Assembly (NCBI RefSeq): GCF_900117415.1
Contig: NZ_FPEI01000006.1
Span: forward strand, 2,647,001-2,711,000
Origin: Hyphomicrobium sp. CS1BSMeth3
GTDB taxonomy: Bacteria; Pseudomonadota; Alphaproteobacteria; Rhizobiales; Hyphomicrobiaceae
DNA length: 64,000 bases
Reading direction: 5' to 3'
How positions within the stretch are numbered: position 1 is the stretch's first letter; every line of letters starts with the position of its first letter. Below, in pieces: positions 1-64,000 of the stretch. The notes beneath the pieces were generated by a model. It was not told where the DNA came from and ran no database searches. It worked only from the letters and a program-made list of their open reading frames with translations. The translations under genes were made by a program, and so were the position numbers.

Positions 1-1044
1 GGCGAGCTGAATGGGCATGGTGCCGCGCGAGCGCCCCATGCCGAGATCGGCATAGACCTTGGCGCCTTCCGAAAGGATGAACGGCACGGCCGCGAGCGAG
101 AGCACGTTATTGATGACCGTCGGACGGCCGAAGAGGCCCTTGTGCGCGGGAAGCGGCGGCTTGGCGCGCACGATGCCGCGCTTGCCTTCGAGGCTGTCGA
201 GAAGTGCCGTCTCCTCGCCGCAGACATAGGCGCCGGCGCCGGTGCGCACTTCGAGATCGAAGGCCTTCTTCGATGAGGCAATGCTCGCGCCGAGCAAGCC
301 GGCCTTGCGCGCGATGCCGATGGCTTCCTTCAGCGTCGCAATGGCGTGCGGATATTCCGAGCGGACGTAGATGTAGCCTTTGGTCGCGCCAACGGCGAGG
401 CCCGCAATCGTCATGCCCTCGATGAGCAGGAAGGGATCGCCTTCCATGATCATGCGGTCGGCGAAGGTCGCGCTGTCGCCCTCGTCGGCATTGCAAACGA
501 TGTACTTCTGGTCGGCCGGCGCATCGAGCACCGTCTTCCACTTGATGCCCGTCGGGAAGCCAGCGCCGCCGCGGCCGCGCAGGCCGGACTTCGCGACCAC
601 ATCGACGATGCCCGCGCCGCCGAGGCCGACGGCCTGCTCCAGGCCGACGTAGCCGCCGTGCGCGCGATAGTCTTCGAGCGAGAGCGGATCGATGATGCCG
701 CAGCGCGCGAACGTGAGCCGCGTCTGGCGCGCAAAGAAACCGATCTGCTCGACGGGACCGACCGACTTGGCATGGCCGGCGACGGCGAGCGAGTGACCAT
801 CGAGCAGACCTGCGGCCACGAGGCTCGCAACGTCGCTGACGTCGAGCGGCCCGAAGCCGTGCCGCACGCCATGGCTCTCGACCTCCAGCAGCGGCTCGAG
901 CCACATCATGCCGCGCGAGCCCGTGCGCACGATCTCGATCGAGCGGCCGGCGGCCGGCGCGGCCTTGGCGAGCGCCGCGGCGACCTCATCGGCGCCGACA
1001 GCAACGGCGGCCGCATCCCTGGGAATGAAGAACCGCACGCTCAT
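1..1044 (-). CDS. fdsB: NAD-dependent formate dehydrogenase beta subunit (partial)
   Basis: Flavoprotein/NADH-binding subunit of the soluble, cytoplasmic formate dehydrogenase (FdsGBA); it passes electrons from formate oxidation to NAD+. The first 348 codons are present and the rest runs off the left edge of the window. It shows a NuoF-type core: the glycine-rich flavin-binding segment GRGGAGFPTGIKW near residues 155-167 and the NAD-site motif YVCGEETAL near residue 272. The C-terminal 4Fe-4S cysteines expected of the family are outside the window. The ATG overlaps the fdsG stop (ATGA), so the two are translationally coupled. The N-terminal roughly 120 residues precede the NuoF core, as usual in FdsB. 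Confidence 0.93.
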   Translation of the reverse strand, partial: MSVRFFIPRDAAAVAVGADEVAAALAKAAPAAGRSIEIVRTGSRGMMWLEPLLEVESHGVRHGFGPLDVSDVASLVAAGLLDGHSLAVAGHAKSVGPVEQIGFFARQTRLTFARCGIIDPLSLEDYRAHGGYVGLEQAVGLGGAGIVDVVAKSGLRGRGGAGFPTGIKWKTVLDAPADQKYIVCNADEGDSATFADRMIMEGDPFLLIEGMTIAGLAVGATKGYIYVRSEYPHAIATLKEAIGIARKAGLLGASIASSKKAFDLEVRTGAGAYVCGEETALLDSLEGKRGIVRAKPPLPAHKGLFGRPTVINNVLSLAAVPFILSEGAKVYADLGMGRSRGTMPIQLA

Positions 1045-1508
1045 GCCCCGGTCTCCTTCAGCAGGGCGTCGAGTCGTTCCGCCGTCATGCGCCCGACAAC
1101 GCGGCCGTCGATCATCGCGGAGGGCGCGGTCGCGCAGAGCCCGAGGCAGTAGACCGGCTCGAGCGTGACGCGGCCATCGGCGCTGGTCTCGCCGCAGGCG
1201 ACGCCCAAGTGATGCTCGGCCCGCTCGACGAGCGCCTCGCCGCCCATGGACTGACAGGCCTCGGCCCGGCAGAGCTTCAGCACGTGGCGACCGGCCGGCT
1301 TGGCCCGGAAGTCATGGTAGAAGGTGACGACGCCGTGCACCTCGGCACGGGAAAGGTTCAGCACCTGCGCCAGGGCCGGAACCACGGCCTCAGGCACATA
1401 GCCGAGCGCCGACTGAACATCGTGCAGGATCTCGATCAGCTCATCCGGCCGATTGCCGTGCTCGGCGGCGACCGCTCGCGCAGTCTCGTCTGCTGTCTTG
1501 TCAGCCAT
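1041..1508 (-). CDS. fdsG: NAD-dependent formate dehydrogenase gamma subunit
   Basis: 155-aa NuoE-like [2Fe-2S] subunit of soluble formate dehydrogenase; it relays electrons within the FdsGBA complex. The ferredoxin-type cysteines are visible as CRAEAC (about residues 80-85) and the pair in VYCLGLC (about 119-124). The length is normal for the family. It is the first gene of an fdsGBA operon transcribed leftward and overlaps fdsB by 4 bp. A GAGG-type ribosome site precedes the ATG at a slightly long distance. The LysR gene upstream is in the same orientation with a 212-bp spacer. Formate oxidation to CO2 with NADH production fits a C1- or lithotrophy-capable organism. Confidence 0.93.
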   Translation of the reverse strand: MADKTADETARAVAAEHGNRPDELIEILHDVQSALGYVPEAVVPALAQVLNLSRAEVHGVVTFYHDFRAKPAGRHVLKLCRAEACQSMGGEALVERAEHHLGVACGETSADGRVTLEPVYCLGLCATAPSAMIDGRVVGRMTAERLDALLKETGA

Positions 1509-1527
1509 TCAGGGCACCTCTTGCGGC

Positions 1528-1542
1528 GGTGCGCATCGCACC
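1528..1542. promoter_or_regulatory. Short palindrome upstream of fdsG
   Basis: Perfect inverted repeat GGTGCG-CAT-CGCACC about 20 bp upstream of the fdsG start codon. It could be an operator or a 5' UTR hairpin. Function is inference only. Confidence 0.3.
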
Positions 1543-1657
1543 TAACCCACTCATCCTACTTATTTATTTCGGACGAATGCGTACACGATGGCACCCTGGC
1601 ACCGCGCACCTAAAATCATTCCAGAAACGCATCATCGCCCAGAATGGCGACAGCGAT

Positions 1658-1686
1658 CCAATCGGTTGTTCCGATGGGTTAATCGG
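1658..1686. promoter_or_regulatory. Clustered ATCGG repeats, possible LysR-type binding site
   Basis: In the lysR-fdsG spacer three ATCGG-like arms are clustered: CCAATCGG, then inverted CCGATGGG, then AATCGG. Phased partial dyads of this kind are typical of LysR-type activator sites. Their position about 150-180 bp upstream of fdsG suits an upstream recognition site. No experimental motif for this regulator is known to me. Confidence 0.3.
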
Positions 1687-1720
1687 GGCGGCCGATGACG
1701 CAGCGCGGCATGAGGAAGGG

Positions 1721-2635
1721 CTACTTCCGGCCCGCGCCGGCGGGCGCAGCGACCTGCGCGGCGGACTCGAAGACCGCCAGAACCAGGGGCGAGACCGGGT
1801 CGCGGTCCACGGCGACCAGACCAACGCTGTGCTCGATCTCGGGGTTCGTCAGCGGCACCGCCCGAATGTCCGACATGGGCCCGAGGATTTTCAGGAAATA
1901 CTCCGGCACGATGCTGGCGAGCCCCATGAGGTGCACGTTCGCATAGAGGTTGATGACCGAGTTGGTCTCCAGCCGGATGATGGGCGTGCTGTTCGCGGTG
2001 CGGAACGCCCGATCGATGATGCGCCGGTTCTGCATGTTCGGGGTCAGCAGGCAGAGTGGCTGTTTCGCCGCCTCAGCCCAGGTGACGGAGGCCTTCCCGG
2101 CCAGGTGATGGTCATCGCGCAGGAGCAGGCAGTAGCGCTCCATGTAGATGGACTCCGCGCGCATGCCCTCGATCGGCTCGTTGTCGAGGTAGGTGAGGCC
2201 GACATCGATCGAGAAGTCCTCGAGATTGCGCAGGATCTCGACCGAGCTCTGCGAGAGCACGGTAAGCTCGATGCCGCTGTGACTGTCCTGGATGGCCTTG
2301 GTGATCAGCGCCGCCATGGGCAGTGCGGACGGCACGACCCCGAGCGAGAGCCGTCCGACCAGCGCGCCCTTGGCGCTGCGCAGCGTCGAGATTTCCTGCT
2401 GCAGCGAGCCCCAGTTGTCCAGAATGGCGTGCGCCCACTTGAGCACGCGCTCGCCTTCCGCCGTGAGGCCATGAAAGCGCTGGCCGCGCTCGACGATCGG
2501 CACGCCGAGCTCCTGCTCGAGCTGGCGAATGCGCCCCGAGAGCGTGGGCTGCGTGACGTTGCACGCCTTCGCTGCGCGCGTGAAATGCTTCTCGCGCGCG
2601 AGCGCCGAAAGGTACTGGAGCTGGCGAATATCCAT
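1721..2635 (-). CDS. LysR-family transcriptional regulator
   Basis: 304-aa LysR-type regulator. The N-terminal winged helix-turn-helix covers residues 1-60 (QLQYLSALAREKHFTRAAKAC, then TQPTLSGRIRQLEQELG), followed by the linker helix and a LysR substrate-binding domain to about residue 295. The ATG is at the classical MDIRQLQYL position. It lies between the 5-oxoprolinase gene (97 bp upstream) and fdsGB (downstream), both on the same strand. It could control formate dehydrogenase, as LysR proteins beside fds operons often do, or the transport/oxoprolinase operon upstream. I favour fds because of the ATCGG repeats in the lysR-fdsG spacer. Confidence 0.88.
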   Translation of the reverse strand: MDIRQLQYLSALAREKHFTRAAKACNVTQPTLSGRIRQLEQELGVPIVERGQRFHGLTAEGERVLKWAHAILDNWGSLQQEISTLRSAKGALVGRLSLGVVPSALPMAALITKAIQDSHSGIELTVLSQSSVEILRNLEDFSIDVGLTYLDNEPIEGMRAESIYMERYCLLLRDDHHLAGKASVTWAEAAKQPLCLLTPNMQNRRIIDRAFRTANSTPIIRLETNSVINLYANVHLMGLASIVPEYFLKILGPMSDIRAVPLTNPEIEHSVGLVAVDRDPVSPLVLAVFESAAQVAAPAGAGRK

Positions 2636-2732
2636 GGTGCGCGGAGTATATCAGGCCGCGCGGTCTCTGGCATACCAAGCCAACGCCGCACGTTCGCACA
2701 AGGTAAGCAGCACGTAGCTCCGGGCTGGGCTC

Positions 2733-5700
2733 CTAGCCAGGAGGCCCATAGCCGCCGCCGGCCGGCGTCTCCATGTGATAGAGATCGCCTGGTTGCATCT
2801 CCCGCCGGTCATTGCCTTCGAGACGCTCTTTGGTCCCGTCCGCGCGCTCGACGATATCGATGCCACAGGCGCCCGGCTCTCCACCGGCAAGGCCAAAGGG
2901 CGGCACCTTGCGGTGCGAACCGAGCGTGGTGACCGTCATGGCCTCCAGGAAACGCATACGCCGGACGGCGCCGTCACCCCCGTGCCAGCGGCCCGCACCG
3001 CCCGAGCCGCGCCGAATGCCGAAGGCCTCGAGCCGCACGGGAAAGCGCCATTCGAGGATCTCGGGATCGGTCATGCGCGTGTTCGTCATGTGCGTCTGCA
3101 CGGCGCTCGCGCCATCGAAACCATCGCCTGCGCCCGTGCCGCCACAGATGGTCTCGTAGTTCTGCAGGCGCTCGTTGCCCCAGACGAAGTTGTTCATGGT
3201 CGCTTGCGAACCGGCAAGCACGCCGAGCGCCCCGAGCAGAGCGTTCGTTGCCGCCTGCGAGACTTCGGTGTTGCCCGCGATCACGGCTGCCGGAGCGCGC
3301 GGGTTCAGCATCGTGCCTTCGGGCGTGATGATCGTCAGCGGCTTGAGGCAGCCTTCATTGAGCGGGATCTCGCTCTCCGAAAGCGTGCGGAAGACGTAGA
3401 GCACCACCGCGCGGCAGACGGCGAGCGGGGCGTTGTAGTTGAACTCGCTTTGCGCCGACGTGCCCGTGAAATCGATGGTCGCACTCCGCGCCTTGCGATC
3501 GACGCGCACGGCAACGTGGATCGCCGCGCCGCTGTCCATGGGATAGTGGAACTCACCATCCTTGAGCGTATCGATAGCCTTGCGCACGGCGGCTTCCGCA
3601 TTGTCCTGCACGTGGCGCATGTAGGCATCGACGACGGGCTGGCCGAACTGCTCGACCATGCGCAGGATCTCGCGCACGCCCGTCTCGTTCGACGCGATCT
3701 GCGCGCGCAGGTCCGCCATGTTCTGGTCGATGTTGCGGCAGGGATAGCGTCCCGAGGCGAGCAGCGCCCGCGTCTCCACATCCCGGAGGCGCCCCTGATC
3801 GACCATCTTGAAGTTGTCGATGAGAACGCCTTCCTCGTCGATGTGGCGGCTGTCCGGCGGTGCCGAGCCCGGCGTCCTGCCGCCGATGTCCGCGTGATGG
3901 CCGCGCGAGGCGACGATGAACAGAATGCGCGCACCATCGCGGCTGAAGACCGGCGTCACGACGGTCACATCGGGGAGATGCGTGCCGCCGCGGTAGGGAT
4001 TGTTCAGCATGATGCTGTCGCCGGGCTTCAGGTTGCCGGCATTGAGACGCAGCACCGTGCGTACGGCCTCGCTCATGGAACCCAAGTGCACCGGCACATG
4101 CGGCGCATTGGCGACGAGATTGCCTTGCGGGTCGAAGAGCGCACAGGAGAAGTCGAGCCGCTCCTTGATGTTTACCGAATAGGCGGTGTTCTCGAGCGTC
4201 GCCCCCATCTGCTCGGCGATCGACATGAAGAGGTTGTTGAAGACCTCGAGCATGATCGGATCGGCTTCCGTGCCGAGCTGCTCGCGGCGCGCCTGGGCTG
4301 CCGTGCGGGTGAGCACAAGATGGCCGAGGTTCGTGATCTCCGCCGTCCAGCCTTCCTCGACGACGTTCGTGCCGGTCGGCTCGATGATGATCGCGGGGCC
4401 GTCGATGGTGTCACCAGGTCCGAGCTTCGCGCGGTCATAGAGCGGCGTGTCACTCCAGCCTGAGCGCGTGTGCACGCGCACGTTCGCAATCGGGCGGCCG
4501 TCAGCGTCGCGTGCGCGCGTGATGGGCCGCTCGACAAGGGCGTCGCTGGCGCCGATCGCTTCCAGCGCCACGGCCTCGACGATCAGATCGTCGCGCTCGA
4601 CGGCAAAACCGAAGCGCGCGCGATGAACCTCGGCGAAGCGCTGGCGAAGCTCGTCCTCTGTGCCGTAGTCGACCGCCAGTGGCTGATGCGCGCCCTCATA
4701 GCGCACGTGCACGCGCCGCTCGACCACGATCCGATCGCGCGGGATGTCCTGGCCGAGCACTTCCTCAATGGCACCAGCCTCGAGATCGGCAAGCGCTTCG
4801 GCGACAGCCTCCACCGAGCCCTTCAACGGACGCTCGATCTGGCGCTCGCGCAGCGCGCGCACCTCCGCGAGGCCCATGCCGTAGGCTGAGAGCACGCCCG
4901 CATAAGGATGCAACAGCACCCGCGTGATCCCGAGTACGTCGGCGATGGCGCACGCGTGCTGACCGCCAGCCCCGCCAAAGCAATTGAGCGTGTAGCGTGT
5001 CACGTCGTAGCCGCGCTGCACCGAGATTTTCTTGATCGCATTGGCCATGTTCTCGACGGCAATGCGCAGGAAGCCTTCAGCAACCTCCTCCGGCTTATAC
5101 GACGTGCCGCTCGCGGTATTGATCTCAGCGGTCAGGCGCTCGAACGCCTTGCGCGCAGCCTCGACGTCCAACGGCTCGTCGCCACCTGGACCGAACACGC
5201 TTGGGAAATGATCCGGCTGGATCTTGCCGAGCAGGACATTGCAGTCGGTGACCGCGAGCGGACCGCCGCGGCGGTAGCAGGCAGGCCCCGGGTTGGCGCC
5301 CGCGCTTTCGGGGCCCACCTGAAAGCGGCCGTCCTCGAACTTCAGGATCGAGCCGCCGCCCGCCGCGATCGTGTGAATGTGCATCATAGGCGCGCGCATC
5401 CGCACGCCCGCGACCTCCGTCTCGAAGGAGCGCTCGAACTGGCCGTCGAAGTGCGTGACGTCGGTGGACGTGCCGCCCATGTCGAAGCCGATGAGCTTCT
5501 CGAAACCGGCCATGGTGCCCGTCCGGACCATGCCGACGACGCCGCCCGCCGGCCCCGAGAGGATCGAGTCCTTGCCCTGGAAGAGCGCGGCGTCGATCAG
5601 CCCGCCATTCGACTGCATGAACTGAAGGCGCCGGCAGCCGCCGCGATCCGCGCCGAGCTCGTCGCGCACCTGATCCACGTAGCGGCGCAGCACAGGCGAG

Positions 5701-6335
5701 AGATAGGCGTCGGCAACCGCCGTATCGCCACGCGAGACGAGCTTGATGAGCGGGCTTGCTGTATGGCTCGGCGAAACTTGGCGAAAGCCCACTTCGCGCG
5801 CGATCTCCGCGACGCGCCGTTCGTGCGCTGGATAGCGATACGAGTGCATGAACGCGATGGCAACGGCGCGGATACCTGCCGCATAGGCCGCTTCCAGCGC
5901 CGTGCGCGCCGTCGCCTCGTCGAGCGCACGGACGACCTCGCCGCGCGCGCCCATGCGCTCGTCCACCTCGGCGACGCGGGTATAGAGCACCTCCGGCAGC
6001 CTGATATGGAGATCGAAGAGCCGCGGGCGGTTCTGGTAGCCGATGCGCAGGAGATCGGCGAAACCCGTGGTGATAAGCAACAGCGTCGGATCGCCCTTGC
6101 GCTCGAGCAGCGCGTTCGTCGCGACTGTCGTGCCCATGCGGACGGTATCGATGAGACCCGGTGGAATAGCCTCGCCAGGCTTCAATCCGAGCAGATCGCG
6201 AATGCCCTGCACGGCGGCGTCGCGATAGCGCTCAGGGTTCTCCGAGAGTACCTTGTGGCAGAGGATTTCGCCGTCCGGCCGTCGCGCGACGATGTCCGTG
6301 AATGTGCCGCCGCGATCGATCCAGAACTGCCACAT
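2733..6335 (-). CDS. 5-oxoprolinase (ATP-hydrolysing), fused HyuA-HyuB type
   Basis: 1200-aa fused hydantoinase/oxoprolinase. The N-terminal half (about 1-690) is HyuA-like with the actin-fold start [10 protein letters not shown] and [16 protein letters not shown]. The C-terminal half (about 700-1190) is HyuB-like, beginning near [20 protein letters not shown]. The first 60 residues resemble eukaryotic OPLAH, which cleaves 5-oxo-L-proline to glutamate using ATP; some relatives act on N-substituted hydantoins or acetone. I place the start at [10 protein letters not shown]; the 27 residues upstream in the same frame are not family-like. It follows the TRAP permease genes on the same strand, and a D-glutamate cyclase-type gene heads the operon, so 5-oxoproline is the likeliest substrate. 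Substrate chirality is unresolved. Confidence 0.85.
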
Positions 6336-6388
6336 GTCGGTGCTTTGTGTTCGATGCTGTGCATGAGGGCCGCAGCACACGCGCGGAG

Positions 6389-7675
6389 CTAACCCATCAC
6401 CACCTTGGGCAACCAAAGTGCGAGATCAGGCCATACCATCAGCGACCCAACGAGCGCCAGCATGGCGGCGACGAACGGCAAAGCGCCCCAAATGACGTCA
6501 GTAACCGGTCCGCGGTCCCGCATGCCTTGCACGACGTAGAGATTGAGCCCCACCGGCGGTGTAATGAGCGCGACCTCGATCATTACCGTCAGCACAATGC
6601 CCCACCAGATCGGATCCCAACCGAGTGCGAAGACGATGGGCGCGATGAACGGCGTCGTCAGGATCATCATGGAGATCGTCTCCATGAAGCAGCCGAGCAC
6701 GACATAGAACGCGATGATGAGCAGCATCGTGCCGTACTTGCCGAGGCCGAGACTCTGGATCCATTGCCCAAGCCCGTCCGTGAGGCCGATCGCGGCGAGC
6801 ACGAAGTTGAGGAACTGCGCCGCCATGATGATCAGCATGATCATGGCGGTCGTGCGCATGGTGCCTTCGGCGACCGCGCGCAGCATCGAGAAGGAAAGCC
6901 GACGCTCCCAGACGGCGAGGACGAGCGCTGCCACGACACCGAGCGAGGCCGCCTCCGTCGGCGTGGCCCAACCTGCATAGATCGAGCCGACCACGGCCAA
7001 GAAGATGAACATCGGCGGCAGCAGGTCCGGCAAGACGCGGATGCGCTTCGCCCACGACGTCTCCATAGGCGCCCCGCCTTTGCGGCGATCGATCAGGCAG
7101 AAAAGCAGAATGATCAGCATGAACAGGGCGGCAAGCAGCGCCCCCGGAATGAAGCCGGCGAGGTACAGACGCGGCACCGACGTGTTGGTCAGCAGGCCGT
7201 ACAGGATGAAATTGATCGAGGGCGGAATGAGAATGCCGAGCGTGCCGCCCGCGGCAATACTGCCGAGGAAGAGACGCTCGTCGTAGCCGCGCTGCCTGAT
7301 CTGGGGAATGGCGACGGTGCCGATCGTCGCGGCTGTCGCCACGCTCGAGCCGGAAGTCGCGGCAAACATCGCCGAGGTGCCGATGTTGGCGTGCATGAGG
7401 CCGCCCGGCAGCCACGAAAGCCACTGCGCCGCTGCGTTGTAGACGCGCTCGGCAATGCCGGCCCTGAGCAGAATCTCGCCGAGCATCACGAACAACGGGA
7501 TCGCAATCAGGATGTACTCGCTCGACGAGTTCCAGATGATCTCGCCCATGGCGCGCTGCAGCGGCATGGCGGCGAAGAAATCGTTCAGCGCCAGACCGAG
7601 AACGCCCATGACGGCGGCGACGGGCACGCTGATCGCAAGCAGGCCGAGCAGAAGCAGAAGAGCAGTTGCCAGCAT
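6389..7675 (-). CDS. dctM: TRAP transporter large permease subunit (DctM)
   Basis: 428-aa integral membrane protein of the DctM/TRAP large permease family, with about 12 hydrophobic segments, which forms the ion-coupled translocation path in the inner membrane. Conserved-looking segments include [22 protein letters not shown] and [18 protein letters not shown]. The start at [12 protein letters not shown] is chosen over an upstream in-frame ATG because the extra 38 residues are hydrophilic, arginine-rich and overlap dctQ. The gap to dctQ is 5 bp. Substrate cannot be read from the permease; the oxoprolinase downstream suggests a carboxylate such as 5-oxoproline. Confidence 0.93.
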
Positions 7676-7680
7676 GTGAT

Positions 7681-8388
7681 TTAAGCTCCTGCGCCCGGCT
7701 TCTGGCCGCGGACGTCCAGGCCTTTCAGTTCGGCCTCGATCTCCTCCTCCGTCGTCGCGACACCTGCGATCGCTCGGACACCGCCCCAATCCCCCTTCAG
7801 AACGCAGGCAATCGAGCGGATCAGCGCCACCATGATCGCGAGGAAGAACAGGCCGATACCGTAAGCCCAGGGGATCTGCGCCCAGGCGAGCGGAATGCGG
7901 AGCTGCGTGTTCGAGCGGATGCCTTCGACATAGCTCGTCATCGCCACGTCGATGGCGCGCTCGAGAAGGGCGAACACGAAGACGAACAGGGCCAGGAGCG
8001 CGATGATATCCATGATCGCGCGGGCTGTCGGTCCGAACTGGATATAGAGGACGTCAATGCGCACGTGACCGCGATTGACGAGCACGTAGGCCATCGAAAG
8101 ACTCGTTCCTACCGCGAAGAGATAGCCGGAAATCTCGTCCGAACCAGAGAACAGGAAGCTCGCGCCGAGCATCGCGCCCGCTCCCTTCCGCAGCAGCACC
8201 TCGGCTGTGACGATGATTGCTGCCGAAAAGAGCAATGTCCCGCCTAGCCAGATGCCGATTTGCGCGAGCGCCGAGATCAGCCGCCAAGCGGGATCACGCA
8301 GGACGATCAGCACGAGAAGCGCTACGGCAACGGCAGCGAACTGCCATGCCGGCGTCTCGGACAGCAGCGTGCGAAGCATATCCGTCAT
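7681..8388 (-). CDS. dctQ: TRAP transporter small permease subunit (DctQ)
   Basis: 235-aa small membrane subunit of a tripartite ATP-independent periplasmic transporter. It has four or five hydrophobic segments; family-typical features are GSDEISGYLFAVGTSLSMAYVL and the hydrophilic link GHVRIDVLY. It is somewhat longer than the usual 160-200 aa because of an extra N-terminal hydrophobic helix and a charged C-terminal tail. It lies between dctP and dctM. A stem-loop separates it from dctP, a common arrangement that lets the binding protein be made in excess of the permeases. Confidence 0.9.
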   Translation of the reverse strand: MTDMLRTLLSETPAWQFAAVAVALLVLIVLRDPAWRLISALAQIGIWLGGTLLFSAAIIVTAEVLLRKGAGAMLGASFLFSGSDEISGYLFAVGTSLSMAYVLVNRGHVRIDVLYIQFGPTARAIMDIIALLALFVFVFALLERAIDVAMTSYVEGIRSNTQLRIPLAWAQIPWAYGIGLFFLAIMVALIRSIACVLKGDWGGVRAIAGVATTEEEIEAELKGLDVRGQKPGAGA

Positions 8389-8396
8389 TATAAATA

Positions 8397-8434
8397 AAAG
8401 GCCCAGGAGACGATCCCGGGCCTTCCCCTTTTTG
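8397..8434 (-). terminator. Intrinsic terminator/attenuator between dctP and dctQ
   Basis: Inverted repeat AAGGCCC (8398-8404) / GGGCCTT (8418-8424). Read on the minus strand the stem is followed by TTTTATTT; read on the plus strand it is followed by CCCCTTTTT. It probably stops part of the transcripts after dctP. Confidence 0.7.
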
Positions 8435-8443
8435 CGCGGACTG

Positions 8444-9499
8444 TTAGTTGGCCTTGGCCGTCAGGCCGTACTTGCTGCCGACAAGCTCGGTCCACTTCGC
8501 AGCGCACTCGGCACCGCAACGCTTCGCCCACGCCGCAAGCACCTGCTCGTCGATGGCCTTCTTGCGCTCTTTCATGGCGTCACCCGAAGGCACGAACAGC
8601 TTCAGCTTGCCTGGCGGGCCCACCGAGCAAGCACCGTTACCGGTGTTGCAGGCGATGCCCTCCTCGGTCTCTTCCTCGATGACCTTCCACGCTTTGTCCT
8701 CGAGCTTCTTCATCTCCGCCTGAATGACCGTCCGGGTCGCCTCAGGCAGCTTGTTCCAGACGTTCGTATTCACGACCCAAACGCCGACCGTGTAGTTCAC
8801 GGGCAGGCGGATCAGCGTGTTCACGACCTCGTACCACTTGGCCTTGTAGCCGGGCATCGTGCCTGTCACACCGCAGTCGGTGACGCCCTTCTCCAGCGCC
8901 GGCACGACCTCGCCGAAGGCGATCGTCACACCGACGCCGCCGAGCGCCGCAACGAAATCAGCCTGCGATGTGCCCTGGACGCGGACTTTCTTGCCCTTCA
9001 GGTCATCGATGCTGTTGATCTCGCCTCTGCAGAAGATGACCTGCTCCGGGAAGGTGAACGTGCCGAGGATCGTCGCGCCGTTGCGCGCCATGGCCTTCTG
9101 CATTTCGGGCAGCCAGGCATTCACGATTTCGCGGCCCATCTTGAAGTCGCGCGCAACGCCGGCGATGTCGGACGCCTCGATGATCGCGCCGCCATCCTCG
9201 ACGTAGATCGGCAGCGCGGCAGCGAAGTCGAACACGCCCTGCTTGAGCAGGCGCACGACCTCCGTGCCCTTCAGGTTCACCTCGGTGATCGACTTGATGT
9301 TGCCCTTGAGCTTGCCGCCCGTCGCCTTGGGCAGATCTTCCGTCCAGAAGGGCTGCTCCATCTTCTGCCAGTTGGTCAGAAAGTTCCACGTCCCGACGGC
9401 ATTGAAGGTGCGCGGCTGAAGATCCTGCGCCCAAACCGGAATGGACGCTGCTGCCGCGAGGGTCGCGGCGACGCAGGCAGCAGGTAATTTGAACTTCAT
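8444..9499 (-). CDS. dctP: TRAP transporter periplasmic substrate-binding protein (DctP)
   Basis: 351-aa periplasmic solute receptor. The signal peptide spans residues 1-25 (MKFK, hydrophobic core, cleavage after PVWAQ). The DctP domain follows; KKVRVQG near the middle contains the arginine that normally pairs with the substrate carboxylate, so the ligand is probably an organic acid. The start is MKFKLPAAC, preceded by a strong GGGAGGA ribosome site; the ATG 24 bp upstream lies before this site. The D-glutamate cyclase-like gene ends 47 bp upstream. Confidence 0.93.
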   Translation of the reverse strand: MKFKLPAACVAATLAAAASIPVWAQDLQPRTFNAVGTWNFLTNWQKMEQPFWTEDLPKATGGKLKGNIKSITEVNLKGTEVVRLLKQGVFDFAAALPIYVEDGGAIIEASDIAGVARDFKMGREIVNAWLPEMQKAMARNGATILGTFTFPEQVIFCRGEINSIDDLKGKKVRVQGTSQADFVAALGGVGVTIAFGEVVPALEKGVTDCGVTGTMPGYKAKWYEVVNTLIRLPVNYTVGVWVVNTNVWNKLPEATRTVIQAEMKKLEDKAWKVIEEETEEGIACNTGNGACSVGPPGKLKLFVPSGDAMKERKKAIDEQVLAAWAKRCGAECAAKWTELVGSKYGLTAKAN

Positions 9500-9546
9500 C
9501 AGTACTTCCTCCCTTTGAGACATTCGGAATTCAGCTCAACCGTCCG

Positions 9547-10359
9547 TCACAACGCCGCCAGCTTGCTGTTCAGGCGATCCGTAATGAGCATCGAGCCCGG
9601 CTTGTGGGTAATGCAGAGCGGCGGGCGGGCATTAAGAACGACGGATTGCGGCGTGACCCCGCACGCCCAGAATACGGGGAGCATTCCCTTTTCGACAACC
9701 GGCGGCGGATCGCCGAAATCGGGCGCCATCAGGTCCTTGATGCCGATCGCCTCGGGAATGCCGATGTGTACGGGCGCCCCGTGCACGGCTGGGAAGCGCG
9801 ACGTGACCTGGATGGCGCGAATGGCGTCCGCCGGCGTCATCATGCGCATGGACACGATCATCTTGCCGCTGAACGGCCCGGCCGGTGCGCAATCGATCGA
9901 CGTGCGATACATCGAGACGACCGTATCGCGCTCGATGTGATAGAGCGAGATGCCCTCGTCGATCAGCGGCTGCTCGAATGAGAAGGAGCATCCGAGTACG
10001 AACGTCACGAGGTCGTCGGTCCAGTAGCCGCGGATGTCCGTCGGCTCATCGACGCATTCGCCATTCTTGAAGACGCGGTATCGCGGCACGTCCGTGCGGA
10101 TGTCGATGTCGCCGAGATCGGGAAGCGCCGGATCGCCGACGGCCCCCATACCTATGACTGGGCAGGGCTTAGGATTGCGCTGGCAGAAAGCGGCGAAGTC
10201 GGTGGCATAGGCCTTCGGCAGGATGCACAGGTTGCCCTGCACGAATCCCGGCGCCTGACCCGCGGTGTGTCCCGTGATCTCGCCGCTACGACACTTCAGA
10301 CGTGCGGCCTGAGACGGCAGAAAGCCGCTCACGCCTGCATTCACAGGCCGATCCTGCAT
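9547..10359 (-). CDS. D-glutamate cyclase family protein (DUF1445, putative hydro-lyase)
   Basis: 270-aa DUF1445/YcsI-type protein. The mammalian member DGLUCY converts D-glutamate to 5-oxo-D-proline; bacterial members are usually annotated putative hydro-lyase. Family-like segments are [41 protein letters not shown] and FWACGVTPQ near the C terminus. The start MQDRPVNAG is chosen because a GGGGAGG site lies 6 bp before it; an upstream ATG (10 codons earlier) has no such site. It heads the TRAP/oxoprolinase operon. Cyclase plus oxoprolinase would interconvert glutamate and 5-oxoproline; the role here is inferred. Confidence 0.85.
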
Positions 10360-10639
10360 ATGAGGCCTCCCCAGACCTTGAATTCCCATCGCGCGCCCGC
10401 TTTACACAGTGCCTCGCGTGGAGGGACAAAATTGCATTCGTACGGACATACGTCAATTTGAGATATTCAGATTCCGATGGCGTGCCAGTGGATTGAGCAA
10501 GATGGCGCCGAGGCGGTCGAATGAGCTTACGATGCTTGGATCATACGTATGCCGATCACGCCGTGCAGTTGACGGACGCAGGGCTGCCGTCGAAGCTCAC
10601 GCGACATTGGACAGCCCCGAAAGTCGCGGAGCAAGCCCC

Positions 10640-11512
10640 ATGAAGATCACGCATCTCTGTAAGCTCCTCGGACTGCTTCTTGGGATTATCGTCCTGTTCG
10701 GCGTGGTGCCGCGCGCGAGCGCTGCCGAGCCCATCGAGATCTTCGATGCTCATCTTCACTACAATTGGGAGCCAAAGCCCTACTTCTCGCTCGACGAGGT
10801 GCTCGCGCTCTTCAAGAAGCACCGCGTCACGGGCATCCTCGCGACGAGCCGGCCGAACGACGGCACGCGCGCGCTCGTCGCCGCCCAAGCCGTGGGGAAG
10901 GCCGAGGGGCTTTGGGTCGTGCCCTTCATCCGGCCCTATCGCATTCGGGCCGACATCGGCAGTTGGTTCAACGATCCCTCGATCTACGACCTCGTGCGCG
11001 AGGAATACGCGCGTGGCGGCTATCGCGGGGTCGGCGAGTTCCACCTTACGGGTCGCGCCGCCGCCACCGACTGGGTGCGCAAGACCGTCGACTTCGCTGT
11101 CGCGCACGACCTCTACCTGCACGCACATGCCGATGCGGAAGCCATCGAGATCCTGTTCGCTCATAATCCCAAGAGCCGCATCATCTGGGCCCACACGGGC
11201 TTCTCGCTCGAGCCGGCACGCGTTGCGGCACTCCTGGACAAGTATCCGACGCTCTGGGGCGAGCTCTCCTATCGCGGCGGCATAACCGAAGGTGGACGGC
11301 TGTCGCCTGCGTGGCGCGCCCTGTTCGAGCGCTATCCCGACCGCTTCCTCATTGGCTCGGACACCTGGATCAACGAGCGGTGGGCGAGCTACGGCGAGAT
11401 CATCGCCGGCTATCGGCGCTGGCTCGCGGAGTTGCCACCCGAGATCGCGGCCAAGATCGCGCATGGCAATGCCCGCGCCCTCTTCAAGGATGCCGCGCCG
11501 CCTGTACGATAG
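10640..11512 (+). CDS. Exported amidohydrolase-2 family protein
   Basis: 290-aa TIM-barrel metal hydrolase of the amidohydrolase-2 superfamily with an N-terminal signal peptide (residues 1-28, hydrophobic core LLGLLLGIIVLFGVV, cleavage near ASAA), so it is probably periplasmic. Metal-site candidates are the DAHLH motif near residue 35, HAHAD near 165, HTGFS near 184 and the aspartate in LIGSDTW near 245. The ATG at MKITHLCKLL is used; upstream in-frame starts lack a signal peptide. It is divergent from the D-glutamate cyclase gene and ends 3 bp from the convergent SnoaL-like gene. Substrate unknown. Confidence 0.8.
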   Translation: MKITHLCKLLGLLLGIIVLFGVVPRASAAEPIEIFDAHLHYNWEPKPYFSLDEVLALFKKHRVTGILATSRPNDGTRALVAAQAVGKAEGLWVVPFIRPYRIRADIGSWFNDPSIYDLVREEYARGGYRGVGEFHLTGRAAATDWVRKTVDFAVAHDLYLHAHADAEAIEILFAHNPKSRIIWAHTGFSLEPARVAALLDKYPTLWGELSYRGGITEGGRLSPAWRALFERYPDRFLIGSDTWINERWASYGEIIAGYRRWLAELPPEIAAKIAHGNARALFKDAAPPVR

Positions 11513-11515
11513 ATC

Positions 11516-11923
11516 TCACGGCGCGAAGCTCGACCGCAGCTCAGCCGCCCATCTCCCCTCGATGCGCGTGACCACCCAGATGGAGCGATAGCTTGCGATG
11601 GCCGAGTTGTCGGCGCGGTAGCGCGTGAACTGCACGTCGAGATGAACCTTCTCTGGGGACGCCGCGATGACCTTGCGGAAGTCCCACGCGCTGTGATGCC
11701 AGTCGCCGCCGGCGCGGGCGCGGAAATCAGCGAAGTAGCGCTCCGGGCTTTCCCAGATCCGCATGCCGGCGCCGGACAGACGATAGTGCGGAAAGTGCAG
11801 CGTTGCGGCGAGCGCGACATCGTCCTTGGCATTCAGCGCCGCGATATGGCGGTCGAGCACCTCGATGGCCGCTGCCACGGCCGCCGGATCGTCGGACGCG
11901 CTCATTGCACTATCGCCCACCAT
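11516..11923 (-). CDS. SnoaL/NTF2-like fold protein
   Basis: 135-aa small alpha+beta protein of the NTF2/SnoaL type. It shows the usual N-terminal helix (AAIEVLDRHIAALNAKD), a central ARAGGDWHHSAWD strand region and a C-terminal SYRSIWVVTRIEGRWAAELRSSF strand pair. Families of this fold include ketosteroid isomerases and many proteins of unknown role. The start at MVGDSAM is set by a GGAGG site 5 bp upstream. It is convergent with the amidohydrolase and divergent from the carboxymuconolactone decarboxylase-like gene. No reaction can be assigned. Confidence 0.75.
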   Translation of the reverse strand: MVGDSAMSASDDPAAVAAAIEVLDRHIAALNAKDDVALAATLHFPHYRLSGAGMRIWESPERYFADFRARAGGDWHHSAWDFRKVIAASPEKVHLDVQFTRYRADNSAIASYRSIWVVTRIEGRWAAELRSSFAP

Positions 11924-12006
11924 GCGAACCTCCGCGGCCGGTTGTTGACGCCCGGCAAGGCGATGCGGGACACTTCGCCGATCCCCCGCGCAAAAAGGAG
12001 CACTCA

Positions 12007-12399
12007 ATGAAGCCCGTCGATCCCCGCACTGCAAGCCCCGAGGTGCGCGCCGTCTTCGACGACATCAAAGCGACGCGCAAGGTCAAGACGATCAACAATT
12101 TCTGGCGTTATCTCGCCCACGAGCCGCGCATGCTCAAGCACACCTGGGAGAGCCTCAAGGCCATCATGGGGCCCGGACACCTGGACCCGCTGACCAAGGA
12201 GCTCGTCTATGTCGCCATCTCGATCACCAACAACTGCGAGTACTGCATGGCCTCGCACACAGCGGCTGCACGCGCCAAGGGAGCGACGGAAGCTCAGATC
12301 AATGAGCTCTATGCGGTCGTCGGGCTCGCCAACATGACCAACCGTCTCGCGAACGCCTACAAAGTCCCGGTCGACGCGCAATTCAAGGATGCAACCTGA
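12007..12399 (+). CDS. Carboxymuconolactone decarboxylase/AhpD family protein
   Basis: 130-aa all-helical AhpD-like protein. The CxxC-type redox motif is present as NCEYCMASHTAAA (cysteines near residues 78 and 81, with the following histidine), the signature of alkylhydroperoxidase-like members rather than true carboxymuconolactone decarboxylases. A GGAG ribosome site lies 7 bp before the ATG. It stands alone on the plus strand. A role in thiol-dependent peroxide reduction is inferred from the motif. Confidence 0.85.
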   Translation: MKPVDPRTASPEVRAVFDDIKATRKVKTINNFWRYLAHEPRMLKHTWESLKAIMGPGHLDPLTKELVYVAISITNNCEYCMASHTAAARAKGATEAQINELYAVVGLANMTNRLANAYKVPVDAQFKDAT

Positions 12400-12427
12400 G
12401 GCGTCTGCCACCTGATTGCCGCGGTTG

Positions 12428-12450
12428 GCCTCTAGCGTACGCTCAGAGGC
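12428..12450. other. Hairpin downstream of the AhpD-like gene
   Basis: GCCTCT / AGAGGC arms enclose a second perfect palindrome AGCGTACGCT. It begins about 28 bp after the stop codon. There is no T-run, so it may be a transcript-end stabilising stem rather than an intrinsic terminator. The remaining bases up to 12643 show nothing recognisable. Confidence 0.35.
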
Positions 12451-12643
12451 ACTTGTGGCGCGCAGTTCAGCAGCGACCCATGATCGCGGTATCGGAAAAA
12501 CTCGGAATTTTGCCGCAATGCGCGACGATGCGTGCTCAGGTGTGGTATTAGGGGCACGCGGCGCGGCGTTCAATTTGCGTTCCGCGAAAGCGTTGCCGAA
12601 CCGAGCATGACCGGCCATCAGCACTTCGAGAACGACGGGACTC

Positions 12644-14203
12644 ATGTCGCAAGCCGATCAACCCATTGAATGGTATCTGGCGCGCGACGGGCAGCAGCAC
12701 GGTCCGATCAGCGCCGCGGAAATGGAGAAGATCATCGAGCTCGGCTATCTTCTGCCGACCGATCTCGTGTGGCGACAAGGCTTTACGGACTGGAAGCCCG
12801 CCTCCGACGCATTCCCCAAGATGCCCGAGGTCCCAACCCAGGCTCCCCCGCCGCCGGCACCGCCTCCAACTCAGGCTGCTCCGCGGCCTGCCGACGCACC
12901 TGCTGCAAAAGCAGGGCCTGCGGAGCCGAGGGCAGACACGGCGCGCGACCGCGCACATATCGCGAAGGATCCCGCGAGCTGGGAGGCCGAAGCCCGCCGC
13001 AAGACCGTGCAAGGGGGCGGTGATCCAGCCGGCCTGGATGCTGGTCCGAAGGATCGCCCCGGGCAGGCGCCGGCACGCCACTCCGATCCGCGCGAGGTGA
13101 TCGCCGCAGAGGCAGCCCGACGCGAGGCAGCAGCCCGCCGGACGCGCGAGGCTGGCGCTCATCAGCCTCAGCCGGGCGCGCGCGGACCGGCTGGCCGCCA
13201 GCCGGCCACCGGCCAGCCCATGGGCGAGGCTCCGGTCCGAACCAATCCGACAGCACCGCTCCGCAGCCCACAGCCTGCCGCTGGCAGCGCCATGCCGCCG
13301 CATGGCGGGGATGAAGACGATGCCTGGGCCGACGAGCCGCCGCGTCGCCGCTTGCCGAAGCTCGCGATCGCCGCCGTCGCACTCCTCGTGCTCATCGGCG
13401 GGGGAGTCTTTGCCCTTCACGCCACGGGGCAGCTCGACCCCATCGTCAATCGTGTTTCGTCCGCCTCGGCGCCGCAGTCATCGACGCCGCCGACGGTTTC
13501 GGCCAGTCCCGAGGCGCGGAAGCAGGCGCCAGCCGACTATGCGACCGATCCGGTCGAGGTCGATCGCCAGTTCCAGCGCACGGCCCTCTGGAAACTGCTC
13601 AAGACCGAGTTCCCGGACTGGTACGGCGAGCGCGTGCGCGACACGGCCCGCCTCAAGGCCGAAGGAAAGGCCGACAAGGCGATCTCGCAACATCTTGCCG
13701 AGCAGCTTGTCGCACTGCGCCGCAAGCACGTGACGGATGCCCTAGCCGCGAGCCCGCAGCACCTGAAGACGGTCGCGACCGCATTCCTCGAGAACCTCGA
13801 ACGTCTCTCGCAGCACAGCGTCGATGCCTGCTACGGCTTCATCTCGCAGGGCGAGACCAATCCGCTGATCGTGGAGCTCACGAGCGCCTCCGAGCACACG
13901 CCCTCGCTGCAGCGCCAGGCTTCCGCGATCTTCACCGCCATCGTCGAGGGCCGCCGCACGCCGGCCCAGCACCGCCAGCCGACGCGCGACGACTACGACC
14001 AGCTCGCCATTCAGCTCGCCAAGCGCGGCTGGAGCCCCATGGACCTCCAGCTCTTCTCTGATGCCCGTTCGCTTGCACGAGCCGCACCCGAGCGGGTTTG
14101 CCGGATGGTCCAGGACTGGTTCGCGGCCCAGCTCGCCGTCGGCGACGAGGAAGTGCAGGTGCGCCTGCTCATCGAGGCCCTGAAACCGGTTGTCGCGGGC
14201 TAA
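12644..14203 (+). CDS. GYF_2-domain membrane protein
   Basis: 519-aa protein. Residues 7-55 form a GYF_2 domain (IEWYLARDGQQHGPISAAEM, then LVWRQGFTDWKPASDA), a proline-peptide-binding module. Then comes a long low-complexity region rich in Pro, Ala, Gln and Arg (about 60-225), one transmembrane helix (LAIAAVALLVLIGGGVFAL, near 235-253) and a C-terminal helical domain of about 220 residues outside known families. The topology suggests a cytoplasmic GYF domain and a periplasmic C-terminal domain. It lies 67 bp upstream of ccmC in the same orientation, but I see no evidence for a role in cytochrome maturation. The low-complexity middle may be its partner-binding region. Confidence 0.75.
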   Translation: MSQADQPIEWYLARDGQQHGPISAAEMEKIIELGYLLPTDLVWRQGFTDWKPASDAFPKMPEVPTQAPPPPAPPPTQAAPRPADAPAAKAGPAEPRADTARDRAHIAKDPASWEAEARRKTVQGGGDPAGLDAGPKDRPGQAPARHSDPREVIAAEAARREAAARRTREAGAHQPQPGARGPAGRQPATGQPMGEAPVRTNPTAPLRSPQPAAGSAMPPHGGDEDDAWADEPPRRRLPKLAIAAVALLVLIGGGVFALHATGQLDPIVNRVSSASAPQSSTPPTVSASPEARKQAPADYATDPVEVDRQFQRTALWKLLKTEFPDWYGERVRDTARLKAEGKADKAISQHLAEQLVALRRKHVTDALAASPQHLKTVATAFLENLERLSQHSVDACYGFISQGETNPLIVELTSASEHTPSLQRQASAIFTAIVEGRRTPAQHRQPTRDDYDQLAIQLAKRGWSPMDLQLFSDARSLARAAPERVCRMVQDWFAAQLAVGDEEVQVRLLIEALKPVVAG

Positions 14204-14270
14204 AGCAGGGGCACGCGCGCGAATGCCGCGGCTGCTTGCCGGCCGGATCAACTGCATCTAAGTCATCGCC

Positions 14271-15047
14271 ATGCAGACGAGCGCCCAGAACCTCACGAGC
14301 CGCCTTGCCAATCCGACCCGCTTCATGTCGCTCAGCGCGACCGCGTTGCCGTGGTTGGGGGGCATCGCCGCTGCATTCATTGCATTCGGCCTCTATCTCG
14401 CGTTCTTCTCAGCCCCGCCCGACTACCAGCAGGGCCAAACCGTCAAGATCATGTTCATCCACGTGCCCTCGGCCTGGCTCGCCATGGGCATCTATCTGCT
14501 GGTCGCGATCTCGAGCTTCGGGCTTCTGGTCTTCCGCCACCCCCTCGCCGACGTCTCTGCCAAGGCGGCCGTGCCGCTCGGTGCCGCTTTCACCTTTCTC
14601 GCGCTCATCACCGGCGCGCTCTGGGGCCGGCCCATGTGGGGCGCCTATTGGGTATGGGACGCGCGGCTCACATCCGTCCTCATTCTCTTCTTTCTCTATC
14701 TCGGGCTGATGGCACTGCGCTCCTCGCTCGACGACGAGGCCCTCGCCAGCAAGCTGACCGCAATTCTCGCGCTCGTCGGCATCGTCCTGCTGCCGATCAT
14801 CAAGTTCTCCGTCGAATGGTGGAATACGCTGCATCAGCCGGCAAGCGTGCTGCGCTTCGGCGGTCCGAGCATTCACGCATCGATCCTCGTTCCGCTGCTC
14901 GTCATGGCCGTGGGCTTCGTTCTCGCCTTCACCGCGATGCACCTGATGGCCATGCGCAATGAGATCCTGCGCCGCCGCGTGAAGGCGCTGACGCTCGCCG
15001 AGGTCAGCCGCGCCGGTGCCGGCCTCCCTGCGGGCGCGAAAGGCTGA
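14271..15047 (+). CDS. ccmC: Heme exporter protein CcmC
   Basis: 258-aa inner-membrane heme-handling protein with six transmembrane segments that delivers heme to CcmE during cytochrome c maturation (System I). The periplasmic tryptophan-rich motif is intact: WGAYWVWDARLT at residues 123-134. Histidine 64 (in FIHVPSAW) and a later histidine in the GPSIHASI segment are at the positions of the heme-ligand histidines. The length is standard. It is followed at once by ccmD and ccmG; ccmA and ccmB are 33 kb away on the other strand. Confidence 0.96.
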   Translation: MQTSAQNLTSRLANPTRFMSLSATALPWLGGIAAAFIAFGLYLAFFSAPPDYQQGQTVKIMFIHVPSAWLAMGIYLLVAISSFGLLVFRHPLADVSAKAAVPLGAAFTFLALITGALWGRPMWGAYWVWDARLTSVLILFFLYLGLMALRSSLDDEALASKLTAILALVGIVLLPIIKFSVEWWNTLHQPASVLRFGGPSIHASILVPLLVMAVGFVLAFTAMHLMAMRNEILRRRVKALTLAEVSRAGAGLPAGAKG

Positions 15048-15052
15048 GCACC

Positions 15053-15229
15053 ATGAACCTAGGGCCGCACGCAGCCTTCATCATCGCTTCCTATGCGATC
15101 GTCGCGGCGGTCATGATCACGCTCGTCGCCTGGCTGATTTTCGACGGCCGCCGCCAACAGCGTGCGCTCGACGCGCTCGAAGCCCGCGGCGTGCGCCGCC
15201 GGTCGCGCGCCGGGGATAGCGGCCAATGA
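15053..15229 (+). CDS. ccmD: Heme exporter protein CcmD
   Basis: 58-aa single-span membrane protein: periplasmic MNLGPHAAFIIASY, a hydrophobic helix (AIVAAVMITLVAWLIF), then a basic cytoplasmic tail DGRRQQRALDALEARG. This is the classical small CcmD layout; it helps release holo-CcmE from the CcmABC complex. It starts 5 bp after ccmC and overlaps the ccmG start by 4 bp. Confidence 0.92.
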   Translation: MNLGPHAAFIIASYAIVAAVMITLVAWLIFDGRRQQRALDALEARGVRRRSRAGDSGQ

Positions 15230-15831
15230 CGGACCGCACGACGGATGCGCCATCCGCGCCTCGCCGCAGGCGGCTGCTGATACTGGTACCGCTCGTGCTG
15301 TTCGGCGCCATGGCCGTGATGTTCGCCTTCGCGCTCACCAAGGGCGATCCTGCAAGACTGCCATCAGCGCTGATCGGCAAGCCGGCGCCGGCTCTCGCAT
15401 TGACTGCGATCGAAGGCCTGCAGGAGGGCCCGCGCGCCGTCCCGCTGCTCACGTCCGAGCTGCTGCAGAAGGGCGCGGTGACGGTCGTCAACTTCTGGGC
15501 CTCGTGGTGCCTCCCGTGCGTCGAGGAGCATCCGCTGCTCATCGAGATTGCACAGAAGGCGAGCGTGCCGGTGCTCGGCATCAACTACAAGGATGCCGCC
15601 GCCAATGCGCGCCGCTTCCTCGGTCGCTACGGAAATCCATATGCCGCCGTCGGTGCCGACACGTCCGGGCGCACGGCCATCGAATGGGGCGTCTACGGGA
15701 TGCCCGAGACCTTCATCCTCGATGGCCAGGGTCGCGTTGCCTACAAGCACGTCGGCCCGATCACGCAGGACGCACTCGAGCGCACGATCCTGCCAACGAT
15801 CGCGCGGCTGAGGGCCGGAAAACCGGGATGA
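15226..15831 (+). CDS. ccmG: Thiol:disulfide interchange protein CcmG/DsbE
   Basis: 201-aa membrane-anchored periplasmic thioredoxin that keeps apocytochrome c heme-binding cysteines reduced. One N-terminal transmembrane anchor (about residues 16-38) follows a basic cytoplasmic stretch. The active site WCLPC is at residues 94-98 within VVNFWASWCLPC, and the cis-proline segment is YGMPETFILD. It overlaps ccmD (ATGA). The gene ends just before a composite palindromic repeat. Confidence 0.95.
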   Translation: MTDRTTDAPSAPRRRRLLILVPLVLFGAMAVMFAFALTKGDPARLPSALIGKPAPALALTAIEGLQEGPRAVPLLTSELLQKGAVTVVNFWASWCLPCVEEHPLLIEIAQKASVPVLGINYKDAAANARRFLGRYGNPYAAVGADTSGRTAIEWGVYGMPETFILDGQGRVAYKHVGPITQDALERTILPTIARLRAGKPG

Positions 15832-15833
15832 CT

Positions 15834-15956
15834 CCTTCCCCTTCTCCCCGTTCTTACGGGGAGAAGGTGGGGATGAGGGGCGGGAACTCGCGCGACGTCA
15901 GCGTATGCCGCTGCCCCTCACCCTAGCCCTCTCCCCGCGCGCGGGGAGAGGGGATT
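15834..15956. repeat. Composite palindromic repeat, copy 1
   Basis: Two hairpins flank a core of about 30 bp. The left stem is CTTCTCCCCG/CGGGGAGAAGG and the right stem is CTCTCCCCGC/GCGGGGAGAG, joined by telomere-like CCCTCACCCTAGCC. The core contains GACGTCAGCGTATGCCGCTG. It sits between the convergent ccmG and ialB-like genes. Similar copies occur at 20771, 54353 and 62775. Confidence 0.85.
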
Positions 15957-15962
15957 CGATGC

Positions 15963-16493
15963 TTACTTGCAGCTCGTCGCGACAGCCTGAAGCGCCTGCG
16001 AGATGCCGGCGAGCGAGTAGGTGTCGGTCGTCGTCGTGCCGCGCTCGGATGTGCCCATCACCGTCATGGTCGAGCCCTTGCGCATGGCATCGAGAAGCTT
16101 CAGCTCGTCGCCCGCATCGGCGACGTAGGCGCGATCCCCATGCACGAACAGCTTGAAGTTCGTGCTGCCGACCGCGAGCGTCACCTCGCTCCCCCCGCGC
16201 AGCGGATAGCCGACGCGCACGCTGACCTCGGCCTTCACGCCGTCCTTGGGCCAGCTCGAGACATAGATGAAGGCCGGGCTGCGCTTGGCGCCCGACGGTT
16301 CCTGTTTGGTCGGCTGCGCAGTCGCAAAGCACAGCAGGCTCCCGCCATCGCCGTGCGAAAATGCCGTCCAGCTCGAGAACGTGCCGATGGATTTGATGTT
16401 CTGCGCGAGCGCGATGCTGCCGGCAAGCGCCACGGCCGCCACCGTAGCGGCGGCGCGCAGCGTGACGGCGCGCGTCCATCCCCGATGAGACAT
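15963..16493 (-). CDS. Invasion-associated locus B (IalB) family protein
   Basis: 176-aa exported protein of the IalB family, widespread in Hyphomicrobiales and named from Bartonella, where IalB is linked to erythrocyte entry; in free-living relatives the role is unknown. A signal peptide covers about residues 1-31 (basic start, then LRAAATVAAVALAGSIALAQ). The domain has the family-like segments WTAFSHGDGGSLLCFA, FIYVSSWP and a C-terminal AVATSCK cysteine that may pair with C55. The start could also be the methionine six codons upstream; neither has a strong ribosome site. Confidence 0.85.
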   Translation of the reverse strand: MSHRGWTRAVTLRAAATVAAVALAGSIALAQNIKSIGTFSSWTAFSHGDGGSLLCFATAQPTKQEPSGAKRSPAFIYVSSWPKDGVKAEVSVRVGYPLRGGSEVTLAVGSTNFKLFVHGDRAYVADAGDELKLLDAMRKGSTMTVMGTSERGTTTTDTYSLAGISQALQAVATSCK

Positions 16494-16553
16494 GAGCCTG
16501 CAATTCTCCATTCTCGTGCGGCGCTCTACCGGCACATTACGTCCGCCGACCGA

Positions 16554-17111
16554 TTATTGTTCCCCGCGACGGACGACGCGCCCGCCTTGCACATGCGGCT
16601 CGGGACCGACCATCGGCCCGCCCTCGCCCACCGGCCGCGCCGCGAATCGGCCGAGCGATCGTACGCGATCATACATGACGATGGCCCCCGCCATGGCCAC
16701 GTTGATACAGAACGTGGTCGGTATTTTGACAGTGTAGTCGCAACGCGCAAGCATCTGAGGCGAAAGGGATCCGCGCTCCGGCCCGAGCACATAGGCCGCC
16801 CGCAGCGGATGGCGGAAGCTCGGGAGGTCGATGGCATCCTCGATGAGCTCTATGCCCACGAGCTTGCAGCCCTGCGGCAGCACCATGTCCTCGAGGCTGG
16901 CCCAGTTGTAGTGTGGGAGATGCTGGAGCCCCCTAGAGGTATCAGCGGCAGCTTCGCGCGCCTGGTAGGTGGCCCCGACGGTGAACGTGAAGCTCGCACC
17001 GAAGCCATGTGCGGAGCGCATCAGGTTGCCGACGTTGAGGCTTTTGGATATGCGCTCGGCACCAATGGCGAAGTAGCCGCGGTTGACGGGCTGAGCCGGC
17101 GTCGTACTCAT
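16554..17111 (-). CDS. TrmH/SpoU family RNA methyltransferase
   Basis: 185-aa SPOUT-class RNA 2'-O-methyltransferase. Residues 14-40 carry the motif 1 region (ERISKSLNVGNLMRSAHGFGA), with the arginine and asparagine of family motif 1. Motifs 2 and 3 appear as AAYVLGPERGSLSP and VKIPTTFCINVAMAGAIVMYDR, which together form the trefoil-knot AdoMet site. It lacks an N-terminal substrate-recognition domain, so tRNA is a more likely target than 23S rRNA, but this is inference. It is divergent from the quinone-reductase gene. Confidence 0.88.
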   Translation of the reverse strand: MSTTPAQPVNRGYFAIGAERISKSLNVGNLMRSAHGFGASFTFTVGATYQAREAAADTSRGLQHLPHYNWASLEDMVLPQGCKLVGIELIEDAIDLPSFRHPLRAAYVLGPERGSLSPQMLARCDYTVKIPTTFCINVAMAGAIVMYDRVRSLGRFAARPVGEGGPMVGPEPHVQGGRVVRRGEQ

Positions 17112-17162
17112 GTCACGGGCGCTCCCGGTCGGAGGGCACTGAATTCATTGAGGAGGTGTCAC

Positions 17163-18137
17163 ATGAAGGCCGCCCTGTGCAAGTCGCTGGAAGGTCCCGA
17201 GGCTATCGTGATCAAGGAGATCGCGGATCCGGTCCCCGGGCCGGATGAGGTCGTGGTGCGGGTGCGCGCGGCGGCCCTCAACTTCCTCGACACGCTGATC
17301 ACGCGCGGCAAATACCAGTTCAAACCGGACCTTCCCTTCTCACCAGCCGCCGAAATCGCGGGCGTCGTGGAGGCCGTGGGCGCCAATGTGCGCGACCTGA
17401 AGGCTGGTCAGCGCGTGTGCGGCTACATTGCCTGGGGCGGGGCGCGCGAGAAGGTCGCGGTGCCGGCCAAGCTCATGATCCCGATCCCCGAGGGCGTCAG
17501 CGACAAAGCCGCCGCCGGCATCAGCGTGACCTACGGCACCGCCATGCACGGCCTCAAGGATCGCGGCGGGCTCAAGGCCGGCGAGAGCGTTGCCGTGCTC
17601 GGCGCCTCAGGCGGCGCGGGGCTTGCGGCCGTCGAGATCGCCAAGCTCATGGGCGCGCGCGTGATCGCCGTTGCCTCCAGTGCGGAGAAGCTCGCCATTT
17701 GCCGCGAGCATGGTGCCGACGAGCTGCTCAACTATGCGACCTCCGATCTCAAGACCGGCTTGCGCGAGCTGACCGGCGGCAAGGGCGTCGACGTCGTCTA
17801 CGACTGCGTCGGCGGCGACTATTCCGAAGCGGCCCTGCGCTCCATCGCCTGGGGCGGCCGCCTGCTCGTGATCGGCTTCGCGGCGGGTGCAATCCCGAAG
17901 ATCCCGCTCAATCTCTTCCTGCTCAAGAATGCCGCCGCGGTCGGCGTCTTCTGGGGCGAGATGATCATGCGCGAGCCCGAGCAGCACCGCGCGAACATGA
18001 TCGAGGTTCTGGACTGGTGTGCGAAAGGGCGTCTCAAACCGCACGTTCACGCGACCTACCCGCTCGCGCGCATCGGCGAGGCGATCACGGCCCTCGACAA
18101 GCGACAGGTCACAGGGAAGCTGATCGTCGAGATCTGA
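17163..18137 (+). CDS. NADPH:quinone oxidoreductase family protein
   Basis: 324-aa medium-chain dehydrogenase/reductase of the zeta-crystallin/quinone reductase group. The N-terminal GroES-like domain covers residues 1-115 (VRAAALNFLDTLITRG, AAEIAGVVEAVG). The Rossmann domain includes VLGASGGAGLAAVEIAKLMGA near 143-163. The zinc-binding cysteines and histidines of alcohol dehydrogenases are absent. The ATG is preceded by a strong GAGGAGG site, which rules out the long upstream extension in this frame. Substrate is unknown; reduction of quinones or enones with NADPH is the family norm. Confidence 0.9.
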   Translation: MKAALCKSLEGPEAIVIKEIADPVPGPDEVVVRVRAAALNFLDTLITRGKYQFKPDLPFSPAAEIAGVVEAVGANVRDLKAGQRVCGYIAWGGAREKVAVPAKLMIPIPEGVSDKAAAGISVTYGTAMHGLKDRGGLKAGESVAVLGASGGAGLAAVEIAKLMGARVIAVASSAEKLAICREHGADELLNYATSDLKTGLRELTGGKGVDVVYDCVGGDYSEAALRSIAWGGRLLVIGFAAGAIPKIPLNLFLLKNAAAVGVFWGEMIMREPEQHRANMIEVLDWCAKGRLKPHVHATYPLARIGEAITALDKRQVTGKLIVEI

Positions 18138-18288
18138 AGCTCGGATCTGCACCCGACGGCATACTGGCGGGGCGCGGGCTCTGCTAGTGTCATGCGTGCC
18201 GTCTGATCTGGCGGCATCTCATCTCCACTGCCCATCCGACGGCGGCGACGCCCGCCCATATCTCCTCCCATCACGCGGCGGGCCTCTC

Positions 18289-19020
18289 ATGACTGCGGAC
18301 GTTCTGCTCATCATCGCCGGCGCCTTTGCCGGCGGGCTCGTCAACGGGCTCACCGGCTTCGGGACTGGCATGACGGCGCTCGTGCTCTGGCTGCACGCCC
18401 TCCCCGTCACGGTCGCGGCAACGCTCGTGCTCGTCTGCTCTGTCGTGGCGCAACTGCAGTCGCTGCCCTCGATCTGGCACGCGCTCGACTGGCGCCGCCT
18501 TGCGCCTTTTCTCATTGGCGGTTTGATCGGCATTCCGCTCGGGACGTGGCTGCTCGTGATGGTCTCGGTGCAAGCAGTGAAGCTCGGCGTCGGCATCGTC
18601 GTCACGACCTATTGCACGGTCATGCTGCTCGGCAGCTTCCGCCCGACTGTCCATTGGGGCGGCCGCATTGCGGATGGCATCATCGGCCTTGCAGGCGGCA
18701 TTCTCGGCGGGCTCGCGGGGCTCTCCGGCGCGCTGCCGACGATCTGGGCGAGCCTGCGGAACTGGGGCAAGGATGCGCGCCGCGCCGTCTTCCAGGGCTT
18801 CAACCTGACGATCCTGACGGTCTCGCTCATGGCACACGCCGCCGCGGGCCTCGTGACGGCAGAGCTCGGTCGCGCGGTGCTCTTCGCGCTGCCCGGCACG
18901 CTCATCGGCGCCTTCATCGGCCAGCGCATTTACCGCCGCCTCGATGATCACCGCTATGACCGGCTCGTGCTCGCCATCCTGCTCGTCGCCGGGCTCACGT
19001 TGCTCTGGTCGAGCCTCTGA
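18289..19020 (+). CDS. Sulfite exporter TauE/SafE family protein
   Basis: 243-aa membrane protein with seven or eight hydrophobic segments of the TauE/SafE family, implicated in export of sulfite, sulfoacetate and other organosulfonates. Two internal half-repeats are visible, each with a glycine-rich turn (GGLVNGLTGFGTGMTAL near residue 14 and GILGGLAGLSGALPTI near 138). The start MTADVLLIIAG is chosen for the hydrophobic N terminus. It is convergent with the MFS gene (9-bp gap). It lies about 3 kb from the sHdr operon, whose product is sulfite, so a sulfite-export role is plausible but not shown. Confidence 0.85.
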   Translation: MTADVLLIIAGAFAGGLVNGLTGFGTGMTALVLWLHALPVTVAATLVLVCSVVAQLQSLPSIWHALDWRRLAPFLIGGLIGIPLGTWLLVMVSVQAVKLGVGIVVTTYCTVMLLGSFRPTVHWGGRIADGIIGLAGGILGGLAGLSGALPTIWASLRNWGKDARRAVFQGFNLTILTVSLMAHAAAGLVTAELGRAVLFALPGTLIGAFIGQRIYRRLDDHRYDRLVLAILLVAGLTLLWSSL

Positions 19021-19029
19021 CGCGCACGT

Positions 19030-20295
19030 TCAGCGTACCGCCGCGGCTTCCTTGGACGTCTCGGACGACTGCTCGGCGCGCGGATCGAGCTCGAAGACAG
19101 CAGGCGTTGTCTTCGGCACCACGACGAACGGCTCCGTACGCGCAGTCGGAAGCTTCGGACGCACTTGAACGCGCAGCAGCATGACGATCGCAATGCTCGC
19201 GTGGGCGATTGCCGTGTGCAGGAACAATCCGCCGTGCCCGAATGCCTGCATGAGCGCCGAAGCCATCATCGGCCCGAGAATGGCGCCCACAGAGAACACG
19301 AGCAGCAGCCCGCTCGAGACTTCCACGGCGCGCTTGCGGTGCACGAGATCGTTCGCGTGCGCCACGCACAGCGTGTAGACCGTGAACGCCATGGCGCCGT
19401 AGAGCGCACCAAGCAGGAACAGCACCGCGGCACCGTTATTCGCCATGAGATAGAGCGACGCGCCCCCCGCCGCAGCGACCGTACACACGACGATGCCGAC
19501 AGCGCGCCGGCCGAGCTGATCCGAGAGGCGCCCGATCGGCCACTGGCTGATCGCCCCGCCGAGCACGCACAGCGACATGAAAAGCGAGGTATCGCGCACG
19601 GAAAGCCCGGCGCCTTGCGCGAAGAGCGGCGAGAACGTCCAGAAGCCCGAGTTGACGATGCCGGCTGCAAAGCAGCCGAACACCGCCGCCGGTGAAACCG
19701 TCATGAGCCATCCGAGGCGCATCTTGGCTCTGGGCGGCGGTTGCGGCGCGCTGCGCGGCGTCAGCGCAATCGGGACGGCCGCGAGCGAATAGAGAATGGC
19801 GACGAGCGAGAAGAGCTCGAAGCTCGCCGGATTGCCGGTTGATATGAGCAGCATACCGCCGGTGACGACCGTCAGGTTGGTCATAGCGTAGGCGCCGAGG
19901 ACGCGCCCGCGCGTCTCAGGCTGCGATGCGCCAGTCAGCCAGCTCTCGATGATCATGAAGAGGCCCGCGAAAACGAGGCCGTTCAGCGCGCGCAGGATCC
20001 ACCAGACGGGTGCAATCGTCCAAATGGCATGGAGGAGCGGCGTCATCGTTGCCAGCGCCGTCAGGGCGGCGAAGGCGCGAATGTGCCCGACAGTCCCGAT
20101 CACGCGCGGCCACAGCAGGCAGCCGATCATCAGGCCTGCGAAGTGGGACGAGCCCATCAAGCCAATATCGTAGGACGAGAAGTGCTCGATATTGGCCCGG
20201 ATCGGCACGAGAACGCCGAAGAGCCCATTGCCCATCATCAGGATCGATGCGCTGAGCAAAAGAGCCGTCACCGGCCGGAGAAGTCCGGTCATCAC
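19030..20295 (-). CDS. MFS transporter
   Basis: 421-aa major facilitator with 12 predicted transmembrane segments. The first half contains GLMGSSHFAGLMIGCLLWPRVIG and the MFS loop 2-3 motif variant; the second half contains the repeat motif GRLSDQLGRRAVGI. It resembles the YcaD-like group of small-molecule exporters. It is followed convergently by the TauE/SafE gene and preceded on the same strand by NUDIX. Substrate cannot be inferred. Confidence 0.88.
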   Translation of the reverse strand: MMTGLLRPVTALLLSASILMMGNGLFGVLVPIRANIEHFSSYDIGLMGSSHFAGLMIGCLLWPRVIGTVGHIRAFAALTALATMTPLLHAIWTIAPVWWILRALNGLVFAGLFMIIESWLTGASQPETRGRVLGAYAMTNLTVVTGGMLLISTGNPASFELFSLVAILYSLAAVPIALTPRSAPQPPPRAKMRLGWLMTVSPAAVFGCFAAGIVNSGFWTFSPLFAQGAGLSVRDTSLFMSLCVLGGAISQWPIGRLSDQLGRRAVGIVVCTVAAAGGASLYLMANNGAAVLFLLGALYGAMAFTVYTLCVAHANDLVHRKRAVEVSSGLLLVFSVGAILGPMMASALMQAFGHGGLFLHTAIAHASIAIVMLLRVQVRPKLPTARTEPFVVVPKTTPAVFELDPRAEQSSETSKEAAAVR

Positions 20296-20328
20296 GTATC
20301 CTAGTTTTCTGGAAAGCCGGATGTGCGC

Positions 20329-20763
20329 TCAGGCGCTCGTTGCCCCAGTCGACAGTTTCTTCAAAAGGCGCATGGCATCGCGCAGGATCTGCCCATGATC
20401 GAAGGCGAGCTCCGCCTTGCGCCAATCCTCCACCCACTCCGCCGCTGCAGCGTCGTCACCCGCCACGGCCTTGGGCGCGCGCACGCGCGTCAGATACACG
20501 ACGGCCGCCGTATGAAAGCGCGGATCGCGCTTCGGATCGGAATAGACGCCGACCAGGTGCAGCGAGCCGGCCTTGACGCCGGTCTCCTCCATCAGCTCGC
20601 GCCGGCATGCATCCTCGACCGTCTCGCCGACATCGACGAACCCGCCCGGCAGCGCGTAGTGCCCGACGTACGGCGGATTCTTTCGCCGAATGAGCAGCAC
20701 GCGCCCCTTGGCGTCGACGGCGACGCAGTCGGTCGTCAGCCGAGGCGTTACGGGCTTGGGCAT
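20329..20763 (-). CDS. NUDIX hydrolase
   Basis: 144-aa NUDIX enzyme. The Nudix box is complete: it starts at G41 (GFVDVGETVEDACRRELMEETG), with E47, R55-E56 and E59-E60 in the required Gx5Ex7REUXEEXGU spacing. The N-terminal TTDCVAVDAKGRVLLIRR segment resembles ADP-ribose or NADH pyrophosphatase-type members. It ends 33 bp upstream of the MFS start on the same strand. The substrate is a nucleoside diphosphate derivative, not further resolved. Confidence 0.93.
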   Translation of the reverse strand: MPKPVTPRLTTDCVAVDAKGRVLLIRRKNPPYVGHYALPGGFVDVGETVEDACRRELMEETGVKAGSLHLVGVYSDPKRDPRFHTAAVVYLTRVRAPKAVAGDDAAAAEWVEDWRKAELAFDHGQILRDAMRLLKKLSTGATSA

Positions 20764-20770
20764 CCATTAC

Positions 20771-20897
20771 TTCTCCCTCTCCCCATTGTCTTCAATGGGG
20801 AGAGGGTCGGGGTGAGGGGCGGCCGCTTGCGCTGACGTCGGCGTCTGCCGCTGCCCCTCACCCTAACCCTCTCCCCGCAAGCGGGGAGAGGGGACTC
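20771..20897. repeat. Composite palindromic repeat, copy 2
   Basis: Same plan and orientation as copy 1: stem CCTCTCCCCATTG/CAATGGGGAGAGG, core with CTGACGTCGGCGTCTGCCGCTG, then CCCCTCACCCTAACCC and stem CTCTCCCCGC/GCGGGGAGAG. It fills the gap between the DUF1244 and NUDIX genes. Confidence 0.85.
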
Positions 20898-20922
20898 CCG
20901 CGCCGAGGTGCAGTCTAATCGA

Positions 20923-21225
20923 TCAATGACGATGCGACTTCTCGAAGGCGGCCTTCTGCTCGGCCGTGGCTTCCTTCTGATACTTCGCCTGCCAGTCCTT
21001 GTAGGGCATCCCGTAGACGATCTCGCGCGCCTCATCCTTGCTGATCTCGTGCCCGGTGGCCTTCGCGGCCTCCTGATACCAGTTCGAGAGGCAGTTGCGG
21101 CAGAAGCCGGCGAGGTTCATGAGGTCGATGTTCTGCACGTCGGTGCGCGTGCGCAGATGCTCGACCAGCCGGCGGAATGCAGCCGCCTCGAGCTCGGTCG
21201 TCGTCGCTTTGTCGATCTTCGCCAT
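20923..21225 (-). CDS. DUF1244 domain protein
   Basis: 100-aa compact helical protein of the DUF1244 family, conserved in alphaproteobacteria and some gammaproteobacteria. The hallmark FCRNCLSNWYQEAA (a CxxC pair) is at residues 41-54, followed by ISKDEAREIVYGMPYKDW. Function is unknown; the CxxC pair could bind metal. It follows the N-formylglutamate amidohydrolase-like gene by 30 bp on the same strand, so it is probably co-transcribed with it. Confidence 0.9.
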   Translation of the reverse strand: MAKIDKATTTELEAAAFRRLVEHLRTRTDVQNIDLMNLAGFCRNCLSNWYQEAAKATGHEISKDEAREIVYGMPYKDWQAKYQKEATAEQKAAFEKSHRH

Positions 21226-21255
21226 GGCTCGCTTCTCCTGTTCGCACAGACCGCA

Positions 21256-22086
21256 TCAAAGGCGGTCGAGATTGAGATCCGGCCGCCCTTTCAACGCATG
21301 AACAAGCGCAACGATCCGATCTGCCCACTGCTGCTGGCCTTGGGGCTCTCGGATCAAATCCTGTCGTATCTCGATCAGCGCATTCGCAAGCCCGCGCGCG
21401 GTCGCGTGCTGCCAGAGGCAGTCCCCTTCGAGGCTGCCCTTGTAGGGCTCGTTGTCGCCGACAATGAGACCGCCATCGGCATTGAAATAGTCGAGCATGG
21501 GCGCAGATAGCCGCATGTCGCGATCCCAGAGAATGCCGACATGCCACGGGCGCGGCACGCCCTTCCAGCTTTCAGTGAAACTATGGATCGAAATGATGGC
21601 GGGAGGCACGCCTGCGGCAATGCAGCGCTCGATCACGTCCTCGATCATGTTGTGATAGGGGCGATAGTAGCGCGTGGTGCGCTTTTCCCTCTCGGCCGCA
21701 TCGAGATGACGATTTCCCGGGATCACCGCGCCGTCCGAGAGCCGCATGATCATCGTCGGATCATCGGCGCCGCGATTGGGATCGATGAGCAGGCGCGAGA
21801 AGCGTGTGAGCACTGCCGGCACGTCGAGCGCGGCAGCAAGCGCGCGCGTTACGGCGGCAGCGCCGATGTCATAGGCAATGTGGCGGCGGAGCTGCGACTC
21901 GGGCAGGCCGAGGGTGCCGTACTCCGGCGGAAAGGCATTGCCGGCATGATCGCAGAGCAGGATCAGCCCGGCGTCGGCGCGTCCGGGGACGACGGCAAAG
22001 CTCTCGGCCTCGACGGCTTCGATCCTGGCACCCGCAGGGGGCGGCTGTTCAGTGGCATCGCGCATGGCCCGGCACTCTACTGCCAA
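21256..22086 (-). CDS. N-formylglutamate amidohydrolase family protein
   Basis: 276-aa zinc hydrolase of the HutG/N-formylglutamate amidohydrolase family. It contains LLCDHAGNAFP near residue 43, RFSRLLIDPNRG near 95 and IISIHSFTESWKG near 165, which hold the probable metal ligands (Asp, His and Glu). There are no hut neighbours, so it is probably not histidine catabolism; relatives act on varied N-acyl amino acids. A methionine seven residues in is an alternative start. It lies 28 bp downstream of lbpA on the same strand and may be the tail of the sHdr transcript. Confidence 0.85.
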   Translation of the reverse strand: MAVECRAMRDATEQPPPAGARIEAVEAESFAVVPGRADAGLILLCDHAGNAFPPEYGTLGLPESQLRRHIAYDIGAAAVTRALAAALDVPAVLTRFSRLLIDPNRGADDPTMIMRLSDGAVIPGNRHLDAAEREKRTTRYYRPYHNMIEDVIERCIAAGVPPAIISIHSFTESWKGVPRPWHVGILWDRDMRLSAPMLDYFNADGGLIVGDNEPYKGSLEGDCLWQHATARGLANALIEIRQDLIREPQGQQQWADRIVALVHALKGRPDLNLDRL

Positions 22087-22114
22087 GCCTCGTCCAAAGC
22101 GACCCGGCGCGGTG

Positions 22115-22555
22115 TCACGTACAGCCGGAGAACCCGTCGGCCGTCATCTTCGCTTCATAGGGCTGGGTCACGGCACTGCCGAGGGTCAGGCCCGGTTTCA
22201 CCGCGCCCCAATCCTCCGGCTTCAGGATGATGAACCAGCCCTTGTCGTAGGGATCGGTGTTGGCCAGCGTCGGATCGGCGACGAGCGCATCGTTGATCGC
22301 CACGACCTCGCCGGCGGCGGCAGACTTCGCCGGTCCCACCCACTTGCCGCTCTCGACCGTCGCGCAGCTCTTGCCCGCGTCGACCTTTCGCCCGACCTTC
22401 TTCGGTGTGAAGGCAACGAGCTGGCCGGCCATGGCCGTCGCGACCGTGGTCATGCCGACCTTCACTGTGCCGTCGCCCTGCTCCTGAAACCAGATGTGGT
22501 TGTCCACATCGTAGAGCAGATGGTCCGGGAGGTTGCAGCCATTCACGACGGGCAT
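22115..22555 (-). CDS. lbpA: Lipoate-binding protein of the sHdr system (GcvH-like)
   Basis: 146-aa GcvH-fold lipoyl carrier. The lipoylation site is lysine 71 in ESGKWVGP, unlike the ESVKAA-type motif usual in glycine-cleavage H protein. No gcvT or gcvP gene is near; instead the gene closes a full sHdr cluster, where GcvH-like LbpA proteins are known to be essential. The dihydrolipoyl arm is thought to carry sulfur or electrons between sHdr components. The hypothetical gene upstream ends 66 bp before it, the largest gap in the cluster, so it may also have its own promoter. C7, C64 and C145 are the only cysteines. Confidence 0.88.
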   Translation of the reverse strand: MPVVNGCNLPDHLLYDVDNHIWFQEQGDGTVKVGMTTVATAMAGQLVAFTPKKVGRKVDAGKSCATVESGKWVGPAKSAAAGEVVAINDALVADPTLANTDPYDKGWFIILKPEDWGAVKPGLTLGSAVTQPYEAKMTADGFSGCT

Positions 22556-22621
22556 TTCAGATCTCCGGCAATGCGTGAGCGTCGCCGCTCGTTATCTCGG
22601 GTTCCGGCCTCTCGACAAGGC

Positions 22622-23062
22622 TCAATGTCCAGCCGCGCGCAAGGGCCGCGCGGAACAGCAGAATTCGCCGAGCCCCGCCACTTCCAGCTTGCCGCCGACG
22701 AACAGCATGAGATGCCGCGCGATCATGGCCGCGAGCGTCAGGCGGTGGCCCGTATCCGGATGGTCAGGCTCGAAGGCAATCAGGTTGTAGTGGTAGACGA
22801 GCTCGCGGCAAGTCTCGCGACAGGCATTGAAGGACGGCTCGCCACGCGCCCCCTGGCGATGCAGCGCGAGCAGGCGGAAGCCCTCCTTGCGCGCGTCCGT
22901 CGGGGCTTCTCCACGCGCGCGGACCCACGCTTCGAGCACACGCTCACCGATCGCCAGCAGCTCCGCGGCCGCGCTCGCCGGCGCAGTGCTGCCGTCCATG
23001 GCAATGGCGTCGATGCGTTCCTCGATACCGGCAAAAGCCGGGTACGCTGCCTGTCCACTCAT
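22622..23062 (-). CDS. Hypothetical protein in the sHdr operon
   Basis: 146-aa soluble protein, unrecognised. It is helical in character, with cysteines at CRETCREL (about 81-85) and a C-terminal EFCCSARPLR containing a vicinal cysteine pair. Segments RHLMLFVGGKLEVAG and YNLIAFEPDHPDTGHRL look structured. The start overlaps the methyltransferase stop (ATGA), so translation is coupled, and lbpA follows. The vicinal C-terminal cysteines and the location would suit a thiol or persulfide role, but this is only a guess. Confidence 0.7.
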   Translation of the reverse strand: MSGQAAYPAFAGIEERIDAIAMDGSTAPASAAAELLAIGERVLEAWVRARGEAPTDARKEGFRLLALHRQGARGEPSFNACRETCRELVYHYNLIAFEPDHPDTGHRLTLAAMIARHLMLFVGGKLEVAGLGEFCCSARPLRAAGH

Positions 23063-23703
23063 GCCGCCCTCCGCGCCACCAGACGCACGACGTGCGCCCG
23101 GCCCTGATGCCGGGTGCCCTCATCGAGCCTCACGTCCGCCTCATGGAGAAGCTCGATGTCCGCGCCTGCGAAATCTTCCCGCAGGAGCTCGGCGGTGTAA
23201 AGCATCTCGGGTGGTGGACCGCCGCGACGTCCAGCCTTGCGGTTCTCGACATGCTTCGGCGTAAAGGCTTCGAGCAGCAGGATCCCGCCCGGCTTCAGCG
23301 CGCCAAGCATCCGATGGTGCATGGACTGGCGCACGTGCGGCTCGAAATGCACGAAGATCGCGGCAATGCCGTCGAAAGTGCCGACCGGCCAATGCCAGGA
23401 ATCCAGATTGGCGTTCACGAAATCGAGGTGCACGCCGCGCTCGGCCGCCAAGGCCCGAGCCTTTTCGACGCCGATAGCCGAGGCCTCGACGCTCGTCACG
23501 GCAAAGCCCTGCTCCGCCAGCCACACGCCATTGCGCCCTTCGCCATCGCCGGGCACCAGGATGCGGCCTTTGGGTGCGAAGCGATGCGCCTCGGCAGTTA
23601 GGAATATATTCGGCGCCGTACCGAAGATGTAGCCAGCCTCGACGTACTGGCGGTCCCACTTCGGGCCCGTCACAGTATCTCGCGCCGCCGTGCCGCCGCT
23701 CAT
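23059..23703 (-). CDS. Class I SAM-dependent methyltransferase
   Basis: 214-aa methyltransferase of the TehB/thiopurine-methyltransferase-like type. The AdoMet motif I is ILVPGDGEGRNGVWLAEQG near residues 48-66, with an acidic residue at the end of strand 2 (VEAS) and motif IV at FDGIAAIFVHF. It resembles the small methyltransferases that act on thiols, selenium or tellurium. The start overlaps the shdrB2 stop (ATGATGA; either ATG is possible). The placement within the sHdr transcript suggests methylation of a sulfur compound, such as volatile thiol detoxification, but no substrate can be read from the sequence. Confidence 0.85.
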   Translation of the reverse strand: MSGGTAARDTVTGPKWDRQYVEAGYIFGTAPNIFLTAEAHRFAPKGRILVPGDGEGRNGVWLAEQGFAVTSVEASAIGVEKARALAAERGVHLDFVNANLDSWHWPVGTFDGIAAIFVHFEPHVRQSMHHRMLGALKPGGILLLEAFTPKHVENRKAGRRGGPPPEMLYTAELLREDFAGADIELLHEADVRLDEGTRHQGRAHVVRLVARRAA

Positions 23704-24647
23704 CATATCAGCCGCTTCTCGATGATGAGATCCATCGAGTCCGAGATATTCGTGTGAATGCCGAGCGCACGCGGGCCGATGCCGAGCGCCAGGCCGAGAA
23801 GCTGCGTGAAATAGAGCACCTTCACGTTGGTCTTCTTGCCGAAGCGCTTCTCGGCACGCACCTGGTGCATCTCGAGGCCCGTATGACAGGTCGGGCATTC
23901 CGTGGCGATCACCTCCGCGCCGGACGCCTCCGCCGCCTGCAGGATATTGAGCACGAGCTTGGTCGAGGTATCGCTGTCGGAGAGCGTATGCGCGCCGCCG
24001 CAGCAGGCGGTCTTCAGTGGGAAGCTCACGTTCTCGGCGCCAGCGGCCGCAAGGAGATCATCCATGAAGTGCGGCTGGCTGGTCGACTCCGATCCGGGAC
24101 CCTGGTCCTTCTCGGGGAAGATGTGGCGGGGGCGCACGTACATGCAGCCGTAGTAGTTCGCAATCTTGAGGCCTGCGAGCTTGCCCTTCGTGCGCTCGCG
24201 CAATCCATCCTCGCCAACGGTCGCCTTCAGCCAGTCGAGTGCGTGGATCGTCTCAGCCTCGCCCGCTTTATACGCCTTATGACCGGCCTTCGTGCTCAGC
24301 TTCTCGACGACCTCGACGGACTTCGGATCATGCGCGAGATCGTGCTCGGCCTTCTTGAGATTGTGGTAGCAGCCATTGCACGGCGCCATGACGACGTCCA
24401 CGCGATCCTCGTTCACGGCCTGCGAGAGCACGCGCGCTGAGAGATACGTCTGGATCTTGGGATCGACGTTCTTGACCTCCATAGCCCCGCAGCAGTTCCA
24501 ATTGGAGACCTCGCGCAGGCCGAGGCCGAGCTTCTTCGCGATCGCGCGTGTCGAGACATCGTAGCCGTTGCCCGTGCCTTCGAGCGCGCAGCCCGGATAG
24601 TAGCCGACGCTGCGGTACTTCTTCGCCTTGTCCGTCACGTCGACCAT
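23703..24647 (-). CDS. shdrB2: sHdrB2, heterodisulfide-reductase B-like subunit
   Basis: 314-aa HdrB-type subunit with two complete CCG domains. The first has C20, C52-C53, C90 and C93; the second has C168, C215-C216, C251 and C254. Each matches the CCG pattern that binds a noncubane [4Fe-4S] cluster. In the sHdr complex this is one of two B subunits thought to carry out chemistry on protein-bound sulfur in the cytoplasm. The start MVDVTDKAKK lies 4 bp after the DUF3303 gene. Both cluster motifs are intact, unlike sHdrB1, whose cysteine pattern is looser. Confidence 0.92.
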   Translation of the reverse strand: MVDVTDKAKKYRSVGYYPGCALEGTGNGYDVSTRAIAKKLGLGLREVSNWNCCGAMEVKNVDPKIQTYLSARVLSQAVNEDRVDVVMAPCNGCYHNLKKAEHDLAHDPKSVEVVEKLSTKAGHKAYKAGEAETIHALDWLKATVGEDGLRERTKGKLAGLKIANYYGCMYVRPRHIFPEKDQGPGSESTSQPHFMDDLLAAAGAENVSFPLKTACCGGAHTLSDSDTSTKLVLNILQAAEASGAEVIATECPTCHTGLEMHQVRAEKRFGKKTNVKVLYFTQLLGLALGIGPRALGIHTNISDSMDLIIEKRLI

Positions 24648-24651
24648 GTCA

Positions 24652-24936
24652 TCACTCCGGGGCAGCGAACTTGCCTTCGACAAGCTCGCGCGTCTGTTTC
24701 GAGGGCACGACGGGCACGATCTCGAATGAGGCAAGATCACCCCAGTGCAGGATCCACGCCTGAATGAGCCGCGCGTCGTCGCATTCCATGAGCTGGAAGC
24801 AGCGATCGAAATTCGGCTCGATCCAACTATCGATGTACTTGAGGCCCTCGGGCAGCCCGCGGCCCTTGTCGCGCAAGTGCTGATAGATGGGCTTGGGATT
24901 GCAGTCCTTGAAGCGCTCGATGATCATGAACAGCAT
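24652..24936 (-). CDS. DUF3303 domain protein
   Basis: 94-aa small alpha/beta protein of the DUF3303 family: MLFMIIERFKD start, GLKYIDSWIEPNFDRCFQLME centre and SFEIVPVVPS end. The fold is expected to be dimeric alpha-beta barrel-like. Its function is unknown. It lies between shdrC2 and shdrB2 with 4-bp gaps on each side, so it is surely co-translated. The start is MLFMIIERF; an upstream in-frame methionine would overlap shdrC2. Confidence 0.85.
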   Translation of the reverse strand: MLFMIIERFKDCNPKPIYQHLRDKGRGLPEGLKYIDSWIEPNFDRCFQLMECDDARLIQAWILHWGDLASFEIVPVVPSKQTRELVEGKFAAPE

Positions 24937-24940
24937 GGCG

Positions 24941-25717
24941 TCACTCCGCGGCTTCACGCACGGGCGCATGTGATTGCTGCGGCTTGCTCTTGCCCGCGAT
25001 CACGGCCTTCTGCTCGCTCTCGACCTCGTGGATGTAATCCTCGAGTGCGATGCGGGCTTTGTCCCAGCCGCGCGTCTTGGGCTTAAAGATCTGCGCCCAG
25101 GCCATCTTGATCCCCCACTTCACGGGAAGGCGCTTGGCAATGGCAAAGCCGATCGCGGTCAGCCAGTCCTGCATGAGCGGCTGCTTCGTCTTGCGCAGGA
25201 AGTTCTGCAAGACTTCGGTGTCCTCGATGCGCCCGCGCTGCACGATCTGGTGCGTGAACTCCTCGTCGAAGATGTGCGAGGGCGAAGGCGGCGTATAGCC
25301 CTTCATGGTGAGCCAATGGGCCGTCGCCTTCATCACGCCTTCGGGCTCGACGTCGCGCGGGCAGATATGCGTGCACTTGTGACAGGACACACACTGCCAG
25401 ATGATGTCCTTGTCGCGGAGAAGCTCGCTCTCCATGCCCATACGGATCAGGTAGATCCAGTAGCGCGGGTTGAAGCGCGGCTCGATGGCATTGACCGTGC
25501 AAGCGTTCGTGCACGAGCCGCACTGCCAGCAGCGATGGATCTTGTCGCCACCCGGCATGGCGGCGATCTCGTCCTCGAGGTTCTCGTTGTAGTCCGTGAC
25601 GACGCGCGACTCGATGAAGGTCGACCAGTGACCGGAGACGTCGATGCCCTCGATCACGAGATTGTCGTGCGTCTTGAGGTTCTCGGGCCGGATGAGCGAT
25701 TTCTCGTGAATGGGCAT
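24941..25717 (-). CDS. shdrC2: sHdrC2, heterodisulfide-reductase C-like iron-sulfur subunit
   Basis: 258-aa electron-transfer subunit with two classical [4Fe-4S] motifs: C63-C66-C69-C73 (RCWQCGSCTNACTVN) and C109-C112-C115-C119 (CVSCHKCTHICPRD). The C-terminal half is basic and helical and includes RLPVKWGIKMAWAQIFKP. In Hdr-type complexes HdrC relays electrons between HdrB and HdrA. It follows the conserved hypothetical shdrH with a 10-bp gap and precedes the DUF3303 gene by 4 bp. Confidence 0.92.
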   Translation of the reverse strand: MPIHEKSLIRPENLKTHDNLVIEGIDVSGHWSTFIESRVVTDYNENLEDEIAAMPGGDKIHRCWQCGSCTNACTVNAIEPRFNPRYWIYLIRMGMESELLRDKDIIWQCVSCHKCTHICPRDVEPEGVMKATAHWLTMKGYTPPSPSHIFDEEFTHQIVQRGRIEDTEVLQNFLRKTKQPLMQDWLTAIGFAIAKRLPVKWGIKMAWAQIFKPKTRGWDKARIALEDYIHEVESEQKAVIAGKSKPQQSHAPVREAAE

Positions 25718-25727
25718 CGGTCCGGCC

Positions 25728-26594
25728 TCAGTTCAACTGTTTGATCGCATCGAGCGAGAGGGCATCACCGTCGATCGCGCCGCGCCCGCGCCGCTTGGCG
25801 ATGCGGTCGAGGCCAAGGATGCGGCGCGTGTGCTCGAGCGGATCGGCCTCGGCCGAGAAGTCCGTCTTCAGATAGGCGCCGCCCTGCGCATTGATGTAGT
25901 CGCCATAAATCTGCGCCTGGAGCAGATCGACGTACCAGAGCATGTCGCGGAAAATGCCGTTGTCCGAGAGGAACTGCGACAGCTCCTCGCGCAGCACGAG
26001 GAAGGTCTCGTGGCCGTCCGGAATGTCGATGACGATATGGTCGACGTCATCGCCTGTCGCCGGATCGTGCCAGATCTCACGCAGCACGCCTGTGTTCGTG
26101 CGCGTGTCCCAAACCCAGCGATGCATGAGCGGATAGTGCTCGGGGTACACGCCGTGCAGTAGCTCGGAGGCAAGATCGCGCACGAAGCGATTGGTCTTGT
26201 CCTCGGGGAAGGTTTTCACGAACGCGGCGACGCGGGCATCGCCCGTGCCCGGTACATGCGCATCGCTCAGCAACACGGTGATCGCGTCGCGTACACGCGC
26301 CCAACCGGCCGCATCGATCAGGCCTGCAATCCGGCGGCGTACGGTCGCCATGAGAATGACGATGTCCTCGAAGGCATCGCGCTCGATGTGCGCAGCTTTG
26401 CCCCCAGCGAGGCGATCCTGCAGCACATCGGACTTGAGCTTCACGGCCGCCGCGAAACGCTCGATGCCGCCGATCGGCTCGGCAGCGCGGATCAGCGCTT
26501 CCAATGCCAGCCGCAGCTTGGCGCCGGACAAGTGCAGCACGGGGCGAGCTGCAAGCCCCTCCATCGCGCCGATGTGCTGAGCCGCCGCCATCAT
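25728..26594 (-). CDS. Conserved sHdr-locus protein of unknown function (Hyp position)
   Basis: 288-aa soluble protein with no catalytic motif that I recognise. In known sHdr clusters a hypothetical gene stands between shdrA and shdrC2, and this gene holds that position (with OsmC inserted before it). Visible segments include LLHGVYPEHYPLMHRWVWDT, HIVIDIPDGHETFLVLREEL and GIFRDMLWYVDLLQAQIYGD. It is cysteine-free, so it is not an iron-sulfur protein; a structural or assembly role is possible. Its start overlaps the OsmC stop by 4 bp. Confidence 0.8.
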   Translation of the reverse strand: MMAAAQHIGAMEGLAARPVLHLSGAKLRLALEALIRAAEPIGGIERFAAAVKLKSDVLQDRLAGGKAAHIERDAFEDIVILMATVRRRIAGLIDAAGWARVRDAITVLLSDAHVPGTGDARVAAFVKTFPEDKTNRFVRDLASELLHGVYPEHYPLMHRWVWDTRTNTGVLREIWHDPATGDDVDHIVIDIPDGHETFLVLREELSQFLSDNGIFRDMLWYVDLLQAQIYGDYINAQGGAYLKTDFSAEADPLEHTRRILGLDRIAKRRGRGAIDGDALSLDAIKQLN

Positions 26595-26983
26595 ACCACC
26601 AGCTCACTGTGAGCGACGCTCATCGGGTTCGACAGCGCCTTGTGCACGGGGCAGGCCTGGGCGACGCGGAGCAGACGCTCGCGAATGTCCGGCGCGAGAT
26701 CGCTCGTGCCGAAATCGATGTCATAGCGGAGCACCGGCGCATCCGCGCGCGACTGGTCGTACTTCACGCGCACTTCGAGATCCGGCAGCGCCCAGCCGTG
26801 CCGGTCGGTATACATGCGGATCGTCATGGCAATGCAGGTCGCGAGCGAGGCTTCAAGCAGCGCGAACGGCTTGAAGCCGGCCTCGCGCCCGCCATCGGCG
26901 ACGATCGCATCGGCAAGCCCCGTGTGCTTGCCGTCGCTGAACTCGATCGTATAGGGCTCGGCATGGCTGCGCGTGACGATCAT
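26591..26983 (-). CDS. OsmC/Ohr family protein
   Basis: 130-aa OsmC-fold protein. The two family cysteines are present: EASLATCIAMTIRMY near residue 52 and QACPVHKAL near residue 112. OsmC/Ohr proteins reduce organic hydroperoxides through a cysteine pair, and some act on persulfide or polysulfide species. It starts 10 bp after shdrA and overlaps the following gene. The start MIVTRSHAEP is set by the family N terminus; an upstream methionine would overlap shdrA by 60 bp. Confidence 0.88.
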   Translation of the reverse strand: MIVTRSHAEPYTIEFSDGKHTGLADAIVADGGREAGFKPFALLEASLATCIAMTIRMYTDRHGWALPDLEVRVKYDQSRADAPVLRYDIDFGTSDLAPDIRERLLRVAQACPVHKALSNPMSVAHSELVV

Positions 26984-26993
26984 CAGACCGGTC

Positions 26994-28046
26994 CTACTCC
27001 GCCGCTTCGAGAAGACGCCCTTCGGCGGCTGCCAGCGCGGAGAGCGCCGCCCCATTGGCCTGCGCGATCGAGTCGTCGATCGTCTCCGGCCCGATGGCCG
27101 CGCCGGCGACGAACACGCCCGGCCGCGAGGTCGCGCCCATGATGCCGTACGTGTCCTTGCGCGCGATGTAGCCGTGTTTGTGCAGCTCGACGTCGAACAC
27201 GGCCGAAATCGTCATGTTGTCGACGTTCGGGTCCATGCCGATGGCGTGCACGACCATGTCGAAGGGAATGGTGATCGGCCGCTTCACGAGCGTGTCCTCG
27301 CCCTTGACGATGAGCTGGCGGCCGTCACCCGTCACTTCCGCAATGCGCGCCTTGATGTACTTGACCTTGAACTCCTCCTGGCTGCGCCAGTAGTAGTCCG
27401 TCTCGTAGTGCCCGAACGTGCGGATATCCATGTAGTAGATGTAGACGTGGCAGTCCGGCAGCTCCTCGCGGATCTCCATCGCGAGGTTGGCCGAGACCGT
27501 GCAGCAGATCTTCGAGCACCACTCGCGGCCGATCTGGCGGTCGCGCGAGCCGACGCAGAGCAGGATCGCGACGCGCTTCGGCTTGCGGCCATCAGACGGA
27601 CAGCGCACGCCCTGACCTGACGAGATCATCTGCTCGACCTGCGTCGTCGTCACGACATCGGGAAAGAGGCCGAAGCCCCACTCCGGCTTGTTGACGCTGT
27701 CGAAGTGCGTGAAGCCGGTCGTGAGGAGCGCCGCGCCGGCTTCGACGCGCGAGCCGTCCGACAGCTCGGCGATGAAATTGCCGGGCGTGCCGGAGAAGCG
27801 CGAGACGGTCGTGCCGAGCTTGCGCGTGACGCTCGGGTTGCTCTCGACGCGCGTGACCATGCTGCCGATCGCATCTTTGGCCCAGCGGCCCGAAGGCACG
27901 AGCTTGGCGTAACCCGAATGAATCGGTGCGCCGCCGAGGATGGCCGTCTTCTCGACCAGCACCGAGGAACGCCCGACAGTCGAAAGTGCGTGCGCCGCCG
28001 CGAGGCCCGCCGGCCCGCCGCCGACGATGAGAATGGGCTTTGTCAT
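26994..28046 (-). CDS. shdrA: sHdrA, heterodisulfide-reductase A-like flavoprotein
   Basis: 350-aa FAD protein of the HdrA type. The dinucleotide-binding fingerprint GGGPAGLAAAHAL is at residues 9-21. A cluster motif CVGSRD...GREWCSKICC supplies C164, C177, C181 and C182. A second Rossmann region and the C-terminal GVFVAGAAIGPETIDDSI close the FAD domain. At 350 residues it is the compact form seen in sulfur oxidizers, lacking the extra ferredoxin domains of methanogen HdrA. It is the probable electron hub of the complex. It starts 2 bp after the LysE-family gene. Confidence 0.93.
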   Translation of the reverse strand: MTKPILIVGGGPAGLAAAHALSTVGRSSVLVEKTAILGGAPIHSGYAKLVPSGRWAKDAIGSMVTRVESNPSVTRKLGTTVSRFSGTPGNFIAELSDGSRVEAGAALLTTGFTHFDSVNKPEWGFGLFPDVVTTTQVEQMISSGQGVRCPSDGRKPKRVAILLCVGSRDRQIGREWCSKICCTVSANLAMEIREELPDCHVYIYYMDIRTFGHYETDYYWRSQEEFKVKYIKARIAEVTGDGRQLIVKGEDTLVKRPITIPFDMVVHAIGMDPNVDNMTISAVFDVELHKHGYIARKDTYGIMGATSRPGVFVAGAAIGPETIDDSIAQANGAALSALAAAEGRLLEAAE

Positions 28047-28048
28047 AC

Positions 28049-28687
28049 TCAAAGGCTCCGCTGAAGGAAGGCCAGCCTGATACCGAGCAGGACGAAGAGG
28101 CTGCCGAGCGCGCGCTCCATCCATGTGCGCACGACACTGCCGGCACTCAGCGCGGCCGAGGCGCGCGCCGTGAACCACGCGACCATGAGGCACACGATCG
28201 TGCCGGTCGCGCAGAAGATCAGGCCGAGCACGACGAAGGCGAGCGCCTTCGATGGCGCGCCCGCCGAGATGAACTGCGGCAGGAAGGCCAGGAAGAAAAG
28301 CGCCACCTTGGGATTGAGCGCGTTCGTGAGAAAGCCCTGCAGGAAGATGCCGCGGAGCGAGATCGCGGCCCTTCCATTCGATGCAGCAGCGTCGCTCACA
28401 CCCGCGTTGCGCAGAAGCGAGATGCCGACCCACACGAGATAGACGGCGCCGACGAGCTTCAGAATGAAGAAGGCCTCGGCCGATGTCGAAAGGATCGCCG
28501 ATAAGCCCAGCGCCGCCGCCGCAATGTGCACGAAGCAGCCCGCGGTGATCCCGAGCGCCGCGACGGCGCCCGCACGCGCGCCGAGCTGCGCACTGCGGCC
28601 CATGATGTACGCCATGTCCGGGCCGGGCGTGATGTTGAGCAGCAGCCCCGCGGCCACGAACAGCCAGAGATCCGTAATACCGAGCAT
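28049..28687 (-). CDS. LysE/RhtB family exporter
   Basis: 212-aa membrane protein with five or six hydrophobic segments and the LysE/RhtB hallmarks: LLLNITPGPDMAYIMGRS near residues 15-32 and the NALNPKVALFFLAFLPQFI segment near 125-143. The family exports amino acids and related small molecules. It sits between shdrB1 (3-bp gap) and shdrA (2-bp gap), splitting two core subunits, so it is translated with them. Export of a sulfur-containing amino acid or a thiol is plausible, but only by location. Confidence 0.9.
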   Translation of the reverse strand: MLGITDLWLFVAAGLLLNITPGPDMAYIMGRSAQLGARAGAVAALGITAGCFVHIAAAALGLSAILSTSAEAFFILKLVGAVYLVWVGISLLRNAGVSDAAASNGRAAISLRGIFLQGFLTNALNPKVALFFLAFLPQFISAGAPSKALAFVVLGLIFCATGTIVCLMVAWFTARASAALSAGSVVRTWMERALGSLFVLLGIRLAFLQRSL

Positions 28688-28690
28688 CGC

Positions 28691-30082
28691 CTACTCTCCG
28701 GGCGGCGGCGGAGGGATGACCTCGCGCTTGATCGGCTTGAAGCCCGGCCCCGACGTAATGCGCAGGCGCGGATCATAGAGCTGGTCGGCAGCGCCCGACT
28801 TGATCTGCTCGAGGTACTGCTCGAACTCGGCCTTCTTGGCCTTCCAGTCGATGCCGAGCTTTTCGAGCAGCCGCTCGATCGGGCTCGCGTGCCAGTGCGT
28901 CTGCACGATCTTGTAAGGGTCGGCGCCGCAGACGAGCGCGGCGAACTGGCAGTCCGCCAGGACGGGCAGCTCATAAGGCTTACCCGCCGCGCGACCGATC
29001 CATTGGTTCTTGTCGAGCGTGGTGATGCAGCCCGTGTCATGGCCGATCATGACGTCGGCCTGGGCCTCCTCGACAGCGACCCTGATCTTGCGGTCGATGG
29101 CGAAGGAGCGCGTGAACTCGCGCTCGGAAATGATGTGGCGGAAGCCGAAGCCGCAGCAGTCGTACCACGTCTTGTAGTCGATCACATTGGCGCCGAGCCG
29201 CTGGACGAGCCCGGTCGAGACCGCGACGCGGTTCCCTTCGAGGATCTCGTCATCGTAGATCGCATCCTCCGGCACCATCTTGTAGACGTGGCAGGCCGGA
29301 TGGATCGTCGCGCGGACGGCTGAAGCGTCGATCGTCTGATGATCGGCAATGCGGTGGCGCATGACGTGCAACCACTCGGAGTAGTGCACGACCTCCTCGG
29401 GGATGAGCAGCTTGCCATCGACGAGACGGCCGAGCTTGCCGAGGATCTTCGTCACGCTCTCGCGTAGCTTCGCGGAATGAATGAGATAGGCGCGCACTTC
29501 CTTGTAGTTGCCGAAGGACGTGCCGCAGTGCACGAGCGGGTAGTAGTAGCCCTCGGGCAGGCCCTGCGCCTTCGCCGAGACGTACGCCTGATGGAAATTG
29601 CGCAGGAAGACGGCGGCAAGGCTCTCGATGTTGCCGATGCCTGAGCCGTGATAGTTCCACGCGGTGCAGGATGTCTGATCGGTCTCGTCGAGATAGCTCG
29701 TGCCGATCTTGTTCTGCAGCCAGAGCAGCGAGACGGGATAGCCTGGGATGTTGCCGCACTGGCCGCAGCTCTTGTGATGCCAGAGCTGGGTCGTCGGAAC
29801 GCGCTTCGTCCAGCCGTAGAGCGTCTTGGCCTCGATCGGCTCGTGCTGGTCCGTGATGCGATGGACCTTGATCTGGCCCTCTTTCTCGAGCTGCCACATG
29901 GCATCGCGCACGTCCTCGACGCGATCCTTGTTGGTCAGCATGGAGCGGCGATCGATCCGCTGCTCGACCCAGGCTGTGGCCGTCGCGGCCTCGCTTGCGG
30001 AAAGGTTGGCGGGCTTCCACTCGGGACCATGGCCCGTGAAGCGCTCGCCGTTCTGCGAAGGGCGATGGGTCGGATTGCTCAT
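28691..30082 (-). CDS. shdrB1: sHdrB1, heterodisulfide-reductase B-like subunit
   Basis: 463-aa CCG-type protein, longer than sHdrB2. Cysteines fall in two groups: C106, C109, C139 and C186 (in KSCGQCGNIPG, SCTAWNY and HCGTS), and C264, C309-C310, C352, C378 and C385 (in HPACHVYKM, YDCCGFGF and TGCITTL). Only the second group looks like a complete CCG domain; the first is a variant. Two distinct B subunits in one cluster are a mark of sHdr. The start overlaps the VOC-protein stop by 4 bp. The C-terminal tail is proline-rich. Confidence 0.92.
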   Translation of the reverse strand: MSNPTHRPSQNGERFTGHGPEWKPANLSASEAATATAWVEQRIDRRSMLTNKDRVEDVRDAMWQLEKEGQIKVHRITDQHEPIEAKTLYGWTKRVPTTQLWHHKSCGQCGNIPGYPVSLLWLQNKIGTSYLDETDQTSCTAWNYHGSGIGNIESLAAVFLRNFHQAYVSAKAQGLPEGYYYPLVHCGTSFGNYKEVRAYLIHSAKLRESVTKILGKLGRLVDGKLLIPEEVVHYSEWLHVMRHRIADHQTIDASAVRATIHPACHVYKMVPEDAIYDDEILEGNRVAVSTGLVQRLGANVIDYKTWYDCCGFGFRHIISEREFTRSFAIDRKIRVAVEEAQADVMIGHDTGCITTLDKNQWIGRAAGKPYELPVLADCQFAALVCGADPYKIVQTHWHASPIERLLEKLGIDWKAKKAEFEQYLEQIKSGAADQLYDPRLRITSGPGFKPIKREVIPPPPPGE

Positions 30083-30612
30083 TTGCTCCTCCTGCCGCCT
30101 GCCGGCTTCGGCTTTTCTTTCGGCTTCGCCGCGGATTGCGGCGTGCCAGCCATCATCTCATCGAGGCGCTTCTGCATCTTCTTCGGCGAGACATCCTCCA
30201 TGCGCGTCTGGATCATCCAGACATAGCCGAAGGGATCCTCCACCTGCCCGGCGCGATCGCCGTAGAACTCGTCCTGCACCGGCCGCCTGATCGTGGCACC
30301 CGCTGCCAGTGCGCGCTCGACGACCGCGTCGACGTCAGCGACATACAGGCACATGGTCACGGTCGTACCGCCGAGACTGCGCGGACCGAGAACGCCCATC
30401 TCGGGGAACTCGGCGGAAAGCATCACGCAGCTCTCGCCGAAGAGGAGCTCGGCATGACCGACGCGATCGCCCATCATGAGGCGGTAGCGCTCCTTGGCAT
30501 CGAAGGCCTTCTCGTAGAAGTCGATGGCAGCAGCAGCATCGGCCACGCGCAGATACGCCATGGCGTCGCTGTAGCCTTTCGGCGGCTTGTACTTCACTTT
30601 TGTCATACGCAT
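30079..30612 (-). CDS. VOC (glyoxalase/PhnB-like) family protein
   Basis: 177-aa vicinal-oxygen-chelate protein of the PhnB-like type. The babAB segments are AMAYLRVADAAAAIDFYEKAF near residue 20, then GHAELLFGESCVMLSAEFPE, and DRAGQVEDPFGYVWMIQT near 140. A short basic tail follows (KPKEKPKPAGGRRSK). VOC enzymes include glyoxalases and isomerases; this subtype is poorly defined. The start is placed at MRMTKVKYKP, where a GAGG ribosome site is 6-7 bp upstream. It lies between shdrC1 and shdrB1, overlapping shdrB1 by 4 bp. Confidence 0.88.
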   Translation of the reverse strand: MRMTKVKYKPPKGYSDAMAYLRVADAAAAIDFYEKAFDAKERYRLMMGDRVGHAELLFGESCVMLSAEFPEMGVLGPRSLGGTTVTMCLYVADVDAVVERALAAGATIRRPVQDEFYGDRAGQVEDPFGYVWMIQTRMEDVSPKKMQKRLDEMMAGTPQSAAKPKEKPKPAGGRRSK

Positions 30613-30650
30613 GTCCGCCTCAATGACGTGAGATGTGCCATGCTGCACTC

Positions 30651-31409
30651 TCAGTCATCGTCCTCGGCGTCCTCCTGCTCCTCGAGGAAATCTTTCCAGT
30701 CCTCGCGCTTCTCTTCCATGATGTCGGTGATGACGTCGAACAGGTTCTCGTCGATGCCCTCGAGCTGGTCGAGGACGCCGGTCATCTCCCAGATGGTGTA
30801 GAGCTCGACCGAGGTCTTGAGATTGACCTCCCACGCAGTTTCCGTGGTGTTGAGCGTCGCCATCGGGATCGCCTTGCGCAGCAGCTTGAGCGGCGCATTG
30901 ACCTTGGAGATGTTAGGCCCCCAGTCGGCGAAGTGTTGGGGATTGATCATGTCCGGCGCGAGCTGATTGCCCGTCGAGATCAGCTTCAGCATCACGCGGC
31001 TGAATGGGCGCAGCACGTCCTTCGCCGACTGCATCTGATGCTTGATCGCGACCTCGCGCATGAGCATGACGAGGCCACCCGGCGAATTGCGGAAGGGGCA
31101 GCGTGCGGCGCACGTGTAGCACTGGGCGCAGGACCAGATCTTTTCCTGCATGGCATCGTAGATGCCTTCGAGGTTCTCGGTCCAAAGGAGCTGGACGATC
31201 TCGCGTGGCGAGAAGTCGTAGTAGTGCGCGGCCGGGCAGGTCGCGGTGCAGATGCCGCAGTTGAGGCAGCCATGCAGCTCGTGGTCGAAGCGCATGTCCT
31301 CCTGCAGATCGCGGAAGATGGCTTCGAGCTTGGCGCGCGGCACGGGCGGCTTGTCCGAGACCGGATCGCCGATGAAATCCTGCACGCGTGTTGCGGTGGC
31401 CTCAGCCAT
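30651..31409 (-). CDS. shdrC1: sHdrC1, heterodisulfide-reductase C-like iron-sulfur subunit
   Basis: 252-aa subunit with two [4Fe-4S] motifs: C48-C51-C54-C58 (CLNCGICTATCPAA) and C94-C97-C100-C104 (CAQCYTCAARCPF). The C-terminal tail is strongly acidic (EEQEDAEDDD). It is the first Hdr subunit in the operon and starts 10 bp after the dsrE stop. Its partner is expected to be sHdrB1. A 38-bp gap then precedes the VOC gene. Confidence 0.93.
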   Translation of the reverse strand: MAEATATRVQDFIGDPVSDKPPVPRAKLEAIFRDLQEDMRFDHELHGCLNCGICTATCPAAHYYDFSPREIVQLLWTENLEGIYDAMQEKIWSCAQCYTCAARCPFRNSPGGLVMLMREVAIKHQMQSAKDVLRPFSRVMLKLISTGNQLAPDMINPQHFADWGPNISKVNAPLKLLRKAIPMATLNTTETAWEVNLKTSVELYTIWEMTGVLDQLEGIDENLFDVITDIMEEKREDWKDFLEEQEDAEDDD

Positions 31410-31419
31410 CGGCGCGACC

Positions 31420-31800
31420 TCAGTAGCTCAGGACCCGGGTGTCTTCGCCTTCCATGACCTCCTCGATGAGGTAGGCACCGCCAACGATCCCCGAGCACTC
31501 GGGGATCAGGTCCTCCTGCTTCATGTCGAAGAGATCGAGGTTCGGCGAGCAGCAGAAGAACTTCACGCCCGCCTCGTGCGCGTCCTTGATGAAATCGTAG
31601 ACGCTCTTGGGGCTGCCGGGCTTCACGACGAGTGTCTCGGCAACGCCCTTCTTCATGAGGCGGCCGGCCGTCGCGGTGCAGATGACCTCGACCTCATAGT
31701 CCATGGCGGCGGCAACCGAGGCCTGGAATATCGGCGCGCCCAGCTCCTCGCCATTGCGCGGGTCCGTATTCGCCATGATGATCACGAGCTTCTTGGCCAT
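31420..31800 (-). CDS. dsrE: DsrE-family sulfurtransferase
   Basis: 126-aa DsrE/TusD-like protein, first gene of the sHdr operon. Cysteines are C41, C83-C84 (KFFCCSPNLDL) and C102 (IPECSGIVGGAYL). The vicinal C83-C84 pair is at the position where DsrE-type proteins carry a persulfide. In sHdr organisms, DsrE3-type proteins with TusA and rhodanese pass sulfane sulfur to the sHdr complex; TusA and rhodanese are not in this window. The start MAKKLVIIM has a GGGAGG site 7 bp upstream. The subtype (DsrE3A or DsrE3C) is not settled here. Confidence 0.88.
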   Translation of the reverse strand: MAKKLVIIMANTDPRNGEELGAPIFQASVAAAMDYEVEVICTATAGRLMKKGVAETLVVKPGSPKSVYDFIKDAHEAGVKFFCCSPNLDLFDMKQEDLIPECSGIVGGAYLIEEVMEGEDTRVLSY

Positions 31801-31939
31801 GCCGTGCCTCCCGGTCCTGGACGCGGGCGGGCGCCCGCGCCGCGCTGCCAGTTTACGCGCGTCGCTCCGCCGCTGCTGCATGGCAGCTTGTCGGCATGGC
31901 AGCGTCCGGCGCGCTTCCTTGTTGGGGCAGCCTGGAATC

Positions 31940-31968
31940 CTTATACAGTGGCCTCCGCAAAGCGGCAA
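31940..31968 (-). promoter_or_regulatory. Predicted sigma-70-like promoter of the sHdr operon
   Basis: On the minus strand, TTGCCG (31963-31968) and TATAAG (31940-31945) are separated by exactly 17 bp. This lies about 140 bp upstream of dsrE, with no competing match nearer the gene that I noticed. Prediction from sequence only. Confidence 0.55.
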
Positions 31969-31974
31969 CCGAAC

Positions 31975-31990
31975 ATTCGCATGTGTGAAT
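31975..31990. promoter_or_regulatory. Imperfect palindrome next to the sHdr promoter, possible operator
   Basis: ATTCGCATGTGTGAAT is a 16-bp dyad with one mismatched pair and a 2-bp centre, just upstream of the predicted -35 box and in an AT-rich stretch (followed by ATATATAAC). Known sHdr operons are controlled by ArsR-type repressors that bind short dyads. No such regulator gene lies in this window. It could also act on the divergent exporter gene. Confidence 0.4.
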
Positions 31991-32055
31991 ATATAACGGC
32001 GCTGCGCCGCCAGTGCTGGGGCGCCGCCTGAGCCGCCGAGGGGAGGAAGTCCGGA

Positions 32056-32979
32056 ATGTCGGCCGAGGCCAAGGCGCCGCCGGATGAGCGCGGGCGCATC
32101 GTCTGGGCCGTCACCTGGATGGTCGGGGCGCTGATCTCTTTCACGCTGGTGGCGATCGCGGGCCGTTCAGCCGCGCGCGGGGCGGACGCCCTGCAGATTG
32201 CCGTCTGGCGAACTCTGATCGGGTTCTCCATCCTCGTGCTGATCATCAAGGCACAAGGCATCGCGTTCGGCAGCCTCACATCCAGACGACCGGGCCTGCA
32301 GGTGGTCCGCAATCTCGTTCACTTCACGGCGCAGTTCAGTTGGCTCTACGCGTTGACGCGGATGACGCTCGCCGAGCTGACGGCGCTCGAGTTCACGGCA
32401 CCATTGTGGGTCGCACTGCTCGCCCCATTCCTGCTCGGCGAACGATTGACCGCACTGCGGCTGGGCGCTGCCGTGCTCGGCTTCATCGGCGTGCTTATCG
32501 TGGTGCGCCCAGGCGCCATTCCGCTCAGCGAAGGCACACCCTTCGGTATGATTGCGGCGATCGGGTTCGCGCTGTCCATGCTGACGACGAAGCGCCTTCT
32601 CATTGGCGACAATGCCCTCACGATCCTTTTCTGGATGCAGGGCCTCCAGATCCTGATCGGCCTCGCCGTCATCCTCGGCCGCGCGACGCTGGGGTATGGA
32701 CCAGGGCTCCCGATGCCCGACTTCATCACGTTCTGCTGGCTCGCCGGCGTTGGCGCGTTCGGTCTTACGGCACACTACTCGCTCGCGAAGGCCTTCACCT
32801 ATGCCGATGCGATCATTGTCGCGCCGATGGATTTTCTGCGGCTGCCGCTGATGGTGCTTGTCGGCGTCGTGCTCTACGCCGAGCCGCTCGACTTCTGGGT
32901 ATTGGGTGGCGGCCTCATCGTTGTCGTCGCCAACTTTCTGAACATCCGCGGCGAGCGCCAGCGCACGGGCCGAGGCTGA
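32056..32979 (+). CDS. EamA/DMT-family transporter (first of tandem pair)
   Basis: 307-aa drug/metabolite transporter with ten hydrophobic segments in two EamA halves. Each half ends in the typical LEFTAPLWVALLAPFLLGER and APMDFLRLPLMVLVGVVLYAEPL segments. It is divergent from the sHdr operon. A close paralogue follows 1 bp later; both share similar motifs in the same places (for example LAELTALEFTAPLWVALLAP against LAEVFALEFTTPLWVALLAP). Substrate unknown. Confidence 0.9.
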   Translation: MSAEAKAPPDERGRIVWAVTWMVGALISFTLVAIAGRSAARGADALQIAVWRTLIGFSILVLIIKAQGIAFGSLTSRRPGLQVVRNLVHFTAQFSWLYALTRMTLAELTALEFTAPLWVALLAPFLLGERLTALRLGAAVLGFIGVLIVVRPGAIPLSEGTPFGMIAAIGFALSMLTTKRLLIGDNALTILFWMQGLQILIGLAVILGRATLGYGPGLPMPDFITFCWLAGVGAFGLTAHYSLAKAFTYADAIIVAPMDFLRLPLMVLVGVVLYAEPLDFWVLGGGLIVVVANFLNIRGERQRTGRG

Positions 32980-32980
32980 G

Positions 32981-33877
32981 ATGAGCGCCGAAGCCTCGCT
33001 GCCCCAGCGTTCCGGCCATGCTGCCGTGCTTGCGGCCTTCTGGATGGCGGGCACGCTCGCCATGATCTCGCTGCTGGCCGTCGCCGGGCGCGAGGCCATG
33101 CGCGCGCTGCCGACCATGGACATGATCTTCTACCGGAGCTGGATGTCGCTGCCGGTCGTCGTGCTCATCGCGCTTGCGACGGGGCACAGCCTCTCGGTCT
33201 TCGGCACGCGACGGCTCGGCTTGCACGCGTGGCGCAATGCCGCTCACCTCGCCGGACAATTCACCTGGTTCTGGGCCATCACGCAGATCCCGCTCGCCGA
33301 GGTCTTCGCGCTCGAATTCACGACGCCGCTCTGGGTGGCGCTGCTCGCACCGCTCATTCTGCGCGAACGCATGACCCTGCCGCGCCTTGCCGCCGTGATG
33401 CTCGGGTTCATCGGCGCGCTCGTCGTGATCCGGCCCGTGGGCATGTCGATCAGCTTAGGGACAGCGTCGGCGATGGCCTGCGCCGTGGCCTATGCGTTCT
33501 CGTACATCGCCATGAAGCAGCTCACGCGGACCGAGCGTCCGCTCACGATCCTCTTCTGGCTCTCGCTCTTTCAAGGCCTGTACACGACGGTCCTGACGTT
33601 CGGAAAGCTCACCTGGCCCGATCCCGCGACCTGGGGCTGGCTCGTCGTCATCTCGCTGAGCGGGCTCGCGGCGCACTACTGTATTGCGCGCGCCTTTGCC
33701 CTCGCCGATGCGACCATCGTGACGCCCATGGATTATCTCCGCGTGCCGCTGATCGCCTTCGTCGGCTGGCTGGTCTATGCCGAGGCCCTCGACCCGTTCG
33801 TCCTCATCGGCGGCGCCGTCATTGCAGGCGCCAACATCATCAATCTGCTGGCAGAACGGCGATCCGCGAGCACCTGA
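32981..33877 (+). CDS. EamA/DMT-family transporter (second of tandem pair)
   Basis: 298-aa paralogue of the preceding gene, also ten-span EamA. Key segments are RNAAHLAGQFTWFWAITQIP, EFTTPLWVALLAP and TPMDYLRVPLIAFVGWLVYAEAL. The high similarity and 1-bp spacing point to tandem duplication; the products may work as a hetero-pair or on different substrates. It ends 75 bp before the VWA gene. Confidence 0.9.
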   Translation: MSAEASLPQRSGHAAVLAAFWMAGTLAMISLLAVAGREAMRALPTMDMIFYRSWMSLPVVVLIALATGHSLSVFGTRRLGLHAWRNAAHLAGQFTWFWAITQIPLAEVFALEFTTPLWVALLAPLILRERMTLPRLAAVMLGFIGALVVIRPVGMSISLGTASAMACAVAYAFSYIAMKQLTRTERPLTILFWLSLFQGLYTTVLTFGKLTWPDPATWGWLVVISLSGLAAHYCIARAFALADATIVTPMDYLRVPLIAFVGWLVYAEALDPFVLIGGAVIAGANIINLLAERRSAST

Positions 33878-33952
33878 TCCGCCCCGATCCGGCATTCCAT
33901 GCCCCAGTGGAGGTGCTATAAGCACCAGACCATCCGCCCCCGGAGCCCGCGC

Positions 33953-35128
33953 ATGTTCGTGACTTTCTTCCATGAGCTCAAGGCCGCCAAGGTGCCCGTC
34001 ACCTTGAAGGAATACCTGACGCTGATGGAAGCCCTGCAGGCCGATCTCGCCGACCAGCGCGTCGAGAACTTCTACTACCTCTCGCGCGCCGCACTCGTGA
34101 AGGACGAGCGCCATCTCGACAAGTTCGACCAGGTCTTCGGCCACGTCTTCAAGGGCCTGGAGCTGATGAGCGACGCCGCCGAGGCCAACATCCCCGAGGA
34201 GTGGCTGCGCGCCATCTCGAGCCTCTATCTCTCCGAGGAGGAGAAGAAGAAGATCGAGGCCCTTGGCGGCTGGGACAAGATCATGGAGGAGCTGAAAAAG
34301 CGCCTCGCCGAGCAGAAAGGCCGTCACCAGGGCGGCAGCAAGTGGATCGGCACAGGCGGCACCTCGCCCTATGGCGCGGAGGGCTACAATCCAGCCGGCG
34401 TGCGCATCGGCCAGAAGGAAAACCGCAACTTTCGCGCCCTCAAGGTGTGGGACAAGCGCGAGTTCAAGGATCTCGACGACAAGGTCGAGCTCGGCACGCG
34501 CAATATCAAGGTTGCCCTACGCCGCTTGCGCAAGTTCGCGCGCGAAGGTGCGGCCGACGAGCTCGATCTCGACGGCACCATCAAGGGCACGGCGCGCAAA
34601 GGCTATCTCGACATTCAGATGCGGCCCGAGCGGCGCAATGCCGTGAAGGTTCTCATGTTCTTCGATATCGGCGGCTCGATGGACTACCACGTCAAGCTCG
34701 CCGAGGAGCTCTTCTCGGCGGCGCGCGCCGAGATGAAGCACATGGAGTATTTCTACTTCCACAACTGCCTTTACGAGTTCCTCTGGAAGGACAACAAGCG
34801 CCGCTGGACGGAGCGCACGCCCACCTGGGACGTCCTGCACAAGTACCCGGCCGACTACAAGGTCGTGTTCGTCGGTGATGCCTCCATGAGCCCCTACGAG
34901 ATCAGCGTTCCCGGCGGCTCCGTCGAGCACATGAACGAGGAGCCGGGCGCGACCTGGATCAAGCGCGTCACGGACATCTACGAGCACGCCGTGTGGCTCA
35001 ATCCGGTGCCCGAGCAGCACTGGAGCTGGACGCCCTCGATCAAGCTCATGAGCGACCTCATGGAAGGGCGCATGTTCCCGCTGACGCTCGACGGCCTCGA
35101 CAAGGCCATGAAGGAGCTCATGCGCTGA
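33953..35128 (+). CDS. CoxE-type VWA-domain protein
   Basis: 391-aa cytoplasmic protein of the CoxE-like VWA family. The N-terminal helical part (1-130) has an extended charged helix (SEEEKKKIEALGGWDKIMEE). A VWA domain occupies about 225-390. The metal-ion-dependent adhesion motif is FFDIGGSMDYH, with Gly in place of the first Ser of the usual DxSxS. The GRHQGGSKWIGTGGTSPYGA linker is typical of the family. Relatives commonly pair with a MoxR-type AAA+ ATPase, but none lies adjacent here. The ATG at MFVTFFHELKAAKVPV is the conserved family start. Confidence 0.85.
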   Translation: MFVTFFHELKAAKVPVTLKEYLTLMEALQADLADQRVENFYYLSRAALVKDERHLDKFDQVFGHVFKGLELMSDAAEANIPEEWLRAISSLYLSEEEKKKIEALGGWDKIMEELKKRLAEQKGRHQGGSKWIGTGGTSPYGAEGYNPAGVRIGQKENRNFRALKVWDKREFKDLDDKVELGTRNIKVALRRLRKFAREGAADELDLDGTIKGTARKGYLDIQMRPERRNAVKVLMFFDIGGSMDYHVKLAEELFSAARAEMKHMEYFYFHNCLYEFLWKDNKRRWTERTPTWDVLHKYPADYKVVFVGDASMSPYEISVPGGSVEHMNEEPGATWIKRVTDIYEHAVWLNPVPEQHWSWTPSIKLMSDLMEGRMFPLTLDGLDKAMKELMR

Positions 35129-35206
35129 GATCCTCCTTGGAGGGCCTTTTTGCAGCCCCCCTTGCAGGAGGAGCGGAGAGACCACACATAGCGGGACATC
35201 CCGGTC

Positions 35207-35281
35207 TAAAGCGTCGGACCTCAAATGCGACCCACGCCTGGGCCGATCTCAAAGTCGCATTTAAGGTCCAAAGACGCTTTA
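35207..35281. repeat. Large imperfect palindrome A
   Basis: 75-bp inverted repeat. Outer arms are TAAAGCGTC/GACGCTTTA and inner arms are GGACCT-AAATGCGAC/GTCGCATTT-AGGTCC, with an AAA bulge on the right arm and a loop of about 22 nt. It is homologous, in inverted orientation, to the palindrome at 35296. Confidence 0.85.
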
Positions 35282-35295
35282 GCGTCATAGTGTTC

Positions 35296-35369
35296 TAAAG
35301 CAACTTTGGACTTGAAATTCACTCCCCGCCTAGCCTCGAACTGAGGTGAATTTCAAGTCCGTTGCTTTA
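35296..35369. repeat. Large imperfect palindrome B
   Basis: 74-bp inverted repeat. Outer arms are TAAAGCAAC/GTTGCTTTA and inner arms are GGACTTGAAATTCAC/GTGAATTTCAAGTCC, with a TTT bulge on the left arm and a loop of about 23 nt. Together with palindrome A it fills most of the VWA-TerC spacer. Confidence 0.85.
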
Positions 35370-35411
35370 GTTTGATCCGCACCTGATGGACCTGAAAGGG
35401 CCCTTCCTCTG

Positions 35412-36176
35412 ATGGATTACCTGCTGACACTCGCCGCAGACCCAGCGGCGTGGGCCGCACTCGTGACGCTCGTGGTGATGGAGGTCGTGCTCGGCATCGA
35501 CAACCTCATCTTCATCGCCATCCTGACCAACAAGCTTCCCGAAGAGCACCGCGTCATGGCGCGGCGCATCGGCATCAGCGGCGCGCTGGTCCTCCGCCTC
35601 CTGCTGCTCGGCACCATCGCCATCATCGTCACTCTGACGACGCCGATCTTCTCGATCTTCGGGTATGGCTTTTCCTGGCGCGACCTCATCCTGATCGCCG
35701 GTGGTCTCTTCCTCGTGTGGAAGGCGACGAAGGAGATCCATCACCGCGTCGATCCCGACCCGAATCCGGATCATCTCGGCAGGGTCATCGGTCTCACGTT
35801 CGGCGCGGCCGTTTTCCAGATCCTGCTGCTCGACCTCGTCTTCTCCATCGACAGCATCATCACAGCCGTCGGCATGACGCCGCACGTGCCGATCATGGTC
35901 ATCGCCGTCATCTTTGCCGTCATTACGATGCTGGTCGCCGCGACGCCGCTCTCCAATTTCATCGGCCGCAACCCGACGATCGTGATGCTGGCGCTCGGCT
36001 TCCTGCTCATGATTGGCACGGTGCTCATTGCCGAAGGCTTCGGCGCACATGTGCCCAAGGGCTATATCTACGCGGCCATGGCGTTCTCGGCGCTCGTCGA
36101 GGGCTTGAACATGCTCGACCGGCGCGCCCGCCAGCGCCGGCGCGAGGCCGGCATCAAGGACGAGGCGCCGCACTGA
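35412..36176 (+). CDS. TerC family integral membrane protein
   Basis: 254-aa TerC-type membrane protein with seven or eight spans. The two acidic metal-binding motifs are intact: [16 protein letters not shown] near residues 24-39 and [17 protein letters not shown] near 139-155. TerC relatives are now linked to manganese efflux during exoenzyme metalation as well as tellurium resistance. The basic C-terminal tail ([11 protein letters not shown]) is cytoplasmic. It is convergent with the TPR gene (9-bp gap) and preceded by the palindrome pair. Confidence 0.92.
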
Positions 36177-36185
36177 AGCGAGCGC

Positions 36186-36743
36186 CTACTTCTTCCTGGT
36201 GAGCGTCTTCAATGCGTCGATCGCGGCGTAGTGGTCGGGCTCGATCTTGAGCGCGGCCTCGAAATCGGCGCGCGCCTTGTCCCGCGCGCCGAGCTTACGG
36301 TGGATCTCGCCTCTGTTGACGAAGAGATCGGCGCTCGCACCGTCGATAGAAATGGCGATGTCGTACTCGGCGCGTGCCTTTTCGAGCTGTCCGCGCACTT
36401 TATGCACCTCGCCGCGATAGGCATAGGCGACCGGATCGCGTGGATTGAGCACGATCGCCGCCTCGAAATCGGCCATGGCCAGCTCGGGCCTGCCTTCAGT
36501 CAGCGTCACGATCCCGCGGTTCACGAGCGCCTCCGCCCGCACCTCGACCGGGAGATGGACATCATCGATGAGCTCGGAGCACACGCGCTGGCGCTCATCG
36601 TTGTAGATCTCGTCGTCCTTGCAGTGGTCGAGGAGCTCGGCAATGCTCGCCGGCATGGCGACAGCCCCGCTCGTGAGGGCCGCCTGCGAGATCAGCAGAA
36701 CGCCAAGCGCCCCCGCGGCCATGGCCACCAGTGGAACCCGCAT
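36186..36743 (-). CDS. Exported TPR-repeat protein
   Basis: 185-aa protein with a signal peptide (residues 1-30, LVAMAAGALGVLLISQAAL then TSGAVAM) and three tandem tetratricopeptide repeats (about 73-175), for example ALVNRGIVTLTEGRPELAMADFEAAI and LFVNRGEIHRKLGARDKARADFEAAL. It is probably periplasmic and provides a protein-binding scaffold. A cysteine pair in LDHCKDDEIYNDERQRVC may form a disulfide. The start at MRVPLVAM gives a proper signal peptide; the in-frame ATG 16 codons upstream does not. Confidence 0.85.
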   Translation of the reverse strand: MRVPLVAMAAGALGVLLISQAALTSGAVAMPASIAELLDHCKDDEIYNDERQRVCSELIDDVHLPVEVRAEALVNRGIVTLTEGRPELAMADFEAAIVLNPRDPVAYAYRGEVHKVRGQLEKARAEYDIAISIDGASADLFVNRGEIHRKLGARDKARADFEAALKIEPDHYAAIDALKTLTRKK

Positions 36744-37050
36744 GATCTCGCCCTTCTCTTCGCGCACGCCAGCCCACGGCCCGCCGCGCACGGCAGGTCC
36801 CTTGGCTTCCGGCTGTCAGCAACCGCCGGAATGCGATGCATTATTTGAGATCGTGAGCCGCCGCCGAGACGATGCAGTTCACCTGCAATGGCTCATTGAT
36901 TTGATGTAGTGCGATGCTGCGATCCGCACAAGCACGATTGCTGCGGCGCACGAGCGGGGTCTGTCATATCCACTTATCCACAGTGTTGCAGCCGCCACAT
37001 TCCCGAGCCGGAGCCGATCCGGCATGGTCGGCGCATCTGTGGGGGATGCG
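36744..37050. other. Intergenic stretch with one perfect DnaA box
   Basis: About 300 bp between the divergent TPR and HExxH genes. It holds a TTATCCACA consensus DnaA box at 36974-36982 and AT-rich patches (CATTATTTGAGATC near 36840). I see no gene, no cluster of DnaA boxes and no clear promoter. Confidence 0.5.
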
Positions 37051-37782
37051 ATGGCGGGCTCGGACGACAGCGTCCGTATTGATATCGACTTGGGCGAAGC
37101 CGAGCGCGAAGCGGAGCGCATCCGCACGTGGCTCGCGGCGCTGCGCCGCCGCCATGATCTCGCGCGCTTCGAGTACACGCGGCATGTGCGCATCGTGCCG
37201 GCCGGGGCCACCTACAGCCACCCCATCCTCACGCTCGGCACGCGTTTCACGGAAACGGAAGACCTCCTGCTCTCGACGTACCTGCACGAGCAGATGCACT
37301 GGTATCTCTGGCTGCTCGGCGGCCCCGATCACGATCCGGTCGCGCCATTCTTCGACGAGCTGGTGCGCCGCTATCCCCAGGCGCCGGTTTGGCTGCCCGA
37401 GGGCGCGCGCAGCTACGAGCAGACTTATGTCCATCTCGTCGTATGTTGGCTCGAGCTCGAGGCGACGTCGCAACTGATCGGGCGCACACGAGCCAATCGC
37501 ATGGCCGATACGACATGGGGCTATCGCTGGATCTACCGTACGGTTGTCGCCGACCGCGATCCGCTCTGCGACCTGTTCACCGAGCATGGAATCTATCCGA
37601 TGATGCCCGCGCCGGAACTGATCGCAAAGGAAGCGGCGCGGCGACGAGCCGAGCTCGATGGCGAAGAGAGCGAGGACGCCCCTAGCGCAGGTCGGCGAAA
37701 AACTGCTCGAGCATCGCGCGCGCCTCGCTCTCGCCGAGGCCAGGATAGATCTCCGGCGCGTGGTGGCAGGTCGCGTGGCTGA
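37051..37782 (+). CDS. HExxH-motif protein (putative metallopeptidase), overlaps tadA
   Basis: 243-aa protein not assigned to a named family. It has a zincin-like motif H79-E80-Q-M-H83 in STYLHEQMHWYLWLLGG, preceded by FTETEDLLL. About 30-60 residues downstream FFDELVRRYPQ, then WLPEGARSYEQTYVHL, contain further acidic residues that could serve as a third ligand. The last 34 codons lie antisense to tadA and encode an Arg/Ser/Gly-rich tail. A GGGGG stretch 5 bp upstream favours the ATG at 37051; 37024 is the alternative. Peptidase activity is inference from the motif. Confidence 0.7.
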   Translation: MAGSDDSVRIDIDLGEAEREAERIRTWLAALRRRHDLARFEYTRHVRIVPAGATYSHPILTLGTRFTETEDLLLSTYLHEQMHWYLWLLGGPDHDPVAPFFDELVRRYPQAPVWLPEGARSYEQTYVHLVVCWLELEATSQLIGRTRANRMADTTWGYRWIYRTVVADRDPLCDLFTEHGIYPMMPAPELIAKEAARRRAELDGEESEDAPSAGRRKTARASRAPRSRRGQDRSPARGGRSRG

Positions 37783-38140
37783 ACACGCGCGCGCCGTGCT
37801 CGACGCCGCCGCCCTTGGGGTCGGCCGCGCCGTAGTAAAGGCGGCGCAGGCGCGCGAATGAGATCGCCGCTGCACACATGGGGCACGGCTCCAGCGTCAC
37901 GTAGAGATCGCAACCGATGAGCCGCTCGGATTGCAGCACCTGCGTCGCCTGCTGAATGACGAGCATCTCGGCGTGGGCGGTCGGGTCCTTGCGGGCGCGC
38001 GTCAGGTTATGCGCCTCGGCGATCACGCTGCCGTCCGGCCCGGCGATAACGGCACCGACCGGGATCTCGCCCAGCTCGGCGGCGGCTCGCGCCAACGCGA
38101 GCGCGCGATCCATATGGCTTGAGGCGTTCGGTGATGTCAT
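37682..38140 (-). CDS. tadA: tRNA-specific adenosine deaminase TadA
   Basis: 152-aa zinc deaminase that converts adenosine 34 to inosine in tRNA-Arg(ACG). Zinc ligands and catalytic acid are intact: H56-A-E58 and P85-C86-P-M-C89 in TLEPCPMCAAAISFARL. The FYGAADPKGGG-type loop (YYGAADPKGGGV) and C-terminal helix are typical. The start could be M10 (MDRALALAR), giving 143 aa. Its 3' 101 bp overlap the end of the HExxH gene on the other strand. It is divergent from rluB. Confidence 0.95.
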   Translation of the reverse strand: MTSPNASSHMDRALALARAAAELGEIPVGAVIAGPDGSVIAEAHNLTRARKDPTAHAEMLVIQQATQVLQSERLIGCDLYVTLEPCPMCAAAISFARLRRLYYGAADPKGGGVEHGARVFSHATCHHAPEIYPGLGESEARAMLEQFFADLR

Positions 38141-38194
38141 AAGCTCCCGGCGATACAGCCAATGCGACCACGCCTCAAGCCCGGAGTTACTGCC

Positions 38195-39322
38195 ATGCGC
38201 CCGCCAAGATCAGACCGCCCCCGGGCCGGGCGCCGGGATTCCGGCCCGAACGCCGGCCAAGGCATGGGCCAAAGCTCGGGCCAGAAGCGCGGCGGCAAAC
38301 CGGGATGGCGCAAGGACCCGACTGCCGGGCCGCGGCCGGGCTCGTCACCGGGCAGGAAGGCGGACGCGACAGGGGCCACCCGGCAGCCGGAGCGCGGAGC
38401 AGAGTCGGGCTTCAGGAAGCCGAGCCGGCCCTCGCGCCAGAAGCCGGAGCCAGAGCGGGCGCCGCATGTCCCAGCGCCGCAGCGCCGCCCGCGCAATATG
38501 CCGCCGCCCTCCGGTCGCCCAAGCGAGGAAATGCGCATTGCCAAGGCGCTCGCCCGCGCCGGCCTCTGCTCGCGCCGTGAGGCCGAGCGCTGGATCGAGG
38601 AAGGGCGCGTCAGGGTGAACGGCAAGAAGATCACGAGCCCGGCTCTCGACGTGGACCCGGGCGATCGCATCGAGGTCGATGGCAAGCCGCTCCCCGATGC
38701 CGAACCCATCCGTCTCTGGCGCTATCACAAGCCGCGCGGACTCGTGACGACGCACCGCGATCCCGAGGGCCGGCCGACCGTCTTCGAGAAGCTGCCGCCC
38801 GAGATGCCGCGCGTGATGTCGATCGGCCGCCTCGATCTGAACACCGAGGGCCTGCTGCTGCTCACGAACGACGGTGCGCTTGCTCGCCATCTCGAATTGC
38901 CGACGACGGGGTGGCTGCGCCGCTATCGCGTGCGCGCGCACGGCAAAGTCGAGCAGGCGGCGCTGGACAAGCTCAAGAACGGCGTCGAGATCGAGGGCGT
39001 GCGCTATGGCCCTGTCGAAGCGACGCTCGATCGCGAGCAGGGCCACAACATCTGGATCACCATAGCGCTCCGCGAGGGCAAGAACCGCGAGGTGCGCAAG
39101 ATTCTCAATCACCTCGGCCTCGACGTGAACCGCCTGATCCGCGTGTCGTACGGCCCCTTCCAGCTTCTCGACCTCGAACCGGGCGCGGTCGATCCCGTGC
39201 GCCGCAAGGTCATTGCCGATCAGCTCGGTCCGCGCCTCGCGCGCGAGCTCGGCCTCGTCGATCGCGAGAACGATGCCGAAGCGCGGCGCACCCGGGCCAG
39301 GAAGCCGAAGGACGCGACATGA
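38195..39322 (+). CDS. rluB: Pseudouridine synthase, RluB/RsuA family
   Basis: 375-aa rRNA pseudouridine synthase. A disordered Pro/Arg/Gly-rich N-terminal extension (1-115) precedes an S4 RNA-binding domain (AKALARAGLCSRREAERWIEEGRVRVNG, about 123-150) and the RsuA-type catalytic domain. The catalytic aspartate is in GRLDLNTEGLLLLTNDG near 222, and the KLL region REGKNREVRKILNHLGL follows near 310. Modification of 23S rRNA U2605 is the RluB assignment. The start MRPPRSDRP has a GGAG site upstream; an ATG 11 codons earlier is possible. It overlaps rsmD by 4 bp. Confidence 0.93.
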   Translation: MRPPRSDRPRAGRRDSGPNAGQGMGQSSGQKRGGKPGWRKDPTAGPRPGSSPGRKADATGATRQPERGAESGFRKPSRPSRQKPEPERAPHVPAPQRRPRNMPPPSGRPSEEMRIAKALARAGLCSRREAERWIEEGRVRVNGKKITSPALDVDPGDRIEVDGKPLPDAEPIRLWRYHKPRGLVTTHRDPEGRPTVFEKLPPEMPRVMSIGRLDLNTEGLLLLTNDGALARHLELPTTGWLRRYRVRAHGKVEQAALDKLKNGVEIEGVRYGPVEATLDREQGHNIWITIALREGKNREVRKILNHLGLDVNRLIRVSYGPFQLLDLEPGAVDPVRRKVIADQLGPRLARELGLVDRENDAEARRTRARKPKDAT

Positions 39323-39882
39323 GGATCGTCGGCGGCAAACTGCGCGGCCGCAATCTCGCAGCGCCGAGCGATGATGCCATCCGGCCGACCTCGGACCGCG
39401 TGCGGGAGGCCGTGTTCAACTGGCTCCTGCATGGCGATCCTGTCGCGCGCATCGAGGGCGGGCGCGTGATCGATCTCTTCGCAGGCACGGGCGCGATGGG
39501 TATCGAGGCGCTCTCGCGCGGTGCGACTTTCTGTTTGTTCGTCGAGGAAGCGGCGGAAGCGCGTGGCCTCATCCGGCGCAATATCGAGGCCTTCGGGCTG
39601 ACGGGCGTGACGAAGGTCTGGCGGCGCGACGCGACCGATCTCGGACCGGCGGGGAACATGCAGCCATACGATGTCGCGTTCCTCGATCCACCCTACGGCA
39701 AGGGGCTCGGCGAGAAGGCGCTCGCGGCGCTGGCGGAGGGCGGCTGGCTCGTGCCCGATGCGCTGTGCGTGCTCGAGGAGCGCAAAGGTGTAGAGCCTGC
39801 GGTTCCGCCCCAATACGACATCGTCGATCAGCGCACGTGGGGCGATACGCAGGCGGTGCTGCTGCGGTTCAGGGGCGCGTAG
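39319..39882 (+). CDS. rsmD: 16S rRNA (guanine966-N2)-methyltransferase RsmD
   Basis: 187-aa AdoMet methyltransferase that modifies G966 of 16S rRNA. The N-terminal MRIVGGKLRGRNL and RPTSDRVREAVFNWL are diagnostic. Motif I is VIDLFAGTGAMGIEALSRGA near residues 51-70 and motif IV is FLDPPYGKG near 120. It follows rluB with an ATGA overlap and ends 3 bp from the convergent mutL. Confidence 0.95.
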   Translation: MRIVGGKLRGRNLAAPSDDAIRPTSDRVREAVFNWLLHGDPVARIEGGRVIDLFAGTGAMGIEALSRGATFCLFVEEAAEARGLIRRNIEAFGLTGVTKVWRRDATDLGPAGNMQPYDVAFLDPPYGKGLGEKALAALAEGGWLVPDALCVLEERKGVEPAVPPQYDIVDQRTWGDTQAVLLRFRGA

Positions 39883-39885
39883 CCG

Positions 39886-41685
39886 CTACCGCCGCCCGAA
39901 CAACCGCTCGATATCCGCACGGGAGAGCGAGACGTACGTCGGGCGGCCGTGATTGCACTGGCCGGCGCGGGGCGTCGCTTCCATCTCGCGCAGGAGCGCG
40001 TTCATCTCGGGACCAGTCAGCCGACGGCCGGCACGCACACTGCCGTGACATGAGATCGTGCCGAGGATCGCATCGAGCCGCGCTTCCAGAAGGCCGGTCG
40101 TACCTTCGGTCAACACTTCACGCGCAAGATCCTTCACGAGCGCCGCGACATCGCACTGGCCGAGCAAGGCCGGCGTCTCGCGTACGAGCACAGCGCTCGT
40201 CCCGAACTGCTCCAGCGCAAGCCCGAGCTCGCCGAGTTGCTCCGCCGCCTCCGAGAGGGCAGCCGCTTCATCCGCGTCGAGGTCCACGATCTCGGGGATC
40301 AACAGGCCCTGGCGCTTCACGCCGCCATTCGCGAGCATGGCCTTCATGCGTTCGAGCACGAGACGCTCGTGCGCGGCGTGCTGATCGACGATGACGATGC
40401 CGTCGTTCGTCTCGGCGACGATGTACGTGCCATGAAGCTGAGCGCGCGCAGCGCCGAGCGGATGATCGGCGCTCTCCCCCTCATTCGACACGGGCGGCGC
40501 CATATCGTGCGCGACGGGCGCGCTCGGCTCGACGGCGAGGCCTGCAAGTGGCGCCTGCACGCTCTCGGCAAAACCAGCCGAATAGCTCGGCCGCGATGGC
40601 GGCGACCACGACTGCTGCGGCGCGGACATTTCATTGCGCCGCGCGAGCACGTCGAGCATCCGCGCGCCACCCTCGGCGCTGGAGCGATGACCGGCGCGCT
40701 CCAGAACTTCGCGAATGCCACCGACGAGCAGCGAGCGCGCGGCCCCTGCATCGCGGAAGCGCACCTCGGCCTTTGCGGGGTGCACATTGACGTCGACGTG
40801 GCGCGCGTCGAGCTCGACAAAGAGCGCGACCAGCGGGTGCCGCCCCTTGGGGACCAGATCGCCGTACGCGCCACGCAGGGCGCCGAGTAGCAACCGATCC
40901 CGCACAGGCCGCCCATTCACGAACAGGAACTGCAGTCCCGCATCGGGCCGGTTCAATGTCGGCAAGCCGACGAAACCGTGCAGCCGCACACCCTCACGCG
41001 TGCCATCGAGCGCCAAAGCATCGGCCATGAACTCGCGGCCCATGATGCGGCCGAGCCGTGCGAGCAACCCTTCAGGCCCCGGCGCGCAGGCGGGCAAGCG
41101 CAGACCCATGCGCTCGCCCGTCGTCAGCGAGAATCCGATCTCGGGATTGGCCATGGCGAGCCGCTTGACCATCTCGGAGATGGCGAGGTTCTCCGCCCGC
41201 TCGGACTTCATGAACTTCAACCGCGCAGGCGTCGCCGAGAAGAGATCACGCACTTCGACGATGGTGCCGGGATTGAGTGCGGCAGGACGCACCTCCTCCT
41301 TGCGGCCGCGATCGACGACGATCCCGATGCCGTGCCCGGCGGCCGACTGGCGCGTGCGGATCTCGAGATGCGCGATCGAGCCGATCGACGGGAGTGCCTC
41401 GCCGCGAAAGCCGAGCGTCGTGATGTTGAAGAGGTCCTCGTCGCGAAGCTTCGAGGTTGCATGGCGCTCGACGGCGAGCACGAGGTCGCCCGCGTCCATG
41501 CCGGAGCCGTCGTCCGTCACACGGATGAGCGAGAGGCCGCTGCCTGCCGTGACGATCTCGATCTCGCGCGCGCCGGCGTCGATGGCGTTCTCGACGAGCT
41601 CCTTGACGACGCTCGCCGGGCGCTCGACGACCTCGCCGGCCGCGATGCGGTTGATCGTCTCGGCTGTGAGCTGCCGCACGGCCAT
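39886..41685 (-). CDS. mutL: DNA mismatch repair protein MutL
   Basis: 599-aa mismatch-repair protein with an N-terminal GHKL ATPase: LVENAIDAGAREIEI near residue 30, DDGSGM near 58 and TLGFRGEALPSIGS near 90. The C-terminal dimerisation domain carries the endonuclease metal motif DQHA(x2)E(x4)E (DQHAAHERLVLE), plus CHGSVRAG and the final QCNHGRPT motif, so it is of the nicking MutL type found where MutH is absent. The linker of about 100 residues is proline-rich. Full length. Confidence 0.96.
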   Translation of the reverse strand: MAVRQLTAETINRIAAGEVVERPASVVKELVENAIDAGAREIEIVTAGSGLSLIRVTDDGSGMDAGDLVLAVERHATSKLRDEDLFNITTLGFRGEALPSIGSIAHLEIRTRQSAAGHGIGIVVDRGRKEEVRPAALNPGTIVEVRDLFSATPARLKFMKSERAENLAISEMVKRLAMANPEIGFSLTTGERMGLRLPACAPGPEGLLARLGRIMGREFMADALALDGTREGVRLHGFVGLPTLNRPDAGLQFLFVNGRPVRDRLLLGALRGAYGDLVPKGRHPLVALFVELDARHVDVNVHPAKAEVRFRDAGAARSLLVGGIREVLERAGHRSSAEGGARMLDVLARRNEMSAPQQSWSPPSRPSYSAGFAESVQAPLAGLAVEPSAPVAHDMAPPVSNEGESADHPLGAARAQLHGTYIVAETNDGIVIVDQHAAHERLVLERMKAMLANGGVKRQGLLIPEIVDLDADEAAALSEAAEQLGELGLALEQFGTSAVLVRETPALLGQCDVAALVKDLAREVLTEGTTGLLEARLDAILGTISCHGSVRAGRRLTGPEMNALLREMEATPRAGQCNHGRPTYVSLSRADIERLFGRR

Positions 41686-41731
41686 GAGTGCCGCTTTCCC
41701 CTCGCAGTGCGCGGGTGCGGCCGACCGTGCC

Positions 41732-43102
41732 CTACCTGGACAGCCGCTCGCGCGTGAGCACCTTGGCGAGCTCGACCGCCGGCTGGTCGAAAGGATCGAG
41801 ATCCATGAGCCAGCCGGCGAGAATCGTCTCGATCATGAAGTGCATCATCAAGCCGCCGAGCGTTGCCGCGTCAAGCTGCTCGATGTCGATTGTCCGCACC
41901 GGCCTGCCGGCGCGGTTGAGCGCTTCGGGAACGGCCTGGGCCTGGGCCGAGACGAGCTCGGCCACACTGCGGCCGGCCATCACGTCCAGACCCGCCAGTT
42001 TCGCGAGCTTCGGGTCGATGACCGGCCCCGATTCGGCATTTTTGACACGCAGGACGGTCAGCGCGTGCTCGCGCGGGCCATCCATGAAGAGCTGGAGCTG
42101 GCTGTGCTGATCGAGCGGGCCGAGGCAGGCCAGTGGCGTCGTGCCCTGCCCGCCTTTGCCGAGGCTTTCCGCCCAAAGCTGCACGTACCAGGCGCCGAGC
42201 CGCTGGAGGCGGTCCGCATAGGACATGAAAACCATGACCTTGGTGGCCTTCTCGCGCGCGAGCGCGACGGCGAGCGCGGCGCCGACGGCGGGGGCAGAAG
42301 CCGATGGATCGGATGCGCTGAGCGCTTGCTGAAGCACGGCATCGGCGCCGGCGCGCAAGGCGCGCGGATCGAGCCCTCGGGATATGGCCGGGATGAGCCC
42401 GACGACCGTGAGCGCCGAATAGCGCCCGCCGATCGCCGTCGGATGATCGAGGACCGGGATGCCGCGGCTCGTCAGGAGATCGCGCAGGCCATTGCGCACG
42501 CCCGGTCGCGTCGGCTCCGTGATGCCGAGGAACAGCTCCGCCGACCGCCCGCCGAGACCGGCCGCATCAACGGCCTGCAGGGCGGCAGCCGCCTGGACCA
42601 GCGTCTCGGGCGTGCCGCCGGATTTCGACGTGATGACGAAACGCGTCGTCGCGAGATCGACGTCCTTGAAGGCGAGCGCGAGCGTTGATGCATCGAGATT
42701 GTCATAGAAGCGCGTGCGCGGGCGCTTGCGCTGCTCGACATCGGCCGAGCCTGGAATGTTCCAGCCACCGAGCTGGGCGAGCGCCTGTCCGCCAAGGCTC
42801 GAGCCGCCCATGCCGAGAAACACGATCATCTTCGCGCCGACAGAGAGCTTCGCGAGCGCCGCCTCGGCAGCGACGATATCGGCTTCCTCGCGCGTCAACC
42901 GCAGCAGCGGCAGGCTGCCGTCAGCGTGCGCGGCCTTCAGCTTGGCGAGAGGGGCTGCGGTCTTGTCGAGCCATGCGGCGAGCGTGCGGCTATCGAGCCC
43001 GTGTGTGCCAATGCGCGCGTCGAGGCAGCCCGCAATGCTCTGACGATAGAGCCGCGCCCCGGATCCGGCACCGGAGACATCCAGCTCGACGGGATCGGTC
43101 AT
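41732..43102 (-). CDS. pgi: Glucose-6-phosphate isomerase
   Basis: 456-aa sugar isomerase that interconverts glucose 6-phosphate and fructose 6-phosphate. SIS-fold signatures are VFLGMGGSSLGGQAL near residue 90 and FVITSKSGGTPETL near 138. It is shorter than the E. coli enzyme (549 aa) and belongs to the compact alphaproteobacterial type, so substrate preference could differ. The start MTDPVELDVSG has a GGGAG-type site upstream; an in-frame ATG 21 codons earlier gives a non-family extension. Confidence 0.9.
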   Translation of the reverse strand: MTDPVELDVSGAGSGARLYRQSIAGCLDARIGTHGLDSRTLAAWLDKTAAPLAKLKAAHADGSLPLLRLTREEADIVAAEAALAKLSVGAKMIVFLGMGGSSLGGQALAQLGGWNIPGSADVEQRKRPRTRFYDNLDASTLALAFKDVDLATTRFVITSKSGGTPETLVQAAAALQAVDAAGLGGRSAELFLGITEPTRPGVRNGLRDLLTSRGIPVLDHPTAIGGRYSALTVVGLIPAISRGLDPRALRAGADAVLQQALSASDPSASAPAVGAALAVALAREKATKVMVFMSYADRLQRLGAWYVQLWAESLGKGGQGTTPLACLGPLDQHSQLQLFMDGPREHALTVLRVKNAESGPVIDPKLAKLAGLDVMAGRSVAELVSAQAQAVPEALNRAGRPVRTIDIEQLDAATLGGLMMHFMIETILAGWLMDLDPFDQPAVELAKVLTRERLSR

Positions 43103-43235
43103 CCGCTCAACTCCCTCGCCTTCGAACCCCACATGCCAATCGAGAAGCCGGCGCCATTTCGGCACATCGGCTTCTCGATCCTGGCATCACCATATGAAAC
43201 GCGTTCGAAACTCAAGTCGTTCCGCACGCGATACT

Positions 43236-44606
43236 TTACTGCTGCGCGAGCCCTTGCGGCTTGCCGACGACGGTGACGATCAACTCGTCGGCCTTCAAGA
43301 GCCGTGCCGCAACGCGCTTCACATCCTCGAGCGTCACCGCATTGACCAGCGCATTGCGCTTGTCGATGTAGTCGATGCCATAGCCCTCGAAGAGGAAGCC
43401 GAGAAGCTGATTGGCAATCTTCGCGTTCGTGTCGAAGCGCAGCGCGAACGATCCCGTCAGGTAGTCCTTGGCGTTCTTGAGCTCATCGGGCGTCGGCCCA
43501 TTGCTGGCCATGCGGCGCAGCTCCGAGCGGATCACGTCAAGCGAGCGGCCGACCTCCTCGTTCTTAGTCGCGACGCCACCTGCGAAGATCGCCGTGCGGC
43601 GATAAGGCTGCAGATAGCTGTAGACCGAATAGGCGAGGCCGCGCTTCTCACGCACCTCCTCCGTGAGCCGCGACGCGAAGCCACCGCCGCCGAGGATCTG
43701 GTTCAGCACGAAGGCCGCCATGAAGTCGTCGTCCTCGCGCGCGATGCCCGGCGCGCCGAACTGCACGACCGACTGCGGCACATCCATGTGGATGACCTTG
43801 ACGCGCTCCTTGGCCTCCGGCGTCGTCGGCGGGATCGGCGTCAGCTCGGCCTTGGCCGGCAGATCGCCGAAGACGCGATCGAGGAGCGCCCCGAGCTGCT
43901 CGGCATTGATGTCGCCGACGGCGACGACCTTCAGGTTGTCGCGCGCGAACGTGCGCTTGCGGAAGCCTTCGAGATCATCGCGCGTGATCTTGGCGATGCT
44001 GTCGGGCGTGCCCTCGGGCGGGCGACCGTAGGGGTGGTTCGCAAAAGCCTGCTCGCTCCAGGCCTTGCCGGCAATCCGGTTCGGATTCTTGGCGGCGAAG
44101 GCGAGACCCGAAAGGAGCTGCCGGCGCACGCGCTCAACGGCGTCAGCGTCAAAGCGTGGGTTGTTCACGGCCATGCGCAGCATCTCGACGGACGGATCGC
44201 GGTTGGCGGTCAGCGTCTCGAAGCTGCCGTAGATGCCGTCGCGCGAATCCTCGAAGCTCATGCGGAAGGCGAGCTCCTCCATGCGCTCCTGGAACTTGTG
44301 CGAGTCGAGATCGCCCGCGCCCTCGTCCATCATGGCCGTCATGAAATTGGCGAGGCCATCCTTGCCTTGAGGGTTCTGCGCGCTGCCGCCCTCGAAGACG
44401 AAGCGCAAGGCGATGAGCGGCACAGCCTGCTCCTGCACGAGCCATGCCTCGATGCCGCCGGGACTTTTGACTGTCTGAATTTTCATTGCATGAGCCTTGG
44501 CCGTGAGGACGGGTGCCGCGAGGCAGAGGAGCATGGCCGACGCGACGACTGGAAGACGGGCGGGGCGAACAAAGAGCCTTCCACGCAGGGGTGCCGAACT
44601 GGACAT
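43236..44606 (-). CDS. M16 peptidase family protein, non-catalytic subunit
   Basis: 456-aa M16B-type protein with a signal peptide (about 1-40). The zinc motif HxxEH is absent: the corresponding segment reads KDGLANFMTAMMDEGAG. The C-terminal half keeps the R/Y substrate-site motif (VREKRGLAYSVYSYL), so this is the non-catalytic partner. The catalytic partner is the preceding gene, 111 bp upstream on the same strand. Such pairs form periplasmic heterodimers that degrade peptides. The glycine-rich segment NQILGGGGFASRL is typical. Confidence 0.9.
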   Translation of the reverse strand: MSSSAPLRGRLFVRPARLPVVASAMLLCLAAPVLTAKAHAMKIQTVKSPGGIEAWLVQEQAVPLIALRFVFEGGSAQNPQGKDGLANFMTAMMDEGAGDLDSHKFQERMEELAFRMSFEDSRDGIYGSFETLTANRDPSVEMLRMAVNNPRFDADAVERVRRQLLSGLAFAAKNPNRIAGKAWSEQAFANHPYGRPPEGTPDSIAKITRDDLEGFRKRTFARDNLKVVAVGDINAEQLGALLDRVFGDLPAKAELTPIPPTTPEAKERVKVIHMDVPQSVVQFGAPGIAREDDDFMAAFVLNQILGGGGFASRLTEEVREKRGLAYSVYSYLQPYRRTAIFAGGVATKNEEVGRSLDVIRSELRRMASNGPTPDELKNAKDYLTGSFALRFDTNAKIANQLLGFLFEGYGIDYIDKRNALVNAVTLEDVKRVAARLLKADELIVTVVGKPQGLAQQ

Positions 44607-44717
44607 GATACTAGCCTCGCTATGTCGTCGCGTTGATACAATGTTGGTCGGCGCGCGAGCGCCGCGTCGTCCTCGTGTGTGCGCTGGTCACCTCTATGGT
44701 TTGTCCTCTCGCATCCT

Positions 44718-46094
44718 TCAGGAGCGCGTGCCGGGCGGCTGGTTCGGTGCCTCGGGAAGCATCGTGCCGGTCACCGAGCGCAGAATGTCGAGGTGGCGCG
44801 TGGCCGCCTGCACCTGCGCCGCGGTGACCTTGGAGAGCCGCTCGGGCCACTCCTCGATATCCTTGACGGTCGCGCCCACGGTCAGGGCCCAGCCGTAGCG
44901 GCGCGCAAGCGAGGCCTGATTGTCGCTCTGGAAGATGTACTCGGCGAGATAGGCCTTCTTGGCGCGCTCGAGCTCCGCCTCGGTCACACCGTTCGCAGCG
45001 ACATCGGCGATCACGCTGTCGATGAGCTGCTCGATCTTCTCGAACGGGACGCCGTCGTTCGGCACGGCGAACAATGCGATCTTGCCGAGGTCGCGGGCGG
45101 TGCCGGAGTACCAGCCGCCGGCGCTCGAGGCGACATGCTCATCGACGACGAGCTTCTTGTAGATGCGGCTCGTCGGACCGGAGGCGAGGATCTTCAGCAG
45201 GAGATCGAGGGCCTCGGCCTCGCCCGGCGCGGCATGGGTGTAGGCCGGCGCGATGTAGTGGCGATGCCACGTGCGGCGCCCAGCGCGCGGATCCTTGAGC
45301 TCGATGCGGCGCGCCGCGCGATGCGGCGGCTCGCCGGGACGCTCGACGGTCGACACGTTCGGATTGCGCGGGATCTTGCCATAGGTCGCCTCGGCGAGCT
45401 TGCGCACTTCCTCCGGCGTCACATCGCCGGTCACGACCAGGATGGCATTATTGGGCGCGTAGAAGCGCTTGTAGAATTTCATCGCGTCGTCGCGCGAGAG
45501 CTTGGCCATCTCGTGTTCCCAGCCGATGACCGGGATGCGGTAGGGATGCGCGAGATAGAGCGCAGCGCCCATCTGCTCGTCGAGGATGGCGCTCGGGTTG
45601 TTCTCGACGCGGCTGCGGCGCTCCTCGAGGATGACGTCGCGCTCGGTGAGCACTTCCTTCTCGTCGAGCTTGAGGTTGACCATGCGGTCCGCCTCCATCT
45701 CCATCACCTTGGGGAGACGGTCCTTGGAGACGCGTTGGAAATAAGCGGTGATGTCCTGCGCCGTGAAGGCATTGTCCTGCCCGCCGAGGCGCGAGACGAT
45801 CTTCGAGAACTCTCCCGTCCCGATCTTCTCGGTCGCCTTGAACATCAGGTGCTCGAGGAAGTGGGCGATGCCGGACGTGCCCGGCGGCTCGTCCGCGGCA
45901 CCGACGCGGTACCAGATCATGTGCGTGACGACCGGCGCCCGGTTGTCGGGGACGACCACGACCATCAGGCCATTCGGCAGCGTGAACTCCGTCGCGCGCG
46001 GACCGGTCTGGGCGAGCGACGTAACGGGCATGAGCGAGAGCATGGCTAATCCGATGATCAGGAGGCGAACGTGGACGAAGGCTCGCGTGAGCAT
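44718..46094 (-). CDS. M16 peptidase (zinc protease), catalytic subunit
   Basis: 458-aa exported zinc peptidase. The inverted zinc motif HxxEH is present as H78-F-L-E81-H82 in GIAHFLEHLMF, with the third ligand Glu in the ERDVILEERRSRVEN segment near 150. The signal peptide is residues 1-29 (cleavage near SLAQ). The start MLTRAFVHV has an AGGA site upstream; the in-frame ATG six codons earlier is less likely. Its partner, lacking the zinc motif, follows. Domains: two M16 repeats of about 200 residues. Confidence 0.93.
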   Translation of the reverse strand: MLTRAFVHVRLLIIGLAMLSLMPVTSLAQTGPRATEFTLPNGLMVVVVPDNRAPVVTHMIWYRVGAADEPPGTSGIAHFLEHLMFKATEKIGTGEFSKIVSRLGGQDNAFTAQDITAYFQRVSKDRLPKVMEMEADRMVNLKLDEKEVLTERDVILEERRSRVENNPSAILDEQMGAALYLAHPYRIPVIGWEHEMAKLSRDDAMKFYKRFYAPNNAILVVTGDVTPEEVRKLAEATYGKIPRNPNVSTVERPGEPPHRAARRIELKDPRAGRRTWHRHYIAPAYTHAAPGEAEALDLLLKILASGPTSRIYKKLVVDEHVASSAGGWYSGTARDLGKIALFAVPNDGVPFEKIEQLIDSVIADVAANGVTEAELERAKKAYLAEYIFQSDNQASLARRYGWALTVGATVKDIEEWPERLSKVTAAQVQAATRHLDILRSVTGTMLPEAPNQPPGTRS

Positions 46095-46566
46095 GATCAC
46101 TTTCCTACGCACAGGGATGCGGCAGGCCGCACCTCATTCCGCACATTGCGCCACCAAGCCGGCTACGGGCCGCGGCTCGAAGCCCCCGAGGGCTCCATTG
46201 AACCGCTGGGCGGCACTCTATCGCGTCCAGGGACCGCAAAGGCAGCGGGACCTGCAGACAGCACCTGAGCCGGAGCCGGGCTTGCCGAGAATGGCTCATC
46301 CCAGCAGGGCATTGCAGCGCGAGCGTGGCGATATCGCCACAATTTTCGCACGACTTTGTGATCGAGTTGCACCGCGAACAATGCCACGGGCGGAGTGACC
46401 ACTGTTTTTATTGAATTTTCTGCGTCGCCGCGCGCGGCGAGAGCACAGAGACTAGAGTGGCATAGCCATCACATCTCCGGGCTCGCGGCGTGAATTTCGG
46501 GCCGCGGTGGCCCCAAGTCAAATGACAACATTTTCATGTTCGGGCCCGCTTGCGCGGGGTGTGCGC
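46095..46566. other. Intergenic stretch between M16 and ABC-F genes
   Basis: About 470 bp between the start of the M16 gene and the end of the ABC-F gene. It contains short G+C-rich stems, such as CCCGC-TTGC-GCGGG at 46545-46558, but no T-run, no RNA gene and no coding frame that I would trust. An open frame of 79 codons at 46163-46402 (minus) lacks a ribosome site and family-like sequence. Confidence 0.5.
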
Positions 46567-48465
46567 CTAGGACGCACCCGCTTCGGCCGCCTCCAGCGCC
46601 GCCGAGGCCGTGAGCCAGGCCTCCTCGGCCGCGGCCATCTGCCGGCTGACGTCGGCCCGGGCGATCGAGAGCTTCTGTGCCTTCCCTGGATCCTCATAGG
46701 CGCGCGGGTCGGCGAGCGCCGCGTCGATCTCGGCGCGCTTGGCCGTCAGCTTCTCCAGCTCCTTCTCGGCTGTCTGCACGGCACGGCGGAGCGGCGCGGT
46801 TTCTGCGCGCCGGGCGGCGGCCTCACGACGCTGATCGACGCGCGCGACCTTCGGTGCTGCCGCTGGGTTGGCGCCCTCACGCTGCGCGCGTGCGCGGCCG
46901 CGCTCGGCAAGCAGGTCCGCGCGGTAGCCATCGAGATCGCCGTCGAAGGAGCGCACGGTGCCGCCCTTCACGAGCCACAGGCGATCGACGCACGCCTCGA
47001 TCAGATGGCGATCGTGGCTGATGAGGATCACGGCACCGGGGAAGTCGTTGAGCGCCTGGATGAGCGCCTCGCGGCTGTCGACGTCGAGATGGTTCGTCGG
47101 CTCGTCGAGAATGAGCAGGTGCGGCGCATGGAAGGCGGTCAACGCCAGGAGCAGGCGCGCCTTCTCGCCGCCCGAGAGGTTGGATGCCTTGGTGTCGGCC
47201 TTGTCGTGCGAGAAGCCCCATGAGCCGAGGCGCGTGCGCTTCTGGGCCTCGGTCGCATCCGGCATGAGCGCTGCGATCTGGTCATAGGGCGACCAGCCGG
47301 GGTTCAGGTCATCGAGCTGGTGCTGGGCGAAATAGCCGACGCTCACGCGCTGCGCCCCGAGGACCTGCCCGGTCATGGGCTGAAGCCGACCCGCGAGCAG
47401 CTTGGCGAACGTGCTCTTGCCGTTGCCGTTCTGGCCGAGCAGCGCGATGCGATCGTCCTGGTCCACATTGAGATTGAGACGGGTCAGAATGGGGGCGCCC
47501 GGCTCATAGCCGACGGCCGCATCCTCGATCTTGAGCAGCGGGCTCGCGAGCAGTTTCTGCGGCGCCGGCAGGCGGATCGGCACGACGCTCTCGTCCACCT
47601 GCGCGGCAATGGGCTTCATGCGGGCGAGCGCCTTGATGCGGCTCTGCGCCTGCGTCGCCTTGGAAGCCTTGGCCTTGAAACGGATGATGAAGGCCTCGAT
47701 GCGCGCGCGTTCCTCCTCCTGGCGCCTGGCGAGCTTCGTCTCGAGACGCTGCTTCTCGCGACGCGCCTCCTCGAAGTCGTCGTAGCCACCCGCGTAGAGC
47801 GTGAGCTTGCCGCGATCCAGATGGAGGATGTGGCCGACCGCGCGGTTCAGGAGATCGCGGTCATGGCTGATGATGACGACCGTGTGCGGATAGGTGCGCA
47901 GGTACGTCTCGAGCCAGAGCGTGCCTTCGAGATCGAGATAGTTCGTCGGCTCGTCGAGCAGCAGGATATCCGGCTCGAGAAAGAGAATGGCCGCGAGCGC
48001 CACGCGCATCCGCCAGCCGCCGGAGAATTCCCGGCAGGCGCGCGCCTGCGCTTCCTCATCGAAACCGAGGCCGGCAAGGATCTGCGCGGCGCGCGAGGGT
48101 GCCGAATGGGCATCGATGTCGCCGAGCCGCTCGTGGATGGCGGCAATGCGATGGGGATCCGCTGCCGTCTCGGCCTCGGCGAGGAGTGCCGCGCGCTCCG
48201 CATCCTGGGAAAGCACCCACTCGATGAGCGAGTCGGCGCCGCCCGGCGCCTCCTGCGCGACATGGCCGACCTTGAGCCCACGCGGAATGCTGATCCCACC
48301 GTCGTCGGGTGAGAGATCGCCGATGATGAGCTTGAAGAGTGTCGTCTTGCCGGCGCCATTGCGCCCGACGAGCCCGACCTTGTGGCCCGATGGAATCGCG
48401 CAGGTGGCGCCCGACAGGATCGGGCGCCCCTCAATACGGTAAGTCAGGTCATTGACGTGGAGCAT
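46567..48465 (-). CDS. ABC-F family ATP-binding cassette protein
   Basis: 632-aa soluble twin-ATPase of the ABC-F group, which acts on ribosomes rather than in transport. The first NBD has Walker A GLVGRNGAGKTTLF near residue 32 and signature EFSGGWRMRVALA near 145. The linker is arginine-rich (REKQRLETKLARRQEEE). The second NBD has Walker A LLGQNGNGKSTFAK near 340 and LSGGEKARLLLAL near 430. A C-terminal coiled coil (RRAVQTAEKELEKLTAKRAEIDAALAD) resembles the Uup/YheS types. No drug-resistance context is visible. Confidence 0.92.
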   Translation of the reverse strand: MLHVNDLTYRIEGRPILSGATCAIPSGHKVGLVGRNGAGKTTLFKLIIGDLSPDDGGISIPRGLKVGHVAQEAPGGADSLIEWVLSQDAERAALLAEAETAADPHRIAAIHERLGDIDAHSAPSRAAQILAGLGFDEEAQARACREFSGGWRMRVALAAILFLEPDILLLDEPTNYLDLEGTLWLETYLRTYPHTVVIISHDRDLLNRAVGHILHLDRGKLTLYAGGYDDFEEARREKQRLETKLARRQEEERARIEAFIIRFKAKASKATQAQSRIKALARMKPIAAQVDESVVPIRLPAPQKLLASPLLKIEDAAVGYEPGAPILTRLNLNVDQDDRIALLGQNGNGKSTFAKLLAGRLQPMTGQVLGAQRVSVGYFAQHQLDDLNPGWSPYDQIAALMPDATEAQKRTRLGSWGFSHDKADTKASNLSGGEKARLLLALTAFHAPHLLILDEPTNHLDVDSREALIQALNDFPGAVILISHDRHLIEACVDRLWLVKGGTVRSFDGDLDGYRADLLAERGRARAQREGANPAAAPKVARVDQRREAAARRAETAPLRRAVQTAEKELEKLTAKRAEIDAALADPRAYEDPGKAQKLSIARADVSRQMAAAEEAWLTASAALEAAEAGAS

Positions 48466-48510
48466 GGCGGGGCAGATAGCCCAACTCCGCCGTTCCTGTC
48501 ACCCGCCACC

Positions 48511-49176
48511 TCAGCCGAGCTGGGCTCGCAATGCCGCCGCAGCCGCGATTGGCCCCAGGACGAACGCGCCGAGCGAGATCGCGCCGAGGATCATGAGCGA
48601 GGGCTCCGAGCCGCCGGGCCCCAGCAGCGAGGCGATAGCGCCGATGCCGAAAATGAGCGTCGGGATGTAGAGCGGCAGCACCAGCAGCGCGATCAGCAGG
48701 CTGCCGCGGCGGCTGCGCAGCGTGAGCGCCGCGCCGATCGTGCCGATAAAGCTGATCGCCGGCGTGCCGACCAGCATGGTCGCGAGCAGCGGCGGATAGG
48801 CGGCGAATTCCAGATTGAGCATGAGCCCGAGTATGGGCGCGAGTAGCGTCAGCGGCAGGGCCGTCGAGAGCCAGTGCGCGAGGCCCTTGGCGACAACGAC
48901 CGCTTCGAGCGGCAGAGAGCCGGTCGCCAGCACGTCCAGCGAGCCATCCTCGAGGTCCGTCTCGAAGAGCCGCCCGAGCGTAAGCAGTGCCGACAGCAGC
49001 AAGGCCAGCCAGAGCAGCCCCGGCGCAATGCGCGAGAGGAGCGCCATGTCCGGCCCGAGGCCCAAGGGCAGCATCGCGACGACGATGAGATAAAAGCCGA
49101 GCGCGGCGCCGAGTGCGCTTCCTTCGCGGAAAGCCAAATTGAGATCGCGCGCGAGCAGGGCGAAGAAGGCTCTCAT
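48511..49176 (-). CDS. ccmB: Heme exporter protein CcmB
   Basis: 221-aa six-span permease that forms the CcmAB ABC transporter used to release holo-CcmE during cytochrome c maturation. The N-terminal amphipathic MRAFFALLARDLNLAFREG and the LFETDLEDGSLDVLATGSLPL loop near 75-95 are diagnostic. Its start overlaps the ccmA stop by 4 bp. ccmC, D and G are about 33 kb away on the other strand. Confidence 0.94.
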   Translation of the reverse strand: MRAFFALLARDLNLAFREGSALGAALGFYLIVVAMLPLGLGPDMALLSRIAPGLLWLALLLSALLTLGRLFETDLEDGSLDVLATGSLPLEAVVVAKGLAHWLSTALPLTLLAPILGLMLNLEFAAYPPLLATMLVGTPAISFIGTIGAALTLRSRRGSLLIALLVLPLYIPTLIFGIGAIASLLGPGGSEPSLMILGAISLGAFVLGPIAAAAALRAQLG

Positions 49177-49802
49177 GGGGCTACGACCTCGCCCGGAGCC
49201 GGCGCAGCGAGTTCGAGGATGCGCGCACCAGCAAGGCCGAGCGGCCCATGCGTTGCAGCGATGAGCATCCCGCCAGCATCGAGGTGCCGCTGCATGAACC
49301 CGGCAAGAAGGGCCTGCGAGGCCACGTCGAGCGCTGCCGTCGGCTCATCGAGCAGCCACAGCGGTCTGTGCGCCAGCAGGAGACGCGCAAGACCGAGCCG
49401 CCGCTTCTGTCCGGCCGAGAGATAGGCCGCAGGCACCTCGGCGATGTCGGCGAGGTGGATGATTTCGAGGACATCCTCGACCGCGCGGACATCGCCGCCG
49501 AGGAAGCGCGCCCAGAAACGGGCATTCTCGCTCACCGTCAGGCCGGGCTTCACGCCATTGGCATGCCCGACATAATGGGCGAGCTCGCCGACTGCAGCCC
49601 CATCATCCGCCCCACCTTCGAGGCGGATCGCGCCGGCCTCCGGCACGATGAAACCCGCGAGCGCGCGGAGCAGCGTCGTCTTGCCGACGCCGTTGGGCCC
49701 GGTCAGGACGAGCGCCTCACCGGCGTCGACGGCAAAGGACAGGCCCTCGATCAGTCGCCGCTCGCCGCGGGAAAGTATGAGATCGTCCGCGACGAGGCGC
49801 AT
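49173..49802 (-). CDS. ccmA: Heme exporter ATP-binding protein CcmA
   Basis: 209-aa ABC ATPase of cytochrome c maturation. Walker A is LTGPNGVGKTTLLRAL near residues 33-48, the signature is YLSAGQKRRLGLARLLL near 130 and Walker B is LWLLDEPTAALD near 155. The unusual QKRR-type signature is typical of CcmA. It couples to ccmB through an ATGA overlap. The isovaleryl-CoA dehydrogenase gene ends 15 bp upstream on the same strand. Confidence 0.95.
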   Translation of the reverse strand: MRLVADDLILSRGERRLIEGLSFAVDAGEALVLTGPNGVGKTTLLRALAGFIVPEAGAIRLEGGADDGAAVGELAHYVGHANGVKPGLTVSENARFWARFLGGDVRAVEDVLEIIHLADIAEVPAAYLSAGQKRRLGLARLLLAHRPLWLLDEPTAALDVASQALLAGFMQRHLDAGGMLIAATHGPLGLAGARILELAAPAPGEVVAP

Positions 49803-49817
49803 GCTGGATCTGCCCGC

Positions 49818-50993
49818 TCAGGCCGTCTCGTTGAAGATCTCGCGGCCGATCAGCATCCGGCGGATCTCGCTCGTGCCGGCGCCGATCTCGTAGAGCTTCG
49901 CGTCGCGCAGCAGCCGACCGGTCGGCGACTCGTTGATGTAGCCCGTGCCGCCGAGGAGCTGGATGGCATCGAGCGCGATCTTGGTCGCCCGCTCTGCCGC
50001 GAAGAGGATCGCGCCTGCCGCATCCTTGCGCGTCGTCTGCCCGCGATCGCAGGCCTTGGCGACGGCATAGACATAAGCGCGCGCCGCATTCATCTCGGTG
50101 TACATGTCGGCGACCTTGCCCTGCACGAGCTGGAAGGTGCCGATCGGCTGGCCGAACTGCTTGCGCTCGTGGATGTAGGGCAGCACGACGTCCAAGGCGG
50201 CCTGCATGATGCCGACCGGTCCGCCGGCGAGCACCGCACGCTCGTAGTCGAGGCCGCTCATGAGCACGTTCACGCCCTTGCCGATGCCGCCGAGAATGTT
50301 CTCGGCCGGCACTTCGCAATCCTCGAACACGAGCTCGCCCGTCGACGAGCCGCGCATACCGAGCTTGTCGAGCTTCTGGGCGACCTTGAAGCCGGGCGTG
50401 TCGGTTTCCACGAGGAACGCCGTAATGCCGCGCGGACCGGCTGCCAGATCGGTCTTCGCGTAGACGATGATGACCTGGGCGTCGGGCGAGTTGGTGATCC
50501 ACATCTTCGTGCCGTTGAGGACGTAGCGGTCGCCCTTCTTCTCGGCGCGGAGCTGCATGGAGACGACATCCGAGCCAGCGCCGGCCTCGCTCATGGCGAG
50601 CGAGCCGACATGCTCGCCGGAAATGAGCGCCGGAAGGTACTTGCGCTTCTGCGCCTCGCTGCCATTGCGGCGGATCTGATTGACGCAGAGATTGGAGTGC
50701 GCGCCGTAGGAAAGGCCGACCGAGGCCGAGCCGCGCGAGACTTCCTCCATGGCAACGACGTGCTCGAGATAGCCGAGGCCGGAGCCGCCATACTCCTCCT
50801 CGACCGTGATGCCGTGCAGACCGAGCGCGCCCATGCGCGGCCAAAGCTCACGAGGAAAGCGGTCGGTCCGATCGATCTCTGCGGCAATGGGGGCGATCTC
50901 GTCGGCCGTGAAGGAACGGACCGTGTCGCGGAGCTGGTCGGCCGTCTCGCCGAGGTCGAAGTCGAGTGTCGGATACTGGTTGGAGATCGACAT
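49818..50993 (-). CDS. ivd: Isovaleryl-CoA dehydrogenase
   Basis: 391-aa FAD acyl-CoA dehydrogenase of leucine catabolism: isovaleryl-CoA to 3-methylcrotonyl-CoA, electrons to ETF. The signatures [15 protein letters not shown] near residue 130 and [33 protein letters not shown] at the C terminus are present. The catalytic base of the IVD type is Glu in [13 protein letters not shown] (about 248), which distinguishes it from most other acyl-CoA dehydrogenases. No other leucine-pathway genes lie in the window. Confidence 0.9.
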
Positions 50994-51286
50994 GATGAGC
51001 CTCGTGATGGCTTGCGACCGGAAGGCTTGCGCGGCGCAGTGAGCCCGTCGGTATCCGGGCGCACGCCCAAGCGCAAGCGGGGGACCCTCCGCTCGGAAGC
51101 AATTTCCAGTACCGCCCGGCTCTGCGCCTCACATCGCACTAGTTCGAGAGCGCAAAAGGGCAACACACCCCTGGATAGTATCGCCCAGAGGATAAATCAT
51201 GCTGGACGCCCGGAAAGCCGCTTTTGCATATTTGGCGCCGGTCTCGCGTCCTTTCGCCCTACCATGAATTTCCGGGAGCATACAGA

Positions 51287-52120
51287 ATGAGCCGCTTCAC
51301 GCTATCTGCCATCGTGCTGGGGCTCGGACTTGCGATCGGATCGGCCCTCGCGCCACCCGTCTCGGCCCAGGCGCCGTCGGAAGCCGCAGAGACCGCGCTA
51401 TGGGACAGCGTGAAGGATTCCCGCGATCCGGCCGAGATCCAAACTTACCTGGACAAATTCCCGAACGGCATCTTCGCGCCGCTGGCCCGCATTCGGCTGA
51501 GAAACCTCAAGGGCGGGGGCTCCGCTGCCCCTGGTTCCAGTGCGGGCACGCAGCCGCAACAGCAGTCGACTACGGCCTCGGCGCTCACGAGCGAATCGAT
51601 CATCCGCGAAGTGCAGGACCGGCTCTATAATCTCAATTACCAGATCGCTACGCGGAACGGCCGCATGAACGACCAGACGCGTGAGGCAATCCGCCAGTGG
51701 CAGTCCAATATCAAGCAGCCGGTGACCGGCGATGTCTCCGTCGCGCAGCTCGCCACGCTCCGCCGCGCGCAGCTTCCGACAACATGGGGGGCGCTCGCGT
51801 ACTACTCCAAGGGCGCATCGGCGACAGTGTGGAACCGGCCGACCCGCGAGATCGCCGAGCGGGAAGCGTTGGCAGCGTGCCGGAAGAATGCCGGCGCGCC
51901 GTGCCAGGTGCTGAGTGTGGCCAATAAGATCTGCGGGGCGCTCGGCTTCTACAATGCCGTCATCAGTGGCCGCCAGCACTGGGGCGCCTATGCCTCGGTC
52001 CGCCCCACGCTCGGACAGGCGACGGACCACGCACTCTCAGAATGCCGCAAGCAGTCCAAGCAGCCGAACGCCTGCGGCGTCCGCGTCACCGTCTGCGCCG
52101 ACGGCAGCCACCAGCGCTAG
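51287..52120 (+). CDS. Exported DUF4189-domain protein with peptidoglycan-binding-like region
   Basis: 277-aa secreted protein. The signal peptide is residues 1-28 (LSAIVLGLGLAIGSALAPPVSAQ). Residues 33-70 (ALWDSVKDSRDPAEIQTYLDKFPNG) resemble the caspase-associated/SEL-like linker seen in related proteins. A peptidoglycan-binding-like three-helix unit follows (VQDRLYNLNYQIATRNGRMNDQTREAIRQWQ, about 105-140). The C-terminal DUF4189 domain (170-277) has four cysteines likely to form two disulfides. Residues before the signal peptide in the same frame are not used. Function unknown; the envelope is the likely site. Confidence 0.8.
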   Translation: MSRFTLSAIVLGLGLAIGSALAPPVSAQAPSEAAETALWDSVKDSRDPAEIQTYLDKFPNGIFAPLARIRLRNLKGGGSAAPGSSAGTQPQQQSTTASALTSESIIREVQDRLYNLNYQIATRNGRMNDQTREAIRQWQSNIKQPVTGDVSVAQLATLRRAQLPTTWGALAYYSKGASATVWNRPTREIAEREALAACRKNAGAPCQVLSVANKICGALGFYNAVISGRQHWGAYASVRPTLGQATDHALSECRKQSKQPNACGVRVTVCADGSHQR

Positions 52121-52147
52121 CCGTGACGCCGTCGGGCGTCGCCTGCT

Positions 52148-52396
52148 TCAGGCGACGCGCTTCACCGGACGGGCGCAGAGCGCATCCGCGATCATCTCCA
52201 CCGCGCGGCCCCAGTCGAGCGCGCCCTCGGCTTTCACGCCGAACGCGGCAACGGCATCGGTCGGGCTGCCGCCATCGCGAAAGACGCGGGCACAGGCCTG
52301 CCGCGCATAGCCGACCGACTGATGCCAGTGCGCGGGGCTGACGCTGCGGGGCGTGTTGGCGGAGAGGTCGGCATTGGTGGTGACGATCATCGTCAT
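52148..52396 (-). CDS. Small hypothetical protein
   Basis: 82-aa protein, unrecognised. A GGAGG site lies 8 bp before the ATG, which supports translation. It has an N-terminal polar part (MTMIVTTNADLSANTPRSVS), then a likely helical region VGYARQACARVFRDGGSPTDAVAAFGVKAEG. No transmembrane segment or known motif. It is convergent with the DUF4189 gene, 27 bp apart. Confidence 0.6.
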   Translation of the reverse strand: MTMIVTTNADLSANTPRSVSPAHWHQSVGYARQACARVFRDGGSPTDAVAAFGVKAEGALDWGRAVEMIADALCARPVKRVA

Positions 52397-53573
52397 GGCA
52401 GTTGCCTCCGAATACAGGTGACCTCGTCATGAGGCCGACTACTGATCTGCCCAACGTTGCGGGCGGTTACGCGTTGCCGCTCGACTGGAGCAGCCTGTGG
52501 AAAAGAGGCCGGCGAGCACACGAGAGCTGTGCGACGCAACGCACAACCTTGATACGCGCCGCGGTCATGGACCTCAGGGTCCGCGCTCCAGCGCGCTCGC
52601 CGGTAATTTGGAGCCTTCTGGGGGGAGGTCGGGCTCCAAATGGAATTCAGTGGGGGGTCTTGTGCGCAGGACGCGGCAAACCCGCTTCACTGCGCTTCGA
52701 CACGACGCTCGACATCACGGCAAGAAACACGTCGCCGATCGGACGCCACTCGGAACTCGCTACTGGACTCGCACTCGGCTCGGCGGCACGGACACGCATG
52801 GACACGACGATACATCCTTCCCGGACAGCACCCTGGGACGAACGCGGAACTAAACCAACAAGGTGGGAACTAAGACAGAAGACGGGAACGCTGACGCGAC
52901 GCTACAGGACGCAACTTCACTGCTACCGGCACCTTCAAGGCGGCGAGCCGCGACGCAATACTGGCGAACAGCTCCACACGTGCGACTCGCCTTGCCTTGA
53001 GGAGCGCTCGACTGATGACGCTCTTTGGGGTAGTGGGCCGACCGGTAACGGTGGCCTTCGGCATCACACGCAAATGAGACGCGAACTCGGACGCAACACG
53101 ACGCGACGCAACTGAACGCAAACTCGAACGCTTACTCTCGGGCGACTTCTTTACGCTGGTCGAAACGCTGACCGAACTTGACTGCCCTGACGCAACGCAA
53201 CGATTGAAAAGCACCGAGCTGGGGGCTACGCGGGACTGGGACGCAGACTTGGACTCACTCACCACCCATGCTCCTTCCGGCTCGCTTACGCTTGACGATC
53301 AGCCGTGCTCGGCGAACAAGTGCACTTAACCGTTGTTTTGTGGCGACACCCGGACGCAAAATTGGTGAATCGGAGAATTTGGATTGACAGGCATTCATCC
53401 TGCTTCGTTCTCCACAACATGTTGGGGGTTGCCCCTGTTCGGGCTACAGTTCTCGCCTTCGTCGCCTGTGGAAAACCCAACGGGTTTCGGGCGATTTCTC
53501 CGCAAAATCGATGTTTCGGACGGCGCCGCACCGAAACGAATCACATTGGACGGCGCGTTGGACGATTCGCGAC
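52397..53573. other. 1.2-kb gap without a recognisable gene, rich in GACGCAA words
   Basis: No family-like protein in any frame; the open frames here are T/R- or S/R-rich and lack ribosome sites. The 7-mer GACGCAA occurs seven times, all in plus orientation, at 52533, 52908, 52952, 53090, 53105, 53189 and 53353. Also visible are a 10-bp stem at 52606-52641 and AAACCC-AAC-GGGTTT at 53473-53487. No tRNA arms were found. It could be a degraded gene, a non-coding RNA or simple spacer. Confidence 0.5.
52606..52641. other. 10-bp perfect stem-loop in the gap
   Basis: ATTTGGAGCC (52606-52615) pairs with GGCTCCAAAT (52632-52641) around a 16-nt G-rich loop (TTCTGGGGGGAGGTCG). No T-run follows on either strand, so it is not an ordinary terminator. 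Confidence 0.5.
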
Positions 53574-54386
53574 ATGAACCGGCAGAAGTCTCATCCTCAT
53601 CACCACGCGGCGGCTCGAAACCGTGACGACGAGGGCCCCATACGGCTCTATGGCATTCATGCGGTCGCGGCGGCGCTGGCCAATCCCGCACGCGAGATCG
53701 GCCGGCTTCTGCTGACCGACAATGCCGAGCACCGGCTCGGGCCCGCCATCACCGCGCGCGAGGCGAAGTCGCAAAAGGTGACGCCGCGCGACCTCGACCG
53801 CCTGCTCGGCGCCGATACCGTCCATCAGGGCGCGCTGCTCGAGACGGCGGACCTCCCCGAGCCGACTCTGGAGGAGCTCGCGGCGGCGAGCGCGGCGAGC
53901 GGCCCGCTGATCGTGCTCGATCAGGTCACGGACCCGCACAATGTGGGGGCGATCCTGCGCTCGGGCGCCGTGCTGGGCGCCGGCGGACTCATCATGACGC
54001 GGCGCCACAGCCCGCCACTCTCGGGCGCGCTCGCCAAAGCGGCCTCCGGGGGGCTCGAGGTTGTACCGGTCGCGCTGGTTGCGAACCTCGCGCGGGCGCT
54101 CGAGGAGCTTGGCGAGCTCGGCGTGCGCCGCATCGGGCTCGATGGCGATGGGGATGTCACGATCGATGCGGCCGGCTTCGAGGGCGCCGTGGCGTTGGTG
54201 ATGGGCGCGGAGGGCAAGGGCCTGAGACGCCTCACGCGCGAGAGCTGCGACGTGCTGGCGCGCGTCCCGGCGGCCGGCAGCTTTGCCTCGCTCAATGTCT
54301 CGAATGCCGCTGCTGTGGCGCTCTATGCAGCGGCGCGGGGGCGCTCGGCTGTCCCCTCTCCCCGTCCTTCACGGGGAGAGGGTTAG
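53574..54386 (+). CDS. rlmB: 23S rRNA (guanosine-2'-O)-methyltransferase RlmB
   Basis: 270-aa TrmH-type SPOUT methyltransferase for G2251 of 23S rRNA. The N-terminal substrate-binding domain (18-95) begins RLYGIHAVAAALANP. SPOUT motifs are LDQVTDPHNVGAILRSGAVLGA near 123-144, ALVMGAEGKGLRRL near 217 and PAAGSFASLNVSNAAAVALYA near 237-257. The last 11 residues (VPSPRPSRGEG) and the stop codon are encoded by a dispersed palindromic repeat. The start MNRQKSHPHH follows a His-rich N terminus; an in-frame ATG 21 codons earlier is less likely. Confidence 0.93.
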   Translation: MNRQKSHPHHHAAARNRDDEGPIRLYGIHAVAAALANPAREIGRLLLTDNAEHRLGPAITAREAKSQKVTPRDLDRLLGADTVHQGALLETADLPEPTLEELAAASAASGPLIVLDQVTDPHNVGAILRSGAVLGAGGLIMTRRHSPPLSGALAKAASGGLEVVPVALVANLARALEELGELGVRRIGLDGDGDVTIDAAGFEGAVALVMGAEGKGLRRLTRESCDVLARVPAAGSFASLNVSNAAAVALYAAARGRSAVPSPRPSRGEG

Positions 54387-54471
54387 GGTGAGGGGCGGCG
54401 GCATACGCCAACGTCAGCAGGCGTGCCGCCCCTCATCCCGACCTTCTCCCCGTAAGAACGGGGAGAAGGGG
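54353..54471. repeat. Composite palindromic repeat, copy 3
   Basis: Inverted relative to copies 1 and 2: stem CTCTCCCCGT/ACGGGGAGAG, GGTTAGGGTGAGGGG, core with GGCATACGCCAACGTCAGC, then stem CTTCTCCCCGT/ACGGGGAGAAG. It begins inside the rlmB coding end and finishes 5 bp from the stop of the convergent permease gene. Confidence 0.88.
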
Positions 54472-54476
54472 AAAGC

Positions 54477-55364
54477 CTACTGCTCCCGCGGATCGAGGGC
54501 GTCGCGCAGGCCGTCGCCGAGCAGGTTGAAACCGAGCACGACGAGCACGATCGCGATGCCCGGCGAGATCGACATCCAGGGCGCGCTGTCCATGTAGTTC
54601 TTGGCCGTGTTCAGCATCGAGCCCCACGAAGGCGCCGGTGGCTGCTGGCCAAGCCCGAGAAAGGAAAGGCTCGCCTCGGCGATGATCGCCGTCGCAACCG
54701 TCAGCGTCGCCTGCACGACGAGCGGCGCGAAGATGTTGGGCGTGATGTGGCGCAGCAGGATGAGCCGGTTCGGCACACCGACAGCGCGGGCCCCCTCGAC
54801 GAAATCCTCGGTCTTCACGGCCAGTACCTGACCGCGCGTGAGGCGCACGAAGATCGGCACCTGCGAGAGCCCGATGGCGATCATCGCATTGGTGAGCGAC
54901 GGCCCGAGCGCCGCCGCAAAGGCAATGGCGAGGATCAGGAAGGGCACGGCGAGGAGTGCATCGGTCGCGCGCGAGATGAGCGCATCGAGCCAGCCGCCGA
55001 ACCATCCCGCAACGAGCCCGATAGGCATCCCGACGAAGAGTGCGATGAAAACCGAGACCACGCCCGCGTAGAGCGAGGCAATGCCGCCGTGAATGAGGCG
55101 CGAGAGGATATCGCGGCCGATCTCGTCCGTGCCGAGCCAGTGCATGGCGGACGGCGCCTTCCTGAGCATGAGGAAGTTCGTCTTGTTCGGATCGTAGGGC
55201 GCGACCCAATGCGCGAAGACGGCCAGAACGACGAAGGTGAGGACGAGCACCGCACCGAAAAGCGCGGTCGGGTTCGACATGAACTTCGCGAGCGCGCGAT
55301 TGCGCCGCTGGGCCAGCGCCTCGGCGCCTGCCGTGGAGACCCCGGCTGGAGATGCGGCGGTCAT
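54477..55364 (-). CDS. Peptide-type ABC transporter permease (DppC/OppC family)
   Basis: 295-aa inner-membrane permease with a cytoplasmic N-terminal stretch, the OppC N-domain, and five or six spans. The BPD-transport EAA motif is EDFVEGARAVGVPNRLILLRHITPN near 195-218. N-terminal WLGTDEIGRDILSRLIHGG is typical of DppC. It overlaps the DppB-type gene by 4 bp and is the last gene of the operon. Confidence 0.93.
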   Translation of the reverse strand: MTAASPAGVSTAGAEALAQRRNRALAKFMSNPTALFGAVLVLTFVVLAVFAHWVAPYDPNKTNFLMLRKAPSAMHWLGTDEIGRDILSRLIHGGIASLYAGVVSVFIALFVGMPIGLVAGWFGGWLDALISRATDALLAVPFLILAIAFAAALGPSLTNAMIAIGLSQVPIFVRLTRGQVLAVKTEDFVEGARAVGVPNRLILLRHITPNIFAPLVVQATLTVATAIIAEASLSFLGLGQQPPAPSWGSMLNTAKNYMDSAPWMSISPGIAIVLVVLGFNLLGDGLRDALDPREQ

Positions 55365-56305
55365 GCGGTGCGCAGCCTCGGATTGATCACGATGTAGAGC
55401 ACGTCGGCGATCAGGTTCATCAGGATGAATGCGATGGCCGTGCACAACACCACGCCCTGCACGACACCGTAGTCGCGATTGAACACGGCATCGACGATGA
55501 GCTTGCCAAAGCCTGGAATGGTGAAAACCTGCTCTGTGAGCACCGCGCCCGCGAGAAGCTGGCCGAAGAGCAGCGTCGAAAGCGTGACGATCGGCACGAG
55601 CGCATTGCGCAGCGCGTGCTTGAGAACCACCGCCGGCTCGAGCAGGCCCTTGGCGCGCGCCGTGCGGACATAGTCGAGGCGCAGCACCTCCAGCATGGCC
55701 GAGCGCGTATGTCGCATGAGCGTCGCGGCAAGACCGGAGCCGAGCACGAAAGCCGGCATGATGGTGGTTCGGAAGGCCTCGACCGGATTTTCGAAGATCG
55801 AGACGAAGCCCGAGGCCGGCAGCCACCGCAAGTTCACCGACACGAACAGAATGAGAATGATGCCGAGCCAGAAATTCGGGATCGAGAGGCCCGAGAGCGA
55901 AATGGCGTTGGCCACATAGTCGAGCCAGGTGCCCTTTTTCACGGCGGCGAGCACACCGGTCGGGATGCCGATCAGCAGCGCGATGATGAGCGAGGCAACG
56001 GCGAGCTGAATGGTCACGGGCAGGGTCTGGCCGATCAGCTCGGTCACCGGCGCCCCCGTGCGCAGCGAGGAGCCGAAATTGCCCGATGCGATCTCCCTCA
56101 ACCAGTAGAGGAACTGCACGGGAACCGAGCGATCGAATCCATAGAGCTTCCGCAGCTCTTCGAGGACGGCAGGGTCGCGCTCCTCGCCTGCCATGACCAG
56201 CAGCGGATCTCCCGGCAGCATGCGCTGCAGGATGAAGACGAACACCATCACGAGAAAGATCGTCGGGATGGCAACGAGCAGACGTCGCAGGATGAGCGAC
56301 CACAT
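55361..56305 (-). CDS. Peptide-type ABC transporter permease (DppB/OppB family)
   Basis: 314-aa permease with six spans. The N-terminal FILQRMLPGDPLLVMAG and the EAA-loop YVRTARAKGLLEPAVVLKHALRNALVP near 208-234 are diagnostic. It pairs with the DppC-type subunit downstream. A strong stem-loop lies 20 bp upstream of its ATG, between it and the binding-protein gene. Confidence 0.94.
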   Translation of the reverse strand: MWSLILRRLLVAIPTIFLVMVFVFILQRMLPGDPLLVMAGEERDPAVLEELRKLYGFDRSVPVQFLYWLREIASGNFGSSLRTGAPVTELIGQTLPVTIQLAVASLIIALLIGIPTGVLAAVKKGTWLDYVANAISLSGLSIPNFWLGIILILFVSVNLRWLPASGFVSIFENPVEAFRTTIMPAFVLGSGLAATLMRHTRSAMLEVLRLDYVRTARAKGLLEPAVVLKHALRNALVPIVTLSTLLFGQLLAGAVLTEQVFTIPGFGKLIVDAVFNRDYGVVQGVVLCTAIAFILMNLIADVLYIVINPRLRTA

Positions 56306-56324
56306 GAGCGCGTACTTCTCAATG

Positions 56325-56359
56325 CGACGCCTCCCGCTCGCGGTTTGCGGGAGGCGTCG
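56325..56359 (-). other. Perfect 13-bp stem-loop between binding-protein and permease genes
   Basis: CGACGCCTCCCGC (56325-56337) pairs with GCGGGAGGCGTCG (56347-56359) around a 9-nt loop. No T-run follows on the minus strand, so it is more likely an mRNA-stabilising stem that favours the binding-protein message than a terminator. Confidence 0.7.
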
Positions 56360-56364
56360 GAAGG

Positions 56365-57873
56365 CTACTTCAGCTTGACGTTGGCGAGCCGGATCATCCC
56401 GTCGGGGTTCGGCACGAAGCCATCGAGCTTGGCGCTCGACGCCCAGATCCAGGCCGGCAGGTACAGATAGATGATCGGGAGATCCTCGCGCAGGATCTTG
56501 CCGGCGGCGTCGAAGTGCGCCTTGCGCGCAGCGGTCTCATAGACGACGCGCGAGGCATTGAGCTCCTTGTCCACGGCCGGGTTCGAGTACTTCGTGTCGT
56601 TGATGCCGCCACCCGTGGTCACGAACTGGTGGAGGTTGCCATCCGGATCGACGCGGCCTGACCAGCCGACGCGCGTCGCCTGGAAGTCGCCCGCAGTCTG
56701 CGACTTGAGCATGGTCGCGAACTCGCTCGAGCGCAGCTTGATGTCGATGCCCGCCTCGGAGGCCATGGCCTGGATCACCTGCGCGACCTGCTGATCGACG
56801 GGCGAATTGGCGACCTGCATCTCGAAGCTGAATTTCTCGACACCCGCCTCCTTCAGGAGCGCCTTGGCCTTGGCGACATCGCGCTTCGGTGGGGGGAAGC
56901 TTTTGTCATAGTAAGGGCTGGTCGAGGGGAAAGGCTGGCCCGTGGGCTCGAACAGGCCCTCGAAAACCACTTGCGTCAGTGCCTCGCGATCGATCGACAG
57001 CGAGAGCGCCTGGCGGACGCGCTTGTCCTTGCCGAGCGGCGTGTCCGCCCGCGCGCCGTTGTTGATGTTGACCGAGATGCCCTGATAGCCGAGGCCGACG
57101 ACGCTATCGACCTTCAGGGACTTGTCGCCCTTTGCCGACTTCACGTCGCTCGCTGCAAGCCGCTCGAGCATATCGAGCTGGCCGGAGCGCAGGTTCGCGA
57201 GCCGCACCGTCGAGTCCGGGATGGTCCGGAAGGTCACCTTGTCGAAGTGATACTTGTCCTTCTCCCAGTGATCGGCGAAGCGCTCGAGCACGATGCGGTC
57301 GTTCTGCACGCGCTCGACGAAAGTGTAGGGCCCCGAGCAGATCGGCTTCGGACCGACGGGTTTGTCGAAGCTCGCCGGCGACAGCATCATGCCGGCGCGG
57401 TCCGAGAGCTGCGCGAGCAGCGGCGCATCAGGCTTGGAGAGCTTGAAGGCGACCGTCAGCGGATCGACGACCTCGACGGACGTAATGGACGCAATCTCGC
57501 TTTTGCGGCGGCTCGTCTTGAGATCCTTCGCGCGCTCCATATTGGCCTTCACGGCGGCGGCGTCGAACGGCGTGCCATCGTGGAACTTCACGCCCGCGCG
57601 GAGCTTGAATGTGAGCGTCTTGCCTTCGTCCGAGACCGTCCAGCTCGTCGCGAGGCGCGGTACGAACTCGAGCTTCTCGTTCGTGTCGATGAGCTTGTCG
57701 CAGAGTGCATTGAAGACGATGCGGCCGACGAACGTGCGCGCCTCGTGCGGGTCGAGGATGTCGGGATCTTCCTGCAGACCGATGCGGATCTCGGCCGCAG
57801 ATGCGGGCAGCACAAAGAGCGCCGCCACCGCAAGCGCGGGCAGTCCTCGTGTCAATCTCGCCAGCGTGGGCAT
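56365..57873 (-). CDS. Peptide-type ABC transporter substrate-binding protein
   Basis: 502-aa periplasmic binding protein of the SBP_bac_5 (DppA/OppA) family. The signal peptide is about 1-26 (GLPALAVAALFVLPASAAE). Family segments are IGLQEDPDILDPHEA, LATSWTVSDEGKTLTFKLRAGVKFHDGTPFDA and RVGWSGRVDPDGNLHQF near 430. The start MPTLARLTRG has an AGGAGG site. The family binds di- and oligopeptides, nickel or other ligands; the ligand is not clear here. Confidence 0.93.
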   Translation of the reverse strand: MPTLARLTRGLPALAVAALFVLPASAAEIRIGLQEDPDILDPHEARTFVGRIVFNALCDKLIDTNEKLEFVPRLATSWTVSDEGKTLTFKLRAGVKFHDGTPFDAAAVKANMERAKDLKTSRRKSEIASITSVEVVDPLTVAFKLSKPDAPLLAQLSDRAGMMLSPASFDKPVGPKPICSGPYTFVERVQNDRIVLERFADHWEKDKYHFDKVTFRTIPDSTVRLANLRSGQLDMLERLAASDVKSAKGDKSLKVDSVVGLGYQGISVNINNGARADTPLGKDKRVRQALSLSIDREALTQVVFEGLFEPTGQPFPSTSPYYDKSFPPPKRDVAKAKALLKEAGVEKFSFEMQVANSPVDQQVAQVIQAMASEAGIDIKLRSSEFATMLKSQTAGDFQATRVGWSGRVDPDGNLHQFVTTGGGINDTKYSNPAVDKELNASRVVYETAARKAHFDAAGKILREDLPIIYLYLPAWIWASSAKLDGFVPNPDGMIRLANVKLK

Positions 57874-57889
57874 GTAATCATCCTCCTTG

Positions 57890-58980
57890 CTAGGACGTAG
57901 CAGAAACGGGTTCAGGCCGAGCCCCGGCAAACAGCTCGAGGCGGCGTCGCTTGGCCGTCGATGCGGACACCGTGGTGACCGCGGGCGGCGCGGGCGGCAG
58001 GCGTTCGGCCAGATGGCAGGCGACCGTGTGCCCAGGCGCCAGCGCACGCAGCGCGGGGCGCTCGTTCTTGCAGATGGCTTCGGCGTGCGGGCAGCGCGTG
58101 TGGAAGCGGCAGCCGGGTGGTGGCGCAGCAGGGCTCGGCGGATCGCCTTCCAGAAGCTGACGTGCGCCGCGCGCTCCGGGAACCGGCACCGGGATCGCCG
58201 CAATGAGCGAGTGTGTATAGGGATGGAGCGGCGCCTCGAAGAGCGCATCGCGATCGGCAAGCTCGACGATTTCGCCAAGATACATGACGGCAATGCGGTC
58301 CGAGGTGTGGCGGATCACGGCGAGATCGTGCGCGACGAGGATCAGCGTCAGACCGAGCTCGGCCTTCAGATCTTCTAGAAGGTTGATGACCTGCGCGCGG
58401 ATCGACACATCGAGCGCGGAGACGGGCTCGTCGCCGATCACGAGGCGCGGGCCGGTCGCGAGCGCGCGCGCAATACCAATGCGCTGGCGCTGGCCGCCGG
58501 AGAACTCGTGCGGGTAGCGCTCGGCGTGCTCGGGCGGCAGGCCGACCTTGCGAAGGATGTCGGCGACGCGCTCGGCGCGCTCGCGCCCGCTGGCGAGGCC
58601 GTGTACGGCCAGCGGCTCGGCGATCAAAGCGCCAACGGTCATACGCGGATTGAGCGAGGAGAAGGGATCCTGGAAGATCATCTGCATCTCGCGACGCAGA
58701 CGACGCATGTCCTCCTCGCCGATCGCCGTAATGTCGGCGCCGTCGAACTCGACCTTACCGGCCGTCGGCTCGATAAGGCGCAGGATGAGACGCGCGAGCG
58801 TGGACTTGCCGCAGCCGGACTCACCGACAATGGCAAAGGTCTCGCCGCGGCGCACGTCGAAGGAGACACCATCGACCGCGCGGATCAACGGTGCGCGGCC
58901 GCTGAGAAGCTGCCGGCCGCCGCCGAAGTGCTTCACGAGAGCCTGGGCCGAAAGAATGACATCGCTGCCGGCGGGCGTGC

Positions 58981-58984
<4 letters not shown>
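57890..58984 (-). CDS. Peptide-type ABC transporter ATP-binding protein (DppF family)
   Basis: 364-aa ABC ATPase. Walker A is [17 protein letters not shown] near residue 50, the signature is [16 protein letters not shown] near 160 and Walker B is [15 protein letters not shown] near 182. The C-terminal oligopeptide-ABC domain keeps the 4-Cys-like motif [14 protein letters not shown]. The start overlaps the DppD-type stop by 4 bp. A basic C-terminal tail ([10 protein letters not shown]) is unusual. Confidence 0.93.
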
Positions 58985-60018
<1,034 letters not shown>

Positions 60019-60168
60019 CGCCCCGGCGATGCGGTTTCTGCCACCTCATGCCGAATATGAGCGGTCAGGCATACCAGCAAGTCAAGCGACAAACCGGGCG
60101 CAGCGGAAGGGCGCCGGAAATCATGCAATCCCGCGCATTCAGAGGCAGAGCCGTCAGTAAGGCGATGC

Positions 60169-61530
60169 TCAGGCCACGGCGGCCATGAGCGGCTTGAGGC
60201 TGTCCAGCGTCTCGAAACGCTCGATCAGGCGGAGAGCCTCGCCCGTGCGACCGCGGCCGATGACCGGCTCGGCCAGCGAGTGGAACTTCGCGCGCAGCTT
60301 CTCGCCCTGCGCGGCGACGTCGCTGGCCGGGATGCCGACATTGGTCTGGGCGAGCAGCTCGCGGCCGTCCTTGAGAACGATGGCGACGGCGGCGCCGTGG
60401 CGATGCTCCTGCGGCAGCGGCTTCGTGTCGAGCGTCACGCGGCGCGAGCCCTCGCGATAGACGGGGCGGTTCGCCATCTCGTCGGAGTACGTGCCGAGCG
60501 CGGCGGTGTCCTCGCCGCCGAGCGCCATGGCAGCCAGATGCCGGATCGAGAACTTGATCTCGAGCCCGGTCTTGGGCTCGGGGATGTCGCAGACCTTGAG
60601 ATGGCCGGGATCGACCTTCAGCGTGATCTTCTCGACGTCGCCGAGGCCGATGTTGTGGCGGCGCTTCAGGTCGCGGATGGCCTCGATAGTCGAGTGCGTG
60701 AGGTAGCAGGCGGCGTGATACTTGAAGAGGTTCGCCTCGACCTCGAAGGGCGCGGCCGCATCGGGGCGGATCGCCCGTGGCGTGAACTGCGGCACCTGGG
60801 TGTAGGCAAATCCCTGCGGCCCCTCGATGGCGTCGTCGCGTGCCGTGAAGCCGCGTGCCGCGAGCCGCGCCGCAATGACGCCGTTCATGGCCGCTTTGCC
60901 GACATGCAGCGGCTTGGTCATGGTGCCGAAGTTGTACTTGAGGCCAGCGGCCTCGGAAGCGGCAATGCCGAAGGCGATCGCCGTCTGCTGCGCGTCCAGG
61001 CCCATGAGGCGAGCGGCGGCTGCGGTCGCACCGAACGTGCCGAACGTACCCGTCGCGTGGAAACCCTTCTCGTAGTGGCTCTGCCCTGCCATGGCGCCGA
61101 TCTGGCACTCGACCTCGTAGCCGGCGATGAAGGCGAGGAGCACATCGCGACCGCTCTTGCCGAGCGCCTCGCCGAGCGCCAGAGCGGCTGCACCGACCGG
61201 CGCCGTCGGATGGCCGCCCATGTCGGCATTCACATCGTCATAATCGAGGGCGTGCGAGAGCGTGCCGTTGATGAGGGCGGCGTCGTGCGCCTTCGCGCGC
61301 GCATTGAGAGCGACGAGCGTCACGGGGCCGTCCTTGCCGCCGAACTCCTCGAGCAGCAGCGGCGCCAGATCCTCGCGCGAGCCGGCGATCGTCACGCCGA
61401 ACCAATCGAGCAGGGCGTGCTTGGCCCATAGCATGGCGCTGTCCGAGATCTGGCCTGCTGCGAGCGCACTCGACCAGCGCGCGAGATCACGGGTCGGGGC
61501 GAGATCAGGAGAGCTGGTGGCAGCAGACAT
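60169..61530 (-). CDS. MmgE/PrpD family protein
   Basis: 453-aa protein of the MmgE/PrpD family, which includes 2-methylcitrate dehydratase and cis-aconitate decarboxylase. Signatures are AKHALLDWFGVTIAGS near residue 35, HALDYDDVNADMGGHPTAP near 92-110 and GLKYNFGTMTKPLHVGKA near 190-207. A strong GAGGAGG site precedes the ATG. It lies upstream of a peptide-type ABC operon on the same strand, and there is no prpB or prpC, so methylcitrate metabolism is not indicated. The substrate may be a compound taken up by that transporter. Confidence 0.9.
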   Translation of the reverse strand: MSAATSSPDLAPTRDLARWSSALAAGQISDSAMLWAKHALLDWFGVTIAGSREDLAPLLLEEFGGKDGPVTLVALNARAKAHDAALINGTLSHALDYDDVNADMGGHPTAPVGAAALALGEALGKSGRDVLLAFIAGYEVECQIGAMAGQSHYEKGFHATGTFGTFGATAAAARLMGLDAQQTAIAFGIAASEAAGLKYNFGTMTKPLHVGKAAMNGVIAARLAARGFTARDDAIEGPQGFAYTQVPQFTPRAIRPDAAAPFEVEANLFKYHAACYLTHSTIEAIRDLKRRHNIGLGDVEKITLKVDPGHLKVCDIPEPKTGLEIKFSIRHLAAMALGGEDTAALGTYSDEMANRPVYREGSRRVTLDTKPLPQEHRHGAAVAIVLKDGRELLAQTNVGIPASDVAAQGEKLRAKFHSLAEPVIGRGRTGEALRLIERFETLDSLKPLMAAVA

Positions 61531-61625
61531 GGACGGTCCTCCTCAGATCGCGGCCAGGGCCGCGTTTTTGCATTGGGAGGAAGTGTACACGAGGAGAGGT
61601 CTGCCGGAAGCACTGTCCGGACATA

Positions 61626-62369
61626 TCACCCCGGCTCATTGGCGTGCACGCGCCGGCGGCTGATGACGAAAGCGATCACGACGCCGACCAGTGTTGCGGC
61701 GAGCCCGTACCAGGTGAGGGCATACTCCAGATGGCGGTTCGGGAGCGTGAGGCGCGTCGTGCCGCCCTGAGGCCAGCCACCGGGATTGGCCGGCGTGGCC
61801 TCGGCATCGAGGAAAAAGCGGAGTGCCTTGTCGGCGTTTGCCCCGAGCGCGGCCCGCGTCATGCCGTCGAAGTCGCGCCAGTACCAAACGCCCGTCTTGG
61901 GATCGCGGTTGGGATCGAACATGCCTTGTGCAGGCGGCTCGCGCAGCAGGCCGATGACCTCGACCTCGCCGGGAAGCTGGCCTTGGGCACGGGATGAAGG
62001 TGCCTTAAGAGCTTCGGTGACATAGCCGCGGTTGACGAGGATGAAGCGCCCGTCGTCGAGCTGCAGCGGCGTGTAGACGTGATAACCAGGGCCCTGGCGT
62101 GGATCGGGCTCCCAGATGAACTGTTCGGCATCGTGGCGGAATGCGCCCCGCGCCTTCACGCGTGCATACTCGTGGCTGCCGGGCGGCTGCTTCTCTGCAT
62201 CCGCGAGCGCGATCGGCGGCTGATGTACACGCGTGTTGATCTGCGCGATCAGGCCTTCCTTCCATTCCTTGCGCTGCATCTGCCAGGTGCCGAGCGCGAG
62301 CAGGATGGCAAGCGCCGGCAGCACCAGCACCAAGGGCCAAACGAGGCCGGCTGAGCGAAGCCTCTGCAA
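61626..62369 (-). CDS. SURF1-family cytochrome oxidase assembly protein
   Basis: 247-aa two-span SURF1 protein for heme a insertion into aa3-type cytochrome c oxidase. The N-terminal helix WPLVLVLPALAILLALGTWQ and C-terminal helix near 217-238 (WYGLAATLVGVVIAFVI) flank a periplasmic domain with GAFRHDAEQFIW, GPGYHVYTPLQLDDGRFILVNRG and WYWRDFDGM. It follows the DUF983 gene by 4 bp, an arrangement common near alphaproteobacterial oxidase operons; the coxBA genes are not in this window. Confidence 0.93.
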   Translation of the reverse strand: MQRLRSAGLVWPLVLVLPALAILLALGTWQMQRKEWKEGLIAQINTRVHQPPIALADAEKQPPGSHEYARVKARGAFRHDAEQFIWEPDPRQGPGYHVYTPLQLDDGRFILVNRGYVTEALKAPSSRAQGQLPGEVEVIGLLREPPAQGMFDPNRDPKTGVWYWRDFDGMTRAALGANADKALRFFLDAEATPANPGGWPQGGTTRLTLPNRHLEYALTWYGLAATLVGVVIAFVISRRRVHANEPG

Positions 62370-62373
62370 CGGC

Positions 62374-62748
62374 CTATTCCTTGATGAGGCGGCCTTCCTC
62401 GGCCTTGTGCTTGAACTGCAGGGCGATCAGCAGCGCCTTCAGGAAGCGCAGCAGGCCGAGTGCGAGCAGCGGCGTGCCGACACCCCAGAGCAGCAAATGC
62501 ACCCAGAGCGGCGGCCCGACCTTGAACTCGAGAATGAGCGCACCGCCGAGGACCAGGAAGCCGAGGATCATGATGGCGAAGACAGCAGGGCCATCGCCCG
62601 TGTCGATGAACTTGTAGTCGAGGCCGCACTTCTCGCAGCGCTCGCGCAATGCGAGGGGCCCGCGGAACAGCGGACCTTCACCGCAGCGCGGGCAGCGCGC
62701 CGTGAGGGCGGCCTTCAGGGCCGGAACGGGCGGGGTATTGGGATCCAT
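62374..62748 (-). CDS. DUF983 family zinc-ribbon membrane protein
   Basis: 124-aa protein with a zinc ribbon (CPRCGEG at residues 19-25 and CEKCGLD at 38-44) and two transmembrane helices (AVFAIMILGFLVLGGALIL and the WVHLLLWGVGTPLLALGLL segment). DUF983 proteins cluster with cytochrome oxidase assembly genes in alphaproteobacteria; here surf1 follows. Exact role unknown. Confidence 0.9.
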   Translation of the reverse strand: MDPNTPPVPALKAALTARCPRCGEGPLFRGPLALRERCEKCGLDYKFIDTGDGPAVFAIMILGFLVLGGALILEFKVGPPLWVHLLLWGVGTPLLALGLLRFLKALLIALQFKHKAEEGRLIKE

Positions 62749-62774
62749 GGCGCATCCACATCAACCACCTCATT

Positions 62775-62869
62775 CCTCCCCCCTTGTGGGGGAGGTTAGG
62801 AGGGGGGGATTGCAGAGCGCTAGCGGTAGGGGTTCCCCCACCCCAACCCCTCCCCACAAGGGGGAGGGG
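62775..62869. repeat. Composite palindromic repeat, copy 4 (divergent)
   Basis: Shorter, more divergent relative of copies 1-3: stem CCTCCCCC/GGGGGAGG (loop CTTGT), a 30-bp middle, CCCCACCCCAACC, then stem CCCCTCCCC/GGGGAGGGG (loop ACAAG). It lies between the hisG and DUF983 genes. Core similarity to the others is weak. Confidence 0.7.
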
Positions 62870-62951
62870 AAGAGCGCCACAGCAATCACTGAGCGACTAA
62901 GCACCATAAGGGCCGCGCTGCAAGGACGACGACGACGCAGCGGCCCTAGCT

Positions 62952-63653
62952 TCAAAGACTGGCAATACGGCGGGCGACCTCGGCAAGCGTCGCGCGCGTG
63001 CTGGGCGTCCACTCGGCGGCGCGGGAGGAAAAGAGCGTCGCTTCCGAGCGCAGCAGCACGCCGTCGCCGAGCACCTTGAGACCATTCGCCTTGAGCGTCG
63101 TGCCGGTCGTCGTGATGTCGACGATCAGCTCGGCCGTGCCGGCCGCCGGCGTGCCCTCGGTCGCGCCGAGGCTCTCGACAATGCGGTAGCTCGTGATGCC
63201 GTTCGCCTGGAAGTGGCGGCGCGTGATGTTCATGTACTTCGTCGCGACGCGCATGTGGCGATCGTGCACACGGCGGAAGTCGCGTCCGACGGCCTCGAGA
63301 TCGCTCATGACGCGCACGTCGATCCAGCCCGCCGGCACCGCAACCACGACATCGGCATTGCCGAAGCCGAGCTTGCGCATGATCTGGAAGCGCTTCTCCA
63401 TGTCGGAGACCTGCTCGCGCGCGAGGTCTTCACCCGTGACACCGAGATGCGCGCGACCCGCCTTGAGCTGCTCGACGATTTCGGAGGCCGAGACGAAGAT
63501 CACCTCGATGCCTTCGATCCCCTCCACGATGCCGCGATAGCCGCGCTCCGAGCCGACCTTCTTCAGGACGAGGCCGGCACGCGCGAAGACTTCCGCCGTC
63601 TGCTCCATGAGACGGCCCTTGGAGGGTACGGCCAGGATCAGCGGGTCGCTCAT
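62952..63653 (-). CDS. hisG: ATP phosphoribosyltransferase catalytic subunit (short form)
   Basis: 233-aa short-form HisG, first enzyme of histidine synthesis (ATP + PRPP). Key segments are [10 protein letters not shown] at the N terminus, [12 protein letters not shown] near residue 74 and the PRPP loop [19 protein letters not shown] near 175-193. Short HisG needs the HisZ regulatory subunit, whose gene overlaps it by 4 bp. Full length. Confidence 0.95.
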
Positions 63654-64000
63654 GGGGTGCCCCCTCCGGCCGCCAGCAGCAGCCGGTCCGTGTAGATCGC
63701 GGCGCCGACCGCGGGAATGGCCTCGGGAGCGCCGATCACGCGCAGCAGCTCGTCGTAGCGCCCGCCGCCGGCAATGGGGCTCGCGGGCCCGAGCTCCTCG
63801 GAGCAGATCTCGAAGACGAAGCCCGTGTAGTACTCGAACTGGCGGCCGAACTCGGCGTCGAAGGTGGCCTGCGCGATGTTGGCCCCGCCCTTGGTCAGCA
63901 GCGACAGGCGCCGCTCGAAGGCATCGAGTGCCTCGCCAATGTCGATATCATTGCGCTGGAAGAGGTCCTTGATGCGCGCGCCCGCCGCGCGGACCGGCGC
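63650..64000 (-). CDS. hisZ: ATP phosphoribosyltransferase regulatory subunit (partial)
   Basis: C-terminal 116 codons of HisZ, the histidyl-tRNA-synthetase-like regulatory partner of short HisG; the 5' part runs off the right edge. Visible segments are [15 protein letters not shown] and [12 protein letters not shown], the class II synthetase-fold motif 3 region with GGGRYDELL. It ends with an ATGA overlap into hisG. Confidence 0.92.

Follow-up and report, generated by a model that had tools for sequence, protein, structure and literature searches.

A type I sHdr-LbpA operon in Hyphomicrobium interleaved with five probable passenger genes

Gene content and class of the locus

The window, a stretch of 64,000 nt from Hyphomicrobium sp. 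CS1BSMeth3 (genome G000), carries genes on its minus strand in the order dsrE-shdrC1-(VOC)-B1-(LysE)-A-(OsmC)-H-C2-(DUF3303)-B2-(methyltransferase)-shdrI-lbpA, with inserted genes in brackets (Table 1). The gene content, order and single strand given in the initial annotation were all recovered, as was the tight spacing: between dsrE and lbpA, 10 of 13 junctions are ≤10 bp or overlapping, or 11 of 13 if OsmC and DUF3303 begin at the ATGs at 26983 and 24936. The longest gaps are those between sHdrI and lbpA (66 bp) and between C1 and VOC (38 bp). A consensus scan of the minus strand found no terminator-like site within the operon, and its sole match (32012-31997) lies upstream. Searches of the window with Rfam at the gathering threshold and for tRNAs were empty. 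Four genus-mates (G024, G025, G026 and G027) were compared. The full interleaved order is identical in G026 (locus L046), and G027 (L047) has the same order over the part covered by its contig, from within LysE onward; misassembly of a single genome therefore does not explain the interleaving.

Table 1. Features of the sHdr-LbpA operon and its surroundings, with positions in the window
Feature	Position	Strand	Remarks
candidate sulfite exporter of the TauE/SafE type, close to the operon	18187..19020	+	Pfam TauE
lbpA, lipoate-binding GcvH-like protein	22115..22555	-	Pfam GCV_H
shdrI (146-aa gene)	22622..23062	-	regular B2-lbpA member; alignment of 35
insert 5, SAM-dependent methyltransferase (TPMT/TehB-like)	23059..23703	-	
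shdrB2	23703..24647	-	two CCG stretches; Cys conserved
insert 4, DUF3303 protein	24652..24936	-	Pfam PF11746
shdrC2, two 4Fe-4S sites	24941..25717	-	Cys conserved relative to L055
shdrH	25728..26594	-	related proteins in other sHdr loci
insert 3, OsmC-like protein	26591..26983	-	Pfam OsmC
shdrA, flavoprotein	26994..28046	-	
insert 2, LysE/RhtB-type exporter	28049..28687	-	Pfam LysE
shdrB1	28691..30082	-	CCG domain, HdrB-like; Cys conserved
insert 1, VOC/glyoxalase-fold protein	30079..30612	-	Pfam Glyoxalase
shdrC1, two 4Fe-4S sites	30651..31409	-	8/8 Cys common to L055
dsrE, first gene of the operon, DsrE3C-type sulfurtransferase by position	31420..31800	-	Pfam DrsE_2/DsrE
candidate SqrR/SoxR-type operator ATTC-N8-GAAT, between dsrE and EamA	31975..31990	.	
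EamA-type exporter, divergent from dsrE, with the candidate operator between them	32056..32979	+	Pfam EamA

Type I sHdr systems are described as having shdrC1B1AHC2B2 in one syntenic cluster (PMC11582611). All six genes lie, interleaved, within ~7.7 kb on a single strand of the window. Further type I features are the LbpA encoded with the cluster and the intact Fe-S ligands, and LipS1, LipS2 and sLpl(AB), which serve LbpA assembly, are all present in G000. LbpA carries a lysine in an ESGKW context as its candidate lipoyl site. LipS1/S2 are reported in 74.3 % of sHdr bacteria (PMC10332631). The sequence supports assignment of the operon to the type I sHdr-LbpA systems, as dsrE-C1-B1-A-H-C2-B2-I-lbpA, in keeping with the complete sHdr locus initially proposed. 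The type II arrangement, described as shdrC1B1AHB3 with etfAB (PMC11582611), shares C1, B1, A and H with the window operon; however, in the window operon C2 and B2 are encoded by separate genes and the proteins include neither EtfA nor EtfB, so it is not of type II.

The closest comparison is with the type I locus of Hyphomicrobium denitrificans (lipS1-lipT-lipS2-slpl(AB)-lipX-dsrE3C-shdrC1B1AHC2B2-I-lbpA2), represented here by locus L055, which we infer to be that of this species. The core genes and their order are the same, a similar operator precedes dsrE, and the Fe-S cysteines are common to both: every cysteine of C1 (8), C2 (8), B1 (10) and B2 (10) in the window is matched in L055, so the initial claim of intact ligands stands. 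Unlike H. denitrificans, the window operon has five inserted genes, the lip genes are single and scattered outside the cluster, and SoxB is encoded elsewhere in the genome.

The number of inserts required revision. The initial annotation had placed inserts in five of the six C1-B1-A-H-C2-B2-lbpA junctions, two of them between B2 and lbpA. Five of the six junctions do hold a gene outside its core list, and the methyltransferase stands as an insert, but the 146-aa gene is a regular member of the locus, leaving five real inserts: VOC, LysE, OsmC, DUF3303 and the methyltransferase. The 146-aa gene is most likely the published sHdrI, and a homologue lies between B2 and lbpA in 30/30 observable loci outside the genus; dsrE is similarly constant, directly 5′ of C1 at all 26 junctions observed there. 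In the literature, sHdrH and sHdrI are soluble proteins without an assigned function (PMC11582611), and neither Pfam nor NCBIfam gives a match to the sHdrH product. The structure model of sHdrI, built from four sequences, is helical (mean pLDDT 74.5); its best Foldseek hit, a HEPN domain at E 0.41, falls short of the E≤0.001 threshold, and so no function was drawn from it. Searches against solved structures gave nothing significant for either protein (best E 0.68 for sHdrI and 0.64 for sHdrH), and the sHdrH model was unusable (pLDDT 53.7). Two weak matches were rejected as spurious: G066 for sHdrI, with internal stops, and G061 for sHdrH (E 4e-4).

A candidate operator and the scattered lip genes

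The candidate operator upstream of dsrE is the sole exact match to ATTC-N8-GAAT in the 64 kb, where 0.56 would be expected (consensus from PMC9774250), and it is identical in G026 and G024. The divergent EamA gene is kept in both of these genomes, and the TauE gene is retained in G024, G025, G026 and G027. EamA likewise shares such a site with dsrE in L060, and among 17 order- and class-level loci scanned outside the family, L114 alone has an exact site before dsrE.

In G000, lipS1, lipS2, sLpl(AB) and lipX are single genes at four separate places. The candidate operator precedes three of the four scattered lip genes searched in G000 and G026, lipX having no site. The presence of ATTC-N8-GAAT before both the operon and single lip genes resembles the SqrR/SoxR/sHdrR sulfane-sulfur-responsive regulons, and suggests that here a regulon replaces the cluster. 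No match to a two-cysteine ArsR-type repressor was found in the genus within the genome stretches examined. SoxB exceeded the cut-off in all five genus genomes and SoxC in none of them.

The inserts within and beyond the genus

The comparison set outside the genus comprised 31 sHdr loci with 232 junctions, 220 of which are ≤200 bp, a compact order without these inserts. Homologues of the inserts occupy three of the 232 junctions: VOC at C1/B1 in 2 of 28 observed (L058 and L059), and the methyltransferase at B2/sHdrI in 1 of 30 (L056). No homologue of LysE was present at B1/A (0/29), of OsmC at A/H (0/29) or of DUF3303 at C2/B2 (0/30). The recurrence that an extended sulfur module would predict was seen for VOC and the methyltransferase, which hold their positions in non-sister lineages of the core tree, but not for the other three. 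Methyltransferase homologues, many of them weak, were found in 44 of 103 family genomes; 7 of the 30 loci read are an sHdr locus or remnant (five of the genus, G077 and G076). In G076, the methyltransferase remains between dsrE and lbpA, the sHdr genes being gone from that locus.

The most informative genome is G024, a single draft (~98 % complete, ~20 contigs) that serves as a natural knock-out. It should be noted that VOC, LysE, OsmC, DUF3303, the methyltransferase and sHdrI are contiguous in G024, with the same flanks as in G000, and that dsrE, C1, B1, A, H, C2, B2 and lbpA are absent from this 20-kb stretch, eight core genes having gone from six places in the operon. Genome-wide, H, B2 and the lip genes were not found, and the one match to shdrA, 69 residues long, scores 26 bits. 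LipS1, lipS2, sLpl(AB) and lipX are missing at four further sites, at each of which both immediate neighbours are kept and now adjacent. A 3′ scar of lbpA is retained, and the gaps between inserts are 2 to 33 bp. The candidate operator is kept at 16/16 bases above VOC, and the G024 stretches around the former lip sites contain no exact operator.

The five inserts are under constraint in G024 without clear relaxation, with pN/pS of 0.10-0.27 for G000-G024 against 0.11-0.26 for G000-G026. The behaviour of sHdrI is different. At 33 near-invariant columns, G024 sHdrI has five changes, the highest of 35 sequences, compared with 0, 0, 1 and 0 in its four genus-mates; one of them, C135Y, hits one cysteine of a near-invariant pair. 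It also has 13 lineage-specific residues against 0, 2 and 4, and differs from the five inserts (Fisher p 0.0007; 0.009 with VOC left out). These substitutions are best read as decay of a protein tied to the sHdr pathway, which makes sHdrI a concrete target. A switch of G024 to a complete Sox system (SoxCD) was considered as a reason for the loss, and rejected on the absence of SoxC above the cut-off in the five genus genomes.

Intact inserts in a genome whose operon has lost the sulfur genes suggest passengers rather than parts of a sulfur machine. We consider it probable that a type I sHdr-LbpA operon gained five functionally separable passengers in this genus. As judged from protein families, a truncated Sox system would leave sulfane sulfur that enters the cytoplasm, the DsrE protein would hand it to the sHdr-LbpA complex, and the sulfur would leave as sulfite, possibly through the nearby TauE. 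A repressor of the SqrR/SoxR/sHdrR type may sense sulfane sulfur, bind the candidate operator and control the operon. The genes that lipoylate LbpA would have left the cluster to become single genes, and the inserts would ride on the transcription unit, neither they nor sHdr needing the other. Both the candidate operator kept in G024 and the recurrence of VOC and the methyltransferase at their junctions in non-sister lineages count against passengers, since they could mean a sulfur-related role. Also counting against the reading as a whole are the reliance on one draft genome, the lack of a repressor match in the genus stretches examined, lipX without a site, and an exact site before dsrE in just one of the 17 order- and class-level loci.

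In the life cycle of operons, new genes are inserted into existing ones, and the window operon is similar in that lineage-specific genes sit between conserved members. A DUF559-like gene in L060 and an Uma2-like gene in L057 are comparable additions. The present case differs in having five inserts in one operon, and in a relative that shed the host pathway and retained them.

Alternative readings and implications

The kept operator leaves room for a sulfur-responsive role of the inserts independent of sHdr. Together with EamA and TauE, they may make up a set that confers tolerance of reactive sulfur or thiol compounds and shares its repressor and transcription unit with sHdr, a reading we hold as possible though not probable. 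It draws on the constraint on the inserts and on the G024 operator, intact above VOC with none exact around the former lip sites, and the insert families suit thiol and small-molecule detoxification and export. However, the divergent EamA by itself may account for the retained operator, as the shared site in L060 illustrates, and no repressor was found in the genus stretches examined. Somewhat more tentatively still, one sulfane-sulfur repressor may control two interleaved modules, sHdr oxidation and a five-gene reactive-sulfur/thiol tolerance set (VOC, LysE-type exporter, OsmC, DUF3303 and methyltransferase). G024 would then have shed sHdr and kept the tolerance set under the same operator, moving from energy metabolism to detoxification.

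We regard as unlikely that genome-wide operon breakdown in the lineage caused the mixing. The scattered lip genes and a nuoD without recognizable nuo neighbours in G000, G026 and G024 point that way, as do another five G000 stretches (100 kb, selected for their lip genes and SoxB), where just 61 % of neighbouring genes share a direction and 15 % lie within 40 bp of each other; selected stretches gave 61 and 25 % in G026 and 67 and 24 % in G024. However, 464 continuous kb of G000 (72 % co-directional, 34 % within 40 bp) are not lower than stretches of three relatives (70, 70 and 70 %; 28, 14 and 27 %), and do not support such a breakdown. An orthologue-adjacency test (68 of 264 partners adjacent among the matches listed) was set aside, as sHdr and lip genes dominate it.

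The initial proposal of an extended sulfur-handling module, in which the inserts process or export sHdr products and belong to the pathway, fares worse, and we think it improbable. Co-directional, tightly packed genes beneath one candidate sulfane-sulfur operator would suit it, as would VOC in L058 and L059 and the methyltransferase in L056. Against this stand the survival of all five inserts after sHdr in G024 and of the methyltransferase in G076, the rarity of insert homologues across the 31 loci, and the spread of methyltransferase homologues mostly away from sHdr loci. Finally, the reverse polarity, an ancestral insert-only operon that sHdr and lip genes entered singly at ten places, draws on the clean G024 junctions and on modest bootstrap values (79 and 53) for G024 inside the genus, but is very improbable given the lbpA scar, a decaying sHdrI that is elsewhere tied to sHdr, the compact cluster in other genera, and the B2 end, lbpA, lipS2 and lipX of G025, the most divergent member of the genus (79-80 % identity to the rest, which share 86-90 %), with both lip genes next to the genes that adjoin them in G000.

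The candidate operator on the scattered lip genes indicates that a cluster can dissolve while its regulation stays, and the motif may serve as a marker for further regulon members, here perhaps a cysE-like gene. The persistence of five inserts without clear decay is a warning against inferring a sulfur function from operon position alone, and the gene losses in G024 test, on evolutionary grounds, which genes are part of the sHdr pathway.

Composition of the sHdr operon and the identity of its 146-aa gene

The sHdr operon of Hyphomicrobium sp. CS1BSMeth3 (G000; genome size 6.0 Mb) interleaves core genes with five inserts encoding VOC, LysE, OsmC, DUF3303 and methyltransferase proteins. The intergenic gaps are short, and a consensus scan revealed no terminator-like site on the minus strand inside the operon. 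Among the papers listed in open-access literature searches (in one of them, 10 of 2,372), none describes an interleaved or scattered sHdr arrangement like that of G000.

The L055 locus of genome G040 was used for comparison, and every cysteine of the window C1, C2, B1 and B2 proteins was matched there. The gene order of L055 is that published for H. denitrificans, the species to which G040 probably belongs; at the cluster end, on the other strand, are genes that we take to encode P450, TusA and SoxT. PMC10451225 gives locus tags that place eight genes between dsrE3C (Hden_0688) and Hden_0697. The matching interval of L055 likewise contains eight genes, and the homologue of the 146-aa gene is the seventh. 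Of 31 loci outside the genus, 30 have a visible stretch here, and in 30/30 of these the gene is found between shdrB2 and lbpA. We infer that the 146-aa gene of the window is sHdrI, a name taken from PMC11582611. Its conserved cysteines, C81 (35/35 sequences), C135 and C136 (34/35 each), are candidates for sulfur binding.

Coordinates of features, in the window unless another stretch is named
Feature	Coordinates	Strand	Content or context
sHdr operon	31800-22115	-	dsrE, shdrC1, VOC, shdrB1, LysE, shdrA, OsmC, shdrH, shdrC2, DUF3303, shdrB2, methyltransferase, 146-aa gene, lbpA
sHdrI	22622-23062		146-aa gene
Operator ATTC-N8-GAAT	31975-31990		between dsrE and divergent EamA
Further strong operator site	G000:C2:2558582 (L241:11582)		upstream of presumed cysE
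Junction gene, L060	about 7011-7649		presumably DUF559-like
Junction gene, L057	3161-3766		presumably Uma2-like
nuoD stretch, L212	G000:C2:2395001-2415000		nuoD without recognisable nuo neighbours

For the most part, these inserts are confined to the genus. For comparison we took 31 sHdr loci from other genera, 13 of them from the family, 10 from the order and 8 from the class; they were retrieved from 103, 397 and 385 genomes, respectively, using sHdrH as a protein or profile query, with the weak G061 left out. Amongst 232 junctions observed in these loci, 220 were ≤200 bp by match extent and three carried an insert homologue: VOC between C1 and B1 in L058 and L059, and the methyltransferase between B2 and sHdrI in L056. 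L050 shares its genus label with L058 and L059, though it lacks VOC. A tree built from eight sHdr proteins placed the genus with g10, with weak support (40), and not with the VOC or methyltransferase carriers; the shared junctions therefore go back to repeated insertion, to transfer or to repeated loss. Different genes occupy core junctions in a few loci, as in L060 and L057, and these lineage-specific genes suggest that sHdr core junctions accept insertions.

Probable loss of sHdr and lipoylation genes in a natural knock-out

In the same-genus genome G024, VOC-LysE-OsmC-DUF3303-methyltransferase-sHdrI are contiguous between unchanged flanks (EamA on one side, FGase-DUF1244-NUDIX-MFS-TauE on the other), and dsrE-C1, B1, A, H-C2, B2 and lbpA are missing at six places. 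A scar matching the final lbpA codons and the spacer after them remains, indicating that lbpA was lost. Genome-wide searches covered H, B2 and A (dsrE, C1, B1, C2 and LbpA were judged at the locus only), and returned no match to sHdrH or B2 and nothing for sHdrA beyond a 26-bit match over 69 residues.

LipS1, LipS2, sLpl(AB) and LipX were also absent from G024 in our search. Their genes occupy four separate places in G000 and G026; all four also occur in G027, where a contig end truncates one, and two of them in G025. At each former site in G024, the immediate neighbours are retained and adjacent, and the lip gene is gone. Gene content beyond these neighbours also varies; at the lipS1 site, for example, the next gene but one is missing in G024. 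Genes are thus often gained and lost here, and ordinary stepwise deletion is enough.

The genus tree joined G024 with G026 (support 79) and split G000, G027, G026 and G024 from G025 (support 53), the most divergent member by identity. In G025, an 87%-complete draft that yielded no H and no convincing match to A, lipS2 and lipX adjoin the same neighbours as in G000, and lbpA and the end of B2 are present at a contig end. Given the tree and the lbpA scar, and with weak rooting, the best reading is loss of sHdr in G024 rather than ancestral absence.

A second, different partial loss was observed in G076 (locus L222), a genus-mate of the source genome of L056. The order is lipS1, a 357-aa gene, lipS2, sLpl(AB), an opposite gene, then dsrE-methyltransferase-lbpA; C1 to B2, sHdrI and lipX are missing from the locus, and a search of G076 gave no match to sHdrH or sHdrI.

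Separately, nuoD stood without recognisable nuo neighbours in 20-kb stretches of G000 (L212), G026 (L213) and G024 (L215), adjoined by purC and serine-biosynthesis genes, named by reading of the proteins; the nuo cluster of G040 (L214) is contiguous.

Constraint on sHdrI and the inserts in G024

The pN/pS of the five inserts was 0.10-0.27 for G000-G024 versus 0.11-0.26 for G000-G026, and that of sHdrI was 0.18 versus 0.10. The sHdrI reading frame of G024 is still open, with changes at five of 33 near-invariant columns (≥96% conserved among the other sequences): E60G, N79D, G132S, F134L and C135Y. This is the highest number in 35 sequences, the next highest being three, and the genus-mates have 0, 0, 1 and 0. 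Lineage-specific residues in sHdrI numbered 13 in G024, 0 in G000, 2 in G026, 4 in G027 and 19 in the deeper G025. The G024 inserts had 1 (VOC, from three genomes), 4 (LysE, over 70 columns), 7 (OsmC), 4 (DUF3303) and 7 (methyltransferase), within the range of the genus-mates bar a small excess in the last three. With G025 excluded, sHdrI differed from the inserts (Fisher, p = 0.0007; 0.009 without VOC). On this evidence, sHdrI appears to be tied to sHdr, and the five inserts do not.

Candidate operator, Sox context and proposed function

PMC9774250 gives the SqrR site as ATTC-N8-GAAT. The 64-kb window contains one such site, with 0.56 expected and one present in 40 of 100 shuffles; the count is uninformative by itself, and the informative feature is its place. 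Our scan of 46 stretches located the site before dsrE in L049, L052, L054, L055, L056, L058, L060 and L114, and before lipS1 in L054, L055, L106 and L113 (the L050 stretch begins inside dsrE, so the upstream region lies outside it). In G000, lipS2, lipS1 and sLpl(AB) are preceded by sites at distances of 44, 11 and 96 bp, and in G026 at 46, 12 and 112 bp, the chance of a site ≤150 bp before a given start being about 0.0013; lipX has no operator site. The exact site is absent from the whole of L107, L109-L112 and L124-L131, and the operator is thus mainly a family feature. PMC10451225 reports five probes for SoxR of H. denitrificans, among them the shdrR-lipS1 and lipX-dsrE3C regions; SoxR bound four, and the remaining one is described as a control. 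L055 carries upstream sites at distances of 51 bp (lipS1) and 86 bp (dsrE).

G024 keeps an identical site above VOC. The scanned sequence surrounding the places where its lip genes once lay contains no exact site, and a matrix scan gave weak matches there (maximum 11.4, versus at least 18.9 for training sites). Across 464 kb of G000 there was one further strong site, flanked by genes we presume to be cysE (serine acetyltransferase) and a 598-aa PHA synthase-like gene.

SoxB was above the cut-off in all five genus genomes and SoxC in none of the five, as expected if sulfane sulfur is oxidized in the cytoplasm. G024 has SoxB, but none of the searched sHdr proteins or SoxC above the cut-off.

The composition and order of the operon, its pattern of loss, the constraint and the operator sites are read at the sequence level. 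In the proposed mechanism, sulfane sulfur would derepress the operon, sHdr would oxidize it to sulfite, and TauE would export the sulfite. The five inserts are probably passengers.
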